A stretch of 64,000 bases of DNA from a virus, in IMG/VR virus record IMGVR_UViG_3300026533_000002, positions 54,977 to 118,976 of that record; one strand, given 5' to 3'. Of this stretch, positions 1 through 64,000 are shown piece by piece. The translations under genes were made by a program, and so were the position numbers. The notes under the pieces were generated by a model that saw only the letters and a program-made list of their open reading frames with translations, had not been told where the DNA came from and ran no database searches. Position 1 is the first letter of the stretch. The number at the start of each line of letters is the position of its first letter.

Positions 1-103
1 AATCAGTGCCATATAACTTAGATCCTGTATAACTAACATACACTACCTTATTACCAGTAAGTCTCTCAAACTCCTCTATCTTTTGCACTACTAAATTCTT
101 CAC
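1..103 (-). CDS. Putative nucleotidyltransferase-fold protein, N-terminal part (runs off left edge)
   Basis: A reading frame opens at a GTG (positions 101-103) and stays open to the window edge, giving 34 codons. An AAGGA site lies 6 bases upstream of the GTG. The visible protein reaches YTGSKLYGTD, which resembles the GSxxYGT strand of Pol-beta-type nucleotidyltransferases; the metal-binding SDxD motif expected next would be outside the window. The frame overlaps the last 38 bases of the CCA-enzyme gene in another frame, so the two are probably co-translated. With so few residues the family is a guess, but the start signals and the position in an operon support a real gene. Confidence 0.5.
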   Translation of the reverse strand, partial: MKNLVVQKIEEFERLTGNKVVYVSYTGSKLYGTD

Positions 104-1277
104 TTACAATCCTTATATGTTCTCTATGAACATGTTGTTTAATAGCATCATTAGAAGGTCTAACCTCTAAAGAATCTAACCACCTCTTAGGTGAGTAACT
201 TTTCATTCTAGATATAGCAGATGTAAACATAATCTCATCTTTAGAATCAAAAGTACGTTTATCTACTGTTGAGTCTCTGCCCATTACATCAGCATTAGCA
301 AACCTTAATAGGTCAATTATAGACTCATTAGTAAACTTCTTTAAGAGTATTACTTTTCTACTATCTCTATTAGAGTGTATAAGAAATATCCTAATATGGT
401 TACTAATTATAAGTAATACATCATTAGATAGTTTAGAAGGGAGCTTTAAAGACTTTAACTCTGACTCTATCAACTCACTCTTTTCATGCCCATGTGCACT
501 ACCTTTGGCAGCATACAGCAGAGGCTTTCCAATATCATGGTAAATAGCAGCTAACTTTAAAGTAGTACTATCTACTAAATCTAATACTCTCATACTATGC
601 TCATACACGGACTTCTCTTGATGGTAGGCACTATCTTCTACACACTTAGTCATTAAGTAGATCTTAGGAAATATAACATCTAGTACTCCTAAATCTTTTA
701 ATGTATCAAAGAATATTCTAGAGTTAGGTAAAGCTAATGCTTTCATTAACTCCATTGTAACTCTTTCCTGTACTAACCCTTCTAGACAATGCTTCATTGT
801 GAGAACTAATTTCTTAGTCTCTTCAGCAATAGTAAAGTCAGGTAGCATAGTCTTAAATCTGGCTAACCTTAGTACCCTAACCGGGTCTTCTTTGAAAGCT
901 TCAGAAGTATGTCTTAGTACTTTAGCTTTAATATCATCGTAACCGTTGTAAGGATCTATAAGAATACCATCTTCAGATAACGCTATTGAGTTCATAGTTA
1001 AATCTCTTCTTAGTAAATCATCCTCTATACTAATATCTTCTACATCTACAGCAAAGTCTGTATACCCTCTACCTGTTGACTTCTCTGATCTAGCTAAAGC
1101 TATTTCGTTACCATTACCATCTAAGAACACTGGGAAACTATTGCCTACTTTCTTATGAGTAGGGAACTGTTTCATGTAAGATTCTACATTGTAACCTGTA
1201 ACTACATAATCTACATCAGAAGGAGGTCTGTCTAAGATTGTATCTCTAACATACCCTCCTACTGTGTACTTAACCAT
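66..1277 (-). CDS. cca: CCA-adding tRNA nucleotidyltransferase with HD domain
   Basis: This 403-residue protein adds or repairs the 3' CCA end of tRNAs from CTP and ATP. The class II nucleotidyltransferase head is clear: GGYVRD at residues 7-12, the metal-binding DVD at 21-23, RRD with following TMNSIA at 90-97, and DPVRVLRLAR at 131-140. The C-terminal half carries an HD phosphohydrolase motif (H227, then YHDIGKP at 246-252, and GHE at 263-265), as in the E. coli Cca protein, and the length is similar. It overlaps the upstream gene by 8 bases. No tRNA gene was seen in this window, so it may serve tRNAs elsewhere in the phage genome or repair host tRNAs cut by defence nucleases. The enzyme class is secure; the role is inference. 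Confidence 0.92.
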   Translation of the reverse strand: MVKYTVGGYVRDTILDRPPSDVDYVVTGYNVESYMKQFPTHKKVGNSFPVFLDGNGNEIALARSEKSTGRGYTDFAVDVEDISIEDDLLRRDLTMNSIALSEDGILIDPYNGYDDIKAKVLRHTSEAFKEDPVRVLRLARFKTMLPDFTIAEETKKLVLTMKHCLEGLVQERVTMELMKALALPNSRIFFDTLKDLGVLDVIFPKIYLMTKCVEDSAYHQEKSVYEHSMRVLDLVDSTTLKLAAIYHDIGKPLLYAAKGSAHGHEKSELIESELKSLKLPSKLSNDVLLIISNHIRIFLIHSNRDSRKVILLKKFTNESIIDLLRFANADVMGRDSTVDKRTFDSKDEIMFTSAISRMKSYSPKRWLDSLEVRPSNDAIKQHVHREHIRIVSEEFSSAKDRGV

Positions 1278-2394
1278 TACAGTTTTGTACTACAGAATCA
1301 GCTAAAGTAGAAGCCATAGTTAGCGCTTGATCTGTCATAGTAAGTATCTCTTCACTTCCACTTGTTACTGATAAACTAGCCATATGGTTAAGTAACCTAT
1401 GAGCTTGAGCTTCTACACTATTACTCTCAGGCAAGTCATATAACTCTGTTATTTCTTTAGCTGTAACTGCAGGCTCAATAGTTGAAGTTCCATCAGTTAA
1501 TCTAAAGTACGTTTCACCAAACATAGAATCCATAGCTTCAATAACTAAGCCATTTCTGAACTCTGTACCAATTTCCAACTTAACTAGAGAAAACCTAGAA
1601 GTAAACTCATCAATAGCTAGCTTTTGTTTGAACCCAGAAGAGTACATTACATTAGTACTATTAACAGCATCTACATGATATAATATACCGTTATGAGAGG
1701 CCCATACTTGCCCTTCACGGACTTCTATCTCTTCAGACGACTCATTACCTACCTCAGGCTCTTCTAGCTCTCTAGACTCATCTGTGTGCATTTCAGCAGG
1801 TGTTGTGTCGGTAAAGTCATAAGTATTATCAACTAAGTCACTGTAATGTAGGATATTCTCTAGTATTAGTAAACTAACACCTCTTACCTTAAAATTACAT
1901 ACTCTACCATCAATCTCACTAGCATCAATAGTTTTAGGTATAGTAACTCTGTAAGACTCTTTACTAGGTAACATAGTAAGGTACATAGACTTAGTCTTAA
2001 CGTTATGATTAGCTACTACTACTTCTGCAGTAAACTCTTTAGGTAAATCTTTAATATTAGTTACAGTAGCTTTAGAAGGAGTCTTACCAACTTCAACTTC
2101 TCCACTATTGTCAACATGTTCACCCAATAAGATTAGTTGATTAACATTGTACTCATGGTTATAAAGTATGGCTACTGAGTAAGTCTTACCTATCTCTAGC
2201 TCTTCGTTCTTCCAAGAAGAGTTATTAGGCTTATTAACAGTTACTGTAGTTAAGGCTCCATCGACAGCCACTGTTAAAGTCAGTGTGTACTGAGTACCAT
2301 AGTTAGTAGTTACTTCGTCTATATCAATTAGATTAATTCTAAAGTTCTCTTCACCAATAAGTTCTTTTAATTCAGTTATTTTTGTTACGTGCAT
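1270..2394 (-). CDS. Hypothetical protein, beta-rich, unknown
   Basis: This 374-residue protein is not recognised. Residues 20-95 have alternating hydrophobic strands with GTQYTLTLTV and GKTYSVAILYNHEYNVNQL, which could form an OB-like or other small beta barrel. A second beta-rich part follows, then an acidic Glu/Ser-rich linker near residues 200-230 and a C-terminal part with two helices. An AAGGATAAG site precedes the ATG. It lies between the DNA polymerase exonuclease fragment and the CCA-enzyme gene in the leftward operon, so a replication-related role such as single-strand binding is possible but unproven. Confidence 0.75.
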   Translation of the reverse strand: MHVTKITELKELIGEENFRINLIDIDEVTTNYGTQYTLTLTVAVDGALTTVTVNKPNNSSWKNEELEIGKTYSVAILYNHEYNVNQLILLGEHVDNSGEVEVGKTPSKATVTNIKDLPKEFTAEVVVANHNVKTKSMYLTMLPSKESYRVTIPKTIDASEIDGRVCNFKVRGVSLLILENILHYSDLVDNTYDFTDTTPAEMHTDESRELEEPEVGNESSEEIEVREGQVWASHNGILYHVDAVNSTNVMYSSGFKQKLAIDEFTSRFSLVKLEIGTEFRNGLVIEAMDSMFGETYFRLTDGTSTIEPAVTAKEITELYDLPESNSVEAQAHRLLNHMASLSVTSGSEEILTMTDQALTMASTLADSVVQNCNG

Positions 2395-2422
2395 TGCTTA
2401 TCCTTTTATTTTAATATAGCTA

Positions 2423-3235
2423 CTAAGGAGTACCTAGTAGCTTTACATAGTTATTGTCTGGAAGAAACTTCCTACTAATACTTAGCTTCTTATATGTTTT
2501 AACTTTACCATCTGGCAAGAACTTAGGATCAAATATACTAGTTAATTTAGTATGTAAGTCTAACTTCTCAGCTAATAAGTCATTGTTTAACTCATTAGCT
2601 TTATCAATATCAATATAGAAACCAAAGTGTGTCTGTTCTTGTATAATAGCAGCTGTTTCATGTTCTATTTCAACTACTTTATCTAGCGGAAAGTTATCTT
2701 GCTCTAGTAAGAATAATAAGAAGTTTACAGCTAAGTCAGTATCTCTGTTACAGTAGATAGCCATCTCCTCAGTAAGTCCTGAGAAGTCTTCAAACTCAAT
2801 CTTACTATCTCCTCCCATTCTCTCACCAAAAGCTTTAAGAGAGTACTTTCCCCATAAGCTTTTATCTAATCCTAATCCTGGATCTATAGACATTAAATAA
2901 TCTTTAGAGAATATAATCTTAGATAGAATGAGAGTATCTAATGGTCTAGGTTTTAACTTAATACCTGTTACATTTTCAATAACGGGAACATCAAACCCTA
3001 CACCATTATGAAATGACATATAATCAGCTGTGTTAATTAAAGCTACAGCTTCACCTATACTACCTTTAGAGTATGGAGTCCAGACATTAGTGTATACCTC
3101 AGCTAATGTAGGCTTACCATTAATAATCATAGCAACAGAAATACAGTATATATCATCTATAAATGATAACCCTTCCTTAGGTATGAGTTGAGTTTCAATA
3201 TCTAGAACAGCTACAGTAGCGTTACTTATATCCAT
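2423..3235 (-). CDS. T7-type DNA polymerase, 3'-5' exonuclease part only (split gene)
   Basis: The 270-residue product matches the N-terminal third of T7-family DNA polymerase I. Exo I is DIE at residues 12-14, Exo II is FHNGVGFD at 75-82, and Exo III is YCNRD at 161-165. These are followed by DTLILSKIIFS (100-110), YSLKAFGERMG (131-141), and the link into the polymerase fold at IEHETA (190-195) and FGFYIDIDKA (204-213). The protein stops with NYVKLLGTP, just where full-length relatives would enter the thumb and palm. No polymerase motif A, B or C is present here or elsewhere in the window. It is therefore one half of a split polymerase or a stand-alone exonuclease. The start overlaps the stop of the next gene upstream. 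Confidence 0.85.
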   Translation of the reverse strand: MDISNATVAVLDIETQLIPKEGLSFIDDIYCISVAMIINGKPTLAEVYTNVWTPYSKGSIGEAVALINTADYMSFHNGVGFDVPVIENVTGIKLKPRPLDTLILSKIIFSKDYLMSIDPGLGLDKSLWGKYSLKAFGERMGGDSKIEFEDFSGLTEEMAIYCNRDTDLAVNFLLFLLEQDNFPLDKVVEIEHETAAIIQEQTHFGFYIDIDKANELNNDLLAEKLDLHTKLTSIFDPKFLPDGKVKTYKKLSISRKFLPDNNYVKLLGTP

Positions 3236-3879
3236 TAATCATATGAACTAGAGCTACTACTTGAATCTGAACTTGAGCTAGAGTAGCTATCTGAAGAATC
3301 AGATGAACTGTAACTGCTGCTAGAAGAGTAACTTGACCCACTAGAATAACTAGAGTAGCTAGGCTCTATGTAACCTCCAGGAGTTGTAGTAAACGAAGAG
3401 TTATCAACGGAATACTCACTGACTGTTTCAGTTACCTCGTCTATCCTACTGACAAGTTCATTAACTGTACTAGGCAGGGTATCAGGTACGTCATCACTTA
3501 GATCAATTACTTCAGATTCCTTAGGAGTAGCATAAGAAGATTTACATAAGTCTTCTAAGCTATTAGGAGGTACTGCAATATACCCAACATAAGTTTTACT
3601 AAACTCTCTATAAGCGTCAGTATCTTCATCAGCAAATAATACCCATAAGGTTATTACATCATTACCTATGCTACAATGTGAGCCGTCAACTATACCTCTA
3701 AAGTTATACTTAAAATTATACATAGCTTTAAGAGTCCTATTAGTTCCTAACTTCTTATTAGCTTTAACTAATACTTTAGAAGGGAACTTATACTCCATAA
3801 CACTTTCATCTTCAGAGTAACCTTTACTGTCGTTCTTGTTAAATAACCACCTAAACGCTCTTTTAAGTACATCTATCAT
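3235..3879 (-). CDS. Hypothetical protein with Ser/Tyr-rich C-terminal tail
   Basis: The 214-residue protein has a globular N-terminal part (about 1-125) with no motif I recognise and an acidic, Thr-rich linker. From about residue 168 to the end it becomes an extreme low-complexity tail of Ser, Tyr and Asp (blocks such as SYSSSSSYSSSDSS). Such tails are flexible and could be targets of host kinases or mediate assembly, but this is inference. The gene overlaps both neighbours by 1-4 bases, typical of translational coupling in this leftward operon. Confidence 0.75.
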   Translation of the reverse strand: MIDVLKRAFRWLFNKNDSKGYSEDESVMEYKFPSKVLVKANKKLGTNRTLKAMYNFKYNFRGIVDGSHCSIGNDVITLWVLFADEDTDAYREFSKTYVGYIAVPPNSLEDLCKSSYATPKESEVIDLSDDVPDTLPSTVNELVSRIDEVTETVSEYSVDNSSFTTTPGGYIEPSYSSYSSGSSYSSSSSYSSSDSSDSYSSSSSDSSSSSSSYD

Positions 3880-4457
3880 ATGTTTTCCTTAGTTAATTTA
3901 GCTATTGAGTCTACTATATTCTTATACTTATCTTTAGCATACTCAGCCTTCTTAACTAGAGTTTTCTCTACCTTAAGTGTAGTAGTAGTATCCTCTAGTT
4001 TAGACTCTAAATCAGCTATGCTAGTTGCTTGTATGTTAATAGTATTATCTTTGTCTGCTATCAGGCTCTGTAAGCTCTTTATAGTTTCCTCAGAAGCCTT
4101 AGTACTAGTATTAACTAATTCCTCAACAGTAGTATCTAAATGTAGCTTAAGATCCTTACATAATATATCAGCAACTATAGGTTTACTAGCTAATTTTTCA
4201 CTAGCCTCAGCAGCCTTACGAAGAGACTCAACTTCAATCATTAGTCTCTTATTGTCTACCTCTAGCTTATCTTTATCCAATATAAGTTGTTGGTCAGGTA
4301 CTAGTGAATCCATACTTGCATATAGTTGATTAATATCCTTAGATAAGTAATAAGCTTTAATAAGAGTATTATATAACTCCTCTGCAGTATCACTTGGATC
4401 TATAGAGTTCTCTATATCAGTAAGCCTCTGTTGAAGCTCACTAATCTTATTCATCAC
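3876..4457 (-). CDS. Coiled-coil hypothetical protein
   Basis: A 193-residue protein, mostly charged heptads. Residues about 55-95 and 120-175 show strong coiled-coil character (for example LEVDNKRLMIEVESLRKAAE and the stretch SIADLESKLEDTTTTLKVEK). No catalytic motif is visible. It overlaps the upstream gene by 11 bases. A structural or scaffold-like role inside the replication operon is possible; function is unknown. A long open frame on the opposite strand (3880-4329) is only its shadow. Confidence 0.75.
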   Translation of the reverse strand: MMNKISELQQRLTDIENSIDPSDTAEELYNTLIKAYYLSKDINQLYASMDSLVPDQQLILDKDKLEVDNKRLMIEVESLRKAAEASEKLASKPIVADILCKDLKLHLDTTVEELVNTSTKASEETIKSLQSLIADKDNTINIQATSIADLESKLEDTTTTLKVEKTLVKKAEYAKDKYKNIVDSIAKLTKENI

Positions 4458-5268
4458 CTTGTTCCTGTTTGAACTGAAGCTCTGGATATATTACACTCTC
4501 AAACTTATCTTTAAGAGCTGCTAAGTTATTGTAAGCTTCTTCAGAATCTAAATACTCTTTAATAGGGCCACTGGCATCTTGCATATCAGCTAAGAATCTA
4601 AGTGCTGCTGGGTTATCAGATTCAAACACAGTCTCAGCAATAATGTCATAGAATATCTTCCAGTCTCCTAACATCGAATGAGCTTGTAACATCTTTTCAA
4701 CATACTCTGTTTTACCAACAGTATTAATACTACTAGCTTGATGAACATCATCATCAGACATAGAGTATTCATCTGCTAACCAATCCATAAGAGCTTTCTT
4801 CTTCAATGTCTCTATATTTAAAGTAGCAGTAGACATCTTCTTAACAGTTCTACCTGTATCTTCAGTAGCTTTCTTTAGATTATCTGCAGTTAGCTTACCG
4901 TATTTAGCAATACACACATCACATAAGGCTAATGAGTCTTCTACATCTTGTGTAAGGTATTCACTAGCTGATAGAGACATAGCTACCATATACTTAGCTT
5001 TCACAGCTTCTAGAACCTCTCTCTTCTGTAAGTAACTTATGTACAGTTCAGAAGTTTCTACTGTGTACCCTAACTCATGTACAGCTTGTTCATAAGCTTG
5101 AATAGTTAAGTTAGTACTCAACATAAACAATACAGAACCTTTACCAAAGTACATTAACTCCTTAGAAAAGGCATCAACTCTCTCTAACTGAGCTAATGCC
5201 CACTTAACATCAACGACTCCATCATCTGGCAGTATGACACCAGTATCTATTTCTTTTACTTCATTCAT
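4447..5268 (-). CDS. Hypothetical protein, alpha-helical
   Basis: The 273-residue protein is acidic and predicted to be largely helical, with Cys108 and Cys111 forming a lone CxxC (DVCIAKYG region has CDVC). I recognise no family. It is followed two bases later by the end of the next upstream gene and uses the AAGGATAATA Shine-Dalgarno. Context is the leftward operon between the coiled-coil protein and a small basic protein. Function cannot be inferred. Confidence 0.72.
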   Translation of the reverse strand: MNEVKEIDTGVILPDDGVVDVKWALAQLERVDAFSKELMYFGKGSVLFMLSTNLTIQAYEQAVHELGYTVETSELYISYLQKREVLEAVKAKYMVAMSLSASEYLTQDVEDSLALCDVCIAKYGKLTADNLKKATEDTGRTVKKMSTATLNIETLKKKALMDWLADEYSMSDDDVHQASSINTVGKTEYVEKMLQAHSMLGDWKIFYDIIAETVFESDNPAALRFLADMQDASGPIKEYLDSEEAYNNLAALKDKFESVIYPELQFKQEQGDE

Positions 5269-5270
5269 TA

Positions 5271-5669
5271 TTATCCTTTTAACACTGTTACCAATGTTTT
5301 ATCTTTAACTACACCAACTACACCTTTAAATAAGCTATACCTGCCATCTTGCAATGTATCCATAGTATAAAGTTGACGTATCAATGCCTTATAAAGCATC
5401 TTAGAAACATCTGCATTAGTAAGTTTATTATTAATACGTTCTTTATACCTGTGTACTGCATGGGCAGATACTGCCAATTCATTGTAGATAGTTGCTTCAC
5501 TAGACTTCTTGTCAGCGAGCATATCTTCTAACTTCTGTAACTTACTATGAAGCTTACTATTAGTAACCTTCAGTGAAAGCCCTTCATCCATTAGTTCATA
5601 TACTTTCTCCCTAGAAGCTGCTAATAACTTTACAGAAGGGCATAGCCAATTTCTTATCTTATCAATCAT
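5271..5669 (-). CDS. Hypothetical protein with helical N-terminus
   Basis: The 132-residue protein starts with an amphipathic helical part and then has the segment SAHAVHRYKERIN, with a beta-rich end (GRYSLFKGVVGVVKDKTLVTVL). Patterns of the type HA..RY.ERI followed by short strands occur in small phage proteins of unknown function and in some small RNase-like folds, but nothing here proves catalysis. The start overlaps the stop of the upstream gene by 8 bases. Confidence 0.7.
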   Translation of the reverse strand: MIDKIRNWLCPSVKLLAASREKVYELMDEGLSLKVTNSKLHSKLQKLEDMLADKKSSEATIYNELAVSAHAVHRYKERINNKLTNADVSKMLYKALIRQLYTMDTLQDGRYSLFKGVVGVVKDKTLVTVLKG

Positions 5670-5916
5670 CTACTTTAACCTCATAGGTATACTTCTTTAT
5701 AGTTCTCTCAGATAGACCTGTAGCCAAAGTAGCTGCGTGTAGAAACTTCTTATGGCTAGGTGCTATCTTATTAGCTTGTCTCATTATCCTAGCCTTACCT
5801 TCTTCTATAGAATCCTTATCAAAAGGATTTATAGAGTATCTGGTAGTCTTTATAAACCAATATAGACTACCGTATGTTAAAGGTTCGTTAGGGTAATAAG
5901 GCCTAGAATTAGGCAT
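5662..5916 (-). CDS. Small hypothetical protein, possible helix-turn-helix
   Basis: This 84-residue basic protein ends with LHAATLATGLSERTIKKYTYEV, which has the spacing of a helix-turn-helix (helix, Gly turn, recognition helix SERTIKKYTYEV). It could therefore bind DNA or be a small adaptor. It overlaps both neighbours by 8 bases. The family is not recognised. Confidence 0.65.
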   Translation of the reverse strand: MPNSRPYYPNEPLTYGSLYWFIKTTRYSINPFDKDSIEEGKARIMRQANKIAPSHKKFLHAATLATGLSERTIKKYTYEVKVDD

Positions 5917-6484
5917 CTAATACAAGGTATGTTGTTGTTTCTGAAGATGCTGCATTTAATTTAACAGCCCATACCTTTAATGAATTAATCTCTGGTAAGT
6001 TTAATTTCTTAACTGTACCAGTTGCATGGTTTACAGATACAAGTGCAGGTCTTTCTATCCCATCTAACCTCTTACTCATGTTAAACATTGGGACAGTATT
6101 AGTTTCAAAGTTAAATAAGGTAGATACCTTATAGTTAACATAAGTAAAGTCAGAGTGGAAACTACCTTCATCTACAAATACCTTAGACCTATAATCTGTA
6201 AAGAACCTATGGAATAATATACTCATAGTAATATCATAGGGATTACGCTTATTAAGCATATTAACTGCAGTCTCTACAGCTCTCCTATGGTCTTCATAAG
6301 TAACTCTACTTTCATCAGCTATACTGCTATAATTTCTACTAGCCCTGTCTTTATCAAAGTGATAGATATCCCTATCAAATCTAGTAATAGTATCTTCACC
6401 TTTACGTCTAGGCCTTTCAGCCATACGTCTAAATAGCTCTTCTGCTAATACAACCTGTTTTGTTATAGTATTGTGTTTTATCAT
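5909..6484 (-). CDS. Hypothetical protein
   Basis: A 191-residue protein with a very basic, Arg-rich N-terminal third (ERPRRKGEDTITRFDRD) and a beta-rich C-terminal part. No known motif is seen. It overlaps the next gene downstream by 8 bases and the gene upstream by 1 base, so it is an integral member of the leftward operon. Function unknown. Confidence 0.7.
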   Translation of the reverse strand: MIKHNTITKQVVLAEELFRRMAERPRRKGEDTITRFDRDIYHFDKDRASRNYSSIADESRVTYEDHRRAVETAVNMLNKRNPYDITMSILFHRFFTDYRSKVFVDEGSFHSDFTYVNYKVSTLFNFETNTVPMFNMSKRLDGIERPALVSVNHATGTVKKLNLPEINSLKVWAVKLNAASSETTTYLVLDA

Positions 6485-6663
6485 TAACTACCTCCTAATG
6501 GTAAGATTAATACTAAATTAACAACAAACAAGTATCCAAGTAACAGCCTAGTTATAGCTCTTTCCTGCTTATATAGTAGGTAAGTAGTATGAGACATATG
6601 CTTATGTAAATAGGCTTTATCTAAATCAGAACCATTCCAATATGTAATAAAATCATTAAGCAT
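6484..6663 (-). CDS. Small membrane protein (start set at internal ATG)
   Basis: A 59-residue protein with one C-terminal transmembrane helix (RLLLGYLFVVNLVLILPLG). An in-frame ATG 12 bases further upstream is open, but the strong GGGAGG Shine-Dalgarno lies between the two ATGs, 5 bases before the ATG at 6663. The inner ATG also overlaps the TAA of the upstream gene as TAATG, so it is the likely start. The N-terminal 40 residues are hydrophilic. Function unknown; small single-span proteins are common in this window. Confidence 0.7.
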   Translation of the reverse strand: MLNDFITYWNGSDLDKAYLHKHMSHTTYLLYKQERAITRLLLGYLFVVNLVLILPLGGS

Positions 6664-7151
6664 TATACCTCCCAAGGCTTAGCTAGAGATGCTTCAGCTA
6701 CTAATGGTTTGATAGCTTTTATACTTTCAACCTCGTCTTGTAACTTCTTCTTAGCAGCATCCTTCTCAGCTTGTTCTTTATCTTTAATAGCTTTCTTCTC
6801 AGCTCTTTCTAAAGCTCTAGCTTCTTTATCAGCTTCCTCAGCTGTCATAGCTTCTAAGCGTTTACTCTCTTCTTCATCGTAAGAATCTATCTGTTCTTGT
6901 GTTCTACCAAATGATGGTAGCTTCACACCTTTAACAGACTTCTTAGTAACTGGTTTAGTAGCTACATTATCAGGGAACTTGCCTATACTTTGCTTAGAAG
7001 AGCTAGAAAGGTCTAAGGTAGGTAAATATACCTGAACAGAGGGTTTATGCTCTGTAGGTTTTAATTTGGACTCAGGCGAGGTACTGAGCAGCTCCATTAC
7101 TTTTATTACTTCAGAAGGAGTAAGTTCTAATGTTATTGATACTTTATTCAT
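6663..7151 (-). CDS. Hypothetical protein, Lys/Glu-rich helical C-terminus
   Basis: The 162-residue protein has a disordered middle (about 27-85) with basic stretches and then a long single charged helix (about residues 88-150, EEADKEARALERAEKKAIKD and similar). This may be a coiled coil or an RNA/DNA-contacting helix. AAAGGAGATAT precedes the ATG. The gene is the first after a 247-base non-coding gap, so it may be near a transcript start; a TATAAT on the minus strand lies about 100 bases upstream. Confidence 0.72.
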   Translation of the reverse strand: MNKVSITLELTPSEVIKVMELLSTSPESKLKPTEHKPSVQVYLPTLDLSSSSKQSIGKFPDNVATKPVTKKSVKGVKLPSFGRTQEQIDSYDEEESKRLEAMTAEEADKEARALERAEKKAIKDKEQAEKDAAKKKLQDEVESIKAIKPLVAEASLAKPWEV

Positions 7152-7180
7152 ATATCTCCTTTAATTTAAGTTTATGCTAG

Positions 7181-7201
7181 CTATAGGGCTTCCACCTATA
7201 G
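7181..7201. other. Hairpin in non-coding gap (7-bp stem)
   Basis: The arms CTATAGG (7181-7187) and CCTATAG (7195-7201) are perfectly complementary around a 7-base loop. The element sits about 30 bases upstream of the gene ending at 7151-6663 and downstream of the gene at 7399-8019. It has no T-run, so it is not a standard intrinsic terminator; an RNA processing or stabilising hairpin is more likely. The rest of 7202-7398 holds one weaker hairpin (GCATA/TATGC near 7350) and no gene that I can see. Confidence 0.5.
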
Positions 7202-7398
7202 ATGTAGTACCTAGCTATATGTTCATAATTACACAAAGTTGCACCTATTATACTTCTATAATTAATCAAGCCTAGGAGTGTCTTTTAGTACTCAGCTTGT
7301 ATCTGTTAGTAATTCCACCACTAGTATAGGTTAGTTTTAGCTAAAGCATAACCAGGCTATGCAGGTAGTTTATACTCATAACTGATGGAGTATTTACA

Positions 7399-8019
7399 CT
7401 ATTTAGCAGAACCTACATTAATAGTTGGTTGAGATGAGTTCTGTGCAATGTTAACACGAGCTTCTCTCTCTGCATCAATAGTCTTATTAGCTGCTACTAA
7501 AGAAGCTTCAAGATAAGATACTTTATCAGTAAGAGTAGTAACTTTAGCTGCTACTTCAGCATTAGCTATTTGATGTTCAGCTGTCAATGCTTGAATCTTA
7601 GAGTCTAGTTCTCTTTTAGCTTCATCTTTAAGCTGTTGCTTAATAGCTAAGATAGAAGCATCTGCTTGTGCTTGAATAGTAACTTCTTTATTCTCTAACT
7701 CAAGTAAGTCATCTCTGTTAATAGTAACTACATTACGAACTGTCAGTAATTTCTTTAATTCAACCTCTTCATTCTCACGAATCTTAAGTTTAAGCTCAAC
7801 TTCTGCATTACGTACTTTAAGTGAATACTCTTCATTTAAGCCTTGTAACTCAGCTTGTTTAGCATCAACTTCCTCGTTAATAGATGTAACTGTATCTTTA
7901 AACTTCTCAATAGAATTAAGAACTTTAGTTAAATCTGCTGCTGATTTCTCTAATGCTTTAGAAGCTTTTAAAGTCTCTACTGATGTTGCTTTACTTGGTG
8001 TTGTTTTCTGTACTGCCAT
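7399..8019 (-). CDS. Coiled-coil hypothetical protein
   Basis: A 206-residue protein almost entirely of long helices with heptads from about residue 20 to 185 (LEKSAADLTKVLNSIEKFKD, later TLTDKVSYLEASLVAANKTI). The N-terminus is a short Thr/Lys/Ser-rich segment and the C-terminus is unstructured. No catalytic motif is seen. The next upstream gene ends 45 bases away. Likely a structural or oligomeric protein of unknown role. Confidence 0.75.
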   Translation of the reverse strand: MAVQKTTPSKATSVETLKASKALEKSAADLTKVLNSIEKFKDTVTSINEEVDAKQAELQGLNEEYSLKVRNAEVELKLKIRENEEVELKKLLTVRNVVTINRDDLLELENKEVTIQAQADASILAIKQQLKDEAKRELDSKIQALTAEHQIANAEVAAKVTTLTDKVSYLEASLVAANKTIDAEREARVNIAQNSSQPTINVGSAK

Positions 8020-8063
8020 TGTTAAATGCCTTATATTAGTTTATGTGTATACTTATATACCGC

Positions 8064-8741
8064 TTACACTAAAGCGGACTTGCTATCAATTAACTTTAAA
8101 GTTTTAACTAGTAACTTAGCTTTACTAAGTGTCTCCGCTTCGTCTGGTTTTGAGTTTGTACGAGCTTTATACTCTTCATATTCTCTGTAATATTCAGTTA
8201 ATAAATCTTCTATAACTGTTAAGTTCTTAGCCTTATTCTCTAGCTTCCACATTTCTAAAGCTAGTATCCTATTAACTAAATGCCCTCCAGTCACAGCATT
8301 AGTAAAAGAATCTGAGTATGTGTTAAATACATGGTTATAATATTGAGTATTAGCTCCAACTATTTTAGCTAATCCAAATACAGCTGTGTATGTATTATGA
8401 TCATGTATTACATTCTCTGTATACTTAAATGTTTCTAAATACTCTTCATAAGTGAATAGGCTAGTTGCATTGCTGTTTACTTTTTTACTTGTTATCTGTT
8501 TACAGATGTACGACATATTATCTAGTATATAAGCAGGCAGTGATCTACTAGACTTAGAGTCGAATAGATGAACAAGATAAGCACTGTACCTATATTCCAG
8601 CACAAGTTCATCATCGTTTAACCTACGTACTCCCCAATAATCTGATATACAGTCAGAAGCTCTAAGTAACTCCTCTATCTCTTTGATAGTAGTTACATCT
8701 TTAGCATAAGACATTGCTGCCTTGAATTCAAATAAGTTCAT
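8064..8741 (-). CDS. Hypothetical protein
   Basis: A 225-residue, mostly helical protein with no recognised motif. It lies directly downstream of, and shares one base with, the gene at 8741-9775. The pair sits just after the VWA/AAA+ genes in transcription order, so it may be functionally linked to them, but this rests only on position. Confidence 0.72.
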   Translation of the reverse strand: MNLFEFKAAMSYAKDVTTIKEIEELLRASDCISDYWGVRRLNDDELVLEYRYSAYLVHLFDSKSSRSLPAYILDNMSYICKQITSKKVNSNATSLFTYEEYLETFKYTENVIHDHNTYTAVFGLAKIVGANTQYYNHVFNTYSDSFTNAVTGGHLVNRILALEMWKLENKAKNLTVIEDLLTEYYREYEEYKARTNSKPDEAETLSKAKLLVKTLKLIDSKSALV

Positions 8742-9775
8742 TATATTCCTTTAATTACTTTAGTAGCATATACATACTTTTGTCTAATATCTAGTACTTC
8801 TTCCTCATATACAGGCTTGTTTATCTCATCTTTAAGTTGTTTAAGTAGCACATGTAGAGGAGAATCTTTCTTAGCTTGGATCTTATTTATTAGGGCAGTT
8901 AGTATCAGTATCTGATCTATTACTACAGGTACTTGATCTTTTTTAATCCTTGTACTTCTGTCTAGGCCAGTTACAAACTTATGCATAGTGCTAGGCTGCA
9001 TAGATTTAAAGTTCAATGATAATGGCAAGCCTAGCTCTTCTGCTACATTCCAATAAGCGTATATTGACATATAGAAATGTTTACTAACAGTGTCTTCTAT
9101 TTCACTTGCTATTCTTTCAGTAGCATCTTTATCATCACTAGAAAATCCTTCTATAACTTTAATTGGCCCACCCTTACACCATCTACATGTAGTTATTGTA
9201 AGTTCTACAAAGTCTTTTGATTTAGTAGAATGGTCCCATATAAGAGTTAAGAACTTCATACCTATCTCTGATGTGTCTACTTGTTTAAGGTATCTAATAG
9301 CATCTTTACCTGTTAGATTACTTTTTAAACTATTTAAATAGCGTTCAAATAAGTTATAAGCAAACATATCCATCTTTAACTCTTTCTTAGTCTCGTTAAA
9401 TTTAGCTTCTCTTCTCTTCTCTATCGCTTTATTTTTAAATGTAGTTAATAAGAAGTCACCTAACTGTTCTCTAGTCATAAATGATGACTCAACAACTACA
9501 GTACTTCCATACGCAGAACTATTTTCTATAGCTAACTTTGCTATAAGTATATTATCAGAATAATACTTATAATCTGTATGGTGTAAATGTATTTGATTAG
9601 CCACTAACTGCCAATATAGTTCTTCTGTATCTTCTTTTAGCTGCCTATATACAGAAGTCTTGTCTTCATTCGAGTTTAATACTCTAATAGCTTCTTTAGC
9701 TTTAGTAGTAGCTTCTTCGTCAGCTAGTACCTCTTCGAAGTACTTCTTAAAATCTTCATTAGCATTTGTGTGCAT
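8741..9775 (-). CDS. Hypothetical protein
   Basis: A 344-residue helical protein. It has an isolated CxxC-like pair (TTCRWCKGG) near residue 200 that may bind a metal, with no partner pair visible. The N-terminal third is rich in charged helices. It follows the VWA protein by 39 bases and precedes another unknown protein with a one-base overlap. Role unknown; an accessory factor of the AAA+/VWA pair is a guess from context. Confidence 0.72.
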   Translation of the reverse strand: MHTNANEDFKKYFEEVLADEEATTKAKEAIRVLNSNEDKTSVYRQLKEDTEELYWQLVANQIHLHHTDYKYYSDNILIAKLAIENSSAYGSTVVVESSFMTREQLGDFLLTTFKNKAIEKRREAKFNETKKELKMDMFAYNLFERYLNSLKSNLTGKDAIRYLKQVDTSEIGMKFLTLIWDHSTKSKDFVELTITTCRWCKGGPIKVIEGFSSDDKDATERIASEIEDTVSKHFYMSIYAYWNVAEELGLPLSLNFKSMQPSTMHKFVTGLDRSTRIKKDQVPVVIDQILILTALINKIQAKKDSPLHVLLKQLKDEINKPVYEEEVLDIRQKYVYATKVIKGI

Positions 9776-9814
9776 ATCTATCCTTATTGTTTAATTTAGA
9801 GTAAAGCCTAAGCC

Positions 9815-11221
9815 TTACTCCATTGTTATATTAGTAACATCACCTTTTAACCCATTAACAGGATTATCAACAGGAGATACTAAAAATGTAGCTATCTTCT
9901 GCATCTTAGGAAACTTAGCCCAAGACTGAGGTATATCAGAGTAGTTATCACTTAATGAAATGTAAATAACTTTACTAGGGTCTGGTATATCTGCTTTATC
10001 TATATAATCAAATATACAGTAATGAGAAGTACCTCCACAAGCATATCGTTTGCCCAGTGCTTCTTGGAACTGAGGGTCTTTAGTGATATCAGTATCAGAT
10101 TCTAATATAAACTCTTTTACTACTTCAGTATCATGTACTAGTACAGTAACCTTAGAAATCTTCCTACTATTCTCCTTAATGATATAAAGTAACTTAGCCA
10201 TATCCTCTTCATTCATAGAACCACTATGGTCTAATGATAAGAATATCTCAATAGAACTATTAGTAAATGTCTTATTAGGGCTTTTGAACTTATGTCTATA
10301 GATATTATTTAATGAGGACCAACTAGATGAGAAGTCATTAGTAGCATAGTATACTCTTCGTTGAAATGCTTTCTTAATCTTCTTAAACCAACCAGTCTTA
10401 GTCTTCTTAGCAGCAAACACTGCTCCAAAGATTTCAGCTGAAGCACATCCTTTAGAAGCTTCTCTTAAACCATCTTCAATAGTTTCACCTATATCTACTA
10501 TATGAGCATCATACTCATCGTTTACAAGCTCAAAGTCAGTAATCTTTACTAAGTCATCATCTACAAAGACAAAGCCTTCTAGGCTATCTACTGGCTCAAT
10601 TATAGGTGAGTAAGTATTAACTACATCAGCCATTACCTCTATATCTACCTTATCTTTATAGAACTCATTAAATCGTTGTAACTCTAATACTTCATTAATA
10701 GGTTTCTTAATACCTGCGTTATAGAATAACTCTCTAATAGGTAAGTTTACTTCGTAATGACTAGCTGCAGTAATGTAATGTAAATAGTCCATTTTAGATA
10801 GGTATTGGTCGTATTTAGATATAACTTTACTCATCTTCTTATAATGAGCTACTGTCTGATGTCCTCTAGTAAGTCTTAATAACTCTCTTAAGTATAAGTA
10901 AGTAATAAGAGTATAATTCTTAGTAACTGACTTATGTAACATCTTTAATTGCTTCTCATTAGAGTAGAAGAATGTAAAGAACATCTCAGTAGAATTATCA
11001 TGCTTTAAATAAGCAGATAAGTTAGATGTTAATGAATACATACTCTTCTTAGGTTTAGGTACTTCTGGTAACTTTCTTAACTCTACTCTAATAGGTACAT
11101 TAAGAAATAAGCCAAATGCAGCTTGAGCTGTCTTAGAACCTGCAACAATACTATTTAACTGAATAGCTATCTCTTGGTAGATAACTCTTTCTGTTGATCT
11201 TAAAAACTCTTCTTTCTTCAT
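9815..11221 (-). CDS. VWA-domain protein, partner of MoxR-type ATPase
   Basis: The 468-residue protein ends in a von Willebrand A domain. The MIDAS motif DHSGSM is at residues 331-336 inside IEIFLSLDHSGSM, with the later conserved Thr in GGTSHY and an Asp in YISLSDNYSD completing the metal site. The N-terminal 270 residues are helical and unlike anything I can name. The layout resembles bacterial DUF2201-like VWA proteins, but no HExxH zinc site is present. Its gene follows the AAA+ ATPase gene at 11243-12418 by 21 bases. MoxR-type ATPases and VWA proteins commonly act together as metal-insertion or protein-remodelling machines, so the two probably work as a pair. Confidence 0.85.
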   Translation of the reverse strand: MKKEEFLRSTERVIYQEIAIQLNSIVAGSKTAQAAFGLFLNVPIRVELRKLPEVPKPKKSMYSLTSNLSAYLKHDNSTEMFFTFFYSNEKQLKMLHKSVTKNYTLITYLYLRELLRLTRGHQTVAHYKKMSKVISKYDQYLSKMDYLHYITAASHYEVNLPIRELFYNAGIKKPINEVLELQRFNEFYKDKVDIEVMADVVNTYSPIIEPVDSLEGFVFVDDDLVKITDFELVNDEYDAHIVDIGETIEDGLREASKGCASAEIFGAVFAAKKTKTGWFKKIKKAFQRRVYYATNDFSSSWSSLNNIYRHKFKSPNKTFTNSSIEIFLSLDHSGSMNEEDMAKLLYIIKENSRKISKVTVLVHDTEVVKEFILESDTDITKDPQFQEALGKRYACGGTSHYCIFDYIDKADIPDPSKVIYISLSDNYSDIPQSWAKFPKMQKIATFLVSPVDNPVNGLKGDVTNITME

Positions 11222-11242
11222 ATTAATCCTTTATATTAGTAC

Positions 11243-12418
11243 CTAGATTATATATCTAGATACTTTACTCATTAACTCATCTGCATTAGTAAACTTATAC
11301 TTAAATGCTTTAGTTAACTGAGCTTTAGTAGCTTTACTGTATAGCTTCACATCAGCCTTATTACCTAATAGTATATCTATTACTACTCTTACACCGTCTG
11401 ACAGTTCATCACCATTACTAGTGTATTGTGAGTATAAGTTACCTAATACAAATGCTACAAAGGCTTCTTCATCCTTATTAGCTTCTATTAGATCCATTAA
11501 ATACACACCATCTGCAATAGTACTAATAAAGTTAACTACATAAGGGTAAGTCATAATATCAATAGTAGACATAGTAGACATATCTTTTACATCTTTATCT
11601 TTTACCATCTTATTAAAGTCAATAGCATCTATATAAGCTACATGACTATGAAAGTCTTTAGCTCTTTCTTTAGACATCTGCATACCAGCAATAGTATCTG
11701 CATTATGCAATACAAAGTCATTAGGATACATAGGTAACTCAGTAGCAATAGCAGTCCAAGCTCTAGCAGTAGCATAACCTTCTACACTAGTAGACTCTTC
11801 TTCCATTATACCTTTAGGCTTAGCTCTTAGGTATGAAGCTACACGGTAATCTAAGTTCTTACCAAAAGAGTCAAACCACCAATCAAAGTTAAACTCAACT
11901 TCTAAGATACTCATACGATTACGTACAGCAGAGTTTATACCACCAAATCCTGCTTCTGTACTTGTATTCATAGTACCTAAGATTACAACATTATCAGGTA
12001 GTTTATAGTTACCTAACATTCTTTGTAATAGTAACTTATAGAAATAAGCTTGTAAATGAGGAGCTACCATATGAAAATCATCTAATAGTAAGATAGTATC
12101 CTTCTCTTCTGCTAAGTCCATAGTATTAGCCATTATCTCTGGTATACTCCATTTAGTAGCATTAACATCCTCATCAATTACAGAGTACTTATTATACTTA
12201 GTGGCTTTATATTCATCAGGTAACCCATTTAAAACCTCTATTGTAATGCTGGGAGCCGATACATCTAATAGATTCATATCTAGATTCTTAGCTATTACAC
12301 TTATTGCACTAGATTTTCCAGAACCTGGCGACCCTGCAATAAACAGTGGTGATGTGCTTTTATTAAGTAGTTGCGATTTGATGTTTGTTTCTATAATTGT
12401 TATGTCTTTATTAGTCAT
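11243..12418 (-). CDS. AAA+ ATPase, MoxR/AAA_5 type
   Basis: The 391-residue protein has Walker A GSPGSGKS at residues 29-36, Walker B TILLLDDF around 108-115 (Asp113-Asp114), and sensor 1 with Asn151 in LGTMNTS. A following NSAVRNRM segment may supply the arginine finger. This is the pattern of MoxR/dynein-like AAA_5 ATPases that remodel partner proteins. The VWA gene lies immediately downstream, which is the classical MoxR-VWA arrangement. AAAGGATTAATA precedes the ATG. The substrate is unknown. Confidence 0.88.
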   Translation of the reverse strand: MTNKDITIIETNIKSQLLNKSTSPLFIAGSPGSGKSSAISVIAKNLDMNLLDVSAPSITIEVLNGLPDEYKATKYNKYSVIDEDVNATKWSIPEIMANTMDLAEEKDTILLLDDFHMVAPHLQAYFYKLLLQRMLGNYKLPDNVVILGTMNTSTEAGFGGINSAVRNRMSILEVEFNFDWWFDSFGKNLDYRVASYLRAKPKGIMEEESTSVEGYATARAWTAIATELPMYPNDFVLHNADTIAGMQMSKERAKDFHSHVAYIDAIDFNKMVKDKDVKDMSTMSTIDIMTYPYVVNFISTIADGVYLMDLIEANKDEEAFVAFVLGNLYSQYTSNGDELSDGVRVVIDILLGNKADVKLYSKATKAQLTKAFKYKFTNADELMSKVSRYII

Positions 12419-12463
12419 TATTAATCCTTTTATTTAATCTTATTATGCTGGTGTATACGTTGT

Positions 12464-12545
12464 TTTAAGAGGTGTATAAGCCTCTAAACTGCTAACAGGT
12501 ACTATGACATACCTGAAGCAGTATAATGCCTTGCAAGGCATTATA
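12464..12545. repeat. Cluster of three hairpins, including a 24-base perfect palindrome
   Basis: Three inverted repeats lie in the 131-base gap between two AAA+ genes: TTTAAGAGG/CCTCTAAA (12464-12488), CAGGTA/TACCTG (12496-12515), and a perfect 24-base palindrome centred on TTGCAA at 12522-12545. The palindrome begins 4 bases after the stop of the gene at 12550-13593. None is followed by a T-run on the minus strand. They could be RNase III-like processing sites or stabilising 3' hairpins within a long polycistronic transcript; factor-dependent termination is also possible. Confidence 0.6.
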
Positions 12546-12549
12546 TGGT

Positions 12550-13593
12550 CTAGATAAACTTAGATAGGTCGAATTTCTTAATAGTTTTAGTTAAGTAAAC
12601 TGTGCCATGATGATTATCACTGTATATCAGATTATTACCTTCTACATATTTTAAATCATTACTACCGAAGTACTTATTATTAAACTCGTCTTCAGCAGGG
12701 AATATCTCAATATCGTAGTTATTATCTAATTCTAAGTTATGTATAGTTTCTAATGGTACTTCAGTTCCGTCAGTATGCAATAACTTAGTAATAGTGTAAA
12801 CTTCTCTATCACCAGATGAAACATCTATGTTCAAGTCTTCTATTAAAGTTAGGATTAACTGCTCAGGGAATCTATTAGATTCTTCTATAATAGCATCAAG
12901 TATATCGAATGTAAACATTTTAGCTGTTCTATACACATACACAATCTCATCAACTCTTTCAGACTCTAATTTAGCTTCACATACTTTACGTATTACATCT
13001 TCAGGTAGCTTACCATATTCAAAGCTATACAGCATACGTCCAGGTCTATCTTTTAGGAACTCACTGATATGTCTTTTATAGTTATCAATAACTATAGATA
13101 AGCGTTTAGACGATGCTACTCCGTCAAAGAAGGACAGTAATGCATCTTGCGTGCTATTCCCATCTCTCCCTTTATACACTTTAGCAAACTCATCAAATAT
13201 TACTACCACTACACCTAAGTCATTGATAAAAGTATTGAATGAATCACCGCTATAAGACTCATTAACTAATACTACTGGAGTACCTTGAGCGATGGCCATA
13301 TTAGCTACTCTTTTAGCTAACTGTGTCTTACCACTTCCACGAGTCCCTGCTAATAATACTCCTGTTGCAGCATCTCTTACATTAAATGCTTTAATGATCT
13401 TACCAGCTCTTTCTTCTGTGTTACCGTATAGAGTAGGCTCACTAAATTTATCTTTACTTATTTCTAAGTAGTAAGTACCTGATAATGGTTCTTGACATAC
13501 TGTATAAACTTTAGGAGCTAACTTAGTAACTAACCCATCCTCATTGAACTTAATTACTTTTACTATATCACCTGTTGTTGAAAATCCATGCAT
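12550..13593 (-). CDS. AAA+ ATPase
   Basis: The 347-residue protein has a beta-rich N-terminal domain (1-60), Walker A GTRGSGKT at 83-90, Walker B VVVIFDEF ending with Asp134-Glu135, and a probable arginine finger in RPGRM at 183-187. The C-terminal part (about 250-347) is a separate small domain with YEIEIF-like strands. The family is a single-ring AAA+ remodeller; I cannot assign a substrate. It is not a helicase loader by any motif I can see. The gene belongs to the same leftward operon as the MoxR-VWA pair, separated by the palindrome cluster. Confidence 0.82.
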   Translation of the reverse strand: MHGFSTTGDIVKVIKFNEDGLVTKLAPKVYTVCQEPLSGTYYLEISKDKFSEPTLYGNTEERAGKIIKAFNVRDAATGVLLAGTRGSGKTQLAKRVANMAIAQGTPVVLVNESYSGDSFNTFINDLGVVVVIFDEFAKVYKGRDGNSTQDALLSFFDGVASSKRLSIVIDNYKRHISEFLKDRPGRMLYSFEYGKLPEDVIRKVCEAKLESERVDEIVYVYRTAKMFTFDILDAIIEESNRFPEQLILTLIEDLNIDVSSGDREVYTITKLLHTDGTEVPLETIHNLELDNNYDIEIFPAEDEFNNKYFGSNDLKYVEGNNLIYSDNHHGTVYLTKTIKKFDLSKFI

Positions 13594-13603
13594 TAATTAT
13601 TCC

Positions 13604-13807
13604 TTATATTTCTTTTAAGACACCTCTTATATAGTGTCCATATTCTTTACACTTAGCTTCTAGTTCTAAGTACTCTTCTATAAACTCATCTGACACAAAC
13701 ATATCAATAAATACTTCAATATCATAATGAGCTTCATCATCCATAATAGCTTCTACCTTAGCATCATTACATTCTTGCAGTAATTCATACTCTTTCTCTT
13801 CACTCAT
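13604..13807 (-). CDS. Small acidic hypothetical protein
   Basis: A 67-residue, strongly acidic protein (many Glu and Asp) predicted helical, ending YIRGVLKEI. Small acidic phage proteins sometimes mimic DNA or inhibit host factors, but there is no direct sign here. It sits between the AAA+ ATPase and a small zinc-binding protein with short spacers and its own Shine-Dalgarno. Confidence 0.65.
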   Translation of the reverse strand: MSEEKEYELLQECNDAKVEAIMDDEAHYDIEVFIDMFVSDEFIEEYLELEAKCKEYGHYIRGVLKEI

Positions 13808-13819
13808 AATTAAACTCCA

Positions 13820-14023
13820 TTAATACATCCTTCTATAGAAATTAAATAACTTATAAGCAGGACCTACAGTAGTCTTATCTCCACATATCCCGCAAACACC
13901 TTTCCTTACTGTCAACACATCAGCATAAGGAGGTTGTTTACTATGTACGTCAGCACAAGGTAGGCAAACTAACTTAATGTTACCTTCCTTGACTTCATTA
14001 TTGTAATCCATTACTTGTTCCAA
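13820..14023 (-). CDS. Small zinc-ribbon-like protein
   Basis: A 67-residue protein with CLPC (about residues 20-23) and CGICG (about 44-48). The two CxxC pairs, about 20 residues apart, fit a small zinc ribbon. It overlaps the 3' end of thyX by 13 bases. Likely a nucleic-acid-binding or adaptor protein; the target is unknown. Confidence 0.7.
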   Translation of the reverse strand: MEQVMDYNNEVKEGNIKLVCLPCADVHSKQPPYADVLTVRKGVCGICGDKTTVGPAYKLFNFYRRMY

Positions 14024-14607
14024 GTACTAAACATAGCATCTGTAAATACTACTGGGTAAACTTCTTGCAACTGTTTAAATATTTCAGTAGCAATAGCTCT
14101 TACTTCTTTTTGTGCTCTAGGTGATAATCTTAAATTAAAGAAGTCCCAATAAGCTTGTAAGTTACCAGTCAATACCATTGACGTAGACACATTAGTAGAC
14201 AACACTGCTCTAGCATCTTCCTTCTTAACACCTAAATCTCTTAACTTATTATAAGTAGTTACTGAAGACTCCCATTGAGCTAACATTAGCTTCTCTTGTT
14301 CTTCAGTTAAATCTTTAGGCATTATAAAGTTAGACCCGTCTTTATTAATATCTACATATCTTAATGATCTAACCATAAAATCCATATGACTACCACTTCT
14401 AAGAATATGTACATGAGCTGGTACAGATATATCTTCTATCTTAAATGTTGCATAAGCAAATCTAAGTGCAGATAGGTGTTTATGGTCATGTATCAGTGTA
14501 GAGGTAATATCTTTACCTCCATCTTCTAGTGACTTAGTGTTATAGCAGGTTTTAGCAGTCTCACCTATAAACTCTGCTGGTGTCGACATTATTAGTTCTA
14601 TATTCAT
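14011..14607 (-). CDS. thyX: Flavin-dependent thymidylate synthase (ThyX), divergent signature
   Basis: ThyX makes dTMP from dUMP using FAD, NADPH and methylene-tetrahydrofolate. The 198-residue protein shows the family frame: TFKIEDIS (54-61), RSLRY (80-84), and the C-terminal signature GNLQAYWDFFNLRLSPRAQ around 147-165. The diagnostic RHRxxS motif is changed: the segment reads ILRSGSHMDF (68-77), keeping the first Arg but losing the His-Arg pair. It may be an active divergent enzyme or one with altered specificity. The first base of the preceding cluster member lies two bases away, and the 3' end overlaps a zinc-ribbon gene. Confidence 0.8.
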   Translation of the reverse strand: MNIELIMSTPAEFIGETAKTCYNTKSLEDGGKDITSTLIHDHKHLSALRFAYATFKIEDISVPAHVHILRSGSHMDFMVRSLRYVDINKDGSNFIMPKDLTEEQEKLMLAQWESSVTTYNKLRDLGVKKEDARAVLSTNVSTSMVLTGNLQAYWDFFNLRLSPRAQKEVRAIATEIFKQLQEVYPVVFTDAMFSTWNK

Positions 14608-14608
14608 A

Positions 14609-15976
14609 TTAATCCTTTAGTTTAACCCATGAAGGTAATGTGCCTACCTCTGGGTGTGATTTACTACTAACTACACTAGTAATATACTCAGCATCTTTAG
14701 TAACTTTATCTCTTAGCTTAATAGTCTTTTCTTCTACCATCTTAGCTGTACGAGAACCTCTAGTTAATGAATCTGCTATATACTTAGATGTATGTGTATC
14801 ATTTATTTGCATATCCATTAATTCCTCTATAACTTTATGTGAGTTATTAGATGTGTCTTCTGCTACAGAAGTAATTAGATCAGTTACACTGGTATACATA
14901 CTCTGTGAATCTTGCAATGTACCTAATACACTGGCTAGAGCCATCTCATCAGTCAAATCTGTCTTAAGTGATGGTAAGTCTTTACCAAATGCTAATATAG
15001 TTCCTTGGGCTGCTATAATCACAGCCTCTAGTTTAACTACCCTAGCTCTTAGCTTCTCTGCTGAAGACTTTATCTGTGTATCTAATGCTAACTCAGAAGT
15101 TGGTATATCAATCTGATACTGGTATTTAGCTAATGCTTCTGTTGATACTACTACTAATTCATCTAATGCAGTTATCTGCGCTAGTAGTAGTACTCTTGAG
15201 TGTTGTAGCTGTTCTCCAGCTTTAAGTAACTCATCATACTTAACACTTACAAGTCCAAATAAGCTATCTATTGACTCTTGTATAGATCTACCTATACTAA
15301 CTTTATCTACTAAAGATTTAGTCCAACCTGTGCTATACGCAAATCTACGGAATGCTGCAGTGTACTTATTATCTTCAGAACTAGCTAAAGTTCTAATCTC
15401 AGACTCAGCTTTAATAAACATCTTAGCCAACTCATCTTTGTCTGCTAGGATAGAGTCAGCATTAATACTTTCATTAATCTCTGAAACAGTGCCAATAACT
15501 CTTAGATACTCATCTCTCAAGTCACTAGTCTTACTAGTAATAATACTAATTGGCTCTACTTCACTTAGTCCTTTACTTCCATTGAACTTAGCTCCTTCTT
15601 CTACTAATACTTCATCTAAGTTCTTACTGTCTAACATTGCATCTAATGCTTTTGTAACTTCTCTAACTACTTGAGAGCCATAAGAAGCCATTAGTGGGAT
15701 ATAAGTTATGCTATTAGTAATTTCCAATGCTTCAAACTCTATATACCATGACTTATTTTCTAGCACTATTACCTGTATCTCTACTTCAATACCTCTATGA
15801 GTTATCTTTTTAGAAGTGGCAAGAGCTTCCTTATACCTAGCAGTTGTACTTCTACCTTCTTCAGTGGTATAATAAGCACACTCCATAACAGATGGTGATA
15901 GTTCCATTAACATTAAATAGCAGATATCATTATCCCAAGCTAATATACCTGGAGTTATTTCTTTTAATCTTTTCAT
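14609..15976 (-). CDS. TelA-like helical protein (tentative)
   Basis: The 455-residue protein has a beta-rich N-terminal domain (1-115) and then long helices to the end. The helical part has a layout like toxic-anion-resistance TelA proteins: a KSLVDKVSIGRSIQESIDSL segment, LLKAGEQLQHSRVLLLAQIT, paired long helices, and a closing segment with repeated Asn/Ser-rich helices. TelA genes often travel with VWA, MoxR and Ter-type genes, which are present nearby. The match is from overall pattern, not a signature motif, so another coiled-coil family is possible. It lies directly upstream of thyX (1-base gap). Confidence 0.55.
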   Translation of the reverse strand: MKRLKEITPGILAWDNDICYLMLMELSPSVMECAYYTTEEGRSTTARYKEALATSKKITHRGIEVEIQVIVLENKSWYIEFEALEITNSITYIPLMASYGSQVVREVTKALDAMLDSKNLDEVLVEEGAKFNGSKGLSEVEPISIITSKTSDLRDEYLRVIGTVSEINESINADSILADKDELAKMFIKAESEIRTLASSEDNKYTAAFRRFAYSTGWTKSLVDKVSIGRSIQESIDSLFGLVSVKYDELLKAGEQLQHSRVLLLAQITALDELVVVSTEALAKYQYQIDIPTSELALDTQIKSSAEKLRARVVKLEAVIIAAQGTILAFGKDLPSLKTDLTDEMALASVLGTLQDSQSMYTSVTDLITSVAEDTSNNSHKVIEELMDMQINDTHTSKYIADSLTRGSRTAKMVEEKTIKLRDKVTKDAEYITSVVSSKSHPEVGTLPSWVKLKD

Positions 15977-16007
15977 TTCTATCCTTATTTTTAAATTAGA
16001 GTTAGAG

Positions 16008-17483
16008 CTAAGAATTTAATCTTGCTCTAATCTCTTCTAGTGTTACTGTTGTTAAGACTTTACCGTCTTTATATACAGGCTTTAGAAGCCCTTCAGCCTC
16101 TTCTTCTACTGTACATTGGTCTTTGTATGATAAATCATTATTGACTTTAATAAGCCCCTTAGCTGACCGTTTACCACTATCAGTTTTAGGTTCTTTACTC
16201 ACATCAATAGATTTACCGCCTACAATACAGTGAGTTGCTTTTATGGCAAATCCTAGCGTATCTCTAGTAATCATTTGCTGTGCATATGCTCCAGCTCCTA
16301 CCACTAAGTTATCAGAACTAAAGCCCATAGTTTCCATACGAGCTAAAATAGCTTCATACTTATTAGGAGGAATAGCATCACCATAAATAATACCAATATG
16401 AGGATCTAGTACTTTATAACCTTTAGAGTTAGTAATACCTCCGAATATATTCCATAATGCTCTTAGTAGTCCTAATCTTTCATATTTAGTACCAGCTTCT
16501 AAGTCTCCGCAGATTACATCAATAGGTAATCCACTATCTGGTCTAATTACTAGCTTGCCTTCTCTACTAGTAATTACATCCTTTAATGCAGGTAAGTTAT
16601 GCTCGATAACTCCCCAGAAGTCGTAACTATCACTTACTACACTAACAATACCTGTAGGAGCTATTTCAGTAAGTAACTTAGTAAGATACTGTTTCTCAGC
16701 TTCTAATTTATCACCTCCAATAGTATTGATGTTAATAGTCATAGAACTATGCTCAGTAGCCATTACACTGTTTCCACAGCTTACATCAGCATCATAGTAG
16801 TACTTAGCTCCTAGTACAGCTTGAACTGTATCAGTACCATTGAAGCAAGTAAGATGAGCAATAGAGCTAGTACTCCACTCATTAGAACTTCCTAAACCTC
16901 TAGCAGCAAAGTCATGTACTTGCCAAGGCATAAAGTCAGCAGTGTCAGCAGTAAGCTTGTTATACTTACTAAGAGTTCTCTTATACTCGTAAGCACTTGT
17001 AGCCATAGTTATAGGCTTCCATATATTACTTGATAAGTAAGTCTCTAAGTAGTTTACTAACCAAGCAAAGTTATCATGAGTATTAGTGATAGTGAAGATA
17101 GGAGTCTTGATAGGAGACCTAGTACCTTCATCTAAAGCTTTTATACTAATAGGTAAATAACCTAACTCATGTAATTCTTTCCACATAGATACATCTACTT
17201 CTGCTAAACCTAACATACCTTTCAATACATTAGTGTATTCACTAGTAATATCATTAATATCAGCTTCAAAGAAGTTAGTTTGCCATTCTTCTTGTAATTT
17301 AGTTACTAATGCTTTAATACCAAATACAACTACCTTATCATCAAAGCCATCAGCTTTAAGACTAAAGTGTTTACTACTACGAGGTGTTAAGTTAGAGTAC
17401 ATAGAAGTCATCTCTTTAGGATACTGAGCTCTATGTCCTAACTTATAAGCATCTACACTTAATGTTGGGTTTAATTTAATCAT
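16008..17483 (-). CDS. nampt: Nicotinamide phosphoribosyltransferase (NAMPT)
   Basis: The enzyme joins nicotinamide and PRPP to give NMN, the key step of NAD salvage. The 491-residue length equals that of the vertebrate and phage enzymes. Active-site landmarks align: HDFAARG (190-196, Asp as in human Asp219), ATEHSS with the catalytic His245, and RPDSG (314-318) for the Arg311/Asp313 pair. The N-terminus (DAYKLGHRAQYP) is also typical. The downstream partner needed to reach NAD, an NMN adenylyltransferase, was not seen in the window. The gene follows a HAD hydrolase and a PRPP synthetase in one operon with 4-base overlaps, so PRPP supply and use are coupled. Confidence 0.95.
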   Translation of the reverse strand: MIKLNPTLSVDAYKLGHRAQYPKEMTSMYSNLTPRSSKHFSLKADGFDDKVVVFGIKALVTKLQEEWQTNFFEADINDITSEYTNVLKGMLGLAEVDVSMWKELHELGYLPISIKALDEGTRSPIKTPIFTITNTHDNFAWLVNYLETYLSSNIWKPITMATSAYEYKRTLSKYNKLTADTADFMPWQVHDFAARGLGSSNEWSTSSIAHLTCFNGTDTVQAVLGAKYYYDADVSCGNSVMATEHSSMTININTIGGDKLEAEKQYLTKLLTEIAPTGIVSVVSDSYDFWGVIEHNLPALKDVITSREGKLVIRPDSGLPIDVICGDLEAGTKYERLGLLRALWNIFGGITNSKGYKVLDPHIGIIYGDAIPPNKYEAILARMETMGFSSDNLVVGAGAYAQQMITRDTLGFAIKATHCIVGGKSIDVSKEPKTDSGKRSAKGLIKVNNDLSYKDQCTVEEEAEGLLKPVYKDGKVLTTVTLEEIRARLNS

Positions 17484-17872
17484 TGTTTTATTTCCTTTAT
17501 TACTTGTTGTAGAGTTTCAACTGCACCACCTAGATGAGCTGAATCATCTAATAGTAGATTGAAGTGTGGTTTAATAGTAACTTCACCTAAGTCTATCGGA
17601 GACTTGTTAATGTAGTCAAATACTAAACCATTAGCTTTGCAGTTATCAATTATCACATCTAGTCTTTTTGTATTAGAAGTCCATAGACATAGTTTACATC
17701 CTAAGTTCTGAGCTTCTAATACTAAGTCTGATATACCTTTATAGTATTCACCGGTTTCTAAGTCACATAAGGTATTATCATAGTCTACACCAATGACAAG
17801 TGACTTATGTTCTTCGTATTGCTTAACTAGCTTAGATACTCTATTCTCAGTTAGTAAGTAGGGATTACTCAT
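17480..17872 (-). CDS. HAD-superfamily hydrolase, small
   Basis: A 130-residue HAD protein. Motif I is DYDNT at residues 30-34 (nucleophile Asp30), motif II is WTSN at 64-67, the Lys of motif III is K101 and motif IV is LLDDS at 107-111. It is near the minimal core with no cap domain, like phage and bacterial phosphatases or polynucleotide 3'-phosphatases. Its position between PRPP synthetase and NAMPT, with 4-base overlaps on both sides, suggests a job in nucleotide or NAD metabolism such as removing phosphate from a by-product. The substrate cannot be told. Confidence 0.82.
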   Translation of the reverse strand: MSNPYLLTENRVSKLVKQYEEHKSLVIGVDYDNTLCDLETGEYYKGISDLVLEAQNLGCKLCLWTSNTKRLDVIIDNCKANGLVFDYINKSPIDLGEVTIKPHFNLLLDDSAHLGGAVETLQQVIKEIKQ

Positions 17873-18675
17873 AACTTAATAACTTTTACTTCTTCTAATG
17901 CGCTTATTGAATAAGGCACTACAGAGTTAGTTGTTATAAATTTACTAATACCTGCTTCTCTTAACTCTTCTAAGCCTTTATGAACAAATAGGTGAGTTAC
18001 GTATAAAGTAATCTCTCCAACACCTTTAGCTTTTAATGCTTTAGCTAGCTCAACAAAAGTACGGCCATTAGCACATATATCATCTACTATAAGACAAGAC
18101 TTACCCTCTAAATCATCAGAGTACACTACAGTACCTGTAATATTACCAGTAAGTAAATCCCTAGTTTTATCAGCTCTTAGCATTGGTACTCTACTCCAAG
18201 TAGCTAACTCTTGTACTTGCTTAATACTGCCTGCATCTGGTGCTACTAAATAATCATACTTATCAGAAAGATTAGGTATACTATGGCCTAGTATACTTAC
18301 TTTACCTCTATTAGTACAGTTATTAAGTAATGCTGTAATTACATCAGAATGATTGTCATATGTAGTTACACTAGTAAAGTTGCATGAGTTAATTAAGCTA
18401 GCAAATACACTAGCACCTAGTTGTTGCCCTTCTTGACATACTCTATCATCTCTAGAATACATAACATAAGGTATTACTAAGCTCAAGTTAATAACACCTT
18501 TTCTTCTCAAGGCATCTACTAAGCATAGTAATTCCATTATCTCGTCAGAAGACTGAGGACTACCTATAATAGTAACATCCTTATCTAAGAACATAGATTT
18601 CAACTTTACATTTATCTCTCCAGATTGGAACTTAAATGTATCATAATCTATACCTATCATTTTATACGTACTCAT
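17869..18675 (-). CDS. prs: Ribose-phosphate pyrophosphokinase (PRPP synthetase)
   Basis: The enzyme makes PRPP from ribose 5-phosphate and ATP. The 268-residue protein has YSRDDR at 73-78 (flexible ATP loop), VAPDAGS at 144-150, a catalytic Lys-Thr-Arg at 170-172, and the PRPP-binding loop CLIVDDICANGRTF at 194-207. It is shorter than cellular enzymes (about 315), as is usual in phages, and lacks part of the N-terminal region. TAAGGAGTACC precedes the ATG. It heads the prs-HAD-NAMPT set, so PRPP is likely fed straight into NMN synthesis. Confidence 0.93.
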   Translation of the reverse strand: MSTYKMIGIDYDTFKFQSGEINVKLKSMFLDKDVTIIGSPQSSDEIMELLCLVDALRRKGVINLSLVIPYVMYSRDDRVCQEGQQLGASVFASLINSCNFTSVTTYDNHSDVITALLNNCTNRGKVSILGHSIPNLSDKYDYLVAPDAGSIKQVQELATWSRVPMLRADKTRDLLTGNITGTVVYSDDLEGKSCLIVDDICANGRTFVELAKALKAKGVGEITLYVTHLFVHKGLEELREAGISKFITTNSVVPYSISALEEVKVIKL

Positions 18676-18815
18676 TGGTACTCCTTATTTAGTTTATACT
18701 CGTTTAACGGAGTTGTCCTTTATTTCAACTGCAGGAATTTCACCTGCTTTACTATTGCTAGCTATTTAATTACTTTAATAGGAGATGTGTTATGCGTCAT
18801 TGGTAGCGGTGTATA

Positions 18816-19535
18816 CTACTTTATATTATTAAGAGCCGCTCCAGGTAGTATGTCTTTATACAACTTCCTTAACTGATCAGCTTGAACAGCTCTAGCTTGT
18901 CCGTACATTTTTGAAGCTTCTTCAGCTGTATTAAAGTACCCAAGATGCTTCTTCTTACCATCAATATTTATGTATGCCACCCATTTAGCACAATCTTTAC
19001 GTAAATGCACTCCGGTAAATCCACTAGTATTATTTGAGTTACTATTAGCTAGAAAACTATTAAGCCTACCTGGTATAAATAAGCAGCTATCTGGTTGGTA
19101 GATTTTACACCCTACACCTAGAAGGTCTTTATCTAATTCAAATCCTTCAATGTAGTTAGTTTCGAACCATTTACCAAAGACTTGTAAGTTATGCCATTCT
19201 TTACACACTGTTACGTCTTTATAAGTAGGCTTCTTCTCATGATATTTAGAGTAGTACGCTCTCTCCAGCATCCCTTGCCAAGTACTATACAGTTTACAGT
19301 GATCCTTACTATTGTAATGCCCTACTCCTACGTAACCCTTCCCAAATACCGAGGGGTTGTAAGGATTTTTCACACTTCCATTTCTAAATGCACTTGATTG
19401 AACTTCAGTTTCGTAGTTATCTATCTTTACTAGCAGGTAATGATTTCTGCTACCTCCGTCAATACATTCACATTTATAGCCTTCGTTAGTAATAATAATT
19501 TTACCTATACTACTCCTACAGTATTTCCTTTCCAT
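18816..19535 (-). CDS. AP2-domain homing endonuclease-like protein
   Basis: The 239-residue protein has a central LYSTWQGMLERAYYSKY segment followed by TVCKEWHNLQVFGKWFE, typical of phage HNH-type homing endonucleases of the AP2 group. A C-terminal AP2-like DNA-binding domain follows (SGFTGVHLRKDCAKWVAYIN then KKHLGYFNTAEEA). A clear HNH catalytic triad cannot be pointed to. It lies in a wide gap upstream of prs and looks inserted as a free-standing mobile gene. AAGG lies 7 bases before its ATG. The 140 bases between it and prs hold the prs Shine-Dalgarno but no gene. Confidence 0.82.
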   Translation of the reverse strand: MERKYCRSSIGKIIITNEGYKCECIDGGSRNHYLLVKIDNYETEVQSSAFRNGSVKNPYNPSVFGKGYVGVGHYNSKDHCKLYSTWQGMLERAYYSKYHEKKPTYKDVTVCKEWHNLQVFGKWFETNYIEGFELDKDLLGVGCKIYQPDSCLFIPGRLNSFLANSNSNNTSGFTGVHLRKDCAKWVAYINIDGKKKHLGYFNTAEEASKMYGQARAVQADQLRKLYKDILPGAALNNIK

Positions 19536-19586
19536 GTGATACCTTGTTGTAATTTATGATAATACTTAACATTAACTTTATCCTAT

Positions 19587-19889
19587 TCATTTTAAATCCT
19601 CATTTATTATCTCCCGTACATTATTAATACGAAAGTCTTCAGCTACTTTTAGATCTGGTAAGACCTTTGTAGTACTAATATCCATAGTTTGTCTAATAAC
19701 TCTTTCATGGGTATTAGTTCCATCTATTCTAATCATTGATAGTAAGAATAGAACTATTACCATAATTACTGCTATAAAGTACTGGACACTTTTCTTCCAC
19801 TTATACCAAATAGAAGCAATAAGTAATGCTGGTAGTACTACTGATAACAGTGTTACTATTGTCTTATAAGATACTATAACTATTTCCAT
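19587..19889 (-). CDS. Small membrane protein, two predicted spans
   Basis: The 100-residue protein has two hydrophobic helices (about 8-27 and 35-53) separated by the basic turn YKWKKSVQY, followed by a hydrophilic 45-residue tail. No family is recognised. It follows a 276-residue unknown protein by 13 bases. It could be an inner-membrane host-interaction protein; the position far from the lysis genes argues against a spanin or holin. Confidence 0.7.
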   Translation of the reverse strand: MEIVIVSYKTIVTLLSVVLPALLIASIWYKWKKSVQYFIAVIMVIVLFLLSMIRIDGTNTHERVIRQTMDISTTKVLPDLKVAEDFRINNVREIINEDLK

Positions 19890-19902
19890 TTAATCTTCTT
19901 AA

Positions 19903-20733
19903 TTAAGCAGCTATATATTTAGCTACTATAGAGTTTAACAACTCTTCTTCTTCTAATGAATTATCAAGTGTAACTACTCCTTCCAGAGTATTAACTGCTT
20001 GGCCATACCCACTTTCCAACTTATCACCATACATAACTTCATCTATCTTAAACATCAATCGTCTAAGGAATGAAGGGTATATAACTCTAGCAATAGTAGA
20101 TATGTTTACATAATCATCATAACCTTTAACTACTGTACCTAAGTAGCTGTGTCTACCATCAGTAGATACATTCTTAGATATAGAAGATACTATGAGTTTA
20201 ATCTTATGGCCTCTCTTCTCTAAAGCTATAACTACTGCTATTACTTTACAGAATGCATCTATAATAGTATCAGTAGATTTACTACCTGATACAGCTATAT
20301 TAACATTAAGCTCATAATAGTGGTCTATATACTTCTTATTAGCCTGTAGATAACATTCTGGATCACCTTCAATAAGTTTACCTATATCAAGTTCTAGTCC
20401 TTCAACATCGTAGTGATAATCTTCTACTATCCAACTAGTTAGTAAACCTTTCTTCTTAAGATTATTTCTAATCTTATTCTCAATAGACTCAATACGAGTG
20501 TTTACTTCTACAGGAGGTTCTCCATTTGGATACATTATTAGATCTAATGCCTCATCAAATGAGTTAGTCCCTGTAAACGAGTAGTCATTATCTTTAGAGG
20601 ATGTTCTATATGTCTCATTATCTTTTACACTTAATAGGTAGCTACTTAAAGCTCTTATATTTCTAAACTCTTTTATATCAAGTTTACTAATATCTATACC
20701 TACGTCACTATACTGTTTAGTCGTAATCTCCAT
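19903..20733 (-). CDS. Phage protein with SFTGTxSFDEAL motif, VWA-like candidate
   Basis: The 276-residue protein carries YSFTGTNSFDEALDLIMYP near residues 50-70. I associate this motif with a widespread phage family of unknown function whose C-terminal half resembles a VWA-like fold. Here INIAVSGSKSTDTIIDAF (about 150-170) could be a degenerate metal site in that fold. It lies upstream of a membrane protein and overlaps the adjacent paralog gene by 17 bases. A link to the CobS-like AAA+ ATPase at 21953-22792 is plausible, because such ATPases usually pair with VWA proteins. Confidence 0.72.
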   Translation of the reverse strand: MEITTKQYSDVGIDISKLDIKEFRNIRALSSYLLSVKDNETYRTSSKDNDYSFTGTNSFDEALDLIMYPNGEPPVEVNTRIESIENKIRNNLKKKGLLTSWIVEDYHYDVEGLELDIGKLIEGDPECYLQANKKYIDHYYELNVNIAVSGSKSTDTIIDAFCKVIAVVIALEKRGHKIKLIVSSISKNVSTDGRHSYLGTVVKGYDDYVNISTIARVIYPSFLRRLMFKIDEVMYGDKLESGYGQAVNTLEGVVTLDNSLEEEELLNSIVAKYIAA

Positions 20734-21139
20734 TCTTTATCCTTTTAATTAAACCATTTACTCTAGCAATAAGTAGTAATGTACTTTCTTTAGGTGTAGA
20801 GAAATTCATAGTTGATACTACTTTATCGTTATACTTAATTTTAAATCCATGGTACCATGAGCTAATACATCTATCAAGATTGTTAGCATCTATATTGTAG
20901 TTAGTGTATAAGTACGCTTCCAAAGATTCAGTACCTACCAATAAGTAGTAACTGTCTTCACCTGGCACTTTATAAAGTCTTACACTATTATCAATGTATT
21001 CAGTAGCATAACCTAATTCTCTAGCGTCTACTTTTAAGTTAGTACCATGTCCTTTAAAGCAATGTTTACTACCACTATCGTGGCTTGCTACTTCATATAG
21101 TCTTCCTTTATAAAGTACAGTTGCTCCTGTTTCAAACAT
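20717..21139 (-). CDS. Tandem-array paralog A (140 residues)
   Basis: One of three closely spaced longer members of the small-protein family in this region. It has ATVLYKGRLYEV near the start, LLVGTESLEAYLYTNYNIDANNL in the middle, and ends in an amphipathic helix (LLLIARVNGLIKRIKNGD). The same landmarks occur in the two genes upstream. The fold looks like an N-terminal small beta barrel plus a second alpha-beta part. It overlaps the 276-residue gene downstream by 17 bases and shares one base with paralog B. Function unknown. Confidence 0.75.
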   Translation of the reverse strand: MFETGATVLYKGRLYEVASHDSGSKHCFKGHGTNLKVDARELGYATEYIDNSVRLYKVPGEDSYYLLVGTESLEAYLYTNYNIDANNLDRCISSWYHGFKIKYNDKVVSTMNFSTPKESTLLLIARVNGLIKRIKNGDYD

Positions 21140-21528
21140 TATCCCTCCTTTAGTAGTTTATTAACTAAAGCTACAAACTTAATCAGATTCTCCCTAGGCT
21201 TCCCTTGTACGAATTCTATAGAGTAAGTGTAGCCTTCGTACGATACTTGGAAGCTCTCATATCCTCTATATAGATTTTTATGCAAGTTATGTGAAACTAG
21301 TTTATACTTACTAGATAAGTAGCGACTAAAATCTTCAGTGCCATACAAAGCATACCATTCATCTTCTTCACCATAAAGTCTTACAGCATCTATAAACTCT
21401 GTGTCTACTACCTCACATAGACTTCTATCAACTGCTTTTCCGTGACCAATTAAATCAAAGAATGCACCATCAGCCATACATTCAGCTTTATACAGCCTAC
21501 CTATATACCTAACTACTACAGTTCCCAT
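21139..21528 (-). CDS. Tandem-array paralog B (129 residues)
   Basis: Paralog of its neighbours: VVVRYIGRLYKAE at the start, ALYGTEDFSRYLSSKYKL in the middle, and FVALVNKLLKEG at the end, at the same spacing as in A and C. Identity to them is low outside these blocks, showing rapid divergence after duplication. The gene overlaps C by 20 bases and A by 1 base, so all three are translated as a coupled set. Function unknown. Confidence 0.75.
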   Translation of the reverse strand: MGTVVVRYIGRLYKAECMADGAFFDLIGHGKAVDRSLCEVVDTEFIDAVRLYGEEDEWYALYGTEDFSRYLSSKYKLVSHNLHKNLYRGYESFQVSYEGYTYSIEFVQGKPRENLIKFVALVNKLLKEG

Positions 21529-21952
21529 ATTTACCTGCTTTTATATCTCTAACGATACTATTAACTTTATTTAGTAGCATACTAATATTGCCAACTACAT
21601 TATTTTCCATAAAGTCTAATTTATCATAACTATCATCTGGTAAAGTAATATTAAATCCACTGTGACCTAAAGCTATACATTCGTTTAGGTTAGGCGCATA
21701 TATGTTATATTTGTTATTGATATATGCTTCAAAATCCTCAGTACCATATAGTAGGTAGCCCTTATTACTGTCACTAAAAAAGTACCATCTCACATCATCT
21801 GTTAGGGCTAACGGAGTCTTCTGTAAATCATCTATAGGAGCAGTTAAAGCAATATGACCTTCAAACTCACATAAGTATTGGTGATTGATATTCTTTATCC
21901 TGTAAAGCCTATCTCTATAGAGGACTGTCGACCCTATTTTAAAGAGAGACAT
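21509..21952 (-). CDS. Tandem-array paralog C (147 residues)
   Basis: Landmarks are STVLYRDRLYRIK (about 8-20), LLYGTEDFEAYINNKYNIY (about 68-86) and ISMLLNKVNSIVRDIKAGKY at the end. It is the closest relative of paralogs A and B. Its ATG directly abuts the stop of the CobS-like ATPase gene, so it may be co-expressed with that ATPase. Function unknown; a host-interaction role is only inference from the tandem, fast-changing pattern. Confidence 0.75.
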   Translation of the reverse strand: MSLFKIGSTVLYRDRLYRIKNINHQYLCEFEGHIALTAPIDDLQKTPLALTDDVRWYFFSDSNKGYLLYGTEDFEAYINNKYNIYAPNLNECIALGHSGFNITLPDDSYDKLDFMENNVVGNISMLLNKVNSIVRDIKAGKYGNCSS

Positions 21953-22792
21953 CTAATCTTCTTTAAAGTAGAACGTGTCACCCTCTGAGTAACCTTCAGG
22001 TATCTCTCCATTAGAAGTATACTCAGTACTCGTAGTATCCTCAGCAGGAACTTCTGCCTCTTCAATAGGATCAAATAACTTACTAACAATACCGTTTAAT
22101 TGACTACCATCTACTTCTCTAAACATAGTAGACTCAGCAGCTTCTTTATTATCTATACCAATATCTACTAATGCTTTATAAGATAGAGCATCTCTCATAG
22201 ATAAGTTCTCGTAACCTAATTTAAACATCTCTTTACGAGCAGATTTAACTATGTTATCTAACTCTTCATTACCAATGATACTAGTCTCTAACTCTTCATC
22301 TAATCCCCACTTAATAACTAAGAACCTAGTTAGAAATGATGTATCTAACTTACTTCTAGAAGAGTAACCACTATCAGTTGAACCATAAGTATTAGCAGTA
22401 GCTATAAGTACAAAGTCTTTATGTCTCTTAACCATTCTACCTGCAAATACTCCATGTGAACCTGCAATAGCAGCATTAAGTGCAAGTAATGTATTCTTAT
22501 TACCAGCATCACATTCTTCTAATACGAATACTCCACCTTCTTGGTAGAACTTACCTAACAAACTATCAGATATCTGACCATCTGGAGTTCTAAAACCTAA
22601 TAGCCCAGATACAGTAGTCTGCTGTGTCATTGGTAAATAACCAAACTTAAGCCCTAACTCTCCTGCTAATATCTCTGCTGATTTAGATTTACTACTTCCA
22701 GCTTCTCCTATTAACATAATAGGTAATCTTAAACCTTCTGCATTTCTAGCCTCTGTATACTTTACTAACTTATTATATTCTTTATGCTGCAT
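21953..22792 (-). CDS. CobS/MoxR-like AAA+ ATPase
   Basis: The 279-residue protein has Walker A GEAGSSKS at 29-36, Walker B VFVLEECDAG at 88-97 (Glu92-Glu93 where Asp-Glu is usual), sensor 1 ATANT at 131-135 and a likely arginine finger near SFLTRF (152-157). LGFRTPDG (65-72) and the Walker B context match cobalt-chelatase CobS-like ATPases, a MoxR branch common in phages. A 50-residue acidic, Thr/Ser-rich tail is added. A VWA partner of CobT type is not adjacent; the 276-residue gene downstream is a candidate. Function in the phage is unknown. Confidence 0.87.
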   Translation of the reverse strand: MQHKEYNKLVKYTEARNAEGLRLPIMLIGEAGSSKSKSAEILAGELGLKFGYLPMTQQTTVSGLLGFRTPDGQISDSLLGKFYQEGGVFVLEECDAGNKNTLLALNAAIAGSHGVFAGRMVKRHKDFVLIATANTYGSTDSGYSSRSKLDTSFLTRFLVIKWGLDEELETSIIGNEELDNIVKSARKEMFKLGYENLSMRDALSYKALVDIGIDNKEAAESTMFREVDGSQLNGIVSKLFDPIEEAEVPAEDTTSTEYTSNGEIPEGYSEGDTFYFKED

Positions 22793-22803
22793 TGTTTATC
22801 CTT

Positions 22804-23115
22804 TTATTTAATGTAAATTTTTACTATATGGTTTAGCATCTCAACCACTGCTTTTACTGATTCTTTAAGAGTTGGTTTACTAGTACTGTAACTATGCAAT
22901 ATTAAATAGCCTGGTACATATCTGTCAGTTGATAATAGTAAGTTACTATTTGAACCCATATACAGATATGTCTTCTCAGAGTTAATTGCATTAGACAAAG
23001 CTACTTACAGGCCTCTAATACCTGAGACTGCTTTATGAAGATGAATACTTTTACCGTTACATATAATAAACATCTCAAAGTTGTCTCCTAGTCTATAGGT
23101 CACAGCTTCAGGCAT
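22804..23115 (-). pseudogene. Array paralog interrupted by an in-frame TAA
   Basis: Translating from the ATG at 23115 (after AAGGATAAATA) gives 36 codons, then TAA at 23007-23005, then 66 more codons in the same frame to a stop at 22804-22806. The total of 103 codons is the size of the other array members. The pieces align with the next gene upstream: both have GL at the same point and end with an amphipathic helix (AVVEMLNHIVK here, EIIKLLNRMIKE there). It is therefore one family member broken by a single stop. The 3' part could restart at TTG 22998 and give a 64-residue protein, but no good Shine-Dalgarno is present. Stop readthrough or a sequencing error are alternatives. Confidence 0.75.
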
Positions 23116-23419
23116 TATTTATCCTTTTATGTTCTTTTATCATTCTATTAAGTAACTTAATTATTTCTACTGCTCTAACTTTTATATCCTTACCTGCTAA
23201 AGGGTACTCTATAGCTCCTAAAAAATACTTATGCCTTACCTCACTATTATTTGCCGATACTGTGTAGTATATAGCATTACAAAAAGAATTGAGAGCTGTG
23301 TCAGTCACAGATAGTCCTTGTATAAAGTCTAAATGCTTAGAGTCTTCTATTAGAATGTCTCCACCAGTAACTAAACCCTTTTTACCATTAAAGTATGGTT
23401 TAAGTCTTACTGCTTCCAT
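23108..23419 (-). CDS. Tandem-array paralog D (103 residues)
   Basis: A 103-residue member of the small-protein array, intact. It aligns end to end with the interrupted copy just downstream and shares its length and C-terminal helix (AVEIIKLLNRMIKEHKR). The start is ATG at 23419 with AAAAGGATCAGT upstream. It overlaps the interrupted copy by 8 bases. No motif hints at activity. Confidence 0.72.
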   Translation of the reverse strand: MEAVRLKPYFNGKKGLVTGGDILIEDSKHLDFIQGLSVTDTALNSFCNAIYYTVSANNSEVRHKYFLGAIEYPLAGKDIKVRAVEIIKLLNRMIKEHKRINNA

Positions 23420-23440
23420 ACTGATCCTTTTATTTAATCT

Positions 23441-23460
23441 TATAGACCCTAAGGCCTATA
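23441..23460. other. Hairpin after the stop of the gene at 23465
   Basis: TATAG-CC and GG-CTATA arms enclose a 4-base loop in 20 bases, with one A-C mismatch within the stem. It begins a few bases after the stop codon at 23465-23467 and lies just before the next gene start, the same placement as other hairpins in the leftward operons. There is no T-run. A 3'-end stabiliser or processing site is likely. Confidence 0.45.
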
Positions 23461-23464
23461 GCAG

Positions 23465-23893
23465 TTATAGTAAAGTATTACCTTCGGAGTTTACATTACT
23501 TAACCAGTAAGTAGCTCCTAGTAATGTACTATTAGTTGAAATCTCTCTAGCTAACTCTGCATTAAGAGAATAGTTTTCATCAACTGCAGAACAGTTAACT
23601 ACACATTTACGATGTTCTCTACCAATGATAACTAGTAATGACTCTTCATCTAGTACAGACATAGGCATACTACCTTCAACAGTATCATACTTAGCATCTT
23701 TATTAGCTTTTAAAGCTCCTTTACTAGTACCTTTATAGGCTGCTACAGCACCTTTAATAGCTTTAGTAATACTAGCAATAGCTTCATCAATATTCTTACC
23801 TTTACGGGCTTTACTGATAGCTTTATTAAGCTGTACTGATAGTCTTACATTCTTTTTACTTGACTCTACATTTGATTTGATAGTTGGTTCCAT
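23465..23893 (-). CDS. Hypothetical protein with basic N-terminal half
   Basis: The 142-residue protein has a Lys-rich helical N-terminal half (KAISKARKGKNIDEAIASIT, then repeated Ala/Gly/Lys) and a beta-rich C-terminal half with two Cys. It is unlike the small paralogs around it although it sits inside their array. It may bind nucleic acid through the basic half. AAAGGAAATAAA precedes the ATG. Function unknown. Confidence 0.7.
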   Translation of the reverse strand: MEPTIKSNVESSKKNVRLSVQLNKAISKARKGKNIDEAIASITKAIKGAVAAYKGTSKGALKANKDAKYDTVEGSMPMSVLDEESLLVIIGREHRKCVVNCSAVDENYSLNAELAREISTNSTLLGATYWLSNVNSEGNTLL

Positions 23894-23959
23894 TTTATTT
23901 CCTTTTGGTTAATTTAATACTGAGTTTCCTCACCTTAGTAGTGGTTGTTTCCTCTTACA

Positions 23960-24271
23960 TCATTTAGCTGGGAGTTGTTTTATATGTCTCATAATGCTAT
24001 TCAATCTATAGACTATTGCTTTAGGACCATCTACTGCAAATATCTCATACTCGTCATAACAAGCCATATCATTATTAGTTAAGACTTCTACAAACTCTAT
24101 AATTCTAGGAGTATCCTTAGAATGAAGTATGAATCTAATGTCACTAAGCTCAGCATCACAATGTAAAGTTACGTCATATACTTCTTTTAGGTAACCTTTG
24201 AGTCCTTGCACATAATTCGTTAAATGTACTACTATTCTACCGCTACTATTGCTTTTTGATAATCTTACCAT
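23960..24271 (-). CDS. Tandem-array paralog E (103 residues)
   Basis: A 103-residue protein of the array type: short N-terminal strands, LKGYLKEVYDVTL in the position where relatives have a YLxxxYNI block, and the closing helix AIVYRLNSIMRHIKQL. It shares one base with paralog F. Sequence identity is weak, so membership rests on length, order of elements and position. Confidence 0.68.
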   Translation of the reverse strand: MVRLSKSNSSGRIVVHLTNYVQGLKGYLKEVYDVTLHCDAELSDIRFILHSKDTPRIIEFVEVLTNNDMACYDEYEIFAVDGPKAIVYRLNSIMRHIKQLPAK

Positions 24272-24582
24272 TACCTATGACCCCAATAGGCTGCTATCTT
24301 TCTGGTAGCTAAGTTTAAGGCTTTTACATGGTCTTTTATGCCTATTATCGTATAAGTGTTGTGTATGCGGTAGCGGAAAATAGTATCAGAGAATTTATTA
24401 ACTACTTCTATACGTCTATCCTTCGGATCTACTAACAGATAACCTTGCTCATCCCATTCCATTTCTTTATGAGAATATTCTATATTAAAGTGTTCTCTTA
24501 GATACTCAGCAATAAGTGTCCTTTTCCCTGTTACTAGTACATAAGGTGTTCCCCAAGTACCTCTCATTACCTGAATCACCAT
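24271..24582 (-). CDS. Tandem-array paralog F (103 residues)
   Basis: This copy and the next upstream gene (24576-24878) are clear paralogs. Both begin with a short strand then G.PYV...GK, have a central DxRIEVVNK or DKRIEITNK block followed by an S..Y pattern, then NTYT, and end with ALNxxxRKI. The fold is probably a small alpha-beta domain. It overlaps G by 7 bases and E by 1 base. Function unknown. Confidence 0.75.
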   Translation of the reverse strand: MVIQVMRGTWGTPYVLVTGKRTLIAEYLREHFNIEYSHKEMEWDEQGYLLVDPKDRRIEVVNKFSDTIFRYRIHNTYTIIGIKDHVKALNLATRKIAAYWGHR

Positions 24583-24878
24583 GACTCCTTAATCTTTCTA
24601 ATAGATGCATTTAATGCATGTGCTAGGTCGCTATAGGAGCAAACTGTATATGTGTTATAAGAGCTATAGCTATGACTCATTTCAGATAGCTTGTTAGTAA
24701 TCTCTATTCTTTTATCCCTAGCACTGACAGCTAGGAATACGAATTCATTCCAATTAGTACTATGTCTGTAGTTGCAATTTACTGTATGCTCTACATTTAA
24801 GTACCAATCTAAGTTTACTGTCTTACCACCTTCTACAACATAAGGCATACCTAAAGGACCTTTAATTAGTCGCAACAT
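24576..24878 (-). CDS. Tandem-array paralog G (100 residues)
   Basis: Paralog of F: GMPYVVEGGKTVNLDWYL at the start, DKRIEITNKLSE in the middle, NTYTV, then ALNASIRKIKESW at the end. It overlaps H by 13 bases. The clear F-G match shows that the array grew by local duplication. Function unknown. Confidence 0.75.
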   Translation of the reverse strand: MLRLIKGPLGMPYVVEGGKTVNLDWYLNVEHTVNCNYRHSTNWNEFVFLAVSARDKRIEITNKLSEMSHSYSSYNTYTVCSYSDLAHALNASIRKIKESW

Positions 24879-25162
24879 TTTAACTCCTTATCAGTAATAT
24901 GCTTAATAACCTTACCTAACTCTTCTAAGCTATAAGACTGTTCTAAATAGTCTATATCAAGTAACTTAAGTTCTTCTAGAGTCAATGATTGGTAACACTT
25001 AATAAGCTTCTTACTTTTATTGTAAGTAACTAAGTGATGTTTAGTATAGTCTAGTGTAGGTAGCCCTATAATCCTAATACCATAATTAATTAATAGGTAG
25101 ATTGGTAAAGGCATTCCATCACTAACCACAATACCTCTAAGGCTTAATCTATAAGGTAGCAT
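24866..25162 (-). CDS. Tandem-array paralog H (98 residues)
   Basis: A 98-residue protein of the array: short strands and LPIYLLINYGIRI in the YLxxxYNI position, then a charged middle and a C-terminal helix (SLEELGKVIKHITDKEL). It ends with two Cys. It overlaps its neighbours by 13 and 14 bases. Membership is by position and layout; identity is weak. Confidence 0.68.
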   Translation of the reverse strand: MLPYRLSLRGIVVSDGMPLPIYLLINYGIRIIGLPTLDYTKHHLVTYNKSKKLIKCYQSLTLEELKLLDIDYLEQSYSLEELGKVIKHITDKELKCCD

Positions 25163-25469
25163 GGAACTTAGTATCTTTATTCACTCTTATAGCTTTGTTT
25201 AAACATTTTGTAAACTCTACAATCCCTTCAAACGAGCAGCTCCCTAAATAAGGAATTGAAGATTTAAAAGGTGAGTACTCTACAAGTACCATATTTACAC
25301 CTTCAAGCCTTACATAACCTTTAGTATGCTGATTAAAATGTCTGCCATTAGTTAAATTAATACCTAAGTAAGCATTAAAGTAATCTTCAAGGCTTATAGT
25401 GATAGGTGCAGACGGTTCTTTTAGTTTTACTAGTAGTCTGTGTTGTCTATTTAATATTAACTCTAACAT
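25149..25469 (-). CDS. Tandem-array paralog I (106 residues)
   Basis: First gene of the array in transcription order. It has a strand-turn N-terminus, SLEDYFNAYLGINL in the YLxxxYNI position, and a closing helix GIVEFTKCLNKAIRVNK. It is separated by 3 bases from the OB-fold-like gene upstream. Function unknown. Confidence 0.7.
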   Translation of the reverse strand: MLELILNRQHRLLVKLKEPSAPITISLEDYFNAYLGINLTNGRHFNQHTKGYVRLEGVNMVLVEYSPFKSSIPYLGSCSFEGIVEFTKCLNKAIRVNKDTKFHATL

Positions 25470-25472
25470 TTA

Positions 25473-25811
25473 TCACCTCTTTGGTCTTTTAAGTACCTTT
25501 AATATAATTAGCTTATTATTTAACTGTATATCAAGTACTGGAGGATCAAATAGATTAACAGGAGGTCTTAGTCTCTTAGTCAGCTTACCTTCTATAATTA
25601 GTCTTTGACCTGTTCTAAGTTTAGCTTTAACTAAGTCCTCTGACTCTACCCATACATGGTCTACAACAACTTTCTTATCTACAGTTAGCTTCTCTAAACA
25701 AGTTAGCTTAACACCATTAGCATGATTAACACCGTAAGCAGAGAAAGTACATAAATAAGTATCTTTCTTACCTAGCCTATCTTCTACTCCTAAGTATCTA
25801 TCCGTTACCAT
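25473..25811 (-). CDS. OB-fold-like phage protein
   Basis: The 112-residue protein has the layout of a small OB-fold protein often found in phage replication regions: KKDTYLCTFSAYG, then VVVDHVWVESEDLVKAKL, then TGQRLIIEGKLTKRLRP. The DHVW block followed by a Gly-x-Arg/Lys-hydrophobic strand is the family-like part. The C-terminus is basic (LKVLKRPKR), compatible with nucleic acid binding. It overlaps a 50-residue gene upstream by 14 bases. A single-strand-binding or RNA-binding role is inferred. Confidence 0.72.
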   Translation of the reverse strand: MVTDRYLGVEDRLGKKDTYLCTFSAYGVNHANGVKLTCLEKLTVDKKVVVDHVWVESEDLVKAKLRTGQRLIIEGKLTKRLRPPVNLFDPPVLDIQLNNKLIILKVLKRPKR

Positions 25812-25950
25812 TATGTATTGCTAACAATGTAGCTGCTCTTGAAGGAGAATAGCCTAATGTAATAATACTACTAACTGTTGGTTCACTTCTTCTTAAAGGT
25901 CTACTTCTATTAGCAGATCTAGCTATCTTTAATTTCTTTCCTCTTCTCAT
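25798..25950 (-). CDS. Small basic protein (50 residues)
   Basis: A 50-residue frame starts at ATG 25948-25950 after AAAGGAGTAACA, a strong Shine-Dalgarno. The N-terminal half is very basic (MRRGKKLKIARSANRSRPL), and the C-terminal half has the helix-like SRAATLLAIHNGNG. It overlaps the OB-fold-like gene by 14 bases. The strong ribosome site and operon fit support a real gene. A nucleic-acid-binding role fits its charge. Confidence 0.65.
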   Translation of the reverse strand: MRRGKKLKIARSANRSRPLRRSEPTVSSIITLGYSPSRAATLLAIHNGNG

Positions 25951-25983
25951 TGTTACTCCTTTTATTTTAATTAGAACTAGATA

Positions 25984-26379
25984 TTACTCTAGTTCTTTTA
26001 GTTCTTTCTTAATCTCTTTACGAGACATAGATAATACTGCTTCTTTCTCTTTATTATCAAGAGCATTTAACAATACTTCTTTACGAGCATTTAACTCATT
26101 AGCTCTCTTAGACTCAGCTATCTCTTTAAGTCTTGAGTCAATAATATGCTTAACAATACTAAACTTTAACTTAGTTATAGTATCTTCAGCCTTAGCTGCT
26201 TCAACAAAGCTAAGAGATACTTCTTCTAGCTCTTTGTGTAAGCCAACTGCTATTGAGTCTAAAGATACATTGCCTGATTGTAAAGGTAAGTCCCATAGGT
26301 CCTCAATTACCATATTACCTTTACTAGTGTTAAATCTAACCTTTAGTCTTGTTGCTTCTGCAAATATATTACTTTCCAT
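25984..26379 (-). CDS. Conserved phage protein, coiled-coil C-terminus
   Basis: The 131-residue protein has IFAEATRLKVRFNTSKGNMV then IEDLWDLPLQSG and ends in charged helices (KEAVLSMSRKEIKKELKELE). This combination is one I recognise as a widely spread phage protein of unknown function. The frame is open to a further ATG at 26418, but the ATG at 26379 is preceded by AAAGGAACTATA and matches where relatives begin, so it is chosen. It lies 10 bases after the 655-residue gene. Confidence 0.8.
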   Translation of the reverse strand: MESNIFAEATRLKVRFNTSKGNMVIEDLWDLPLQSGNVSLDSIAVGLHKELEEVSLSFVEAAKAEDTITKLKFSIVKHIIDSRLKEIAESKRANELNARKEVLLNALDNKEKEAVLSMSRKEIKKELKELE

Positions 26380-26389
26380 TATAGTTCCT

Positions 26390-28357
26390 TTAAAACTTAA
26401 TTGTATATGGTCTACCATCTACTTTAACGGCTAACTCGTTTCTAACTGTACTACTAAATGCAATACCACTAATTTGCTCATCAGACTCTTCACATTTAAG
26501 TTTAGAACCTAATACTTCAAGTACTTTACGATGTTTATGTAAGTTATCACTTAAGAATTCATTATACAGTCCTCTAGTTTTATCTGGATTAATACAACCA
26601 TCTAGCATAAACATATAATGCTTATTACCAATCTCTTGATTACTCCAATAGTTAGGAGATAACATCATCATAGATACTTTATGGTATTGTTTAGTTTGTA
26701 CATTCCACTTAGTAGACGATACTTCAGAGCTAGGTAGTTTATGGTCAATAGTGATATTACCATTAGCAATAATAACTACAGCTACTGTAACATCCTTAGT
26801 GACTGACTTAGGGTAATCATAAGAATGTACTACTCCATCAATCTCTAGCTCTGCTCTAAATCCTTTAGTATTTCTACCGCTAAAATTATTCACATAGAAC
26901 TTATAAGTACCATCTTTCAGCGTAGACTTAGTATCCCAAGTTATGTTCTCTACTGCATCTTTATCTCCTGGAGCAATGATATCTACATCAAGTCTATCTA
27001 ACTTATTACCGTAGTAGATATGGTTAGTAGGGCAATCACAATGAGCATCTAAATCATTGTGGCTATCCTCTCTATCCTCATTCCATAGTATAGTAAATCT
27101 TAAGAATCCTTCAGCATTACCTCCTGCTCTCTTAACCTTCTCTTTCATTGAGTCAGTTACTTCACCATTGTAAGACCAAGTAAAATTATTATCCCATTTA
27201 AGAATGTTTGGTGATTCACTATTAATAGGTGCTACTACACTGCATAAGTTACTGATATGCTTGTTATCTAACATAGTTTCAATAGTAGAAGCTTTAGGTA
27301 CAACAGTATCAATGAAGGTGTCAATACTTATAACAGTCGAGTTAGCACCTACCTTAGATATAGTACTAGAACCTAGAATACTGGCTAGCGAGCCTTTATC
27401 AGCCATGCTAGTACTCTTATCTGCAAAGATAACATCATTAATACTCACATCAGTAGATTTAGCATAACGTCTATGTAATGACTCTTCTATACCTAATTCA
27501 TTAATAGTTTTAATAGCCTCATCAGTCATTCTTTTAGTTATAATAGAACTACTTCTCTTATAATTACTAGGAGCAGTCTTACTTTCATAAGATTTAACTG
27601 CTGTCTCCACATCGGTACCTTTAGATAAATCTAATAGTAATGTACCTATTACACTGTTTCTAATCCCTGTACCAGGTTCAAATACTGTATCCCAGTAGTA
27701 AGTACTATTACCAGTAAACTTAGCTTGTAGGGCTTTAAATGAACGCACACCTGCTATAAATTCTGTACCTTTATATAAGTTATCAGCTTCAACTAAATCA
27801 ATAACAGTATCTAAACTGTCAGGAGTTATCTCTTCTAAAGCTCTCTTATATGAAGTAACTCTGCCTCTAATAACAGACTTCTTAGTAGGACCATCAGGAG
27901 CTACATATTTACTAGGAATAGTACAAGCAAAGTGATTCCATTTTACTTCTTTATGCTCTCCATTAGAATCTAACTCATCTAGTATCTGTATATTAGAATG
28001 CTTAGATACTTTATGCTCATAATGGATAAACACATCTTCTATATCAGCTGACTTAATTAATTCAGATAATGCTTTAGCTACTGGGTTATAAATACCGTTA
28101 GCATTAACATCCCAAATAGATACTAACTCTCCATCTTTAATAGAGACTACATTACCAATAGCTTTTATAAACTGTCTACAATGCTGACAGTCATGCTCAG
28201 TTCTTTCTTTATAGATAGGATTAGTACCTACCTCGAACGCTTCTAAGTAAGTCTCCCATACTTTATCTTTACTAATACTTACTATATATAACTGTTCTTT
28301 ACTCATTTTATTAAATTGTATCTCTACTTGTTGAGAGAATTCTGTAAACTTTGACAT
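26390..28357 (-). CDS. Large conserved phage protein with MIDAS-like and DUF2135-like parts
   Basis: The 655-residue protein is of a kind I have seen in many phages without known function. The N-terminus has EHDCQHCRQFIK (about 53-64), a possible metal site. A middle segment VIFADKSTSMAD contains DxSxS, as in a VWA metal site. The C-terminal half carries LRFTILWNE, then DLDAHCDCP, IYYGN, DVDIIAPGD and GTYKFYVNNFSGRNT, close to DUF2135/YfaP-type beta domains that often follow VWA domains. It sits next to the conserved coiled-coil protein. A protein-remodelling or chaperone-like role together with one of the AAA+ ATPases is a hypothesis. Confidence 0.78.
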   Translation of the reverse strand: MSKFTEFSQQVEIQFNKMSKEQLYIVSISKDKVWETYLEAFEVGTNPIYKERTEHDCQHCRQFIKAIGNVVSIKDGELVSIWDVNANGIYNPVAKALSELIKSADIEDVFIHYEHKVSKHSNIQILDELDSNGEHKEVKWNHFACTIPSKYVAPDGPTKKSVIRGRVTSYKRALEEITPDSLDTVIDLVEADNLYKGTEFIAGVRSFKALQAKFTGNSTYYWDTVFEPGTGIRNSVIGTLLLDLSKGTDVETAVKSYESKTAPSNYKRSSSIITKRMTDEAIKTINELGIEESLHRRYAKSTDVSINDVIFADKSTSMADKGSLASILGSSTISKVGANSTVISIDTFIDTVVPKASTIETMLDNKHISNLCSVVAPINSESPNILKWDNNFTWSYNGEVTDSMKEKVKRAGGNAEGFLRFTILWNEDREDSHNDLDAHCDCPTNHIYYGNKLDRLDVDIIAPGDKDAVENITWDTKSTLKDGTYKFYVNNFSGRNTKGFRAELEIDGVVHSYDYPKSVTKDVTVAVVIIANGNITIDHKLPSSEVSSTKWNVQTKQYHKVSMMMLSPNYWSNQEIGNKHYMFMLDGCINPDKTRGLYNEFLSDNLHKHRKVLEVLGSKLKCEESDEQISGIAFSSTVRNELAVKVDGRPYTIKF

Positions 28358-28358
28358 A

Positions 28359-28604
28359 TTATTTCCTTTTATTTAATTTACTATCTATACACTTCTGTGC
28401 GAGTAAGTTTAGTACTAATATACTTACTATAGCCGCTACTTCTGCTCTCACTACAAGCCAACTTACGTCAAACCGTATAAATATAATAGCGATACCTAAT
28501 AGTACAACAGTTACTAGTAGAGTGTGCAGTACTTGATATAGTACTTCAACTTCTAGTTCACATGTATCTTCTGTGCTCTTCAATTTAAAGTGTTCTAATA
28601 ACAT
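28359..28604 (-). CDS. Small membrane protein, two predicted spans
   Basis: The 81-residue protein has two hydrophobic helices (about 28-45 and 47-68), a charged N-terminus and a basic C-terminus (SKLNKRK). It ends one base before the large conserved gene. AAAAGAATTAAG precedes the ATG. Function unknown. Confidence 0.68.
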   Translation of the reverse strand: MLLEHFKLKSTEDTCELEVEVLYQVLHTLLVTVVLLGIAIIFIRFDVSWLVVRAEVAAIVSILVLNLLAQKCIDSKLNKRK

Positions 28605-28852
28605 CTTAATTCTTTTATTTTAAATGTAGGGATTCTAACCCTACTCTAAACTCTAGTTAAGTCTGACATTAAATGTCACCCCATTCTGATGTTTTCACCA
28701 AAACCTCCTTAATTAACTTATCAGAGCTTTACGACATTCCCTACTCTGATGTGATGAGCATATGTTTGGCTCAAAGGACTACTCACGATATTAGTAGTAT
28801 CCAGAAGTTCTCAGCCACACTCTACTAAAGCTTACTGAGCAGTTTGCTCATC
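28605..28852. other. Non-coding gap with two hairpins
   Basis: This gap contains a perfect 6-bp hairpin TGAGCA/TGCTCA with a 3-base loop at 28836-28850, directly after the stop of the next gene, and a 6-bp hairpin GTAGGG/CCCTAC with a 7-base loop at 28626-28644. The strong site AAGGAGG near 28705 is followed only by a 9-codon frame from GTG 28698, so it may be a remnant of a lost gene or a leader. No longer gene is visible on either strand. Confidence 0.5.
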
Positions 28853-29476
28853 TTACACTCCTAACTTAGCTCTAAGTTCTTTCATTCTATCACTTAAGTG
28901 CTCTTCAGGAAATGCTTTATAGTGGTTATACTCTGGACCTCCTAGTGTACCGTCTGCATAAAACACACACTTGTTAATAGCGTCATAAATTCCAATACCC
29001 TCGTACATCCAGTCATCTTCATCCCGGAATAGTACAGCTTGAGTATGGAATAAATCTCTTTCTTTATCATAAGGAAGTTCAACCCATCCATCAGCCTTTA
29101 CCAAGTAATCAATAGAGATGCTTTCATCTATAGCACCAAGCCTCCATTCCTCTGATTTACCAACAACAACACACTCACTTACAAATTTAGATGTAAACTT
29201 CCACACTAAACCATTATGATTACATCTAAAGAATCTAGGGTATTCTACTTCTTCATAAGATAAGTCTAACATCCAATCAGTAATAGATAGTATAGAAGTC
29301 TCAGTCTCATGAAAGTACCCACCAGCTACTACTTCCACATCAATAACTTTACCACATAGATCCTTCATCTCATGTAAGAATACACTCCTTTCATCGCCTT
29401 CCATAACTCTCATTTTATTACTACCTTTAGTAGTCTTACATTTAATCTCTTTCCAACTTAATACTTTTACTTTCAT
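28853..29476 (-). CDS. Hypothetical protein
   Basis: A 207-residue protein with many aromatic residues and beta-strand patterns, including YPRFFRCNHNGLVWKF and FRDEDDWMYEGIGIY. No family is recognised. It overlaps the small exported-like gene upstream by 35 bases in a different frame. A hairpin lies immediately after its stop. Function unknown. Confidence 0.7.
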   Translation of the reverse strand: MKVKVLSWKEIKCKTTKGSNKMRVMEGDERSVFLHEMKDLCGKVIDVEVVAGGYFHETETSILSITDWMLDLSYEEVEYPRFFRCNHNGLVWKFTSKFVSECVVVGKSEEWRLGAIDESISIDYLVKADGWVELPYDKERDLFHTQAVLFRDEDDWMYEGIGIYDAINKCVFYADGTLGGPEYNHYKAFPEEHLSDRMKELRAKLGV

Positions 29477-29675
29477 TTCTTATCCTTTTAATCTCTACAC
29501 AACTTAATATGTTTAGTTTCTTATCTGACATGTAAACAACTCTTCTATAATCTTCAATAGGGTCATTAGCTTTAACCTTACTCCACACTTCTCCATTAAT
29601 ACAGATACCTTTAACAGTGACTGTATTACTTGGACTAAGTGTTAACATAGTGCTAACTAGTAGTATGAACTTCAT
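29442..29675 (-). CDS. Small protein with signal-peptide-like N-terminus
   Basis: The 77-residue protein starts MKFILLVSTMLTLSPSNT, which looks like a short signal peptide or anchor, followed by a hydrophilic part with two Cys. The Shine-Dalgarno is weak (AAGG about 15 bases upstream). Both ends overlap other genes (35 and 23 bases), more than usual, so the call is less certain. A periplasmic or membrane-anchored product is possible. Confidence 0.5.
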   Translation of the reverse strand: MKFILLVSTMLTLSPSNTVTVKGICINGEVWSKVKANDPIEDYRRVVYMSDKKLNILSCVEIKRIRNESKSIKLERD

Positions 29676-30096
29676 TGCCTATAACCTTATCAGTGAAACC
29701 ATGGGCTATAAGTCCTTTATGTTGTTTCACTTCTGTTCTCCATTTAGAGTTTAAATTCTTCCAAGTTGCTTCAGTATACCAGTAAGTTGTACTCCAATCA
29801 AATGCCAGAGCTAACCAATGTTTAGGATTAGCACTTACTACTTTTCTACTAACTCTACTTTCTATGTGAGGAAACCCTTGATTCTTCTTCTTACAGTTAC
29901 TCCAAAATAGTTTAGTCTCGATACCTTCCTTAGCTAACCACTCTTTAAAGTTAAGTACTTTAACATCCTCTCTGTTAGCTATTGCCTTTATCTCTTTTAG
30001 AGCTTTCTCAACAGTAATATCATTTGACTTCACATAATCTAAGATAGTAGCTATCTCTCCTAGTTTCATTGTCTCGGGTGTCTGTGGTTCATACAT
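29653..30096 (-). CDS. Hypothetical protein
   Basis: The frame is open from an ATG at 30120, but the ATG at 30096 (MYEPQTPETM) has AAGGATTAATA directly upstream and is the likely start, giving 147 residues. The protein has a helical N-terminal half and a Trp-rich C-terminal half (HWLALAFDWSTTYWYTEATW). I recognise no family. It slightly overlaps the exported-like gene downstream. Confidence 0.65.
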   Translation of the reverse strand: MYEPQTPETMKLGEIATILDYVKSNDITVEKALKEIKAIANREDVKVLNFKEWLAKEGIETKLFWSNCKKKNQGFPHIESRVSRKVVSANPKHWLALAFDWSTTYWYTEATWKNLNSKWRTEVKQHKGLIAHGFTDKVIGNEVHTTS

Positions 30097-30098
30097 TA

Positions 30099-30287
30099 TT
30101 AATCCTTTACTTTGATCCATTTATATTTACATACATTGTCTTCCAATACTTTTACATATAAGTAACTTGGATGACAACATGCACTACTACTATAAGTAGT
30201 CTTCTTAACTATAGCAGTGCTAATAATTAACACTATTAGTACTATAGATGCTAACGCTGCTAACTTTAACTTAGTAACTTCAGACAT
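30099..30287 (-). CDS. Small membrane or exported protein
   Basis: A 62-residue protein with one N-terminal hydrophobic helix (LAALASIVLIVLIISTAIV) after a short charged start, then a Cys-containing hydrophilic tail (SSSACCHPSYLYV). It may be anchored or, given the Cys, a lipoprotein-like product, though the lipobox is not standard. ATAGGAGAGTCA precedes its ATG. Confidence 0.65.
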   Translation of the reverse strand: MSEVTKLKLAALASIVLIVLIISTAIVKKTTYSSSACCHPSYLYVKVLEDNVCKYKWIKVKD

Positions 30288-30295
30288 TGACTCTC

Positions 30296-30403
30296 CTATA
30301 AATTACAATGGACAGTTAGAAATCTGTATGTATAACTATTCTCTATATCTGTCTTTATAGCATTAACTGCTTTATGTACCAATACTTTAGTTACATTGCT
30401 CAT
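30296..30403 (-). CDS. Very small protein (35 residues)
   Basis: A 35-codon frame begins at ATG 30401-30403 with GGAAGGG about 8 bases upstream and ends TAG at 30296. It overlaps the 3' end of the next gene by 17 bases, and its own stop lies just before the Shine-Dalgarno of the next membrane gene. The protein is basic and amphipathic (TKVLVHKAVNAIKTDIENSY). It fills an otherwise empty gap, which supports it. Confidence 0.55.
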   Translation of the reverse strand: MSNVTKVLVHKAVNAIKTDIENSYTYRFLTVHCNL

Positions 30404-30740
30404 GAGTAACCCTTCCTAAGCCAATATAGAACTTAGCTTCTAATTCTTCTAAATCACCATAGGAGAATAGATCTAATCTATCTATTAACGGTCTAAACAC
30501 ATCTACTATATCTTTAGCTTTATGGCTAGAGTCTAAACATCTCTCTATTCTCTCTAACATTAGTATAACTCCTACATCCCATTGCACAGGATGAAAGAAG
30601 TTAAGATGAAGGTCTTGTTGTTTTCTGAAATCAACAGAATACTTTACCTCTACATTATCCCCTATACTAAACATAGCTACTCTAAATAGCTCCTTTATAT
30701 CGCTATTATTAGTGTATACTTTATATATTACTTTGCTCAT
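30387..30740 (-). CDS. Hypothetical protein
   Basis: A 117-residue protein with no recognised motif, mixed alpha-beta, containing a segment ILMLERIERCLDSSHKAKDI that forms a long helix. Overlaps the 38-residue membrane gene upstream by 20 bases and the 35-residue gene downstream by 17. Function unknown. Confidence 0.67.
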   Translation of the reverse strand: MSKVIYKVYTNNSDIKELFRVAMFSIGDNVEVKYSVDFRKQQDLHLNFFHPVQWDVGVILMLERIERCLDSSHKAKDIVDVFRPLIDRLDLFSYGDLEELEAKFYIGLGRVTHEQCN

Positions 30741-30837
30741 AATCTTCCTTTGACATAATTAGCATTATTAATGCAGTATAAATAAGTAGTATTAAAGGTA
30801 CTCCTACAAATATAAGTACCATTGATGCATCGCTCAT
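30721..30837 (-). CDS. Very small membrane protein (38 residues)
   Basis: A 38-residue frame starts at ATG 30837 after TAAGGAGATAATT, a strong Shine-Dalgarno. It is almost one transmembrane helix (SMVLIFVGVPLILLIYTALI) with a short charged tail (SKEDYEQSN). It fills the gap between two other genes. Single-span peptides of this kind in phages can be host membrane effectors. Confidence 0.65.
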   Translation of the reverse strand: MSDASMVLIFVGVPLILLIYTALIMLIMSKEDYEQSNI

Positions 30838-30847
30838 AATTATCTCC

Positions 30848-31321
30848 TTATAGACCTAGTTCTACATCATCACCAAATAGAGATACATTAACTTGAAATA
30901 GGTGGGTATGCATTAGTGCTTGCCTTACAGAAGCTATTCTTATATCTTTATCTGTTTGTATAAGATTCCATAGTGCAGGTTTATTAACTTTAATATCCTT
31001 AAATATACGGTTAAGACCTCTAGCTAGGTACATATCAGTGGATTTATAAACTAATAAGTTAATTGATTTACCGCCTAGTTTAAACTTAATGTTATATTTA
31101 TTAAACAATACACTAGTGTACTCCTCAAACTTAACACTAGTTTCATACTTCTCAGGGTCTACATCAATACCTTTATCTTGTAATACTTTGTTTACAGTAT
31201 ACCAATCTTCTACATCTACAGCATAATCATAGTCACTATCTTCTTTGCTACAATCCCAAGCTCTACTACCTATAGCTATTCCTAATACCTTAACTAACTC
31301 ATGTATTGATTCATTACTCAT
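30848..31321 (-). CDS. Nucleotidyltransferase-fold protein (Pol-beta type)
   Basis: The 157-residue protein starts with a Pol-beta nucleotidyltransferase signature: GIAIGSRAWDCSKEDSDYDY, that is GS followed by SDxD metal ligands, then AVDVEDW. The rest matches no known substrate domain. Members of this fold add nucleotides to RNA, antibiotics or proteins, and MNT-type members act as antitoxins or toxins. The other nucleotidyltransferases in the window are the CCA enzyme and a partial protein at the left edge. The role here is unknown. Confidence 0.8.
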   Translation of the reverse strand: MSNESIHELVKVLGIAIGSRAWDCSKEDSDYDYAVDVEDWYTVNKVLQDKGIDVDPEKYETSVKFEEYTSVLFNKYNIKFKLGGKSINLLVYKSTDMYLARGLNRIFKDIKVNKPALWNLIQTDKDIRIASVRQALMHTHLFQVNVSLFGDDVELGL

Positions 31322-31373
31322 TATATTTCCTTATTTACTCTATACTTTGCCTATATGGCATTATTACTCTGAA

Positions 31374-31391
31374 AGGTATAATGATATACCT
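31374..31391. other. Perfect 7-bp hairpin after the gene at 31424
   Basis: AGGTATA and TATACCT pair around an ATGA loop. It lies in the 102-base gap downstream of the stop at 31424. No T-run follows in the direction of transcription. Same type as the other 3'-end hairpins in this window. No gene is visible in this gap. Confidence 0.5.
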
Positions 31392-31423
31392 AAACTGTTA
31401 CTGTAGCTTCTACTAGCCTTATC

Positions 31424-31618
31424 TTAACGATTAACACTAATCTTTTTATGGTAACTATTAATATAATCCATAGGACTGTAAGTGTTATATCCTTTATTAA
31501 TTATAGACACCAGCATGAACTTAGTTCTATTATTAAAGTCACCTGATCTAACTATACTGTTGAATATGTCTACACCTGCTTGAGTCTTAATTGCTTTATG
31601 GAAATGTACCTTAGCCAT
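31424..31618 (-). CDS. Small hypothetical protein (64 residues)
   Basis: A 64-residue basic protein (HFHKAIKTQAGVDIF, NRTKFMLVSIINKGYNTYS) with an AAGGATAAGCA Shine-Dalgarno. It stands alone between two hairpin-bearing gaps. No family recognised. Could be a small DNA- or RNA-binding protein by charge, nothing more. Confidence 0.62.
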   Translation of the reverse strand: MAKVHFHKAIKTQAGVDIFNSIVRSGDFNNRTKFMLVSIINKGYNTYSPMDYINSYHKKISVNR

Positions 31619-31640
31619 TGCTTATCCTTATATTTAATCT

Positions 31641-31665
31641 GATACTAACTATACGAGCTAGTATC
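31641..31665. other. Perfect 7-bp hairpin after the gene at 31671
   Basis: GATACTA (31641-31647) and TAGTATC (31659-31665) pair around an 11-base loop. It starts 6 bases after the stop codon of the HNH-like gene. No T-run follows on the minus strand. A transcript-end or processing hairpin is likely. Confidence 0.5.
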
Positions 31666-31670
31666 GTAGT

Positions 31671-32060
31671 TTATATCTTTAATTTCTTAAGAGCTTTAAC
31701 CATCTTCATCTGACTAACAACATATTCTAATGCTTTAATATTAAACTCTTTGTAGTCAGATTCCATTGTAGCTTTTACTTGATTTATTCCAAAAGCACAT
31801 GCAACGACATTACCTTTAATATATCCTTGCTTATTGTCAATTCTATCTAGTGTAAAGCTATTAAATGATAAGTCTCCATACACTCTACCTCTATATAAAG
31901 GTATCTTAGAATAGAAACATCTCTTAGTATTCTGTAACCTTTTATAGTCTCCTAGAGTAAGGCTAAACTCTATACCTTTCTCTTTAGCATACTTTATCTT
32001 AGCTAAGTATCTAATAGCTACAACTTCATCTGTTACTATATAATCTGTTAACTTAGCCAT
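31671..32060 (-). CDS. HNH-like endonuclease (degenerate)
   Basis: The 129-residue protein has KRCFYSKIPL followed by SFTLDRIDNKQGYIKGNVVA and FGINQVKATM. LDRIDNxxGYxxGNVVxxxxxxNxxK is the core of a phage HNH endonuclease group. The first Cys is present but the expected partner Cys and the leading His are not obvious, so catalysis is uncertain. It overlaps the next gene upstream by one base. Likely a small mobile endonuclease or a derived nuclease. Confidence 0.75.
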   Translation of the reverse strand: MAKLTDYIVTDEVVAIRYLAKIKYAKEKGIEFSLTLGDYKRLQNTKRCFYSKIPLYRGRVYGDLSFNSFTLDRIDNKQGYIKGNVVACAFGINQVKATMESDYKEFNIKALEYVVSQMKMVKALKKLKI

Positions 32061-32275
32061 TAGAACTCACTTACCATAGTAACTACTACTGACTCAATTA
32101 GACTACCTCTAATATGCACTATTGATTTATCAGATAGCTCTAATGATAATACTTTTATATCATTTAGATGTGATGTACTACTTAATATTCTATTATGATT
32201 CTCATCCATATCGTCTAGTTCTATTGATATGAAAGTATCTCCACTTGTCATTGTTACTTCTAATTTAAACTTCAT
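32060..32275 (-). CDS. Small hypothetical protein (71 residues)
   Basis: A beta-rich 71-residue protein (MKFKLEVTMTSGDTFISIEL) with no recognised motif. The upstream gap ends with its Shine-Dalgarno (AAGGGATAATCA). It overlaps the HNH-like gene by one base, so the endonuclease may depend on it for translation. Confidence 0.65.
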   Translation of the reverse strand: MKFKLEVTMTSGDTFISIELDDMDENHNRILSSTSHLNDIKVLSLELSDKSIVHIRGSLIESVVVTMVSEF

Positions 32276-32310
32276 TGATTATCCCTTATTTTTAATTTAT
32301 TTACCTCTAC

Positions 32311-32398
32311 AAGAGCTTATATTGCCTAGACATACAAATATATGTCTAAGTTGCCTTTATGTCTTCTACCTACCTTATATACTTGTATATAAGCTCTT
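32311..32398. repeat. Long inverted repeat with an inner hairpin
   Basis: The 11-base arms AAGAGCTTATA (32311-32321) and TATAAGCTCTT (32388-32398) are perfectly complementary. Inside, TAGACATA (32327-32334) and TATGTCTA (32341-32348) form a perfect 8-bp hairpin. The right outer arm overlaps the 3' part of the 36-residue gene. The folded RNA would be a two-level stem, sitting upstream of the 71-residue gene. A structured leader or an attenuator-like element is possible. Confidence 0.55.
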
Positions 32399-32485
32399 AA
32401 GATAGTCTGGTAATAGATAGTAAGTATAGATTAAACCATAGCCTACCATATATGCAATAGTCATATCACATATCATCTCTCCCAT
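32375..32485 (-). CDS. Very small hydrophobic protein (36 residues)
   Basis: A 36-codon frame from ATG 32485 has GGAGTACTAAT just upstream as Shine-Dalgarno and overlaps the stop of the 235-residue gene coupling-style. The product is hydrophobic and Tyr-rich (DMTIAYMVGYGLIYTYYLL) with a possible short membrane helix. Supported by the start signals; function unknown. Confidence 0.55.
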   Translation of the reverse strand: MGEMICDMTIAYMVGYGLIYTYYLLPDYLKSLYTSI

Positions 32486-32486
32486 A

Positions 32487-33194
32487 TTAGTACTCCAGTA
32501 TTGTTAGTAAGTCTTCTTTATGAGACTCTAGTAACTGTTTAGCCTTTTGTATACTTTTTATATACATACTTGTATCTTGTGCTTTATGTGTATAAACACC
32601 ATCAATAGCCAAACAATCTTCTTGCAACTCTATATAGTAGTTGTATAAATCACTTATACCAAAGTCAGGCTTCCACCCAGCATTTAGCCTAGCAATCTCC
32701 TCCTCTACTCTATACTTAGCCTTCATATAAGCTACTTTAGCGTTTGCTTCTACCTTAGTTTTAAATACTAACCCTAAGCCTGTTAAATAAACATTTACAT
32801 CTAAACTCTTAGACCAGTTTAGATCTGATTTGACCAACCAATCACTACCATCTGTTGGGTCTATATACCAAGCTTCCTCCCCATCAGCAGGAGTCCAAGG
32901 GTTAAAGTCCTCTACTACCGAATAGTTTTTTGCTGGATATACAAACTTACAATATTCTGGGTTACATACAGGAGGTACTATCTTGTCATATATCCCAGCT
33001 ACTGGTATTTTATCTATAAAAGCTTTTCTAATATCACTGTAATCATCATCTAAAGCATAAATAGTAGTAGAGCAGTTAAATGAAGGTCTATGTATTAATC
33101 TCCATTTATCTGACTTTACCCAAATACTCTCTTTATCTAGCTTATAAAAAGCCTCCATCATATCTTTATGTTTAAAATACGCTTCTTTGTTCAT
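32487..33194 (-). CDS. Conserved-type phage protein (235 residues)
   Basis: The middle has GEEAWYIDPTDGSDWL, then GLVFKTKVEANAKVAYMKAK, then EEEIARLNAGWKPDF. This order (an aromatic Gly strand, F-K-T-K-E/A helix, then a WKPDW-type end) occurs in a common phage and mobile-element family of unknown function. The first 85 and last 50 residues are extra here. AAGGAGATAAG precedes the ATG. Function unknown. Confidence 0.72.
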   Translation of the reverse strand: MNKEAYFKHKDMMEAFYKLDKESIWVKSDKWRLIHRPSFNCSTTIYALDDDYSDIRKAFIDKIPVAGIYDKIVPPVCNPEYCKFVYPAKNYSVVEDFNPWTPADGEEAWYIDPTDGSDWLVKSDLNWSKSLDVNVYLTGLGLVFKTKVEANAKVAYMKAKYRVEEEIARLNAGWKPDFGISDLYNYYIELQEDCLAIDGVYTHKAQDTSMYIKSIQKAKQLLESHKEDLLTILEY

Positions 33195-33210
33195 CTTATC
33201 TCCTTATAAA

Positions 33211-33495
33211 TTATTCTGTAAATGGTACAAGTATATAACTTGATGTAATTACAGGTTTTGTCTTATGCCCACACTCATTACATACTAGACCAAACTTAGC
33301 AGCTTCGGAAACTACCTCTATTGGAGCAGGCAGTATCTCCTCTATCTCATCATAGCAATCTTTAAACACAGGTAACTCATAAGCTATATCTCCAAAGTAG
33401 TATCTACTTAACGAACAATCTCCAGCTTTACTCTGTCCCTCTACTACCTCTCCACAATTTGGACACTTAAAATATGTATAATCAAACATTCCCAT
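33211..33495 (-). CDS. Zinc-ribbon phage protein (94 residues)
   Basis: Starts MGMFDYTYFKCPNCGE and has a second CNECGHKT near the end, giving two CxxC pairs of a zinc ribbon, with QSKAGDCSL between them. I know the MGMFD start plus QSK pattern as a recurrent phage/bacterial family of unknown function. The next gene downstream begins 16 bases later. Confidence 0.78.
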   Translation of the reverse strand: MGMFDYTYFKCPNCGEVVEGQSKAGDCSLSRYYFGDIAYELPVFKDCYDEIEEILPAPIEVVSEAAKFGLVCNECGHKTKPVITSSYILVPFTE

Positions 33496-33536
33496 TACTT
33501 ATCCTTTATACTAATAACAGATTCTGTTATATATTG

Positions 33537-33620
33537 TTAATTATACTTCTCAGTATAAGACATATTAATATCTAGCCATACAAATACCATTATTGCAATC
33601 ATTATTAGTGTATCTATCAT
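33537..33620 (-). CDS. Very small membrane protein (27 residues)
   Basis: A 27-codon frame from ATG 33620 after AAGGATTAACT, almost all hydrophobic (TLIMIAIMVFVWLDINM) with a short charged tail. It fills the gap between the zinc-ribbon gene and the 62-residue gene. Supported by Shine-Dalgarno and fit. A single-span effector or membrane anchor is possible. Confidence 0.55.
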   Translation of the reverse strand: MIDTLIMIAIMVFVWLDINMSYTEKYN

Positions 33621-33622
33621 AG

Positions 33623-33811
33623 TTAATCCTTAAATAAAGTAGCTAACTCATGTTTAGCTACAAAGCTTCTATCTTTATTCCAAGCTCTAATATTAGCTTT
33701 ATATCTTCTCATAGTGCCTGACATAGCTAATGTTGGTCTAGGTTGCTCTACTACTTTACTAACTTGGCTCTCTATTTTCCTATACCCAAATCCATGTCTT
33801 TCAAATGTCAT
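33623..33811 (-). CDS. Small basic hypothetical protein (62 residues)
   Basis: A 62-residue Arg/Lys-rich protein with no recognised motif (RHGFGYRKIESQVSKVVEQP). Starts after AAGGATAAATGCA. Lies between a very small membrane gene and the winged-helix gene. Possibly nucleic-acid-binding by charge. Confidence 0.62.
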   Translation of the reverse strand: MTFERHGFGYRKIESQVSKVVEQPRPTLAMSGTMRRYKANIRAWNKDRSFVAKHELATLFKD

Positions 33812-33828
33812 TGCATTTATCCTTATAT

Positions 33829-34104
33829 TTAATCTTGCATTAGTTTGTATACTTTATATAGGTTACTAACATCTTCGCCTATAATGTAGACATAACTCTT
33901 CTTATCTTTCAATACTATCAACTTACCTAAGTCTTTAAGAGTTCTAATAGCTCTCTTAACTGTCTTTATACTAATATCTAAATCATTAGCAATCTGGTAT
34001 TGGTCTGTAATAGTAGTACTAGAACATAAGTAGTTACTTACATTCTTAACACTATCTATCTCATTAAAATGCCATTCATAGCTTTTACTAAATACTTTAA
34101 TCAT
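33829..34104 (-). CDS. Winged helix-turn-helix protein (91 residues)
   Basis: TITDQYQIANDLDISIKTVKRAIRTLKDLGKLIVLKDKKSYVYII has the layout of a winged helix: an HTH (IANDLDISIKTVKRAI) and a wing. This pattern is seen in replication-initiator and MarR/IclR-like regulators. It lies 8 bases after the ParB-like gene in an operon with an RHH protein, so the three look like one regulatory module. Confidence 0.8.
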   Translation of the reverse strand: MIKVFSKSYEWHFNEIDSVKNVSNYLCSSTTITDQYQIANDLDISIKTVKRAIRTLKDLGKLIVLKDKKSYVYIIGEDVSNLYKVYKLMQD

Positions 34105-34111
34105 AGACAGA

Positions 34112-34957
34112 TTACATACTAGTGTCGTAATGCTCTAGATCATCATCTATCATGGCAGGCTGTGCCAGAGGTTTCTCTAGTGATTTGTATGCTGTATTTA
34201 TAGTGTTTATGAGCATTATCTTAGTACCAACATCTACAGCGCTATTACGTCCTATAGAGCTCCAGAACATATATCTACCAGTTTCAGTGCGTAACATACT
34301 GTCGTAGTCTATATGCTCCTCAGCATTAGTTGACAGTGCAAGCTCACTCTCAGTATTGACGGCAGAAGCCTCTGCCTCTTCGTTTTTAGCTAGTAATGTT
34401 TTTAATACTAATAAGGATTTAGTATGTTCAACAGTCTCTGTTCCAAATACTGTTACTTTTACTCTCTTTCCTGCCATTAGATCTAAGTAGTACTTAGCGT
34501 TATATGCTGCGTTATCTAGTATGAATTGAGCAGCTATAATATACCTACGATTACTTAGTCCAGTTAACTTCATAGCTGCTGTCTGTGTGTATCCATAAGA
34601 CTTTATCAGTGCTACTGTCTTAAATGCCTTTTGGTTGGTAGAGTCATTTCTAGCTGCAAATGTATTAAGGTTAGACAATGCTATACAGTCTTTATCCTCT
34701 AGGTCATCTACTACATCTCTTGCTAATACATCTATTCCTAACTCAATAGCTACTTTACTCCTATGTCTCCCGTCAATTACTAAGCCATTTCTTATAATGA
34801 TTGGATCTATTTGCCCCAGCTTTATCATTAATGTCTTTAAAGCATTGTACTCATCTATAGGTTTTACTTGATTAAAGCCTGCTATCTTAGTATCGAATTT
34901 AAGTGTGTTAGGATTAAGCTTGTAGCTATCACCTTTCCATATATCTAGATTAGTCAT
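34112..34957 (-). CDS. ParB-like nuclease/CTPase-domain protein (281 residues)
   Basis: The N-terminal domain has LMIKLGQIDPIIIRNGLVID then GRHRSKVAIELG, the ParB/Srx signature (xxGQxxPIxVxxGxxxxDGxHR). A helical region after it (TQTAAMKLTGLSNRRYII) looks like the HTH that follows in ParB proteins. No ParA gene is seen nearby. Its ATG directly follows the TAA of the RHH gene (TAAATG). It could be a regulator or DNA-modifying protein; plasmid-like partition is less likely without ParA. Confidence 0.85.
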   Translation of the reverse strand: MTNLDIWKGDSYKLNPNTLKFDTKIAGFNQVKPIDEYNALKTLMIKLGQIDPIIIRNGLVIDGRHRSKVAIELGIDVLARDVVDDLEDKDCIALSNLNTFAARNDSTNQKAFKTVALIKSYGYTQTAAMKLTGLSNRRYIIAAQFILDNAAYNAKYYLDLMAGKRVKVTVFGTETVEHTKSLLVLKTLLAKNEEAEASAVNTESELALSTNAEEHIDYDSMLRTETGRYMFWSSIGRNSAVDVGTKIMLINTINTAYKSLEKPLAQPAMIDDDLEHYDTSM

Positions 34958-35095
34958 TTATTTATTTCCTTTGTTGTAGTCTCTCACTAACATTGCTATT
35001 ACAGCACCAATTGTAGGCATACCTACCTCTTCCTTGATCTTCTTCAGATCATCTCTAGTTCTTTCGTTCAACTTAATTGCTACACTTACACTCAT
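34958..35095 (-). CDS. Ribbon-helix-helix protein (45 residues)
   Basis: A 45-codon frame from ATG 35095 after AAAGGACATTT. The sequence MSVSVAIKLNERTRDDLKKI followed by EEVGMPTIGAVIAMLVRDYN has the beta-strand plus two-helix spacing of a CopG/Arc RHH repressor. It abuts the ParB-like gene (stop immediately followed by ATG). Two 15-base inverted repeats with 7-base half sites lie 22 to 90 bases upstream, fitting autoregulation. Function inferred from fold and context. Confidence 0.75.
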   Translation of the reverse strand: MSVSVAIKLNERTRDDLKKIKEEVGMPTIGAVIAMLVRDYNKGNK

Positions 35096-35116
35096 AAATG
35101 TCCTTTTCTATTTATT

Positions 35117-35185
35117 TATACTGGCAGTATACTACAAGTAACCTTATAGTAAACTAATATGGTTATTTGGTAGGACAATGTCCTA
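35117..35185. promoter_or_regulatory. Two operator-like perfect inverted repeats upstream of the RHH gene
   Basis: TATACTG-G-CAGTATA (35117-35131) and TAGGACA-A-TGTCCTA (35171-35185) are both perfect 15-base inverted repeats with one central base. Their centres are 54 bases apart, about five helical turns. A TATAAA -10-like sequence on the minus strand overlaps the first repeat. Binding by the RHH or ParB-like protein would cover the promoter, so autoregulation is a reasonable inference. Direct proof is lacking. Confidence 0.6.
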
Positions 35186-35406
35186 ATCCGCAATCCTTTA
35201 AATAGGTAAATTATCCGCACTGTTAAGTACTACTATAGTATTACAACCAGAAAATATTTTCCATATAGTCTCTCCTTACATTAATTAAAAGCTATACTTT
35301 ACATATAAGCTCTTATATCTCTTATCTATACTAATTAGACACCTAAGTACTAACTATTGCTATTAGATACCTAATATACACTTATAATTACTAATAAGGT
35401 AATAAG

Positions 35407-35437
35407 AAAAAAGAAAAAGGCACTCCGCCTGGAGACC
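35407..35437 (-). terminator. Intrinsic terminator B (end of candidate small RNA)
   Basis: On the minus strand the stem GGTCTCC/GGAGTGCC (loop AGGC, one bulged T) is followed by TTTTTCTTTTTTC. This is a standard Rho-independent terminator. It lies 76 bases beyond the terminator that follows the RNA polymerase gene, so it ends a separate transcript. Confidence 0.7.
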
Positions 35438-35512
35438 GTCGGTAGACAATAGATAGAGGGAAGATGAAGAGCGAGGCCACGAGTGATGAATCTTGTCCTC
35501 CTATTGCTCTTG
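35407..35512 (-). ncRNA. Candidate small RNA between two terminators
   Basis: This roughly 106-base stretch is markedly richer in G and C than its AT-rich surroundings. It begins after terminator A and ends in terminator B on the minus strand, so any transcript started here would be a short RNA. The outer arms AAGAGC (35467-35472) and GCTCTT (35506-35511) can pair. There is no protein-coding frame with a normal start. No promoter was identified with confidence. It is a candidate, not a proven RNA. Confidence 0.4.
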
Positions 35513-35546
35513 AAAAAAATAAGGATACCTACCGCTAAGGGTAAGT
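35513..35546 (-). terminator. Intrinsic terminator A after the RNA polymerase gene
   Basis: On the minus strand ACTTACC/GGTAGGT (one T-G pair) with a 6-base loop is followed by ATCCTTATTTTTTTC. It lies about 57 bases after the stop of the polymerase gene. A smaller GCACC/GGTGT hairpin occurs right at the stop codon. It is a good Rho-independent terminator for the 39.5-35.6 kb operon. Confidence 0.7.
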
Positions 35547-35602
35547 ATTATTTCTTTAATTATCTATCCTTTAAAATTAATTAAGTAACACCAATTAAGG
35601 TG

Positions 35603-37303
35603 CTACATGCAGTTATAAGACTCTACTATATCTATTCTATCTGGAATATTCCATCCTCTATAGATACCAGTCTGAGCCTCAATCTCTTGTAGTTGCTTCT
35701 CAGCTAGCCCTCTCATTCTATTAAGACTTTCGAATGTAAGTTGCTTAATTAATGGCAGTGCACTAGGTTTTGAGTAGAAAGCATCTAAAATTGTCTTACA
35801 AGGAATACCTCTTCTATGTAGCCCCATTTGGATGTAATGCTCGGTCGCAGAATCACTTGAGTGTACTATTGAAACTGCTAATCCAGAGTACTTCTTAGTT
35901 CCATTACCTGAGTTAGAGAACGGCATAATAGAATCAATACTGCTTCCGTCTTCCATACTAACTTGAGCATCTAACATGTAAGGTGCCCATATAGCCTTAA
36001 CACCATCAACTCTAGTAAACTGTACATTATTTACTCCAGCTTCAGCTAGTTTTCTACCATACTCAGCTGTTTTAGCGTTATAGAAGAAACTTTCACCAAA
36101 TATCTCAGTTACCATATCCATATCCTCAGGCTTTACAGTAGCTCCATGCATGTAGGGTTGCTGTACGAGCTTTGCCTCATCTCTAGTAATCCCTAGGTAG
36201 TCTGCAACTAGTGAATGAGCATCATACTTAGTTTCTCCTCCTAGTAAATTTGCTACTTTTAAGAATTGCTCATCACCCCACAAGTTTGATGCATTAATGT
36301 TTCCACTTGCAATAAAATCATACCCTACTACACTTCTACTCATTCTACCTTCAGCACATATTATATTATCAAATACATCTACAATATGAAGTAGCTTACC
36401 TAATTCTTTATGTCCAATAGTAAATTCTACATATTTACCTTTATTATAATCTTCAAGTAAAGTAGAGTTATAATTAATCTTGGCTATAGAATCTTTAACT
36501 AGTACTCTATAATCATCTGATTTAAACTCATTCTCTAAGTATTTAATAGCATACTTGATCTCAGTAGCATCAACTAAATACTCTTGAGCTGGTTCAATAA
36601 GATATTTCTCAAAAGCATCTCCGTAGTCATAAGCAAAGCCATATCTAGATAATGAATAATTACGAGTATTACTATCAAGTTTACGGTAATTAGTATAAGT
36701 ATGCCCAAGAAACACTTTAGTCTCCTCAGCTACCTCTTGTAATCTTTCCCAATAGTTAGCTTCATTAACTTTAGATTTATTAGTTTCATAAAGTAATACT
36801 TTATATAAATCAATATACTCAGGAGCTATTTCCTTTATACGCATATCAATCTCAGCCTTCTCACTAAGTACCTTAGTAGAATTGTTTTCTACTTTCTTCT
36901 TACTACCTTTCAATATAATATAATCTTGGAAGCTACTCACTTCTTTAAACCAAACCTTAGTCTTAACCTCTTTCTCTCTTTGACCAACGATAGTAGATGT
37001 AGTATGAGTAAACATATTTCCATCCTTATCTATAGTAGTAGCTATCTTATCTTCAAACTTAAACTTCATAGCTTTAACTACTATATTTACTCTTATAAGT
37101 AAAGCTTTCTTAAAGTTATATGAGCCATCATTTACATCTATAATACATTCTAAACTTAGTAAAGCATTAGCTACATTACCTACTAGCATAGATACTGTCA
37201 TCTCATTAGCTACTATATTTCTTACAGTTGCTACAATTAATTGGTTATCTAGTGCTTTAAGTGCTTTAAATGCCGGTTTTAATATAAGTGGGTATTTTTT
37301 CAT
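35603..37303 (-). CDS. Divergent single-subunit (T7/N4-type) RNA polymerase
   Basis: The 566-residue protein shows the spaced motifs of single-subunit RNA polymerases. A DSNTRNYSL block (210-218) matches the D-x-R-G-R region of T7 RNAP and is followed by GDAFEKYL. Motif A is GYDFIASGN with Asp329; motif B is TRDEAKLVQQPYMHG (373-387), with the R-x3-K pair (Arg374, Lys378) and a His386-Gly387 where T7 has Tyr639-Gly640; SGLAVSIVHSSD (473-484) matches T7 SGIAPNFVHSQD; motif C is ILDAFY with Asp507. It is much shorter than T7 RNAP (883) and lacks the T7 N-terminal specificity domain, closer in size to N4 RNAP II. It probably transcribes phage genes. Confidence 0.65.
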   Translation of the reverse strand: MKKYPLILKPAFKALKALDNQLIVATVRNIVANEMTVSMLVGNVANALLSLECIIDVNDGSYNFKKALLIRVNIVVKAMKFKFEDKIATTIDKDGNMFTHTTSTIVGQREKEVKTKVWFKEVSSFQDYIILKGSKKKVENNSTKVLSEKAEIDMRIKEIAPEYIDLYKVLLYETNKSKVNEANYWERLQEVAEETKVFLGHTYTNYRKLDSNTRNYSLSRYGFAYDYGDAFEKYLIEPAQEYLVDATEIKYAIKYLENEFKSDDYRVLVKDSIAKINYNSTLLEDYNKGKYVEFTIGHKELGKLLHIVDVFDNIICAEGRMSRSVVGYDFIASGNINASNLWGDEQFLKVANLLGGETKYDAHSLVADYLGITRDEAKLVQQPYMHGATVKPEDMDMVTEIFGESFFYNAKTAEYGRKLAEAGVNNVQFTRVDGVKAIWAPYMLDAQVSMEDGSSIDSIMPFSNSGNGTKKYSGLAVSIVHSSDSATEHYIQMGLHRRGIPCKTILDAFYSKPSALPLIKQLTFESLNRMRGLAEKQLQEIEAQTGIYRGWNIPDRIDIVESYNCM

Positions 37304-37322
37304 GGAGTAAGTCCTTTAAGTA

Positions 37323-37348
37323 ATAGCTACTCTTTATTTAGTAGCTAT
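37323..37348. other. 9-bp perfect hairpin between genes
   Basis: ATAGCTACT (37323-37331) and AGTAGCTAT (37340-37348) pair around an 8-base loop. It lies downstream of the 314-residue gene and 20 bases upstream of the polymerase start codon. There is no T-run, so it is unlikely to be a terminator; it may set the stability or translation of the polymerase message. Confidence 0.5.
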
Positions 37349-37398
37349 AGGGTTATTTAACAGTGGTAATAATATTTTACAATTTTTAAGTGTCTAGC

Positions 37399-38343
37399 CT
37401 ACCAAGCAGCATCTTCTACTAATTTCTTAGTAGCTTCTGTAGTTTCTTCCACTCCATTAATTACTTTAGCTACAGCCATATTGAACTCTCTAGAAGTCAC
37501 AGGTAATGTGCCTTTAGCAACCTCTTCTTTATAGGCTTTAAATGTTGCTTCAAGTATAAATACATCAAGAGCGTTAGTCTTTCCTTCACGCATATTAGCT
37601 AAGTAACCTAAGTTGCCAACATCAGTCTTTCTCTTATCAGTTAAATACTCATAAGCAAGTAATCTACCATCTTTCAGTACTAATGAGCTTTTACCTGTGT
37701 CAAGTTTCACTAACGCTAGTACATTAGCTAGCTTCCCTTCTAACACCTCTATTCTTGTTGGGGCTTCACCTAGTGCAGTTGTTCTTTTAAGACTACTAGT
37801 TTTAATATGGTCTTTTAGCTCATCTAAAAGGTCATACTTCATTTTAAGACCTGTATTCATTGATAGTATAGACATCTCTAACTCTGTGCTTAAATCTTTG
37901 AACAACACTAAACTTAGTTGATGTGCATCCATTTCTGAGTATTCTAACTCATCCATAAATGCAAATCTATCTTCAGTCTCTTCATCTAACTCAATCTCAG
38001 GTATATCTATTACCTCTTCAATATGAGCTTCAAAGCCTGCTAGGTTAATAATAAAGTTACAAGCATGTAATGCATCAGTATCAGTAATATTACCGTTATA
38101 GTAAGCTACTAAGTCCTCACCAGAGTAAGGCATAGAAGTAAATACTTTACAGTTAAGGTTGTTATATACTTTTCTAATAGTTAAAGCAAAGTCTCTATCC
38201 TCAGCTCTTAGTATATTTAAAGCATCATTGATTTCAGTGCTAGTCTCTTTAGTTAATTTGTATTGCATTGTAATCTCCTCAGATTTAGTTGTAGTAGTTT
38301 CATTAGCATTTGTGTTGTTAGTAGTAGTTTGGTTGTTATTCAT
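37399..38343 (-). CDS. Hypothetical protein with Asn/Thr-rich N-terminus
   Basis: The 314-residue protein starts with a low-complexity Asn/Thr stretch (about 25 residues) and then folds with mixed helices (EINDALNILRAEDRDFALTI and TIRKVYNNLNCKVF). It sits directly upstream of the RNA polymerase gene. In N4, the RNAP II is made of two proteins, and this protein could be a polymerase partner by position only; I see no shared motif. AAAGGAAATAATT precedes the ATG. Confidence 0.72.
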   Translation of the reverse strand: MNNNQTTTNNTNANETTTTKSEEITMQYKLTKETSTEINDALNILRAEDRDFALTIRKVYNNLNCKVFTSMPYSGEDLVAYYNGNITDTDALHACNFIINLAGFEAHIEEVIDIPEIELDEETEDRFAFMDELEYSEMDAHQLSLVLFKDLSTELEMSILSMNTGLKMKYDLLDELKDHIKTSSLKRTTALGEAPTRIEVLEGKLANVLALVKLDTGKSSLVLKDGRLLAYEYLTDKRKTDVGNLGYLANMREGKTNALDVFILEATFKAYKEEVAKGTLPVTSREFNMAVAKVINGVEETTEATKKLVEDAAW

Positions 38344-38403
38344 AATTATTTCCTTTATGTAGTTATAGGTAGACTAGCATTTCAGCTAGCACATTAGTAG
38401 TTA

Positions 38404-38718
38404 TTAAGACTTAGGAGCAGTAGCAAATCCTATAGCAAGTAACTCAGTTATTTCATCATGAAAGGCTTCATTAGTTATTCTAGGTCTATTATCAGCTTTA
38501 ACTTTAGTAACTAGCTCAGCTCTCTCTGCGGCATAGTCTAGCTCACTCTCAGCTGAGTAGAGTACTAGCTTATTGTTAAGTTGTTTAGTTAACTCTTTAG
38601 TTCCTTCTAATACTAAATCAGCATTATCCTCTAAGATAGCGGCAGATTTAAATATAAACTTACGGTAGATAGTTAATACGATTAGTATAGATGCTAATAG
38701 TGCTATTCCTTCAAACAT
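38404..38718 (-). CDS. Membrane-anchored helical protein (104 residues)
   Basis: One N-terminal hydrophobic helix (about residues 3-18) is followed by an amphipathic helical region (ILEDNADLVLEGTKELTKQL) and a C-terminus ending FATAPKS. The protein at 41436-41813 has the same layout and a similar end (GIASAPS), so the two are probable paralogs. The role is unknown. Confidence 0.7.
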   Translation of the reverse strand: MFEGIALLASILIVLTIYRKFIFKSAAILEDNADLVLEGTKELTKQLNNKLVLYSAESELDYAAERAELVTKVKADNRPRITNEAFHDEITELLAIGFATAPKS

Positions 38719-38768
38719 TGGTAGATCCTTTATAAGTAGGGCTTACATCTCTAGGAATGCCTTTATAG

Positions 38769-39203
38769 TTATACGTCTTCTTTCTTTATAATAAGTACAT
38801 CATGTAGATGCTCTGGATATAAAGCTATTCTAATTGATAAGTGATCAACAGGTACATCATTAAGATAAGGCTTATATTTAACTAAGGTATATGTATATAA
38901 TACTTCTAAGTCAGACTTACTAGTAACTTCATATATCCTAGCGTTATGCCATACAAACTTATCTTCATACTTAGCTTTAAACTCTTTCAAGTCCTTATCA
39001 ATACTAATGCTTTTACCTACGAATACAATCTTCTTATGACTATATATAAAGTAAAGGCATTGCTTAGGTCTAGGCTTCTCCTTATAGTATAAAGTAGTAA
39101 GGAATCCTTTCCTTTGAGCTATTAAATACTTAGGGTAATTCTTAGCTTTAAACTCTTCTTTAGAGCTATACTGAGAGGCTATCTCTTTTAGTTCTGTTAA
39201 CAC
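38769..39203 (-). CDS. GIY-YIG-like protein
   Basis: The 144-residue protein contains CLYFIYSHKKIVFVGKSISI, which corresponds to the first two strands of a GIY-YIG nuclease (xYxIY...hVGxS), and a later EVLYTYTLVKYKPYLN, fitting the Glu-bearing helix and the K-P-x-L-N end. The catalytic Arg is not obvious. The N-terminal 30 residues have a SKEEFKAKNYPKYLIAQRKG segment also seen in mobile nucleases. Probably a mobile or derived GIY-YIG protein. Confidence 0.65.
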   Translation of the reverse strand: MLTELKEIASQYSSKEEFKAKNYPKYLIAQRKGFLTTLYYKEKPRPKQCLYFIYSHKKIVFVGKSISIDKDLKEFKAKYEDKFVWHNARIYEVTSKSDLEVLYTYTLVKYKPYLNDVPVDHLSIRIALYPEHLHDVLIIKKEDV

Positions 39204-39365
39204 TTTTATGTCCTTTATTATTAAATATATAATTCTCCGATATACAAACTAAATGTTGTAGTTATGAGAGTTACATACTTAGCTTGTATGGAGTTTTAAC
39301 TAGTTAGAGGATAACTAGTATGGGTAGAAGTTTTAAGGCCTTGTAGGCTCTTATATAGACTAAGT

Positions 39366-39545
39366 CTAATGACTATATGATCTAATGCTAGTACCAGCAG
39401 TAGCTAGTATAAATCTATGGTAAGTTCTTAGGAATGACCCTAATGTTTTATCTCTAAATGTAAGGTCTTTAGCGTTATAGTTTACTAGAGATATAAGGAA
39501 GTTATTATCTCCTTTATATACTCTTTTAATGTTATCATTACACAT
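39366..39545 (-). CDS. Small basic protein (59 residues)
   Basis: A 59-codon frame from ATG 39545 after AAGGATAGACATT. It ends with a short basic stretch (GSFLRTYHRFILATAGTSIR). The region 39204-39365 between it and the GIY-YIG gene holds no other gene. The good Shine-Dalgarno supports it. A hairpin of the three-copy class lies about 75 bases upstream. Confidence 0.55.
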   Translation of the reverse strand: MCNDNIKRVYKGDNNFLISLVNYNAKDLTFRDKTLGSFLRTYHRFILATAGTSIRSYSH

Positions 39546-39617
39546 AATGTCTATCCTTTTGTTTGGTTTAGTATTAAGTTACTTATCTATTAGTTTAGAT
39601 GAAGGACTTAACCCACC

Positions 39618-39653
39618 ACTTAACTTGTGCCGATAGACGGAGTCCGGCACTAA
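39618..39653 (-). promoter_or_regulatory. Covarying hairpin element, copy 1
   Basis: Read on the plus strand, CACTTAACTT is followed by a stem GTGCCG (39627-39632) and CGGCAC (39645-39650), then TAA. The inner loop can also pair GAC with GTC. Copies 2 and 3 at 40864 and 42341 keep the flanks and loop but change both stem arms in matching ways. Each copy lies 40 to 110 bases upstream of a leftward gene; here it is the 59-residue gene starting at 39545. A leader RNA or a hairpin promoter is possible. Confidence 0.6.
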
Positions 39654-39721
39654 TAAGATAGGTAGATTAGGTTATATGGAATGTGTTACTAGTAGTAGGT
39701 GTAATCTTAAAGTTAGCTGGA

Positions 39722-39775
39722 AAACACCTGATATCGTTGTTTTTTACTTAGTGAAAGATACCTTTTCAGGTGTTT
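39722..39775. repeat. 10-base inverted repeat with long loop
   Basis: AAACACCTGA (39722-39731) and TCAGGTGTTT (39766-39775) are perfectly complementary. TATC/GATA inside can extend the stem with a bulge. It occurs in the long gene-free zone between the leftward small gene and the RepL-like gene. It may be a structured RNA or DNA element in the control region. No gene lies here. Confidence 0.45.
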
Positions 39776-40383
39776 AAATCTAGCTCAAAGTAAGTGTAGT
39801 ACGAGGTTTACCCCTATTGTATAATAAATATAAAGGCAGTACTATTCTCTCATGTGTCCTTATATAAGAGTATAAATGGAGGACTTAGTTTGGTGTCGGT
39901 TAGATTTGGACTAGATAAGAGTAGGTATTAGTTCTTATAAGAGTAGTATCTATCCTTATATAATAAGTAGCTAATAATAGTAGTTATCTTAAGTGAACCT
40001 TAAGAGCTACTAGTACCAAACCCCTATAATAGGGAGTTTGCTATGTTCTAAATAGTAGCTACTTGTAGCTATTTTATCAGTAGCTACTTTCCATCCCTTT
40101 ATATATAAGTACTATAAAAGGGTTACTTTTATGAGCATGGCTTATACGGTTTACCGGTAGCGGTTATTATTGAAGTCACATTGTGGATAGTTAGGTTCAA
40201 TAATAGGAGGTTAGTTTTAGGAGGTTAGTTTGTTGTTGAGTTGGTACTAGCCTTTGGTTGGGATGGTGAATACCTTGTACCAGAAAGTACCTTTCTTATA
40301 CTATAAGGAAAAGGTACAGCAAAGTACTCCAAACCCCGTAGCCAAGGGCCTTACAGGGAATTGGGTAGTCATCACAGTAGTGA
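39776..40383. other. Long non-coding region with repeats and hairpins
   Basis: No convincing gene is seen in these 608 bases on either strand. Visible structure includes the palindromic 10-mer AGTAGCTACT at 40054-40063 and 40079-40088, 25 bases apart, with a related TGTAGCTATT between; a hairpin AAACCCCT/AGGG-GTTT at 40018-40039; and a long bulged stem GTACCTTT/AAAGGTAC at 40287-40317. The content suggests a regulatory or replication-control region. A perfect 7-bp hairpin at 40365-40387 covers the stop of the RepL-like gene. Confidence 0.5.
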
Positions 40384-40827
40384 CTACTTGAACTTATTAA
40401 ATCCCATATTTAGTACTATTGCTTCCCTTGGTATATTACCTTTGTGGTGTATCATTTGTATGAACTCCCATACCTTCTGCTCATCGCCTTTTACAGCTAG
40501 TAATGGGTTTACTATGAACTCATGGTCTAGTTGGAGCTTATTTATGAGATTACTCTGCTTTAACCTACTAATTGAGTTGCGTATTGTAGCTACTGTGTAT
40601 CCAGTGTCTCTCTTTAGAAGCTTTAGTGTGTCGCCATCTACTATAATATGGTTAGTATTAGTGCTGATATAAGTCATAATAGAGTCTAGTACACGTCTAT
40701 CATCAGATCTAAGGTCCTTGAACACTTTAAATGCTTTGTTGTTAGTCTGCAGAGTAATTCTACCTCTAGTGCCTTTAACTGCTTGTACTTTAACTCCACT
40801 TGGTCTGTTTGTCAATGATGCCATCAT
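40384..40827 (-). CDS. RepL-like winged-helix protein
   Basis: The true start is most likely ATG 40827 (MASL after ATGATG and AAAGGAAAT), giving about 147 residues; an upstream ATG at 40866 is also open. The central DTLKLLKRDTGYTVATIRNS with RLKQSNLINKL is a winged HTH, and DHEFIVNPLLAVKGDEQKVW matches the FxxNPxxxxKGD end of RepL-type plasmid replication proteins. Such proteins initiate replication or act as regulators. It lies close to the repeat-rich zones at 39.7-40.3 and 42.5-42.9 kb. A replication-initiator role is inferred. Confidence 0.7.
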   Translation of the reverse strand: MMASLTNRPSGVKVQAVKGTRGRITLQTNNKAFKVFKDLRSDDRRVLDSIMTYISTNTNHIIVDGDTLKLLKRDTGYTVATIRNSISRLKQSNLINKLQLDHEFIVNPLLAVKGDEQKVWEFIQMIHHKGNIPREAIVLNMGFNKFK

Positions 40828-40851
40828 ATTTCCTTTAGTTTTAATAGTGTA

Positions 40852-40860
40852 ATTATAACA
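40852..40860 (-). promoter_or_regulatory. Extended -10 promoter for the RepL-like gene
   Basis: On the minus strand TGTTATAAT gives a perfect extended -10 (TGnTATAAT). The expected -35 position falls inside copy 2 of the hairpin element and is weak (GTACAA). Start codon 40827 is about 25 bases downstream. A protein or RNA structure acting on the hairpin could control it. Confidence 0.55.
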
Positions 40861-40863
40861 CTT

Positions 40864-40902
40864 CACCCCTTAACTTGTACCGTTGCGGAGCTAGGTACTA
40901 AA
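40864..40902 (-). promoter_or_regulatory. Covarying hairpin element, copy 2
   Basis: CACCCCTTAACTT then stem GTACC (40877-40881) and GGTAC (40894-40898) with a 12-base loop GTTGCGGAGCTA, then TAA. It shares CTTAACTTGT and GAGCTA with copy 3. It overlaps the -35 region of the RepL-like gene promoter. The stem sequence differs from the other copies but stays paired. The remaining bases to 41115 hold a GAGGTA/TACCTC hairpin (41068-41086) but no gene. Confidence 0.65.
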
Positions 40903-41115
40903 CACTAAGAGTAATAAAGTTAATTGTTGTAGTGACTAGCTAATATGAGTAGTAGATAAGATTATGATAAGAGAAGTAAGGTATCTCCTCTATCTTAAGA
41001 TCTCTCTCCTCTGCTAGTGTGTTAGTGGTGTACAGCTTTTAGTGTTCAGCTCTTAATTAGTAGAGACGAGGTACGAGTATTACCTCTGCTCTTGCTCTTT
41101 GTGTACATGGAAATG

Positions 41116-41147
41116 AAAAAATAAACCCTACCCCAATGAAGGAGTAG
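41116..41147 (-). terminator. Intrinsic terminator after the 42.3-41.2 kb operon
   Basis: On the minus strand CTACTCC/GGGGTAG (7 bp with one T-G pair, loop TTCATT) is followed by GGTTTATTTTTTC. It is placed 19 bases after the stop of the gene at 41166. It separates the leftmost early operon from the RepL-like gene. Confidence 0.7.
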
Positions 41148-41165
41148 AGATGTTGTTATTGCTAG

Positions 41166-41378
41166 TTAAGAAAGTAATGGAGCTAGGCCACTATAGAGAA
41201 GTTCCCACGCTTCATCAGAGCACCACTCTTCAAAGTGAATTTCATTACAAGTAGGGTAACTACTAGCAATGTACTCTGGATCTTCCAGGTAAGCAGTACG
41301 TTCATACTCTTCGCCTCTTGTATAGTCTGTAGTTGTAGCAAGTTCTTCTTCTGTTAGTATTTGTACGAATGATTTCAT
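41166..41378 (-). CDS. Small acidic hypothetical protein (70 residues)
   Basis: A 70-residue protein rich in Glu and Asp, with one CxxxxxxxxxxC pair (TCNEIHFEEWC) and Trp residues. AAAAGGACTTATA precedes the ATG. It is the last gene before a good terminator. Acidic, early-type small proteins can act on host enzymes; no direct evidence here. Confidence 0.66.
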   Translation of the reverse strand: MKSFVQILTEEELATTTDYTRGEEYERTAYLEDPEYIASSYPTCNEIHFEEWCSDEAWELLYSGLAPLLS

Positions 41379-41435
41379 TATAAGTCCTTTTATTTAAGTA
41401 ATGGTAAGCCAGCTAATTAAAGCTAGCAACTAATG

Positions 41436-41813
41436 TTATGTTTGAGGTACAAAGTCTGACGTAGTAGTATTTGATGGAGCTGAAGCAATACCTTCTGCAA
41501 TACGTTGAGCTATTCTGTCATTGTATATTTCTTCAGCTGATTTGTTAAGAGTACCAGTTGTAGTTACACCATTAGCTATTGCTTCATCGGCAATGTTATT
41601 AATATTAGTAACGTGAGTGGATCGAGCACTAATACGTGCTTCAGCTAGTGCCATATCACCAATCTTTATACCTGTAGACATAGCTCTGCCTACGAACTCT
41701 ATACCTTCACCAGTAGTATCTAATAGTTTAGCAGAGTTATCAAAGAACTTAGAGAGTGCTTTACCTGCAAAGAATAGTAGTGCGATGATTGCGATGATTG
41801 ATGCGATTTCCAT
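41436..41813 (-). CDS. Membrane-anchored helical protein (125 residues)
   Basis: An N-terminal hydrophobic helix (about 3-17, IASIIAIIALLFFAG) is followed by amphipathic and helical segments (NSAKLLDTTGEGIEFVGRAM and ARISARSTHVTNINNIADEA). The C-terminus ends with GIASAPSNTTTS, similar to the protein at 38404-38718, suggesting paralogy. It is directly coupled to the next gene (1-base overlap). Unknown function; the repeat of this layout in two operons is unusual. Confidence 0.7.
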   Translation of the reverse strand: MEIASIIAIIALLFFAGKALSKFFDNSAKLLDTTGEGIEFVGRAMSTGIKIGDMALAEARISARSTHVTNINNIADEAIANGVTTTGTLNKSAEEIYNDRIAQRIAEGIASAPSNTTTSDFVPQT

Positions 41814-42289
41814 TAGTTAGCTCCTGTGATGATTGAGTTGAATGTAGTTCTTAGTTTAACTACACGACTGTTGTATATACCTGTATTAATAACTCTATGT
41901 ATAAGGTCACGATCTGTTGTAGATACAGCACCTTCCATTGACATACCAAGTTGTTGTCTGATAGTATTGAAGAAGTCAGTACGTATCTTATCTAGGTTAG
42001 ATGTTTTAAGGTAGTTACCTTCTTTAGCTTGTTTGTAAGCATCAGCTACTGATAGACCAGCTTGTTGAGTAAACTGACCAATGATACCACTGTTGTATAC
42101 TTTAAACTCTTCATGCTCTGAGTGCATAGATACTATTACTTCTATTGGATAAGCTTCTGTCATTGATACAGTGATTGCATCAATTAGAGTATTCATAACA
42201 GTTTCATCTTGAGAAGAAGTAGTTGTAGTTTGAGCTACAGGAGTAGCAGCAGTAGTTGGTTTACCAGTTGTATTAGGTACGAAAGACAT
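41813..42289 (-). CDS. Thr-rich hypothetical protein (158 residues)
   Basis: Starts with a Thr/Pro/Ser-rich stretch (about 28 residues), then a helical and beta region (VMNTLIDAITVSMTEAYPIE, then TTDRDLIHRVINTGIYNSRV). The neighbouring membrane gene follows with a 1-base overlap. The Thr-rich start parallels the Asn/Thr-rich start of the gene at 37399, which also follows a membrane-anchored paralog, so the two operons look like related sets. AAAGGGACTAAT precedes the ATG. Confidence 0.7.
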   Translation of the reverse strand: MSFVPNTTGKPTTAATPVAQTTTTSSQDETVMNTLIDAITVSMTEAYPIEVIVSMHSEHEEFKVYNSGIIGQFTQQAGLSVADAYKQAKEGNYLKTSNLDKIRTDFFNTIRQQLGMSMEGAVSTTDRDLIHRVINTGIYNSRVVKLRTTFNSIITGAN

Positions 42290-42340
42290 ATTAGTCCCTT
42301 TGTTTTAAGATTACAAGTAGTATTAAACTAAATGTATCAT

Positions 42341-42376
42341 CACTTAACTTGTTTCGTAGCAGAGCTAGGAACTAGG
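42341..42376 (-). promoter_or_regulatory. Covarying hairpin element, copy 3
   Basis: CACTTAACTT, then GTTTC (42351-42355) paired with GGAAC (42368-42372) around GTAGCAGAGCTA, then TAGG. The pair uses one T-G wobble. It lies about 52 bases upstream of the leftward gene starting at 42289. With copies 1 and 2 it defines the conserved frame: flank CTTAACTT, loop with G-AG-CTA, and variable but paired stem. Confidence 0.65.
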
Positions 42377-42556
42377 TGTCCAGGATTTAGGTACCCTATT
42401 TGTAGAGGAAGTATGGGGGGGTATAGGGGAGGTCGAGGTGGGAATGTGTGCATACTAAACTTCTCACAAAAAATGATCAATATGTCAAAAAGTAAAATCC
42501 TAATCAGGCCAAATCAGAAATATTTTTAGTCGAAAAGTAAAAACCACTTCTAAGGC

Positions 42557-42879
42557 TAGTTACGAGGTAATAACCGTAAAACTAGTAAATACATAACCTC
42601 ATTTCTAGAAAAATAAAAAATATTTAGAAAAGTAAAAGGTACATTAGTTAGCTATAAGCACACGTAGGTTATAATAATCATTTTAAGCACTATATTAGTT
42701 ACGATAATACTTACTAGGTATATTTACCTACCTAGCGCTTATCGGTCCATATAGGCAAAGTATAGGTCATTTACTACTACACCTAAGTAAGTACTAATAT
42801 AGGAAGCTATATAAGTAAATCTAAGGTACCTTATGCAACATTATTCACAATAAGGTACATTTACTTACCTTAGTTACGA
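42557..42879. repeat. Iteron-like direct repeats and inverted repeats in the divergence region
   Basis: TAGTTACGA occurs exactly at 42557-42565, 42696-42704 and 42871-42879. Between and around them are TAGGTA/TACCTA (42715-42730), a long imperfect inverted repeat with AAGTAAAT and GTACCTTAT half parts (about 42811-42868), and the direct repeat AAAAGTAAAA at about 42486, 42533 and 42628. The whole region 42380-42954 is gene-free on both strands and AT-rich. It could be a replication origin or a bidirectional control region. Confidence 0.55.
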
Positions 42880-42954
42880 TCGTAGCTTGTAGAGCTTGTG
42901 AGAGTTAACCTTATAGTTCATATTATAATTACTACTACATGGACTATTTTGTTA

Positions 42955-42963
42955 TGCTATAAT
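42955..42963 (+). promoter_or_regulatory. Extended -10 promoter for the rightward genes
   Basis: TGCTATAAT is a perfect extended -10 for the plus strand, 39 bases before the ATG at 43003. The -35 position (about 42935-42940, CTACAT) is weak. Together with the leftward promoters it marks the divergence point between the early and late halves. Confidence 0.6.
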
Positions 42964-43002
42964 CCTTTTCACAAATAAAGTTAATGTATAAGGAGGCTTA
43001 CT

Positions 43003-43191
43003 ATGGTTAAGTTTAGTAACACTACTAATGATACTGAGGTAATTGATATTGAGATGAGTATTAGTGATGAGGATATTAGTATAAGACCTCTACTTAATAT
43101 GTTTATTCAGTTTGTAGTAGCTAGCTCTTATAGTAGAGAAGCTTTAGTACAAGCTATGAAAGGATATATAAATGAATACGAAACTAAGTAA
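43003..43191 (+). CDS. Small hypothetical protein (62 residues)
   Basis: First rightward gene. ATG after AAGGAGGCTTACT, a very strong Shine-Dalgarno. The 62 residues have an acidic first half (IDIEMSISDEDISI) and a helical end (YSREALVQAMKGYINEYE). No family recognised. It overlaps the next gene by 20 bases. Confidence 0.7.
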   Translation: MVKFSNTTNDTEVIDIEMSISDEDISIRPLLNMFIQFVVASSYSREALVQAMKGYINEYETK

Positions 43192-43321
43192 AAAGACTAA
43201 GTATTGTAGTAAATGTAAGAAAGAAGTTAGAGTAGTAGAGACTGGTGTATTTAATGTACTACTTTGTGGTAAGTGTAATACTATACTTAGTAGCGATATT
43301 GGTATAGATAAGAGTAATTAA
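43172..43321 (+). CDS. Small zinc-ribbon protein (49 residues)
   Basis: A 49-codon frame from ATG 43172 after AAAGGATATATAA. YCSKCKKEV and LCGKCNTI give two CxxC pairs about 20 residues apart, a typical zinc ribbon. It overlaps the 62-residue gene. Good ribosome site and clear motif support a real gene. Confidence 0.7.
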   Translation: MNTKLSKKTKYCSKCKKEVRVVETGVFNVLLCGKCNTILSSDIGIDKSN

Positions 43322-43326
43322 CTACC

Positions 43327-43749
43327 TTGGCTTTTATTAAAGTAGGTGAAACTCCTAAAGAGAAGTCTAGGCTTTACATTATGAATATAATACTCCCCAG
43401 TGGTTTAACAGTAGTTAAGATAGGTAAGAGTAGTGGCCACTCTAGTAAAGAGAGAATGCAACAGATTAATGGCAGTATATTTGATAAGTTTAGAACTACT
43501 GCTATGATTAGTATTAAGAGAGATAGAGAAGTAGATACTGATTTTGTGTTTAAGTATGAGACTACTTTACACCACTTCTTTGCAGATTACCAGTATAATA
43601 CTCCCCATAAGTTCGACGGCTACAGTGAATGCTTTGTAATCCCTCTAGAAGATGCAGTACAAGCTTATGAGGCTGTTATTAGTGGAGAAGTACCTGACTT
43701 TAAGTATGTGTTACCTGAGAAAGTAGCTGAGGACTCTCCACCTTTCTAA
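43327..43749 (+). CDS. T5orf172/MUG113-type GIY-YIG protein
   Basis: A frame of 140 residues starting at TTG 43327 (weak Shine-Dalgarno). The domain starts LYIMNIILPSGLTVVKIGKS, the GIY-YIG strands of the T5orf172 group, with RMQQINGSIFDKFR following and a Glu in YETTLHHFF. The next ATG (43381) would cut into the domain, so TTG is preferred. It probably acts as a mobile or modification-dependent nuclease-like protein. Position: before the packaging genes. Confidence 0.72.
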   Translation: MAFIKVGETPKEKSRLYIMNIILPSGLTVVKIGKSSGHSSKERMQQINGSIFDKFRTTAMISIKRDREVDTDFVFKYETTLHHFFADYQYNTPHKFDGYSECFVIPLEDAVQAYEAVISGEVPDFKYVLPEKVAEDSPPF

Positions 43750-43755
43750 CTACTA

Positions 43756-43784
43756 TTGACACTTATTACTTTTTAACCTATAAT
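43756..43784 (+). promoter_or_regulatory. Consensus sigma70 promoter (TTGACA-17-TATAAT)
   Basis: TTGACA (43756-43761) and TATAAT (43779-43784) are separated by exactly 17 bases, a perfect match to the host vegetative consensus. It lies 26 bases before the ATG of the winged-helix gene. The terminase genes and what follows can thus be transcribed by the host RNA polymerase. Confidence 0.8.
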
Positions 43785-43809
43785 GAATTATATAAATTAA
43801 AGGTTAGTA

Positions 43810-44067
43810 ATGAAAGTAGAGAAAGTAGGAACTATAGATTGGAGTAAAGCTCTAGTCTCTTTAAGTATGGGGGAGTTCTTCCTCCTAAACGTAATGTATA
43901 GGCTTGATATGGATATGAACGATATTGCTCTTATTGCAGCAACTAATAGCGGTTCATCGACTTATCGTAAACGTAAGAGAGTTCTAGTTAATAAAGGGTA
44001 TTTAACTGTTGACCAGGTTGGTAGAGGGGTTTATAAGTACACATTGAAGGATATAACAAATGACTAA
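43810..44067 (+). CDS. Winged-helix DNA-binding protein (85 residues)
   Basis: An 85-residue protein with MGEFFLLNVMYRLDMDMNDI, STYRKRKRVLVNKGYLTVDQ and VGRGVYKYTL, the layout of a winged helix with a basic recognition helix. It is the first gene after a consensus promoter and precedes the putative small terminase gene. It may be a transcription regulator of the late genes. A strong AAAGGTTAGTA precedes the ATG. Confidence 0.75.
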   Translation: MKVEKVGTIDWSKALVSLSMGEFFLLNVMYRLDMDMNDIALIAATNSGSSTYRKRKRVLVNKGYLTVDQVGRGVYKYTLKDITND

Positions 44068-44839
44068 GTTAGATAAAGCACATCCAGATGCTAGTAGAAG
44101 AGTTCCAGAGGAATCTCAGAATATAACTATTGAAAAGATTAAAGCCTTACTACCTAGTAAGACATCTATAGCTGTTACACAAGAGATAGTGGATCTTATC
44201 AATAATGCTGAGAGAGATACTGGGTTACCTCAAGAACTTATAGAGGAAGATGTATTATCTTACTTACATTTGTTTGAGAACTTAAATCGTGTAGGATTGA
44301 AGGACTTAGTAAATGCTATTAAGTATTGTAACCTCAAGAGGAATTATGATAATAAGGATGCTTGGGCAATAGTATTTCCTGAGAAGTATCAAAGACTAGT
44401 AGATAATAATATGGCCGTAGATAACCATGTTAGTATGTACAATAGCACTAAGATAGTAACTGCTGTAGATAAAGAGATGATGATAGCTGTTAGTTTACAG
44501 TATGCCCCTTACTTTCATGCAGCTACTAAAGAGCTTTATAAGATAGGTGTGTTAGGTAAAGGTGGTAAAGACACTAGAGGTAATGAGATGACTGTAACTC
44601 CTATGGTTAGAGTTCAGGCATTGAAAGAACTTACTACTATTACTAAGCCTCCTGAAGAGCAGAAGATTAATATTAGTGTAAATCCTGGTGCAGAAGCTCT
44701 TAGTGTACAAGCTGAGATGAATGAGCAGTTAAAAGCTATTGTAGCTCAACAAAAGAGAAGACTGGATAATGGCGAGGATATCATTGATGTCCAGCAAATA
44801 GGTATTAGTTTTGACAGTGTAGGTCATCAGGGTAACTAA
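44060..44839 (+). CDS. Putative small terminase subunit
   Basis: A 259-residue protein in the usual place before the large terminase (only a homing endonuclease gene intervenes). It is largely helical with a central segment RGNEMTVTPMVRVQALKELT and a C-terminal tail with a predicted coiled region (MNEQLKAIVAQQKRRLDNGE). The sequence is not close to any small terminase I know, so the call rests on position and size. It overlaps the winged-helix gene by 8 bases. Confidence 0.55.
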   Translation: MTKLDKAHPDASRRVPEESQNITIEKIKALLPSKTSIAVTQEIVDLINNAERDTGLPQELIEEDVLSYLHLFENLNRVGLKDLVNAIKYCNLKRNYDNKDAWAIVFPEKYQRLVDNNMAVDNHVSMYNSTKIVTAVDKEMMIAVSLQYAPYFHAATKELYKIGVLGKGGKDTRGNEMTVTPMVRVQALKELTTITKPPEEQKINISVNPGAEALSVQAEMNEQLKAIVAQQKRRLDNGEDIIDVQQIGISFDSVGHQGN

Positions 44840-44874
44840 AGGCAATTTATTTCAGATGATGGTATAATGTCTAC

Positions 44875-46173
44875 ATGATTAAAGAATTAAAACAGAGTGA
44901 TTTTGCAGCACCAATAATAGAAGACTTAGGTATGATGAGACCTAGCCCTACTGCGAAGAGAGTTATGAGGTTTGTAAAGTTAGAGTGTACTGAGTGTAGA
45001 GCTACTTTCAAGCTTACAGTTGACAATGCTAAAAGAAGGCAAGAACATAAGTGCCCTGACTGTAAACTAGTTCCAAATGTTAGGGACTTTAAAGCGGAGT
45101 TTTTAGGCCTAGTGAAAGGTACTAGAGTAGGAAGATTTAACTGTGCTAATTGTGCTGAAGAGTTTGAACAATCAATTGTTGGTGGTAGAAGTAATGCTTA
45201 TGGTGTATGTAATACCTGTAGGATAGCTACAGACTCTATGATAGGTGAAGATGGCTCGTTTAACTTAGATGCTATTAATAAGGTTTTAACGTACAATAAA
45301 GATACCGGTGTTATTTATAATACTATTAGGGATAGAGTTGTCACTCTAAAAGATGATGGTAGGATACGTCTTAATAATGGTGTAACATTTAAAGCTACAA
45401 GACTCATCTTCTTAATGGAATTAGGTATAACACTACCTGACAATGTATGGTTTACCTATAAAGACGGTAACATGACTAACTCTAGGCTTTGTAACCTAGG
45501 ATTTACTGTTAGAAAGCCTGTTAATTGGAAAGCTGTCGCAGTAGCTAAAGGTGATAGAGCACCTGTAACTATTGAGAAATTTAAAGATAACGTACTAGCT
45601 GCCAAAGCTATTACTAGAGAAGAATGTAAGAATGTTAGCGGGTATAGCAGTATCAGACGTCAAGGATTACTAATACAAGCTTTCGATGAACTAGGTATTG
45701 CTTCTACCAAGACAGTATGGTCACTTGGACTAGTTAAAGAAAGAGCTTTGCAATACAATACTAAAGCTGAGTTTAAAAGACTGGACCCTAAAGCCTATAA
45801 TTACTCTGTTAAATACAGTGGAGCACATGCGGAAGTTACATCTCATATGATACCTTCTAGTAATTGTGATAATGATGCTATTTATATATGGAGAGTTATA
45901 GGTGAGGAGAATCTATACAAGATAGGTGTTACTTCAGTGAAGTTAGGATGCCATAGGATTGAACATGTTGCCAGAAGAGCTGGTATGGAGTATGAGGTAG
46001 TTATACTTCAAGCTGTTAATGGTAAGGCTACAGATATAGAGAGTCTTCTACTAAGTAGTGTAGATAAGTATGAGTTTGATAGGAAATTCGATGGCAGTAC
46101 TGAGTTTAGATTGCTATCTACTAGTGAACTAACTATGATGGTAGATATTATAAAAAGTAAAGGAGTTATTTAA
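44875..46173 (+). CDS. Homing endonuclease, HNH-like plus GIY-YIG-like
   Basis: The 432-residue protein has two treble-clef-like Cys sets near the N-terminus (LECTECRATF, KCPDCK, FNCANCAEEF, VCNTCR). A middle with the frame VLTYNKDTGVIYNTIRDRV and FTYKDGNMTNSRLCNLGF resembles an HNH homing fold with altered catalytic residues. A C-terminal GIY-YIG-like domain follows (AIYIWRVIGEENLYKIGVTS, then DIESLLLSSV with the Glu). It sits between the putative small and large terminase genes as a mobile insertion. An extended -10 TGGTATAAT (44860-44868) is only 6 bases before the ATG and no Shine-Dalgarno is seen, so a leaderless mRNA is possible. Confidence 0.8.
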   Translation: MIKELKQSDFAAPIIEDLGMMRPSPTAKRVMRFVKLECTECRATFKLTVDNAKRRQEHKCPDCKLVPNVRDFKAEFLGLVKGTRVGRFNCANCAEEFEQSIVGGRSNAYGVCNTCRIATDSMIGEDGSFNLDAINKVLTYNKDTGVIYNTIRDRVVTLKDDGRIRLNNGVTFKATRLIFLMELGITLPDNVWFTYKDGNMTNSRLCNLGFTVRKPVNWKAVAVAKGDRAPVTIEKFKDNVLAAKAITREECKNVSGYSSIRRQGLLIQAFDELGIASTKTVWSLGLVKERALQYNTKAEFKRLDPKAYNYSVKYSGAHAEVTSHMIPSSNCDNDAIYIWRVIGEENLYKIGVTSVKLGCHRIEHVARRAGMEYEVVILQAVNGKATDIESLLLSSVDKYEFDRKFDGSTEFRLLSTSELTMMVDIIKSKGVI

Positions 46174-47897
46174 TGAGTAAAGAAGTGGTACCATTTGATA
46201 TAGATGCAGCACTTGATAGTATAAATCTGTCATTCCCTAATTATACACCAACAGAGGATAGCTTGAAATTCTTTAATATTATAAGGATGGTACAGGGTTC
46301 AGACTTTGAGTTTAATACACCAATGGTGCATTTCTGGCTAGTAGATTTAGTGTTCGGTAATATAACTAGAGACCAGTACCCATATAGTAAGGAAGTTAAC
46401 GAAAATGTTACTATAGATACTACTAGGATAGCTATTATGATGTCTAGAGGATTGGCTAAGAGTAGTGTAATTACTTCGTTTATGCCTGTGTACATGGCAG
46501 TTACTGGAGAATTACCGGGCTATGGTCCGACTTACTTTATGTTGTCCATTGCAGCCTCAACGCAAGGCGGTGCAAGAGTAATATCAAAGAGTATCCAGTC
46601 ACTATGTGAAGACAGTATATTCTGTAATAATTACTTTGAAGACATGAGATTCACTGAAACTGAAGCAGAGTTTGTTAGAAAAGGAGATGGACCAAAAGGT
46701 AATAGAGCTTTCCTGCACAGAGCTATGGGTTTTGGTTCTGGTATCCGTGGGCAACGTAGTAATTACGGTGTACGTGGAGGTACAGTTAGACCAGATATAA
46801 TAGCTTTTGATGATACAATCCTAAACACAGCTGCAGCTTACTCAGAAACTATAATGAATACATTAAGAGAAACTATACAGAGCGATGCTTTGAATGCTTT
46901 GAAAGGTGGAGGAAGAGGACGTATATGGCATGTTTTTACACCTTTCCATTTAGGTGATGTTAATGTACAGATGCTTGTTACTAATTCTTATACTCCAGTT
47001 GTAATTCCTATATGCGAGAAGATTACAGTAGACACAACTAAGGAAGAGTTTAGAGGTGCCTGGCCTGATATGCACCCTTATGAGTCAGTCATAAGCCAGT
47101 ACAGACAAGCAGTGGCTTCGAACTCTACTAAATCATTCAACCAAGAAAGGATGTTAAGGGTTTCATCAGAAGAAGATAGAATGATACAAGATAGCATGAT
47201 TGAATGGTTTAACCGTAAAGATATGATAAAAGACCTTAGTGCCTATAATATCTACATTACTACAGACTTTACTACTACATCAGAAGCTAAGTCAGACTAC
47301 TCAGCATTAGGTGTATGGGCTGTAAATAGTAATAGAGATTACTTCTTAGTTGATTTATGTGTTAGAAGACAAAGTATAGGCGAACAGTATAACGAGTTAT
47401 TTAGAATGGTTAATTTCTGGAGTGCTCAAGGTAAAGCTATAGAAGTAGGTATAGAGATTGATGGCCAGCAGAAAGCTCACATATTCGCACTAAAAGAGAT
47501 GATGATTAAGAGAAGTGAGTGGTTCACCTTCGCTAGACAGAAAGGAGCTAAGTTAGGTTCTGAAGGGATACTTAGTAGAGCTGTTGGAGGTAACAAGCAT
47601 GAGAGATTCAGAATGATGTTGCCTCAATTTCAGAATCACAAAGTCCATTTCCCATTAGAGTTAAAAGATACTCCTGATATGAAAGAGATGATGACTGAGT
47701 TAAAGTATGTGACTTACTCTGGTTTTAGCAGCGCTCACGATGATGCAGTAGATATAATATCTCAGTTAAATATGGTAGAGATTATCTACCCTACAGTTAG
47801 TCCTATGGAGTATAGAGGGTCTAGTTCTAAAGATAGAGCATTATGGGATGACCTAAATAACTATGAAGATAACTCTTCAGCATATAGTAATTATTAA
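46173..47897 (+). CDS. terL: Terminase large subunit (TerL)
   Basis: The 574-residue protein is the packaging motor ATPase/nuclease. Walker A is the atypical MSRGLAKSSV (about residue 89-98), Walker B is IIAFDD around 210-216, and a coupling TAAAYSE follows. Nuclease acidic residues are in YITTDFTTTSEAKSDY (about 362-377) and HDDAVDI near the end. It matches podovirus-type terminases. AAAGGAG precedes the ATG, which overlaps the stop of the endonuclease gene. Confidence 0.9.
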   Translation: MSKEVVPFDIDAALDSINLSFPNYTPTEDSLKFFNIIRMVQGSDFEFNTPMVHFWLVDLVFGNITRDQYPYSKEVNENVTIDTTRIAIMMSRGLAKSSVITSFMPVYMAVTGELPGYGPTYFMLSIAASTQGGARVISKSIQSLCEDSIFCNNYFEDMRFTETEAEFVRKGDGPKGNRAFLHRAMGFGSGIRGQRSNYGVRGGTVRPDIIAFDDTILNTAAAYSETIMNTLRETIQSDALNALKGGGRGRIWHVFTPFHLGDVNVQMLVTNSYTPVVIPICEKITVDTTKEEFRGAWPDMHPYESVISQYRQAVASNSTKSFNQERMLRVSSEEDRMIQDSMIEWFNRKDMIKDLSAYNIYITTDFTTTSEAKSDYSALGVWAVNSNRDYFLVDLCVRRQSIGEQYNELFRMVNFWSAQGKAIEVGIEIDGQQKAHIFALKEMMIKRSEWFTFARQKGAKLGSEGILSRAVGGNKHERFRMMLPQFQNHKVHFPLELKDTPDMKEMMTELKYVTYSGFSSAHDDAVDIISQLNMVEIIYPTVSPMEYRGSSSKDRALWDDLNNYEDNSSAYSNY

Positions 47898-47900
47898 CCC

Positions 47901-47929
47901 TTGACATCCTTAAATTAATCTACTATTAT
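47901..47929 (+). promoter_or_regulatory. Sigma70 promoter (TTGACA-17-TATTAT)
   Basis: TTGACA (47901-47906), 17-base spacer, TATTAT (47924-47929, 5 of 6 to consensus). It is right after the terminase stop and 26 bases before the next ATG. It likely starts the structural transcripts. Confidence 0.75.
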
Positions 47930-47954
47930 TCTCCTAAATTTAAAGGAGAGTAAT

Positions 47955-48371
47955 ATGACCTATAAGCAATTTAAGGCTATGGTTACAGGACTACTTATTG
48001 GTGATACTTCTATACCTCAAGATGAAGAAGTACTACTTAGCCTAATTAGCTATGCATTAATAACAGTAGCAACAAAAGCAGAGTCATTACATCTAACAAC
48101 TGAGAATGCTGGGGAAGATATACTTAGATTGTCTACAGGTAATTACCTTATAAGACATCCAATAACTCCTGTTGATCTAGATGATGCTATGGATATAGAT
48201 AAAGAATTAGTACCTGCTGTTGCTAGGTTTGTTGCTAGTTACGTTAGTAGAGATAAAGGTGGTGTTCATGTGCAAGCTGCTAATAGAATCATTACAGATT
48301 ATAACTCTAAGGTTTATGATATACTTGAAACTATAGAAATACCAGAGGAAGAACTAGATGACAGTCAGTAA
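47955..48371 (+). CDS. Hypothetical structural-region protein (138 residues)
   Basis: A mostly helical 138-residue protein, acidic at the end. It follows a strong promoter and AAAGGAGAGTAAT. It may be a tail or head completion protein by position; no motif. It overlaps the next gene by 14 bases. Confidence 0.68.
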   Translation: MTYKQFKAMVTGLLIGDTSIPQDEEVLLSLISYALITVATKAESLHLTTENAGEDILRLSTGNYLIRHPITPVDLDDAMDIDKELVPAVARFVASYVSRDKGGVHVQAANRIITDYNSKVYDILETIEIPEEELDDSQ

Positions 48372-48798
48372 TATGTTATTAAGAGGTAGAGGAACAGCTA
48401 CCAAGACTGTACTAGTAGCTAAGGACTTGCTATGGGAAGAATTACCGTTTAGAAAGTATAAGACTGCTTTAGATCCTGATACTTTAATAGTTATATTCAG
48501 CCATTCCTTTATTACATTAATGAGAGCAGTTCTAAGTAATGTAAATGGACCATCTATTGTACATATGAATAATGAGGAGAGAGAACTCTACTACTTATAC
48601 GTTATGTATGTTAATGATAATAACGATGTTAGAGTAACTGAGTCTAAGCTGTATGAAGTTATTATTGCATTGGATAAAGGTATAACTAACGAATTGAATT
48701 GTAAGACTGAGTCATTTAATAATATGGCATTTAACACTAAATATGACTGGGCTAAAGAGCTTAACCAATTACCTAACTGTTGTGCAGTACGTAATTAA
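48358..48798 (+). CDS. Hypothetical structural-region protein (146 residues)
   Basis: A 146-residue protein with a hydrophobic middle and no recognised motif. It is coupled to the previous gene by overlap, and followed by the 850-residue fibre protein. Position suggests a connector or tail component. Function unknown. Confidence 0.65.
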   Translation: MTVSNMLLRGRGTATKTVLVAKDLLWEELPFRKYKTALDPDTLIVIFSHSFITLMRAVLSNVNGPSIVHMNNEERELYYLYVMYVNDNNDVRVTESKLYEVIIALDKGITNELNCKTESFNNMAFNTKYDWAKELNQLPNCCAVRN

Positions 48799-48821
48799 TA
48801 TAATTTAAAGGATATAACAAT

Positions 48822-51374
48822 ATGGCTGCTAGGGATTTAATAAACATACTCCAAGAAGTTACAGGTTCTGAGTTTGACGGTAGTGGGGATGCTACTAATG
48901 GTATCTACTACGATATAACTAAGAAGACTACTGATGATGACGGTACAGAAAGACTAGGTAATGGTATATATGGCTCTATTCAGAAAGCTAATACTGAAAT
49001 AACTAAAATGTATGAAGTAGTAGAGAAAGCTGCAGAACAACTTACTGATGTTGGTGAATTTGTAGATCAGACTGATAAGATAGAAGTATTAGAAGAGTTC
49101 AAAACTAAGGTAGAAGGTATTCATTTTGATACTAATGAACCTACTGGTTATATTAGAGAACAAATAGGTACAGTTGGTATATTAGAAGTTACTACTGATG
49201 GCGAGAACATTCATAAGATAGGAGCTAAAGGTCAAGGAGAGTATGAATACATTAATAGTGATAAGTTCTACAATGGTGATACTATAGTAGGTGTAGATGA
49301 GGATTACTTTGTAGCTAGATTAACTCCTAAAGTAGATGGCGAAGACTCCTATGGTAAAGGTGTGCTACAATACTATGTTGAAGGTGTTAAATTCACTAGG
49401 ACTGAGCATCTGGAAGTTAGAATACCTAAAACTACAGGTATGCATTTCTTATATTTAGAGAAAGATGGTACTTTACATACTTCTACTATATTACATCATG
49501 ATATGTTTGATGGTCCTGAACCTCATTACTTTGAAGATACTCCTATTACTGCTGTAATGTACTACAATGCGGACCAAAGTAAACTAGCTATGTTAGGCGA
49601 TGAACGTCATGGTATAACTATGGATGGCTATACTCACTTCTTTTGGCATGTTCTATTTGGGACACAGTATGCTGGAGGTATGGGAATTGTTGTTAATATA
49701 GATGATAATACTCATGGACAAATACAGTCAGGTAGTTTATATGATGAAGATTTATATATGCCGTTACCTTCTCAAACTGAAGCACCTATCTTCTATAGTG
49801 AAGGTAAAGATTGGTTCTCCCAAGAAGGGCATGGTACTAATGACCTGTTTATGAAAGTAGATGGAGATGACTACATATCGTATAATAAGTATAACACTGA
49901 TGATGAGACTTACTCATTAGTTCAGCTAGCTGAAGATGAGTTTACTCTTATGTTCTTTGTAGCTACTAATAATGCTATTAGTCCTTATATTAAGTTAATT
50001 GGGCAACAAGTTTATACTGATATAGGCGATGGTAGAGACTCTATAGAGACTGAAATAACACTAGCAAAAACTAGAGTATTACCTACTCCAGAGTTTCTAT
50101 TTATAGGAGCTATACTTGTTGACTCTGCTGGAAAGGCTCAGGACTTGATAGATGGAGGAGCTTACTTAGATTTAAGAAGAGCTAAGTTATCTGGTAGCTC
50201 TGTTACTAGTGCAGCTACTTCAGTTGCGGCTGATGTAACATACTCTAATAATAACTCTACGCTTACTACTACTACAGTTAAGGGTGCATTAGATGAACTA
50301 GATAATAGAGCTTCTAAAGACTTTAGGTACAAAGGAGCTGTAGAAGTTGCTGATGATGATGTAAACTTACAAGATGTACAGGATGTATTTAAAATAGGTG
50401 ATTCCTTTAGGTTTAAGAGAACTGGTTCTGGTAAACTACTAGTTAATGGTACAGAGTATATAGTGACTAATGATTCTATATTCATGTGTACTGTATTTAG
50501 AGCTGATCCTGCTGACTTAGTAGTTGAGGATTTACTAATTACCTTAGACATGTCTAAAATGGTACCATCTACAGAAGGTGCTTCAGAAAGTGACCTATTA
50601 TCACTAGATGCGGACTTAAATCTAGTGTGGACTAGTCCAGAGGAATCAAGCACTGATAATGAAGCTGTTAGAGATATAGTTGGAGATGCTTTAGTAGGCG
50701 GTACTAACATTACTATTACTGTAGATGACGATAATGACACTATTACTGTTGATAATGACTTAGTAGTTGGTGATGGAGGACTTACAGAGTTCAACTTAAC
50801 AGCTGCAAGAAAAGATAAAGTAGACTATCTTACAGTAACAGAAGCTACAGATTTAGATGAGATTAGAACTAGAGTAGTGGAATTAGATCAAGCTGTTGTA
50901 CTTAAAGGTGAATGGGATGCTAGTGCAGGAACTTTCCCTGACAGTACAAAAGCTGGTCAATCATGGTCTGTAAGTGTTGAAGGTACTGTAGATGATGTAG
51001 AGTTTAAAACAGGTGATAGAGTTGCTGCTATTGTAGATAACGCTGCTACAGATACTTATTTAGATAACTGGATTAAATTAGACTATAGTGATAGAGTTAC
51101 TTCAGTTGGCGGTTTAATTGGAGATGTTACTAAAGAAGACTTGAACTTAGTCATTGGTACTGATATACAAGCTTACGATGTTAATACAGTTGTTGATGAG
51201 AACTACGTAGCTACTGAGAATAGCTTTACTACTGTATTAAAAGATAAGTTAACTGATGATGTATCTGATAAGCTACAAACTATTGATACTACTACTATTT
51301 ATGATGATTCTAATACTGAAACTAATTATAAGTTATACGTAGAAGATGGTAAAATAGTACTTGAGGAGTTATAA
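48822..51374 (+). CDS. Large tail fibre or baseplate protein (850 residues)
   Basis: A long beta-rich protein typical of phage fibres. The N-terminal 400 residues are unique. The middle has VTSAATSVAADVTYSNNNST followed by TVKGALDELDNRA, a phage fibre module, and the end has a TNITITVDDDNDTITVDNDL block that recurs in the next gene. Such repeats are common in trimeric fibre shafts. It lies in the structural block; the exact organ is not proven. Confidence 0.75.
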   Translation: MAARDLINILQEVTGSEFDGSGDATNGIYYDITKKTTDDDGTERLGNGIYGSIQKANTEITKMYEVVEKAAEQLTDVGEFVDQTDKIEVLEEFKTKVEGIHFDTNEPTGYIREQIGTVGILEVTTDGENIHKIGAKGQGEYEYINSDKFYNGDTIVGVDEDYFVARLTPKVDGEDSYGKGVLQYYVEGVKFTRTEHLEVRIPKTTGMHFLYLEKDGTLHTSTILHHDMFDGPEPHYFEDTPITAVMYYNADQSKLAMLGDERHGITMDGYTHFFWHVLFGTQYAGGMGIVVNIDDNTHGQIQSGSLYDEDLYMPLPSQTEAPIFYSEGKDWFSQEGHGTNDLFMKVDGDDYISYNKYNTDDETYSLVQLAEDEFTLMFFVATNNAISPYIKLIGQQVYTDIGDGRDSIETEITLAKTRVLPTPEFLFIGAILVDSAGKAQDLIDGGAYLDLRRAKLSGSSVTSAATSVAADVTYSNNNSTLTTTTVKGALDELDNRASKDFRYKGAVEVADDDVNLQDVQDVFKIGDSFRFKRTGSGKLLVNGTEYIVTNDSIFMCTVFRADPADLVVEDLLITLDMSKMVPSTEGASESDLLSLDADLNLVWTSPEESSTDNEAVRDIVGDALVGGTNITITVDDDNDTITVDNDLVVGDGGLTEFNLTAARKDKVDYLTVTEATDLDEIRTRVVELDQAVVLKGEWDASAGTFPDSTKAGQSWSVSVEGTVDDVEFKTGDRVAAIVDNAATDTYLDNWIKLDYSDRVTSVGGLIGDVTKEDLNLVIGTDIQAYDVNTVVDENYVATENSFTTVLKDKLTDDVSDKLQTIDTTTIYDDSNTETNYKLYVEDGKIVLEEL

Positions 51375-52438
51375 TGGGAACTAAGACATTTATTGCTAGT
51401 GAGAGCTTTGTATTAAATAATATTGAGGATGTACTAACATCAACAGCAACTGATAAATCACTATCAGCTGCTAAAGGTAAAGAGTTGAATGACAAGATAC
51501 CTAGTTCTGTGGAGGACTTAGGTAATACATCAATGACTGATATAGCAGATGGTGACTTACTATCTTGGGATAATGCTAATAGTCAGTGGATTAATAAATC
51601 CCCTGAAGAAGCTAGTACAGATGATGAAGCAGTTCGTGATATTATAGGTACTGCTATGGATGCAGGCACAAATATAACAGTAACTGTAGATGATGATAAT
51701 GATAAAATCACTATAGGTACTGATCTTGTGGATTTAACAGTAGATGGCGCAGGCACTGTACATGCTAACAACTACACTGATACAACTTATGCTGACGCTA
51801 CTACAGATGTAGCAGGTCTTATGAGTACAGCTCACTTCGATAAAGTAGAAGGAGTTGAAGCAGAGGCTAACAAGTATGTGCACCCAGATGCTAAGCATAT
51901 ACCAGCTGACGGAGCTGCTGATCAGATATTAGCATTCGATAGTGCAGGTACTGCTAAATGGATTGACCCAGCAGCAACTGGAGAGGATAATGTTCAGGTA
52001 GATTGGGCAGAAACTGATGATACACTAGATAGTTACATTAAAAATAAGCCTACAGATTTAGTGGTGGATGCTGACCTCGGTGTTACAGTTCAAGAGTACG
52101 ATGCTGACACTACTAAGAATGATATAGCTAATACATTCACAGCAGCACAGAGAGGCACTATTACGGCATTATCTGACGATACTGTTGCTTTAGACTTTAG
52201 AACTACTAATAGCTATAGTGTCACACTAACAGCTGATGCTGATATAACATTAGGTACAGATGGTACTTTAGGATGTACAGGTCAAGGAGGAATGCTTACA
52301 GTCACTGCTGCTGAGCATATTACTGGATGGGGTACTGAGTTTAAATGGAAGAATGAGCCAACTGATTTATCTGGTGTTGAAAGATTCAGTTACTTCATAG
52401 AGGCAGAAGATACTATTGCTATTGGAGTAGTTAGATGA
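51374..52438 (+). CDS. Tail fibre protein (354 residues)
   Basis: Starts with a fibre attachment-type module (VLTSTATDKSLSAAKGKELN), followed by DEAVRDIIGTAMDAGTNITV and VDDDNDKIT, which is a duplicate of a block in the 850-residue protein. It then has short beta repeats (TLTADADITLGTDGTLGC). It shares one base with the previous gene and 4 with the next, so the set is co-translated. A distal fibre piece is likely. Confidence 0.75.
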   Translation: MGTKTFIASESFVLNNIEDVLTSTATDKSLSAAKGKELNDKIPSSVEDLGNTSMTDIADGDLLSWDNANSQWINKSPEEASTDDEAVRDIIGTAMDAGTNITVTVDDDNDKITIGTDLVDLTVDGAGTVHANNYTDTTYADATTDVAGLMSTAHFDKVEGVEAEANKYVHPDAKHIPADGAADQILAFDSAGTAKWIDPAATGEDNVQVDWAETDDTLDSYIKNKPTDLVVDADLGVTVQEYDADTTKNDIANTFTAAQRGTITALSDDTVALDFRTTNSYSVTLTADADITLGTDGTLGCTGQGGMLTVTAAEHITGWGTEFKWKNEPTDLSGVERFSYFIEAEDTIAIGVVR

Positions 52439-54387
52439 ATTTAGTACATGGTATGAGTGGTATGATGGGAGGATGCGGCTTACTACCAGGTCCTTGTGCT
52501 ACGCCTGAACAGTCTATAGTTAATTCTACAGACCCTTTTGGTGATGGTAGCTTGGTAGCTAAGTATTTGCTAGATGGCGATGCTACTGATCTATGTGGTA
52601 ACTATGACGGTGCAGAGAATGGAGGTGTAAGTTATGATATTGGTAGATTTGACCAATGTCTCTCCTTTGATGATGATGGAGAGAATGTAAGCTTTACTAC
52701 GCCTATAATGTCTGAGTGTACATACAGTACTTGGTCATATAATTCCTATGGTGGCGTTGAAACGGTTTACTTCATAGAAGATGCTGACAATAGAGGTGTT
52801 ATAGTTGCGCTTAAAGACGCTACAACTTTGCAAAATGGGTCGATAAAAATTGATGGGAGCTGGGTTGAGGGAGATGACATAACAATAGATGATATTACAG
52901 ACACATGGGTAAATGTTGTGACATCTATTGTAGGAGATACTAAGCATACATATATAAATGGTAAACTAGTCAATGTTACTTCAAATAATCTAGTGCCTAA
53001 TAGGCTAATAAATCCTGACTGTTTTATAGGAGATTCAGAGTATATTGATGGTGATGGGCTAATCGATCAAGTAGAAATCTACAATAGAGCCTTAAACCCT
53101 CAAGAAGTACAAATACTATACACTCAGTCAAAGTATTGCAGTGACCCAACTCAAGCTATATCAGGTTTAGTAGCTCACTATCCACTTGATGGAACAGCAG
53201 AAGATTTAACTGGTAACTATAATGGAACTGAAAATGGTGTGACTTATGTAGAAAGTGAGATGGGAATTGCTGGAAGTTTTGGTACTTCTGACGACCACAC
53301 TAAAATTACTATAGATATTCCAACATCAGGGTTACAAGAAATTACCATATCGTTCTTAGCTAAACCGAATTCAACAGAAATATGTGCATTAGGTAATTCC
53401 GAAGGCTCATCAATTTTTGAAATAAGAACGAATGGGCTATACGATAACGATATGATTGGTGATGATGTCCGATGTTGGGATAAGAGTCAGATAGACATTG
53501 AAGACAACTCTTGGTCACATATAGTGATGGTTTATAAGTCAGGAGACAATTCTATTACTATAAACAATGAAGTAGTTGCGAGTAATACTACTGAGTTTAC
53601 TGAGATTTTTTCAAATATTAATAAAATTGGTCAGGCATACAGTGGTAATGATGACTACTATATGGATGGTCAAATCAAAAATGTTCGTATCTACAACAGA
53701 GCATTGACAGCAGAAGAAATCAAGACAATTTATGATTATGAGAAAATAACTAGGAATATAGTTATAGACAGAGGTTTAGTAGCTTACTACCCTTTAAAGA
53801 ACAGTAGTGAAGATCATTGGGTTAGTCAGTATGATGGTGCAGATAACGGCGATGTTAGTTACGATGGTCAGAGTGCTTCGTTTGATGGTGATGGAGATTA
53901 CGTAGGTACTGGATTTGACGGTCTCAAGCTCGACGAATCATATTCGGCTAGTTGTTGGGTGAATAGTATTGATGTTGATAATAGTGCCTCTTTCTTAGGT
54001 ACCACTAGAAACGGCTCAAGAGGAGGGTTTGTACTAGAAAGTTCTGAAAGAGATGAGCCAGGAAGGTGTAAAGTTATAATTACTGATACTGATAGTAGTG
54101 CAGTTATCAGTGATGATAGTGCTACAAATATAACGGATGGAAATTGGTACTGCATAGCTTACACTTGGGACGCTAGCAACAAAGTAGGGAATGTATTTAT
54201 TAATACAGTAAAAGAAATAACTGTAACAACTGATAGTGTGTATGACCAATCTGATACTGAGTGGAGAGTAGTGACAAACGGTACAAATTTTGCCGGTAAT
54301 GTATCTAATTTTCGTTTATACAATAGGTTATTAAGCCAAGAAGAAATCACAACAATCTACGAAACGGAGAAAAAGGAATTTGAATAA
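52435..54387 (+). CDS. Three-LamG-domain receptor-binding protein
   Basis: The 650-residue protein has three LamG/concanavalin-like repeats, each starting LVAKYLLDGDATDLCGNYDG, GLVAHYPLDGTAEDLTGNYN and GLVAYYPLKNSSEDHWVSQY, and each ending with an IYNRALxxxEI/V strand. The domains bind surface carbohydrates in other proteins, so this is probably a receptor-binding or adhesion tip. The repeats differ enough that they arose by old duplication. It overlaps the previous gene by 4 bases. Confidence 0.8.
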   Translation: MNLVHGMSGMMGGCGLLPGPCATPEQSIVNSTDPFGDGSLVAKYLLDGDATDLCGNYDGAENGGVSYDIGRFDQCLSFDDDGENVSFTTPIMSECTYSTWSYNSYGGVETVYFIEDADNRGVIVALKDATTLQNGSIKIDGSWVEGDDITIDDITDTWVNVVTSIVGDTKHTYINGKLVNVTSNNLVPNRLINPDCFIGDSEYIDGDGLIDQVEIYNRALNPQEVQILYTQSKYCSDPTQAISGLVAHYPLDGTAEDLTGNYNGTENGVTYVESEMGIAGSFGTSDDHTKITIDIPTSGLQEITISFLAKPNSTEICALGNSEGSSIFEIRTNGLYDNDMIGDDVRCWDKSQIDIEDNSWSHIVMVYKSGDNSITINNEVVASNTTEFTEIFSNINKIGQAYSGNDDYYMDGQIKNVRIYNRALTAEEIKTIYDYEKITRNIVIDRGLVAYYPLKNSSEDHWVSQYDGADNGDVSYDGQSASFDGDGDYVGTGFDGLKLDESYSASCWVNSIDVDNSASFLGTTRNGSRGGFVLESSERDEPGRCKVIITDTDSSAVISDDSATNITDGNWYCIAYTWDASNKVGNVFINTVKEITVTTDSVYDQSDTEWRVVTNGTNFAGNVSNFRLYNRLLSQEEITTIYETEKKEFE

Positions 54388-55061
54388 TGAAAATGTTTAA
54401 TAAAAATACAAGCAAAGTAGAAGAACTGCCTAAGCTTATAAATATAAGTGGTGTAAATAAATATAGTTCTAAGCTTTCACAAGAACAACTAGCCGAGTTA
54501 GGTTACTTTAAAATAATTAAAGAATCTAAACCTAGTAGAGAATACTATACATCTAAAGAAGTAGGTAAGGTAGTTGATGGTGTTTATAAAGTAACTTATG
54601 AAGTTACTGAAAAGTCCCTAGATTCAGTCAAAGCAGGACTATTAAAAGTTATAAAGGAATCCTTTAATAAAGCCTTAGTTCGTCCTGAAGTCCCTACCTC
54701 TCTAGGATACTCTGTGGATGGTGGTTTAGATGACCTACAACGCTTTCAAATAGGAGCTGAGCTAGATGTACCTATTATCAAGGATGTTGATGGTATGGTG
54801 CATGAGATTGACTCTGAAGGTTATACTACTGTATTGTCTGAGATTAAACAGTATGGTTTAAAGCTTTACCAGTTAAAGTGGAGTAGAGAGGCCGAGGTAT
54901 TAGCCTTAGAATCAGTAGTAGATTGTATACTGTTTAGAAAGACACCTTATGAGGTAGAGCAGCTGGTAGTAGATAATGAAGGTGAAGCTATCCTAGATGA
55001 GGATGGTAATGAACAGTTTGAAACTGTAACTAAATATAGAGATAACTGTAAAGATATCTAA
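54387..55061 (+). CDS. DUF4376-type tail fibre assembly protein (224 residues)
   Basis: The protein has KESFNKALVRPEVPTSLGYS, then VDGGLDDLQRFQIGAELDVP and YTTVLSEIKQYGLKLYQLKW, which is the DUF4376 pattern. These proteins are found next to fibre genes and are thought to act in fibre assembly. A second DUF4376-type gene is at 60793. The position right after a receptor-binding gene fits. Confidence 0.75.
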   Translation: MKMFNKNTSKVEELPKLINISGVNKYSSKLSQEQLAELGYFKIIKESKPSREYYTSKEVGKVVDGVYKVTYEVTEKSLDSVKAGLLKVIKESFNKALVRPEVPTSLGYSVDGGLDDLQRFQIGAELDVPIIKDVDGMVHEIDSEGYTTVLSEIKQYGLKLYQLKWSREAEVLALESVVDCILFRKTPYEVEQLVVDNEGEAILDEDGNEQFETVTKYRDNCKDI

Positions 55062-55075
55062 TAAGGATTGAGTAA

Positions 55076-55306
55076 ATGGTTAAACTGAATGATGGTATAT
55101 TTCATCCTATGTACAACCCTAATGGGTGGAGAAGACCTAAGGACAACAAATACTGGCATACTACAACTGAAGTAATAGGAAATAGTAAGGATTGTTTTGA
55201 TAAGAGTATAATGCTTCTATCAGATGGTTCAACTGCAACCTCAGGAAGACCTGATGGTAACTACTTAACTTATGGTAGTGGAACTAATGTAGTGGAGTGG
55301 AATTAA
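55076..55306 (+). CDS. Small hypothetical protein (76 residues)
   Basis: A 76-residue protein rich in Trp, Gly and Asn (NPNGWRRPKDNKYWHTTTEV) with no recognised motif. AAGGATTGAGTAA precedes the ATG. Its stop overlaps the next start. It may be a fibre or capsid decoration protein. Confidence 0.6.
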   Translation: MVKLNDGIFHPMYNPNGWRRPKDNKYWHTTTEVIGNSKDCFDKSIMLLSDGSTATSGRPDGNYLTYGSGTNVVEWN

Positions 55307-56571
55307 TGGGATTCATAAATAAGATTAATACAGATGATACTAAGGATAGTCAACTAGACTCTGGTGAGTTGGCATTAGATGTATTTGAAGATGCTAATGA
55401 AGTATATGTTGGGTACGAGAATGCTGACGGTGATAAGTTTAACCTAATGGTTAATGCTGATAAGGCTAGAAGACTTAAAACACCTAGAAAGATATACCTC
55501 CAAGGTGAGGTAGTAGGTAATGTAGAGACAACATTTGAAGCTGATGCTGTGATGGATGTAGAACTATCTGGTACAGTACATAAGAAGTTAACAGTAGATA
55601 GTGCTGATAATGCTGATAACATTATCATGCTACATGATAATGAAATAGAGTATTGGTCGAATAGAAATGCTAATGACAGCTCTACTGGTTACTTGAGAAC
55701 TAATTACGGAGATGATAATGTAACTTTTGACATGAGTTTCTTTAATAAAGATAATGAGTTAGCGGCTCAAGGTTTAAGGCTGCATAAAGGAGGATCGCTA
55801 ACATACAGAGACAAGGTAATTATGAATGGGTTTGGTGTTGTAGGCAACTCTGAAGCAATTTCTATCTTCATTGACTACGAGAATGGTTCTGATGTTGATG
55901 GTGATGGTACAGAGGAGAATCCTTTTAAGACTATGGTAAAAGGGGCTAGTACAGTAGAGAACATAGATATTATAGCTATACTACTACTTAGCAATAATGC
56001 AACTCATGTTAACAATGAGCGAATAATAGTACGTACAACTAACCTTATTATTAAGACCTGGTATACAGATGGGAGCAGTAATGCTCAAGTACAGTTTAAC
56101 TCATATGCAGATGACGATTACTCTTATTTCTACAATGTAAGGACTAATGCACTTGGATCTGTAAGATTTAAATACTTGGACTTTGTGGGGTTAAGTAAAA
56201 CTGATGGTAAAGACTTTAAGTTAAATAGTTGTGGTGCAGGTTTGATCTGCCAAGATTCAGGCTCTATAGCAGCTACAGTAGAGTTCTGTACTATTGACCT
56301 TAAAGGTCTTGATAACTCAACTATAGTCATGGCTTTTCAATACGGTACTGCTATTAAACAGATTAGTATAGCTTATTGTGATATAGAGATAGGCGATACG
56401 GAGTCTATCTACTTAATAACTAACAGACACTCACACGCGTCTATAGCTTATGCTGAGAATGGGTGTAACCTAGATGACGGTGCGAAAGCTCGCCGCATTA
56501 GTGGAGTGCTTCGCAATGCTGATGGTACACCTATTAATATAATATCTAATATAAACTTCAGCGATGAGTAA
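55306..56571 (+). CDS. Beta-helix tail spike or fibre protein (421 residues)
   Basis: The likely start is ATG 55306 (MGFINKI), which overlaps the stop of the previous gene and has GGAG upstream; a GTG at 55297 is also open. The C-terminal half has IFIDYENGSDVDGDGTEENP followed by FKTMVKGA, the entry signature of right-handed parallel beta-helix (pectate-lyase-like) proteins. Repeated short strands fit a beta helix. It may bind or cleave a surface polysaccharide, but no catalytic site is clear. Confidence 0.75.
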   Translation: MGFINKINTDDTKDSQLDSGELALDVFEDANEVYVGYENADGDKFNLMVNADKARRLKTPRKIYLQGEVVGNVETTFEADAVMDVELSGTVHKKLTVDSADNADNIIMLHDNEIEYWSNRNANDSSTGYLRTNYGDDNVTFDMSFFNKDNELAAQGLRLHKGGSLTYRDKVIMNGFGVVGNSEAISIFIDYENGSDVDGDGTEENPFKTMVKGASTVENIDIIAILLLSNNATHVNNERIIVRTTNLIIKTWYTDGSSNAQVQFNSYADDDYSYFYNVRTNALGSVRFKYLDFVGLSKTDGKDFKLNSCGAGLICQDSGSIAATVEFCTIDLKGLDNSTIVMAFQYGTAIKQISIAYCDIEIGDTESIYLITNRHSHASIAYAENGCNLDDGAKARRISGVLRNADGTPINIISNINFSDE

Positions 56572-56580
56572 AGGGCAATA

Positions 56581-57036
56581 ATGGTTACAATAAAAACATT
56601 AAAGATAGGCGGTTTGGTTCACGACCATTTTACCTATAAGTATGAAGACGAGAATGGTGTAGAAGTTACTACTTTGACAGAAGATTTAGATGAGTTTAAA
56701 GTCTTAGCCTCAGACACTGTAAAGTGGAAGGCTGGGAGTACTGTTAAGAAGAATGCAGGTAGTGCTAGAGACCTGACAGTTGTAAATGCTAAAGCTATCG
56801 TATTACTAGCTAAGTTGCTTAACACAATAGCAGATGTGGATGTATTATCAGATAAAGAGAAAGTAGCTTTCAATAGTATGCTTACATTAGCAGACAATGG
56901 TTATGCTGACTCTGACTCTTTAGTTAGTACTACTGCTAAGGTAAATACTGAAGTAGGTAAAGTAGGTGATAACTTAAAAGCAATTACTGGCTCTGAGAGT
57001 ATAGATGAAGTGATTGCTATCCTTAACAGTTTATGA
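56581..57036 (+). CDS. Hypothetical structural-region protein (151 residues)
   Basis: A 151-residue protein: first half beta-rich (VHDHFTYKYEDENGVEVTTL), second half helical with Ala/Lys-rich segments and a possible trimeric coil at the end. Coupled to the next gene (ATGA overlap). Probably a fibre accessory or tail component. Confidence 0.65.
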   Translation: MVTIKTLKIGGLVHDHFTYKYEDENGVEVTTLTEDLDEFKVLASDTVKWKAGSTVKKNAGSARDLTVVNAKAIVLLAKLLNTIADVDVLSDKEKVAFNSMLTLADNGYADSDSLVSTTAKVNTEVGKVGDNLKAITGSESIDEVIAILNSL

Positions 57037-57509
57037 TGTATCTAGCGTTCTATGGCAATAGTTATGGTGGTGTGTTAAATAAACTAGTAAGGTGGTGGAC
57101 ATCACCATTAAGTTACAAATTTAATAACAAGTGGAGTAAGACTTTCTCTCATGTAGAGATTGTATTCTCTGATGGTATGATGTTTAGCGCTAGTCAGTAC
57201 GAGAACAATGTCAGGTTTAAGAAGCATAGTTTTACTGGTAAAGCCTGGGTAAGATATAATCTATGCATCAACTCAGCCGATGAAGCTAGGATACGGGAGT
57301 CTTGTAATGAGCTAGTTAAGATAGATACAAAGTACGATTATTTAGGTATACTTGGGTTTGTATTGCCTTTTAATACACAGGATAAGAATAAGGAATTCTG
57401 TAGTGAAGTTTGTACAATGGAGTTATTGCCTTATGTTAAAGAGTTAAGTTCTCTTACACCTTATAAGACTTCTCCTAACACTATGGCATTTGCTTTAGGT
57501 ATCTTATAA
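57033..57509 (+). CDS. NlpC/P60-like (YiiX-type) peptidase
   Basis: A 158-residue protein with WSKTFSHVEIVFSDGMMFSA (His58 is the likely catalytic His) and DYLGILGFVLPFNTQDKNKE then FCSEVC (Cys in the permuted order). This is the circularly permuted NlpC/P60 papain-like fold. It may cut peptidoglycan during DNA entry or act as a scaffold-like enzyme. It follows fibre genes and precedes small virion-type genes. Confidence 0.72.
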   Translation: MMYLAFYGNSYGGVLNKLVRWWTSPLSYKFNNKWSKTFSHVEIVFSDGMMFSASQYENNVRFKKHSFTGKAWVRYNLCINSADEARIRESCNELVKIDTKYDYLGILGFVLPFNTQDKNKEFCSEVCTMELLPYVKELSSLTPYKTSPNTMAFALGIL

Positions 57510-57511
57510 GT

Positions 57512-57530
57512 ACTTAACTGGTTGTTAAGT
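57512..57530. other. Hairpin after the peptidase gene
   Basis: ACTTAAC (57512-57518) and GTTAAGT (57524-57530) pair around a 5-base loop, followed by TAATTTAATAAAGG. It lies 3 bases after the stop and just before the Shine-Dalgarno of the next gene. The T-run is weak, so it may be a partial terminator or processing site. Confidence 0.5.
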
Positions 57531-57551
57531 TAATTTAATAAAGGAGGAATA

Positions 57552-57797
57552 ATGGTAGAGATAGACATTGAGGAAGATGTTAGGGACCACTACTTTATGT
57601 ATGTGGCTAAGTACGGTGACTTTGTATTGAAGAATGTATCTATAGTTCAGAATCATAGGGAATACCCTATTAGCGTAATCATTAAAGATAAGCTATGGAT
57701 AATCGACAGATATAGCTCTATGATGTTTAGTGAGAAGACAAGTGTTACTTTCAAACCATCTAGAGGATACAGATCTGTATCGGTAGGTGCTGAATGA
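57552..57797 (+). CDS. Small hypothetical protein (81 residues)
   Basis: An 81-residue beta-rich protein with aromatic strands (DHYFMYVAKYGDFVLKNVSI). AAAGGAGGAATA gives a strong Shine-Dalgarno. It is coupled to the next gene. Probably a minor virion protein. Confidence 0.65.
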   Translation: MVEIDIEEDVRDHYFMYVAKYGDFVLKNVSIVQNHREYPISVIIKDKLWIIDRYSSMMFSEKTSVTFKPSRGYRSVSVGAE

Positions 57798-58042
57798 TAT
57801 TAGCATTGAATAATACTATGAAGATGGTATCTACTGGGGGTGCTCCTGCTGAAGTATGGAAGTCATTTACAGCTGATGGAGATACTACAGATTTTGATTG
57901 TAAAGAAGCATTGAATTATGCTATAGTTATAGTTAATGGTATTACCCTATCAACAGATGATTATTCAAAGGATGACACTTTAATTAAGTTTGAAGAAGCT
58001 CCTGATAAAGATTCTGCAATAAGAGTATTGATTTCGGTATAA
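57794..58042 (+). CDS. Small beta-sandwich virion protein, copy 1 (82 residues)
   Basis: The protein contains AIVIVNGITLSTDDYSKDDT then LIKFEEAPDKDSAIRVLISV. The order NG-xxL-xxxDY-...-xxxAP-xxD-xIxV is a common phage tail beta-sandwich pattern seen in T7-like tail parts. The protein at 58102 is a paralog. It may form a small virion or tail appendage. The gene overlaps the previous one by 4 bases. Confidence 0.72.
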   Translation: MILALNNTMKMVSTGGAPAEVWKSFTADGDTTDFDCKEALNYAIVIVNGITLSTDDYSKDDTLIKFEEAPDKDSAIRVLISV

Positions 58043-58101
58043 TATCTACAATGAGCGGAACCTCACTAAACTAATTTTATAACCCCTATAAGGAGTTTAT
58101 T

Positions 58102-58371
58102 ATGGCATCAAGTGCTTTTAGTAACGCGATGAAAGTCGCACAAATGGAAAGAATGTTACCACCGGTTGAGTTTGACCTAACAGAAGATACTCAGAACTTT
58201 GACTTAGGTGATGTTGATTTAACAACTGCTACTCGTATCGAAGTTGTACTTAATGGTACTGTTTTAGAAGATGGTGACTGGTCTGTTAATACTGATGATA
58301 ATACAACAGTAGATATGATTGAAGCTATTCCAGCAGATAATGAGATTAACTTTAAAATCTTCGTTAAATAG
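58102..58371 (+). CDS. Small beta-sandwich virion protein, copy 2 (89 residues)
   Basis: Contains TRIEVVLNGTVLEDGDWSVN then TVDMIEAIPADNEINFKIFV, the same frame as the gene at 57794. The two genes are tandem paralogs with good Shine-Dalgarno sites (ATAAGGAGTTTATT here). The 59-base gap between them has no gene. Likely a second version of the same tail or capsid piece. Confidence 0.72.
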   Translation: MASSAFSNAMKVAQMERMLPPVEFDLTEDTQNFDLGDVDLTTATRIEVVLNGTVLEDGDWSVNTDDNTTVDMIEAIPADNEINFKIFVK

Positions 58372-58393
58372 TTAACCCTTTTGGAGGTGTAAG

Positions 58394-58609
58394 ATGGGTA
58401 GTTCATCTTTCGATAATGCCTTAGGTGTAGGTAACTTTGGTGATAGACAAGAGGAAGATAATGAGTATGTTGAGACACATACTCTTATCAAGGAGTTGGA
58501 GATAGCTTATAAACTTGCTATTGATGAAACTGCTGCTAATCTAGGTATTATGCAGTTTAGAACAACAGCTGATGCAACACAGATATTAATACTAGGTGTT
58601 AACCTATGA
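58394..58609 (+). CDS. Small hypothetical protein (71 residues)
   Basis: A 71-residue helical protein starting GSSSFDNALGVGNFGDRQEE, close to the start SSAFSNAMKVAQM of the preceding gene, so the N-terminal segment may be a shared virion-targeting or assembly signal. TTGGAGGTGTAAG is a strong Shine-Dalgarno. Coupled to the next gene. Confidence 0.65.
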   Translation: MGSSSFDNALGVGNFGDRQEEDNEYVETHTLIKELEIAYKLAIDETAANLGIMQFRTTADATQILILGVNL

Positions 58610-58992
58610 GACCTATAACAATATTAAGAAGTACATCTCAAGATGAGATAAAAGCCCTCTATTCAAATACATATAGCAAATCTAAGTACAAAAATGTTGG
58701 TGTTTTAGTTTTAGGTGTTAATGATGGTACAGAGTTTGAGGTAGGTACACAAGATGAAGTAAAAGCACACTACGGTTTATACTCTTTAATCAGAGCGGCG
58801 AACAGCAACGGTGTAATGATTTCAGGTTTGAATGATGAGATTAGAGTTACTACTACTGCTATCTTAAAAGATGGTAGTGTTAAAGAAGAAGTAGTTGTAA
58901 TACCAAGAACTGAAATTGTAAATCTACCTGAGACTATAACAAGTCTTAGTAATGAAGTAGATACTTATAGTTTTAGTTTTAAATTTATGTAA
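58606..58992 (+). CDS. Hypothetical virion-region protein (128 residues)
   Basis: A beta-rich 128-residue protein with no recognised motif (KYKNVGVLVLGVNDGTEFEV, then NLPETITSLSNEVDTYSFSF). Overlaps the previous gene by 4 bases. It ends just before the HNH endonuclease gene. Probably a virion component. Confidence 0.65.
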   Translation: MRPITILRSTSQDEIKALYSNTYSKSKYKNVGVLVLGVNDGTEFEVGTQDEVKAHYGLYSLIRAANSNGVMISGLNDEIRVTTTAILKDGSVKEEVVVIPRTEIVNLPETITSLSNEVDTYSFSFKFM

Positions 58993-59001
58993 GGGTAGTC
59001 A

Positions 59002-59496
59002 ATGACGGTGAATAAGAGGACAAAAGAGAGTGTAATAACAAAGATGTACACTTCCCAAATGGAGTCATCTGCTAAAAGAGGACATGCCAACCCTACATAT
59101 TCACGGAAGTGGTTCAAATCTTGGTTGTTCTCTAACCCTGAGTTTCATAGGTTGTACGATATATGGGTACTAAATAGGTACGAAAAATCCTTAATACCTT
59201 CGGTAGATAGGTTAGATGACTACCTTGGGTATACAGAGTACAATATAAGACTCACTACTTGGGGAGAGAATAATAAGAAAGGTAACTATGACAGGAGAAA
59301 TGGTATTAATAATAAAGTAAATAATGCTGTTATGCAGTTTACTAAGGAACTGGAGTTTGTTACCGAGCATCATTCAGTTAGGGAAGCTGAGAGGGTTACT
59401 GGCATATCTAATGCTAATATCTGTAAAGTGTGTGTAGGTAAGAGAAAAAGTGCAGGTGGTTACATCTGGAAATATAGAAATACAAAGGATATATAG
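59002..59496 (+). CDS. HNH homing endonuclease with NUMOD1-like tail
   Basis: The 164-residue protein has SLIPSVDRLDDYLGYTEYNI then RLTTWGENNKKGNYDRRNG, the core of a phage HNH group (SVDRxDxxxGYTxxNIRxxTxxxN). A C-terminal HHSVREAERVTGISNANICK with GGYIWKYR is a NUMOD1-like DNA-binding tail. It sits between structural genes as a mobile insertion. The catalytic His is not certain. Confidence 0.78.
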   Translation: MTVNKRTKESVITKMYTSQMESSAKRGHANPTYSRKWFKSWLFSNPEFHRLYDIWVLNRYEKSLIPSVDRLDDYLGYTEYNIRLTTWGENNKKGNYDRRNGINNKVNNAVMQFTKELEFVTEHHSVREAERVTGISNANICKVCVGKRKSAGGYIWKYRNTKDI

Positions 59497-60789
59497 ATGA
59501 CGTCAGTTGACAGATTGGTAGCTAATAGTAATAGTATTATTACTACACTAAGACAATTCAGTGAGACAGCAGAGCAAGATGTTGTATTCACATGGATTAA
59601 TGATGATGATAGTATAGAGGAAGTTTCTTATGCTAACATAACTAAGTTCCAGAAGATATTAAACGATAAGTTTGGTGAGCTAAAAGATGATTTAGAAGGT
59701 GAGTGGTCTGATTATAAAGCAGAGTTAGAGTTAAATGCTCAAAGAGCAGATTATTGTAGACGTATGGAAGCATCTGCAACATTGTCAGGCAGTGTTACAT
59801 ACAGTTCTGATCAGTTTCTTAGATGGGAGAACCGTATTATTCTAATGGGTGTTGGTTCAGATGCTAGTATGTACACTACAAGAGGTTATCTTAATCTTAA
59901 AGTACCTGCTACTGATACAGTTATACCTGCAATAGGTAATGCTGAGGATATAACTGTAACAGATGATGGTATTCAAATGAAAAGCAAATGGGGTACTCTA
60001 TACTACAAGCTAGCAGATAACTATGACAGTGCTGACAGTGCTGATGATGCTTGGGTTTTTGTTGGGTACGATAGTGACACTGGAGTACTACCAACGAACT
60101 GGATTTCGGTAGCAGCATTCAATCTCGATAGACAGGTAGTTGCTATTGCTGGGCATAGTGTATTTAAGGGTAGAACAATACATCCTGCAACTGTATCAGA
60201 CCCTCTGGGCGCTGTTGATGTGCAAAATGTTGGTGGTGTCCTCAAAGATAAGAATGGCGATGAAGTTATAGGTAATGTATTAATGGTATCTAATGACGTA
60301 AATGCTATAGTGTCTACAGATGATGACAGTGCTTATAATATCGTAAATGTTTCATTTGTTGCTACAAAGGATAATCCACATATTATGGTTGTAGCTAACA
60401 CTGGGCATGCACAAGAAAATGATACAGACCAAGATAGTGGTGATATTGACCCATCTGCTGGTATTGGGTGGAGAGTTGGAGGTAGTTCTGATAGTGTAGA
60501 CGACTATAACCAGTTCCATGGCGATAAAAGTACTAGGGAGAACATAAGCTCTATAGGCGAGTTCTATGTGCAAGATACTATACTAGAATATACAGCAAAT
60601 GATGGCACATTCATCTACGAGATTAAGCCTGTTGGTTTTAGCGGTGTTAAGCAGATAGTGTGTAGTAGAGGCGATACAGTAAATGTTGCACTATTCGTAC
60701 AGAGTAACTATGAGCTGTATTGGGGTGCTGGTTCTAATGGTAACTCTAGTGATACTTACAGAAGCAATATAACAGTGATACAAGGGTAA
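59497..60789 (+). CDS. Tail fibre-like structural protein (430 residues)
   Basis: A 430-residue beta-rich protein with a helical N-terminal part (FQKILNDKFGELKDDLEGEW) and a globular C-terminal half (DRQVVAIAGHSVFKGRTIHP, then repeated Gly/Asp-rich strands). Its position before a DUF4376-type gene suggests a fibre or spike. Not otherwise recognised. Confidence 0.68.
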   Translation: MTSVDRLVANSNSIITTLRQFSETAEQDVVFTWINDDDSIEEVSYANITKFQKILNDKFGELKDDLEGEWSDYKAELELNAQRADYCRRMEASATLSGSVTYSSDQFLRWENRIILMGVGSDASMYTTRGYLNLKVPATDTVIPAIGNAEDITVTDDGIQMKSKWGTLYYKLADNYDSADSADDAWVFVGYDSDTGVLPTNWISVAAFNLDRQVVAIAGHSVFKGRTIHPATVSDPLGAVDVQNVGGVLKDKNGDEVIGNVLMVSNDVNAIVSTDDDSAYNIVNVSFVATKDNPHIMVVANTGHAQENDTDQDSGDIDPSAGIGWRVGGSSDSVDDYNQFHGDKSTRENISSIGEFYVQDTILEYTANDGTFIYEIKPVGFSGVKQIVCSRGDTVNVALFVQSNYELYWGAGSNGNSSDTYRSNITVIQG

Positions 60790-60792
60790 TAG

Positions 60793-61224
60793 ATGAAGTT
60801 TGAATTAAAAGCAATGAAGCAGTTGGCTAATGAGCTTGGTGCGAAGTGTAATGTTGTTAGTATAGATGGTGATACTAGGTTTATTTGGTTCTCTGAGGAT
60901 ATACAAGAGCCTACACCTGAACAAATACAGAAAAGGTCACTAAAGATTGAGGAAGAGTATGAGCTTACAAAGGCTGCTGATAAACTTAAAGCCGAACGTA
61001 CAGCGTTACTGGACAACGGTATGACTACTGCTGATGGGGAGTTCTGGTTCAATGAGAAATGGGCTACAGTATTTATGACTAAAGCTCTAAGTGCTGAGTT
61101 TGTAGGCTTACCAGCAATACAGTGGAAAGATGCTAAAGGTGTAGTAGTGCAAGTACCTTTAGATAAGGCTAAAGTTTATATCAAAGAAATGATTGTAGCT
61201 TTAGATAAAGTTTATCTAGGCTAG
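60793..61224 (+). CDS. DUF4376-type tail fibre assembly protein (143 residues)
   Basis: DKLKAERTALLDNGMTTADG then EFWFNEKWATVFMTKA matches the end of DUF4376-like fibre assembly proteins; the N-terminal helices (LKIEEEYELTKAADKLKAER) are typical. It is the second such gene in the window and follows a fibre-like gene directly, like the first. The downstream gene begins 7 bases later. Confidence 0.72.
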   Translation: MKFELKAMKQLANELGAKCNVVSIDGDTRFIWFSEDIQEPTPEQIQKRSLKIEEEYELTKAADKLKAERTALLDNGMTTADGEFWFNEKWATVFMTKALSAEFVGLPAIQWKDAKGVVVQVPLDKAKVYIKEMIVALDKVYLG

Positions 61225-61230
61225 TTGTAG

Positions 61231-61383
61231 ATGCCTGATAAGTTAAAGATAGAAGTAGCCGATATAGCAGAGAGATTAGATTCTCTCTCTAGTCAGGTTA
61301 GCTTCAATAGAAATGTGGATATAGCTATACTAATCATAGGATTACTTAGTCTTGGGTTTACAGTATATAGGTGGACAATGTAA
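61231..61383 (+). CDS. Small membrane protein (50 residues)
   Basis: A 50-codon frame from ATG 61231 with a weak GGCTAGTTGTAG upstream. It has an acidic amphipathic N-terminal half (KLKIEVADIAERLDSLSSQV) and one transmembrane helix (IAILIIGLLSLGFTVYRW). It may be a holin-related or accessory membrane protein of the lysis set. Its stop overlaps the next start by one base (TAATG). Confidence 0.62.
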   Translation: MPDKLKIEVADIAERLDSLSSQVSFNRNVDIAILIIGLLSLGFTVYRWTM

Positions 61384-61466
61384 TGATAGTAGATTTTATA
61401 CTAAAGATTGTCGAGATTGTCGGAGGGACTGTAGTAGTCTTTGGATTAATGCAGGCTATAAAATAA
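61383..61466 (+). CDS. Very small membrane peptide (27 residues)
   Basis: A 27-residue frame from ATG 61383, coupled to the preceding gene by TAATG. It is a single hydrophobic span (KIVEIVGGTVVVFGLMQAI). It lies just before the gene at 61477 in the lysis neighbourhood. Could be a lysis regulator; not proven. Confidence 0.55.
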   Translation: MIVDFILKIVEIVGGTVVVFGLMQAIK

Positions 61467-61476
61467 GGAGTTAACA

Positions 61477-62118
61477 ATGGCAGCAGAAGAACAACCTACG
61501 ACTAGCCTACTAGAAGAGAGGGTTGAGACTGTTAAGCGATATGGTGTGGCTGGTCTAGTTGTTATTCTGGTACCATTCTTTACCCCCTACATAGAGGACT
61601 ATATGTCCAAGCAGCAAGAAGATACTATGAGGGTTATAGCTAGAGAGATAGGGACAGATCTTAAAACTAGTATAGTTAGGCATATAGATAAGTCTAATAA
61701 GGTTGATGTTGATACACTAGTTACAATTACTAGGTTATCAGTTGCAAAGCAGTCTATTCATAAGGTTAAGTTTATTAAAGAATTACTTAATAAGTATAAA
61801 GGCTGTGAGGTAGACAATAGTGATAGAATTAAAAGTAAGATAAAGACAGAACTATATAGGCAATCAGCTATTTATGTAACCTTCTTAAATAAGTTTGAAG
61901 ACCCTGTGATAGGTAGGATAGGTGATTACATAGCCGCAGAGTTTCCTATGACTGTATTCTTAGAAGGTGTTAATGTAATAGCTTTAGATACAGAGATTTC
62001 AGTAGATGTCAGGTCAGATGATATAATGGTTTATATGCTTGATATACAAGATACATTCTTTACTGAGATGGAGCATAAAATGAAAAGAGGTATATATGAT
62101 ACTAGATACTATAAGTAA
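61477..62118 (+). CDS. Membrane protein with cytoplasmic or periplasmic domain (213 residues)
   Basis: A hydrophobic helix (about residues 21-42, YGVAGLVVILVPFFTPYI) follows a short polar N-terminus. The rest is a helical and beta region with no motif. AAGGAGTTAACA precedes the ATG. It overlaps the holin-like gene by 23 bases. A role as a lysis accessory protein is possible by position. Confidence 0.68.
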   Translation: MAAEEQPTTSLLEERVETVKRYGVAGLVVILVPFFTPYIEDYMSKQQEDTMRVIAREIGTDLKTSIVRHIDKSNKVDVDTLVTITRLSVAKQSIHKVKFIKELLNKYKGCEVDNSDRIKSKIKTELYRQSAIYVTFLNKFEDPVIGRIGDYIAAEFPMTVFLEGVNVIALDTEISVDVRSDDIMVYMLDIQDTFFTEMEHKMKRGIYDTRYYK

Positions 62119-62548
62119 TTTATTTGGTTCAGTTGTTGGAGGTGTTACAGAACACTTTAAAGGTAAGCAAGAACTTAAACGAATTAAACTAGAAGCAGAT
62201 AAAGAGATGTTAAGTATAGATGCTAAAGCTAGAGTAGCTATACAGCAGGCTAAAATAGATATGCTAAAGTCTAGTCAAGATAATGACTTTAAGTTAGACA
62301 TGATAGCTATGCAGAATATGAATAGATCTTATAAGGATGACTTTATATTAGCTATATTCTTACTTCCATTAGTAGCTGCATTTATACCAGAAGCACAAGG
62401 GTACATAATGGGTGGATTTCAGCTTATGGCTTATATCCCTGATTGGTGGATATACCTTACTATTGGTATGGTTGTATCTATAATGGGCCTTAGGGGATTA
62501 CTAAGAGATTTCCTTAAGGGAAAGAAAGTACCTATTATAAAAAAGTAG
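62096..62548 (+). CDS. Holin-like membrane protein (150 residues)
   Basis: A 150-residue protein with a helical, charged N-terminal half (EHFKGKQELKRIKLEADKEM) and hydrophobic helices in the last half (DDFILAIFLLPLVAAFI; then YIPDWWIYLTIGMVVSIMGL). This layout is common for holin-like proteins next to endolysins. It ends PIIKK then TAG, where the last codons ATA AAA AAG hold a slippery heptamer leading into the endolysin frame. The stop at 62546-62548 defines the normal product. Its start overlaps the previous gene by 23 bases. Confidence 0.78.
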   Translation: MILDTISNLFGSVVGGVTEHFKGKQELKRIKLEADKEMLSIDAKARVAIQQAKIDMLKSSQDNDFKLDMIAMQNMNRSYKDDFILAIFLLPLVAAFIPEAQGYIMGGFQLMAYIPDWWIYLTIGMVVSIMGLRGLLRDFLKGKKVPIIKK

Positions 62549-62626
62549 TATACCCACAGCCTAAGATAGAGCACAAGAAGTACGACTTTAAAGAGTCAGA
62601 GTTCGCTTGTAAATGTGGTTGTGGGT
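62539..62626 (+). promoter_or_regulatory. Predicted -1 ribosomal frameshift signal
   Basis: A AAA AAG at 62539-62545 in the holin frame, followed by the stop TAG (62546-62548). Starting 6 bases after the heptamer, ACCCACAGCC (62552-62561) can pair with GGTTGTGGGT (62617-62626) to form a 10-bp stem with one G-T pair. The loop is 55 bases. Slippery heptamer plus short spacer plus downstream stem is the standard bacterial -1 frameshift architecture (as in dnaX). A -1 slip continues as GTA GTA TAC into the endolysin frame. Not tested experimentally. Confidence 0.6.
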
Positions 62627-62985
62627 TTAATGCTGTAGATACTGAGTTGCTAGATGTATTGCAGGATGCTAGAGACCATTTCGTTAGTAAATATGGAGAA
62701 GGAGCTAAATGTATTATTACTAGCGGTAACAGATGCAAAGCTCATAATGAAGTAGTTCAATTACAAGCTAATCCTCAATATAAGGCATTTACTTCTAAGA
62801 GTAAGCATATGGAAGGTATAGCTGCTGACCACAAGTTTATTAAACCTGATGGTAAGGTTATTGACCCTAAGGAAGTATTGGGCTACTACGAGTCTTTGTA
62901 TCCTAATAAGTATGGGTTAGGTCTTTACAGTAATAGAGTGCATTTAGATGTGAGAAATAGTAAAGCTAGATGGAGTACGGTATAA
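62545..62985 (+). CDS. M15 peptidase endolysin domain, reached only by -1 frameshift or unusual start
   Basis: The frame is open from 62518 and gives FKESEFACKCGCG, then ITSGNRCKAHNEV, SKHMEGIAADH and RVHLDVR, the zinc ligands of an M15-type D-Ala-D-Ala carboxypeptidase endolysin. There is no ATG, GTG or TTG in this frame upstream of TTG 62647, and TTG 62647 lies inside the conserved domain. The only clean way in is a -1 shift at A AAA AAG from the holin-like gene, giving a 296-residue fusion (150 + 146). Alternatives are a start at a non-standard codon or an assembly error; a free endolysin from TTG 62647 would lack the N-terminal part. Cell-wall degradation is the family role. Confidence 0.8.
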   Translation, partial: VVYPQPKIEHKKYDFKESEFACKCGCGFNAVDTELLDVLQDARDHFVSKYGEGAKCIITSGNRCKAHNEVVQLQANPQYKAFTSKSKHMEGIAADHKFIKPDGKVIDPKEVLGYYESLYPNKYGLGLYSNRVHLDVRNSKARWSTV

Positions 62986-63010
62986 TGCTCCTTAAAGATC
63001 AGGAGTACTA

Positions 63011-64000
63011 ATGAATGAAGAACAAGATATTACAGTAACTAAAAGTAAAACAAAGATACAGCCTAAGTGGAAGAATGCTCCTACTATGGCAGACTTAGAT
63101 GCTGACAGGTTATCTGCAGAATCTAGTCAAGATGAGTTTAGAGCTAAACTATTAGAGTGGGAACTTATCCGTAATGGTGGTAAAGAGATTAAACCTTCTA
63201 AGATAGGTAAATCTACTGCCAGACCTTTACTAGTTCGTAAAGTATATGAATGGAAATACTCCGCACTAGAAGACCCTATACTTAGCTCTAGTGCTCTGTT
63301 CAAGCTTACAGGTAGAACTTATGCAGATACAGCAGCAGCTAAACAGAATGGCTCTGTAATCAATTACCAGTGGAATACTAAAGTACAGAAGACTAAGTTA
63401 GTTAGTGATATTATCCACACACTAGTAGATGAAGGTACTGTTATAGTTAAGACTGGCTGGGTAGCTGAGACAGAACTACAGCAAGTAGAGAAAGAAGTTC
63501 CTACTTATGCCTCTCCAGAAGAATCTTATATGTTAATGCAAAAGATGGTTGAGTCTGGAAAGATGTCTCCTGAACAAGCACAAGCTATGTTAGAGACTGG
63601 TGAACCTATGCAAGTCGGTACAGAGATACAAATGGTAGAGGAAGAAGTACTAACTCGTAACCATCCAAAGTATGAAGTATGTGTTAATGCTAATGTTACT
63701 ATTGACCCTACTTGCGATGGAGTTGTAGCTGATGCATTATTCGCTATACATGAGTACGACACATCATATGCTGAGCTTAAAGCTGATGAGTACTATGTAG
63801 ATGAAGAAGGTAACGAGAACGGTATCTATCATAATATAGACTACATCCAAACTAATGGTGAGAGAGATGAGTACGACGAGCATACATCAGATGCTTCTAA
63901 TAACTTTGAGTTTAAAGATAAAGCTAGAAAGAGATTAAGAGCTTTTGAGTACTGGGGTTACTGGGATATTCAAGGTGATGGGGACTTAGTATCTATAGTT
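63011..64000 (+). CDS. Portal protein, N-terminal part (runs off right edge)
   Basis: The frame opens at ATG 63011 after AGGAGTACTA and runs to the window edge with 330 codons. It has KPSKIGKSTARPLLVRKVYE then WKYSALEDPILSSSALFKLT, INYQWNTKV, LVDEGTVIVKTGW and, near the edge, LRAFEYWGYWDIQGDGDL. This is the pattern of a podovirus-type portal (dodecameric connector, P22-like or related group). It lies directly after the lysis genes, not after the terminase, an unusual order. A TATAAT at 62981-62986 could serve as its promoter -10. Confidence 0.82.
   Translation, partial: MNEEQDITVTKSKTKIQPKWKNAPTMADLDADRLSAESSQDEFRAKLLEWELIRNGGKEIKPSKIGKSTARPLLVRKVYEWKYSALEDPILSSSALFKLTGRTYADTAAAKQNGSVINYQWNTKVQKTKLVSDIIHTLVDEGTVIVKTGWVAETELQQVEKEVPTYASPEESYMLMQKMVESGKMSPEQAQAMLETGEPMQVGTEIQMVEEEVLTRNHPKYEVCVNANVTIDPTCDGVVADALFAIHEYDTSYAELKADEYYVDEEGNENGIYHNIDYIQTNGERDEYDEHTSDASNNFEFKDKARKRLRAFEYWGYWDIQGDGDLVSIV

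Follow-up and report, generated by a model that had tools for sequence, protein, structure and literature searches.

How the peptidase of this lysis region is translated is the question raised by the locus, since the open frame of an M15 endolysin (62518-62985) has no usable start codon of its own and follows, out of register, a holin-like gene (62096-62548) that ends in a slippery heptamer. The window, which is the whole stretch of DNA analysed, is the final 64 kb of a viral contig of 118,976 bp; the features described here lie on its plus strand. The ends of the contig share 146 bp with one mismatch (window 63855-64000 against L226:1-146), and the contig therefore appears to be a whole genome that closes into a circle, probably circularly permuted and about 118.8 kb in length. 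The sequence of the site comes from a single metagenome assembly, and no second assembly of it was found. The set of ORFs was rebuilt for the whole genome and comprises 141 ORFs with 92% coding. No tRNA genes were found in the genome, and an influence of a phage tRNA-Lys on slippage was dropped for this reason. An SU10/N4-like portal gene adjoins the holin/endolysin site. A sister strain (L178), 97.8% identical, begins within the portal gene.

The holin-like gene is preceded by a Shine-Dalgarno-like AGAGGT and encodes a membrane protein of 150 aa, assigned to phrog_2524 by profile. It has two predicted transmembrane helices (residues about 82-100 and 115-136) and a basic C-terminus. The pair of hydrophobic segments, with seven basic residues behind the C-terminal one, suggests a cytoplasmic C-terminus, both ends facing the cytoplasm. 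Its function as a holin, and thus that of the N-terminal half of any fusion, is putative: relatives detected with tblastn include proteins annotated as holin or DUF3154, and no Pfam family matched at 0.001, GTA_holin_3TM (PF11351, the former DUF3154) included. The relative L199 scored 17 bits against GTA_holin_3TM, below the cut-off of 24.8. Two small ORFs (61231-61383 and 61477-62118) lie directly upstream of the holin-like gene, each with one hydrophobic segment. They matched no Pfam or PHROG family and are possibly further lysis genes, spanin or holin-like.

The peptidase frame opens at 62518, just past a TAA (62515-62517), and runs to 62985 with no ATG, GTG or TTG before a TTG at 62647, which falls inside the domain. 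The domain itself is well supported: PF08291 matched with 41.4 bits (curated cut-off 23.2) and phrog_894 with 4.3e-26, the presumed zinc ligands H97, D104 and H142 are present and invariant, and the AlphaFold model has a pLDDT of 91.8. The best PDB matches of the predicted fold are Ply500 and LysB4, with modest TM-scores of 0.46-0.47; it also resembles the T5 endolysin, listed as an L-alanoyl-D-glutamate peptidase, and with LysECD7 added the best matches span TM-scores of 0.4-0.5, which are again modest. All of these are known as free enzymes. Residues 1 to about 20 of the frame were modelled with low confidence. Because the model is ordered only from about residue 21, the stretch joining the holin-like part to the peptidase would be a flexible linker.

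The zero-frame gene ends CCT ATT ATA AAA AAG TAG, so that the heptamer A AAA AAG (62539-62545) is followed directly by the stop codon (62546-62548). Across the 118,976-bp genome and its 141 ORFs, A AAA AAG occurs in frame only at this site. In 100 genome-wide shuffles of synonymous codons 11.4 +/- 3.3 copies were expected and never fewer than 5 were obtained; the heptamer is thus avoided throughout the genome except here. A Shine-Dalgarno-like TAAGG (62515-62519) lies 19 nt 5' of the heptamer. The corresponding spacing in dnaX is about 10 nt, hence TAAGG is probably too distant and the upstream stimulator, an optional element of the dnaX type, probably weak or absent. In Escherichia coli A_AAA_AAG, which is the dnaX site, is far more shift-prone than the other heptamers compared, and a stop codon directly after a shift site has precedent, according to a frameshift review (PMC5009743).

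A candidate stimulatory stem begins 6 nt past the heptamer. Its 5' arm (ACCCACAGCC, 62552-62561) pairs with a 3' arm (GGTTGTGGGT, 62617-62626) over 10 bp, including one G-U, across a loop of 55 nt and with pairing probabilities of 0.92-1.0. The 95 nt after the heptamer (62546-62640) fold with -31.1 kcal/mol (z about -4.8 to -4.9), and only 2 of 995 sampled plus-strand windows of the late region folded equally well or better. Among the 57 in-frame slippery heptamers of the genome this one has the best downstream fold, the next reaching a z of -2.2. The 3' arm sits where the conserved CGCGF motif is encoded. The stem is nevertheless not dictated by the protein sequence, since the -1 frame was recoded synonymously 5000 times without once reaching this stability. 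No Rfam family matched the frameshift region.

A slip of -1 at the heptamer yields, on computed translation, a fusion of exactly 296 residues (62096-62985). This is the product given in the sequence-only reading, whose account of the heptamer before the TAG, of an endolysin frame without ATG, GTG or TTG as far as the TTG in the domain, and of a 10-bp stem placed 6 bases on with a 55-base loop was borne out in each detail, the one G-U pair being added. Its view that these elements form a frameshift signal is strengthened by the statistically exceptional heptamer and stem, and its view that the product is a fusion by the nearest relatives of the holin-like protein. The closest of these by far, L199 and L200 from IMG/VR, which are 67% and 71% identical, with the holin parts at about 68%, carry both families in an order matching that of the window but in one reading frame: both have a single uninterrupted ORF of 308 aa (L199:2992-3918 and L200:2977-3903), phrog_2524 and then phrog_894. 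The second half of each is an M15 peptidase with matching His/Asp/His by profile comparison, divergent and under the Pfam cut-offs. In the nearest known kin the two domains are thus parts of a single polypeptide; for the window to yield such a product a -1 shift is needed, unless its sequence lacks one base.

The other holin relatives examined are free proteins that stop near the same point, and in L154 the gene after the homologous holin is a distinct lysozyme gene that starts at an ATG. Among 80 loci with related portal genes, a homologous holin was present only in L154 and an M15 enzyme near the portal only in L138 and L144, each with its own ATG. The enzyme of L138 (L138:3980-4426) lies upstream of the portal gene and has a hydrophobic N-terminal extension; it is possibly another membrane-anchored endolysin. 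No relatives were found in which the two frames are out of register, the nearest being the in-frame fusions, and a scan of the genome collection with a holin profile gave no relative. An AlphaFold model of the L200 fusion (pLDDT 52) was not interpretable, and an alignment that mixed fusions with single domains proved misaligned and was left unused.

We consider it likely that -1 programmed frameshifting makes a free holin-like protein together with some holin-endolysin fusion. This reading is favored because the two closest holin relatives are in-frame fusions of phrog_2524 and phrog_894, because the genome has its lone in-frame A AAA AAG at this site, because the downstream structure is exceptional by its z value, its rank among the heptamers and the recodings, and because the peptidase frame has no usable start, a lack shared only by L095 among the homologous loci compared that contig ends do not cut. 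The flexible linker expected at the junction, the shift-prone nature of A_AAA_AAG in E. coli and the precedent for a stop directly after the site also speak for it. Against it, L199 and L200 manage without a frameshift, no out-of-register relative turned up to show conservation of heptamer and stem, the site comes from one assembly, and the upstream stimulator is probably weak or absent. In the model that we infer, which covers the frameshifting and its rate, the holin function, the topology and the delivery of the enzyme, one gene unit would give two products. Most ribosomes would end at the TAG at 62546 and release the free membrane protein of 150 aa. Some would pause at the stem (62552-62626), slip by -1 on A AAA AAG and read on past the stop through the M15 peptidase, so that the fusion of 296 aa results. 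Because the C-terminus is suggested to be cytoplasmic, the fused peptidase would be held at the cytoplasmic face of the membrane, out of reach of the wall, for as long as the membrane protein has made no lesion; afterwards it would work at the rim of the lesion or be released by cleavage. How many membrane subunits bear an enzyme would depend on the frameshift rate, most being bare and a minority armed. The wider proposition is that in a dsDNA phage -1 programmed frameshifting fixes how much holin stays free and how much bears the enzyme, with the endolysin made solely as a membrane-tethered subunit and delivered by its own lesion, and that sister phages arrive at this protein through a plain fusion; for this we see even chances.

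The main risk to the frameshift reading is a missing A. If the true sequence has A7, or another indel of 1 nt, the gene is a plain in-frame fusion, and the apparent frameshift stems from an error in sequencing or assembly or from a variant in the population. One inserted A gives the identical protein of 296 aa, L199 and L200 are both in frame, and L200 carries an in-frame A7 at the equivalent place; the site is also 1.4 kb from the end of the contig, where the overlap contains its mismatch. Such an error leaves unexplained the strong fold that starts 6 nt past the run and that no synonymous recoding equalled. With A7, moreover, the site would read A AAA AAA, again a slippery heptamer in frame and ahead of the stem and the only one in the genome against about 15 expected, suggesting that dnaX-like shifting would make a short product instead. 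On balance we regard the missing A as rather unlikely. Transcriptional slippage is considered unlikely here, the run consisting of six A only.

Separate initiation of the endolysin and decay of its gene are both less likely than the missing A. The first would place the start at ATA 62566-62568, aided by ribosomes that terminate at the holin stop codon, 17 nt before it. About 90 loci with free M15 homologs mostly have an ATG 11 codons upstream of the E in EFACxCGCGF, and the ATA occupies exactly this position; among the loci compared, those cut by contig ends excluded, L095 is the only other homologous locus with no upstream ATG, GTG or TTG, and has ATC there. AUA is a very poor start codon, however. 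No Shine-Dalgarno sequence was found before ATA 62566, while clear ones precede 61477, 62096 and 63011, the strong stem has its 5' arm ending 4 nt short of the ATA, and heptamer and fused relatives alike would have to be coincidental. We hold this to be very improbable as the route to the endolysin, although very weak initiation of free enzyme at the ATA may occur. The reading that we judge least probable, decay of the endolysin after loss of its start codon with another lysis enzyme in use, would account for the lack of a canonical start and for an ATA that may be a degraded ATG, but not for an intact domain that keeps its conserved residues at a position matching the lysozyme site of L154, a related phage whose holin is homologous.

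The preferred reading, -1 frameshifting, combines elements known from other systems. In textbook phage lysis the timer (holin) is separate from the enzyme (endolysin). The dnaX gene of E. coli, with variants in which the longer product needs the shift, shares A AAA AAG, a close downstream stem and two products with a common N-terminus (PMC5009743). The window differs from dnaX in the genes concerned, in its weak or absent upstream Shine-Dalgarno helper and in a longer loop, and its case is read from the nucleotide sequence. Shifts near a stop that yield a minority protein with an extended C-terminus are likewise described for phages, namely for the T3/T7 capsid and the kuravirus MCP (PMC9965538), and for lambda G/GT and SPP1 17.1/17.5 (PMC6316719). 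The dsDNA phage shifts cited in these papers concern structural or tail-assembly genes, while the window concerns lysis genes; neither holin nor endolysin is mentioned in the available part of the frameshift review (PMC5009743). A holin translationally fused ahead of an endolysin is also known, from Clostridium sporogenes (PMC9527704). That fusion, with a holin of the TpeE family, has a single transmembrane segment and a Gram-positive host and is plainly in frame with no frameshift, unlike the window. The novelty claimed in the sequence-only reading therefore does not extend to the fusion as such, and would lie in its combination with frameshifting, of which we found no report in a literature search that took in few subscription papers. 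If the frameshift reading is true, lysis timing and enzyme dose would hang on a ribosomal signal, and lysis would join structural and assembly genes as a target of programmed frameshifting in tailed phages. The window and its in-frame relatives form a natural series for testing the route of a tethered endolysin to the wall.

Several minor observations concern A runs and starts in related loci. The junction of the in-frame fusion in L200 (L200:3427-3440) reads CCA AAA AAA GAA, where a -1 slip would lead to an end about eight codons on; a mirror frameshift at this A7 was rejected, the downstream fold being ordinary (-13.3 kcal/mol) and such heptamers not rare there. In L095 (L095:2975-3000) the ATC at the M15 start position is preceded by AGGTG and adjoined by a tandem repeat. 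This locus was rejected as a second case of frameshifting, since the overlap contains no slippery heptamer and the ATC after AGGTG may act as a start. In a holin-like family found in L209-L217, long A runs lie just 5' of the stop, and the C-termini differ among close relatives (KKKR, KKNGK, KKKQ).
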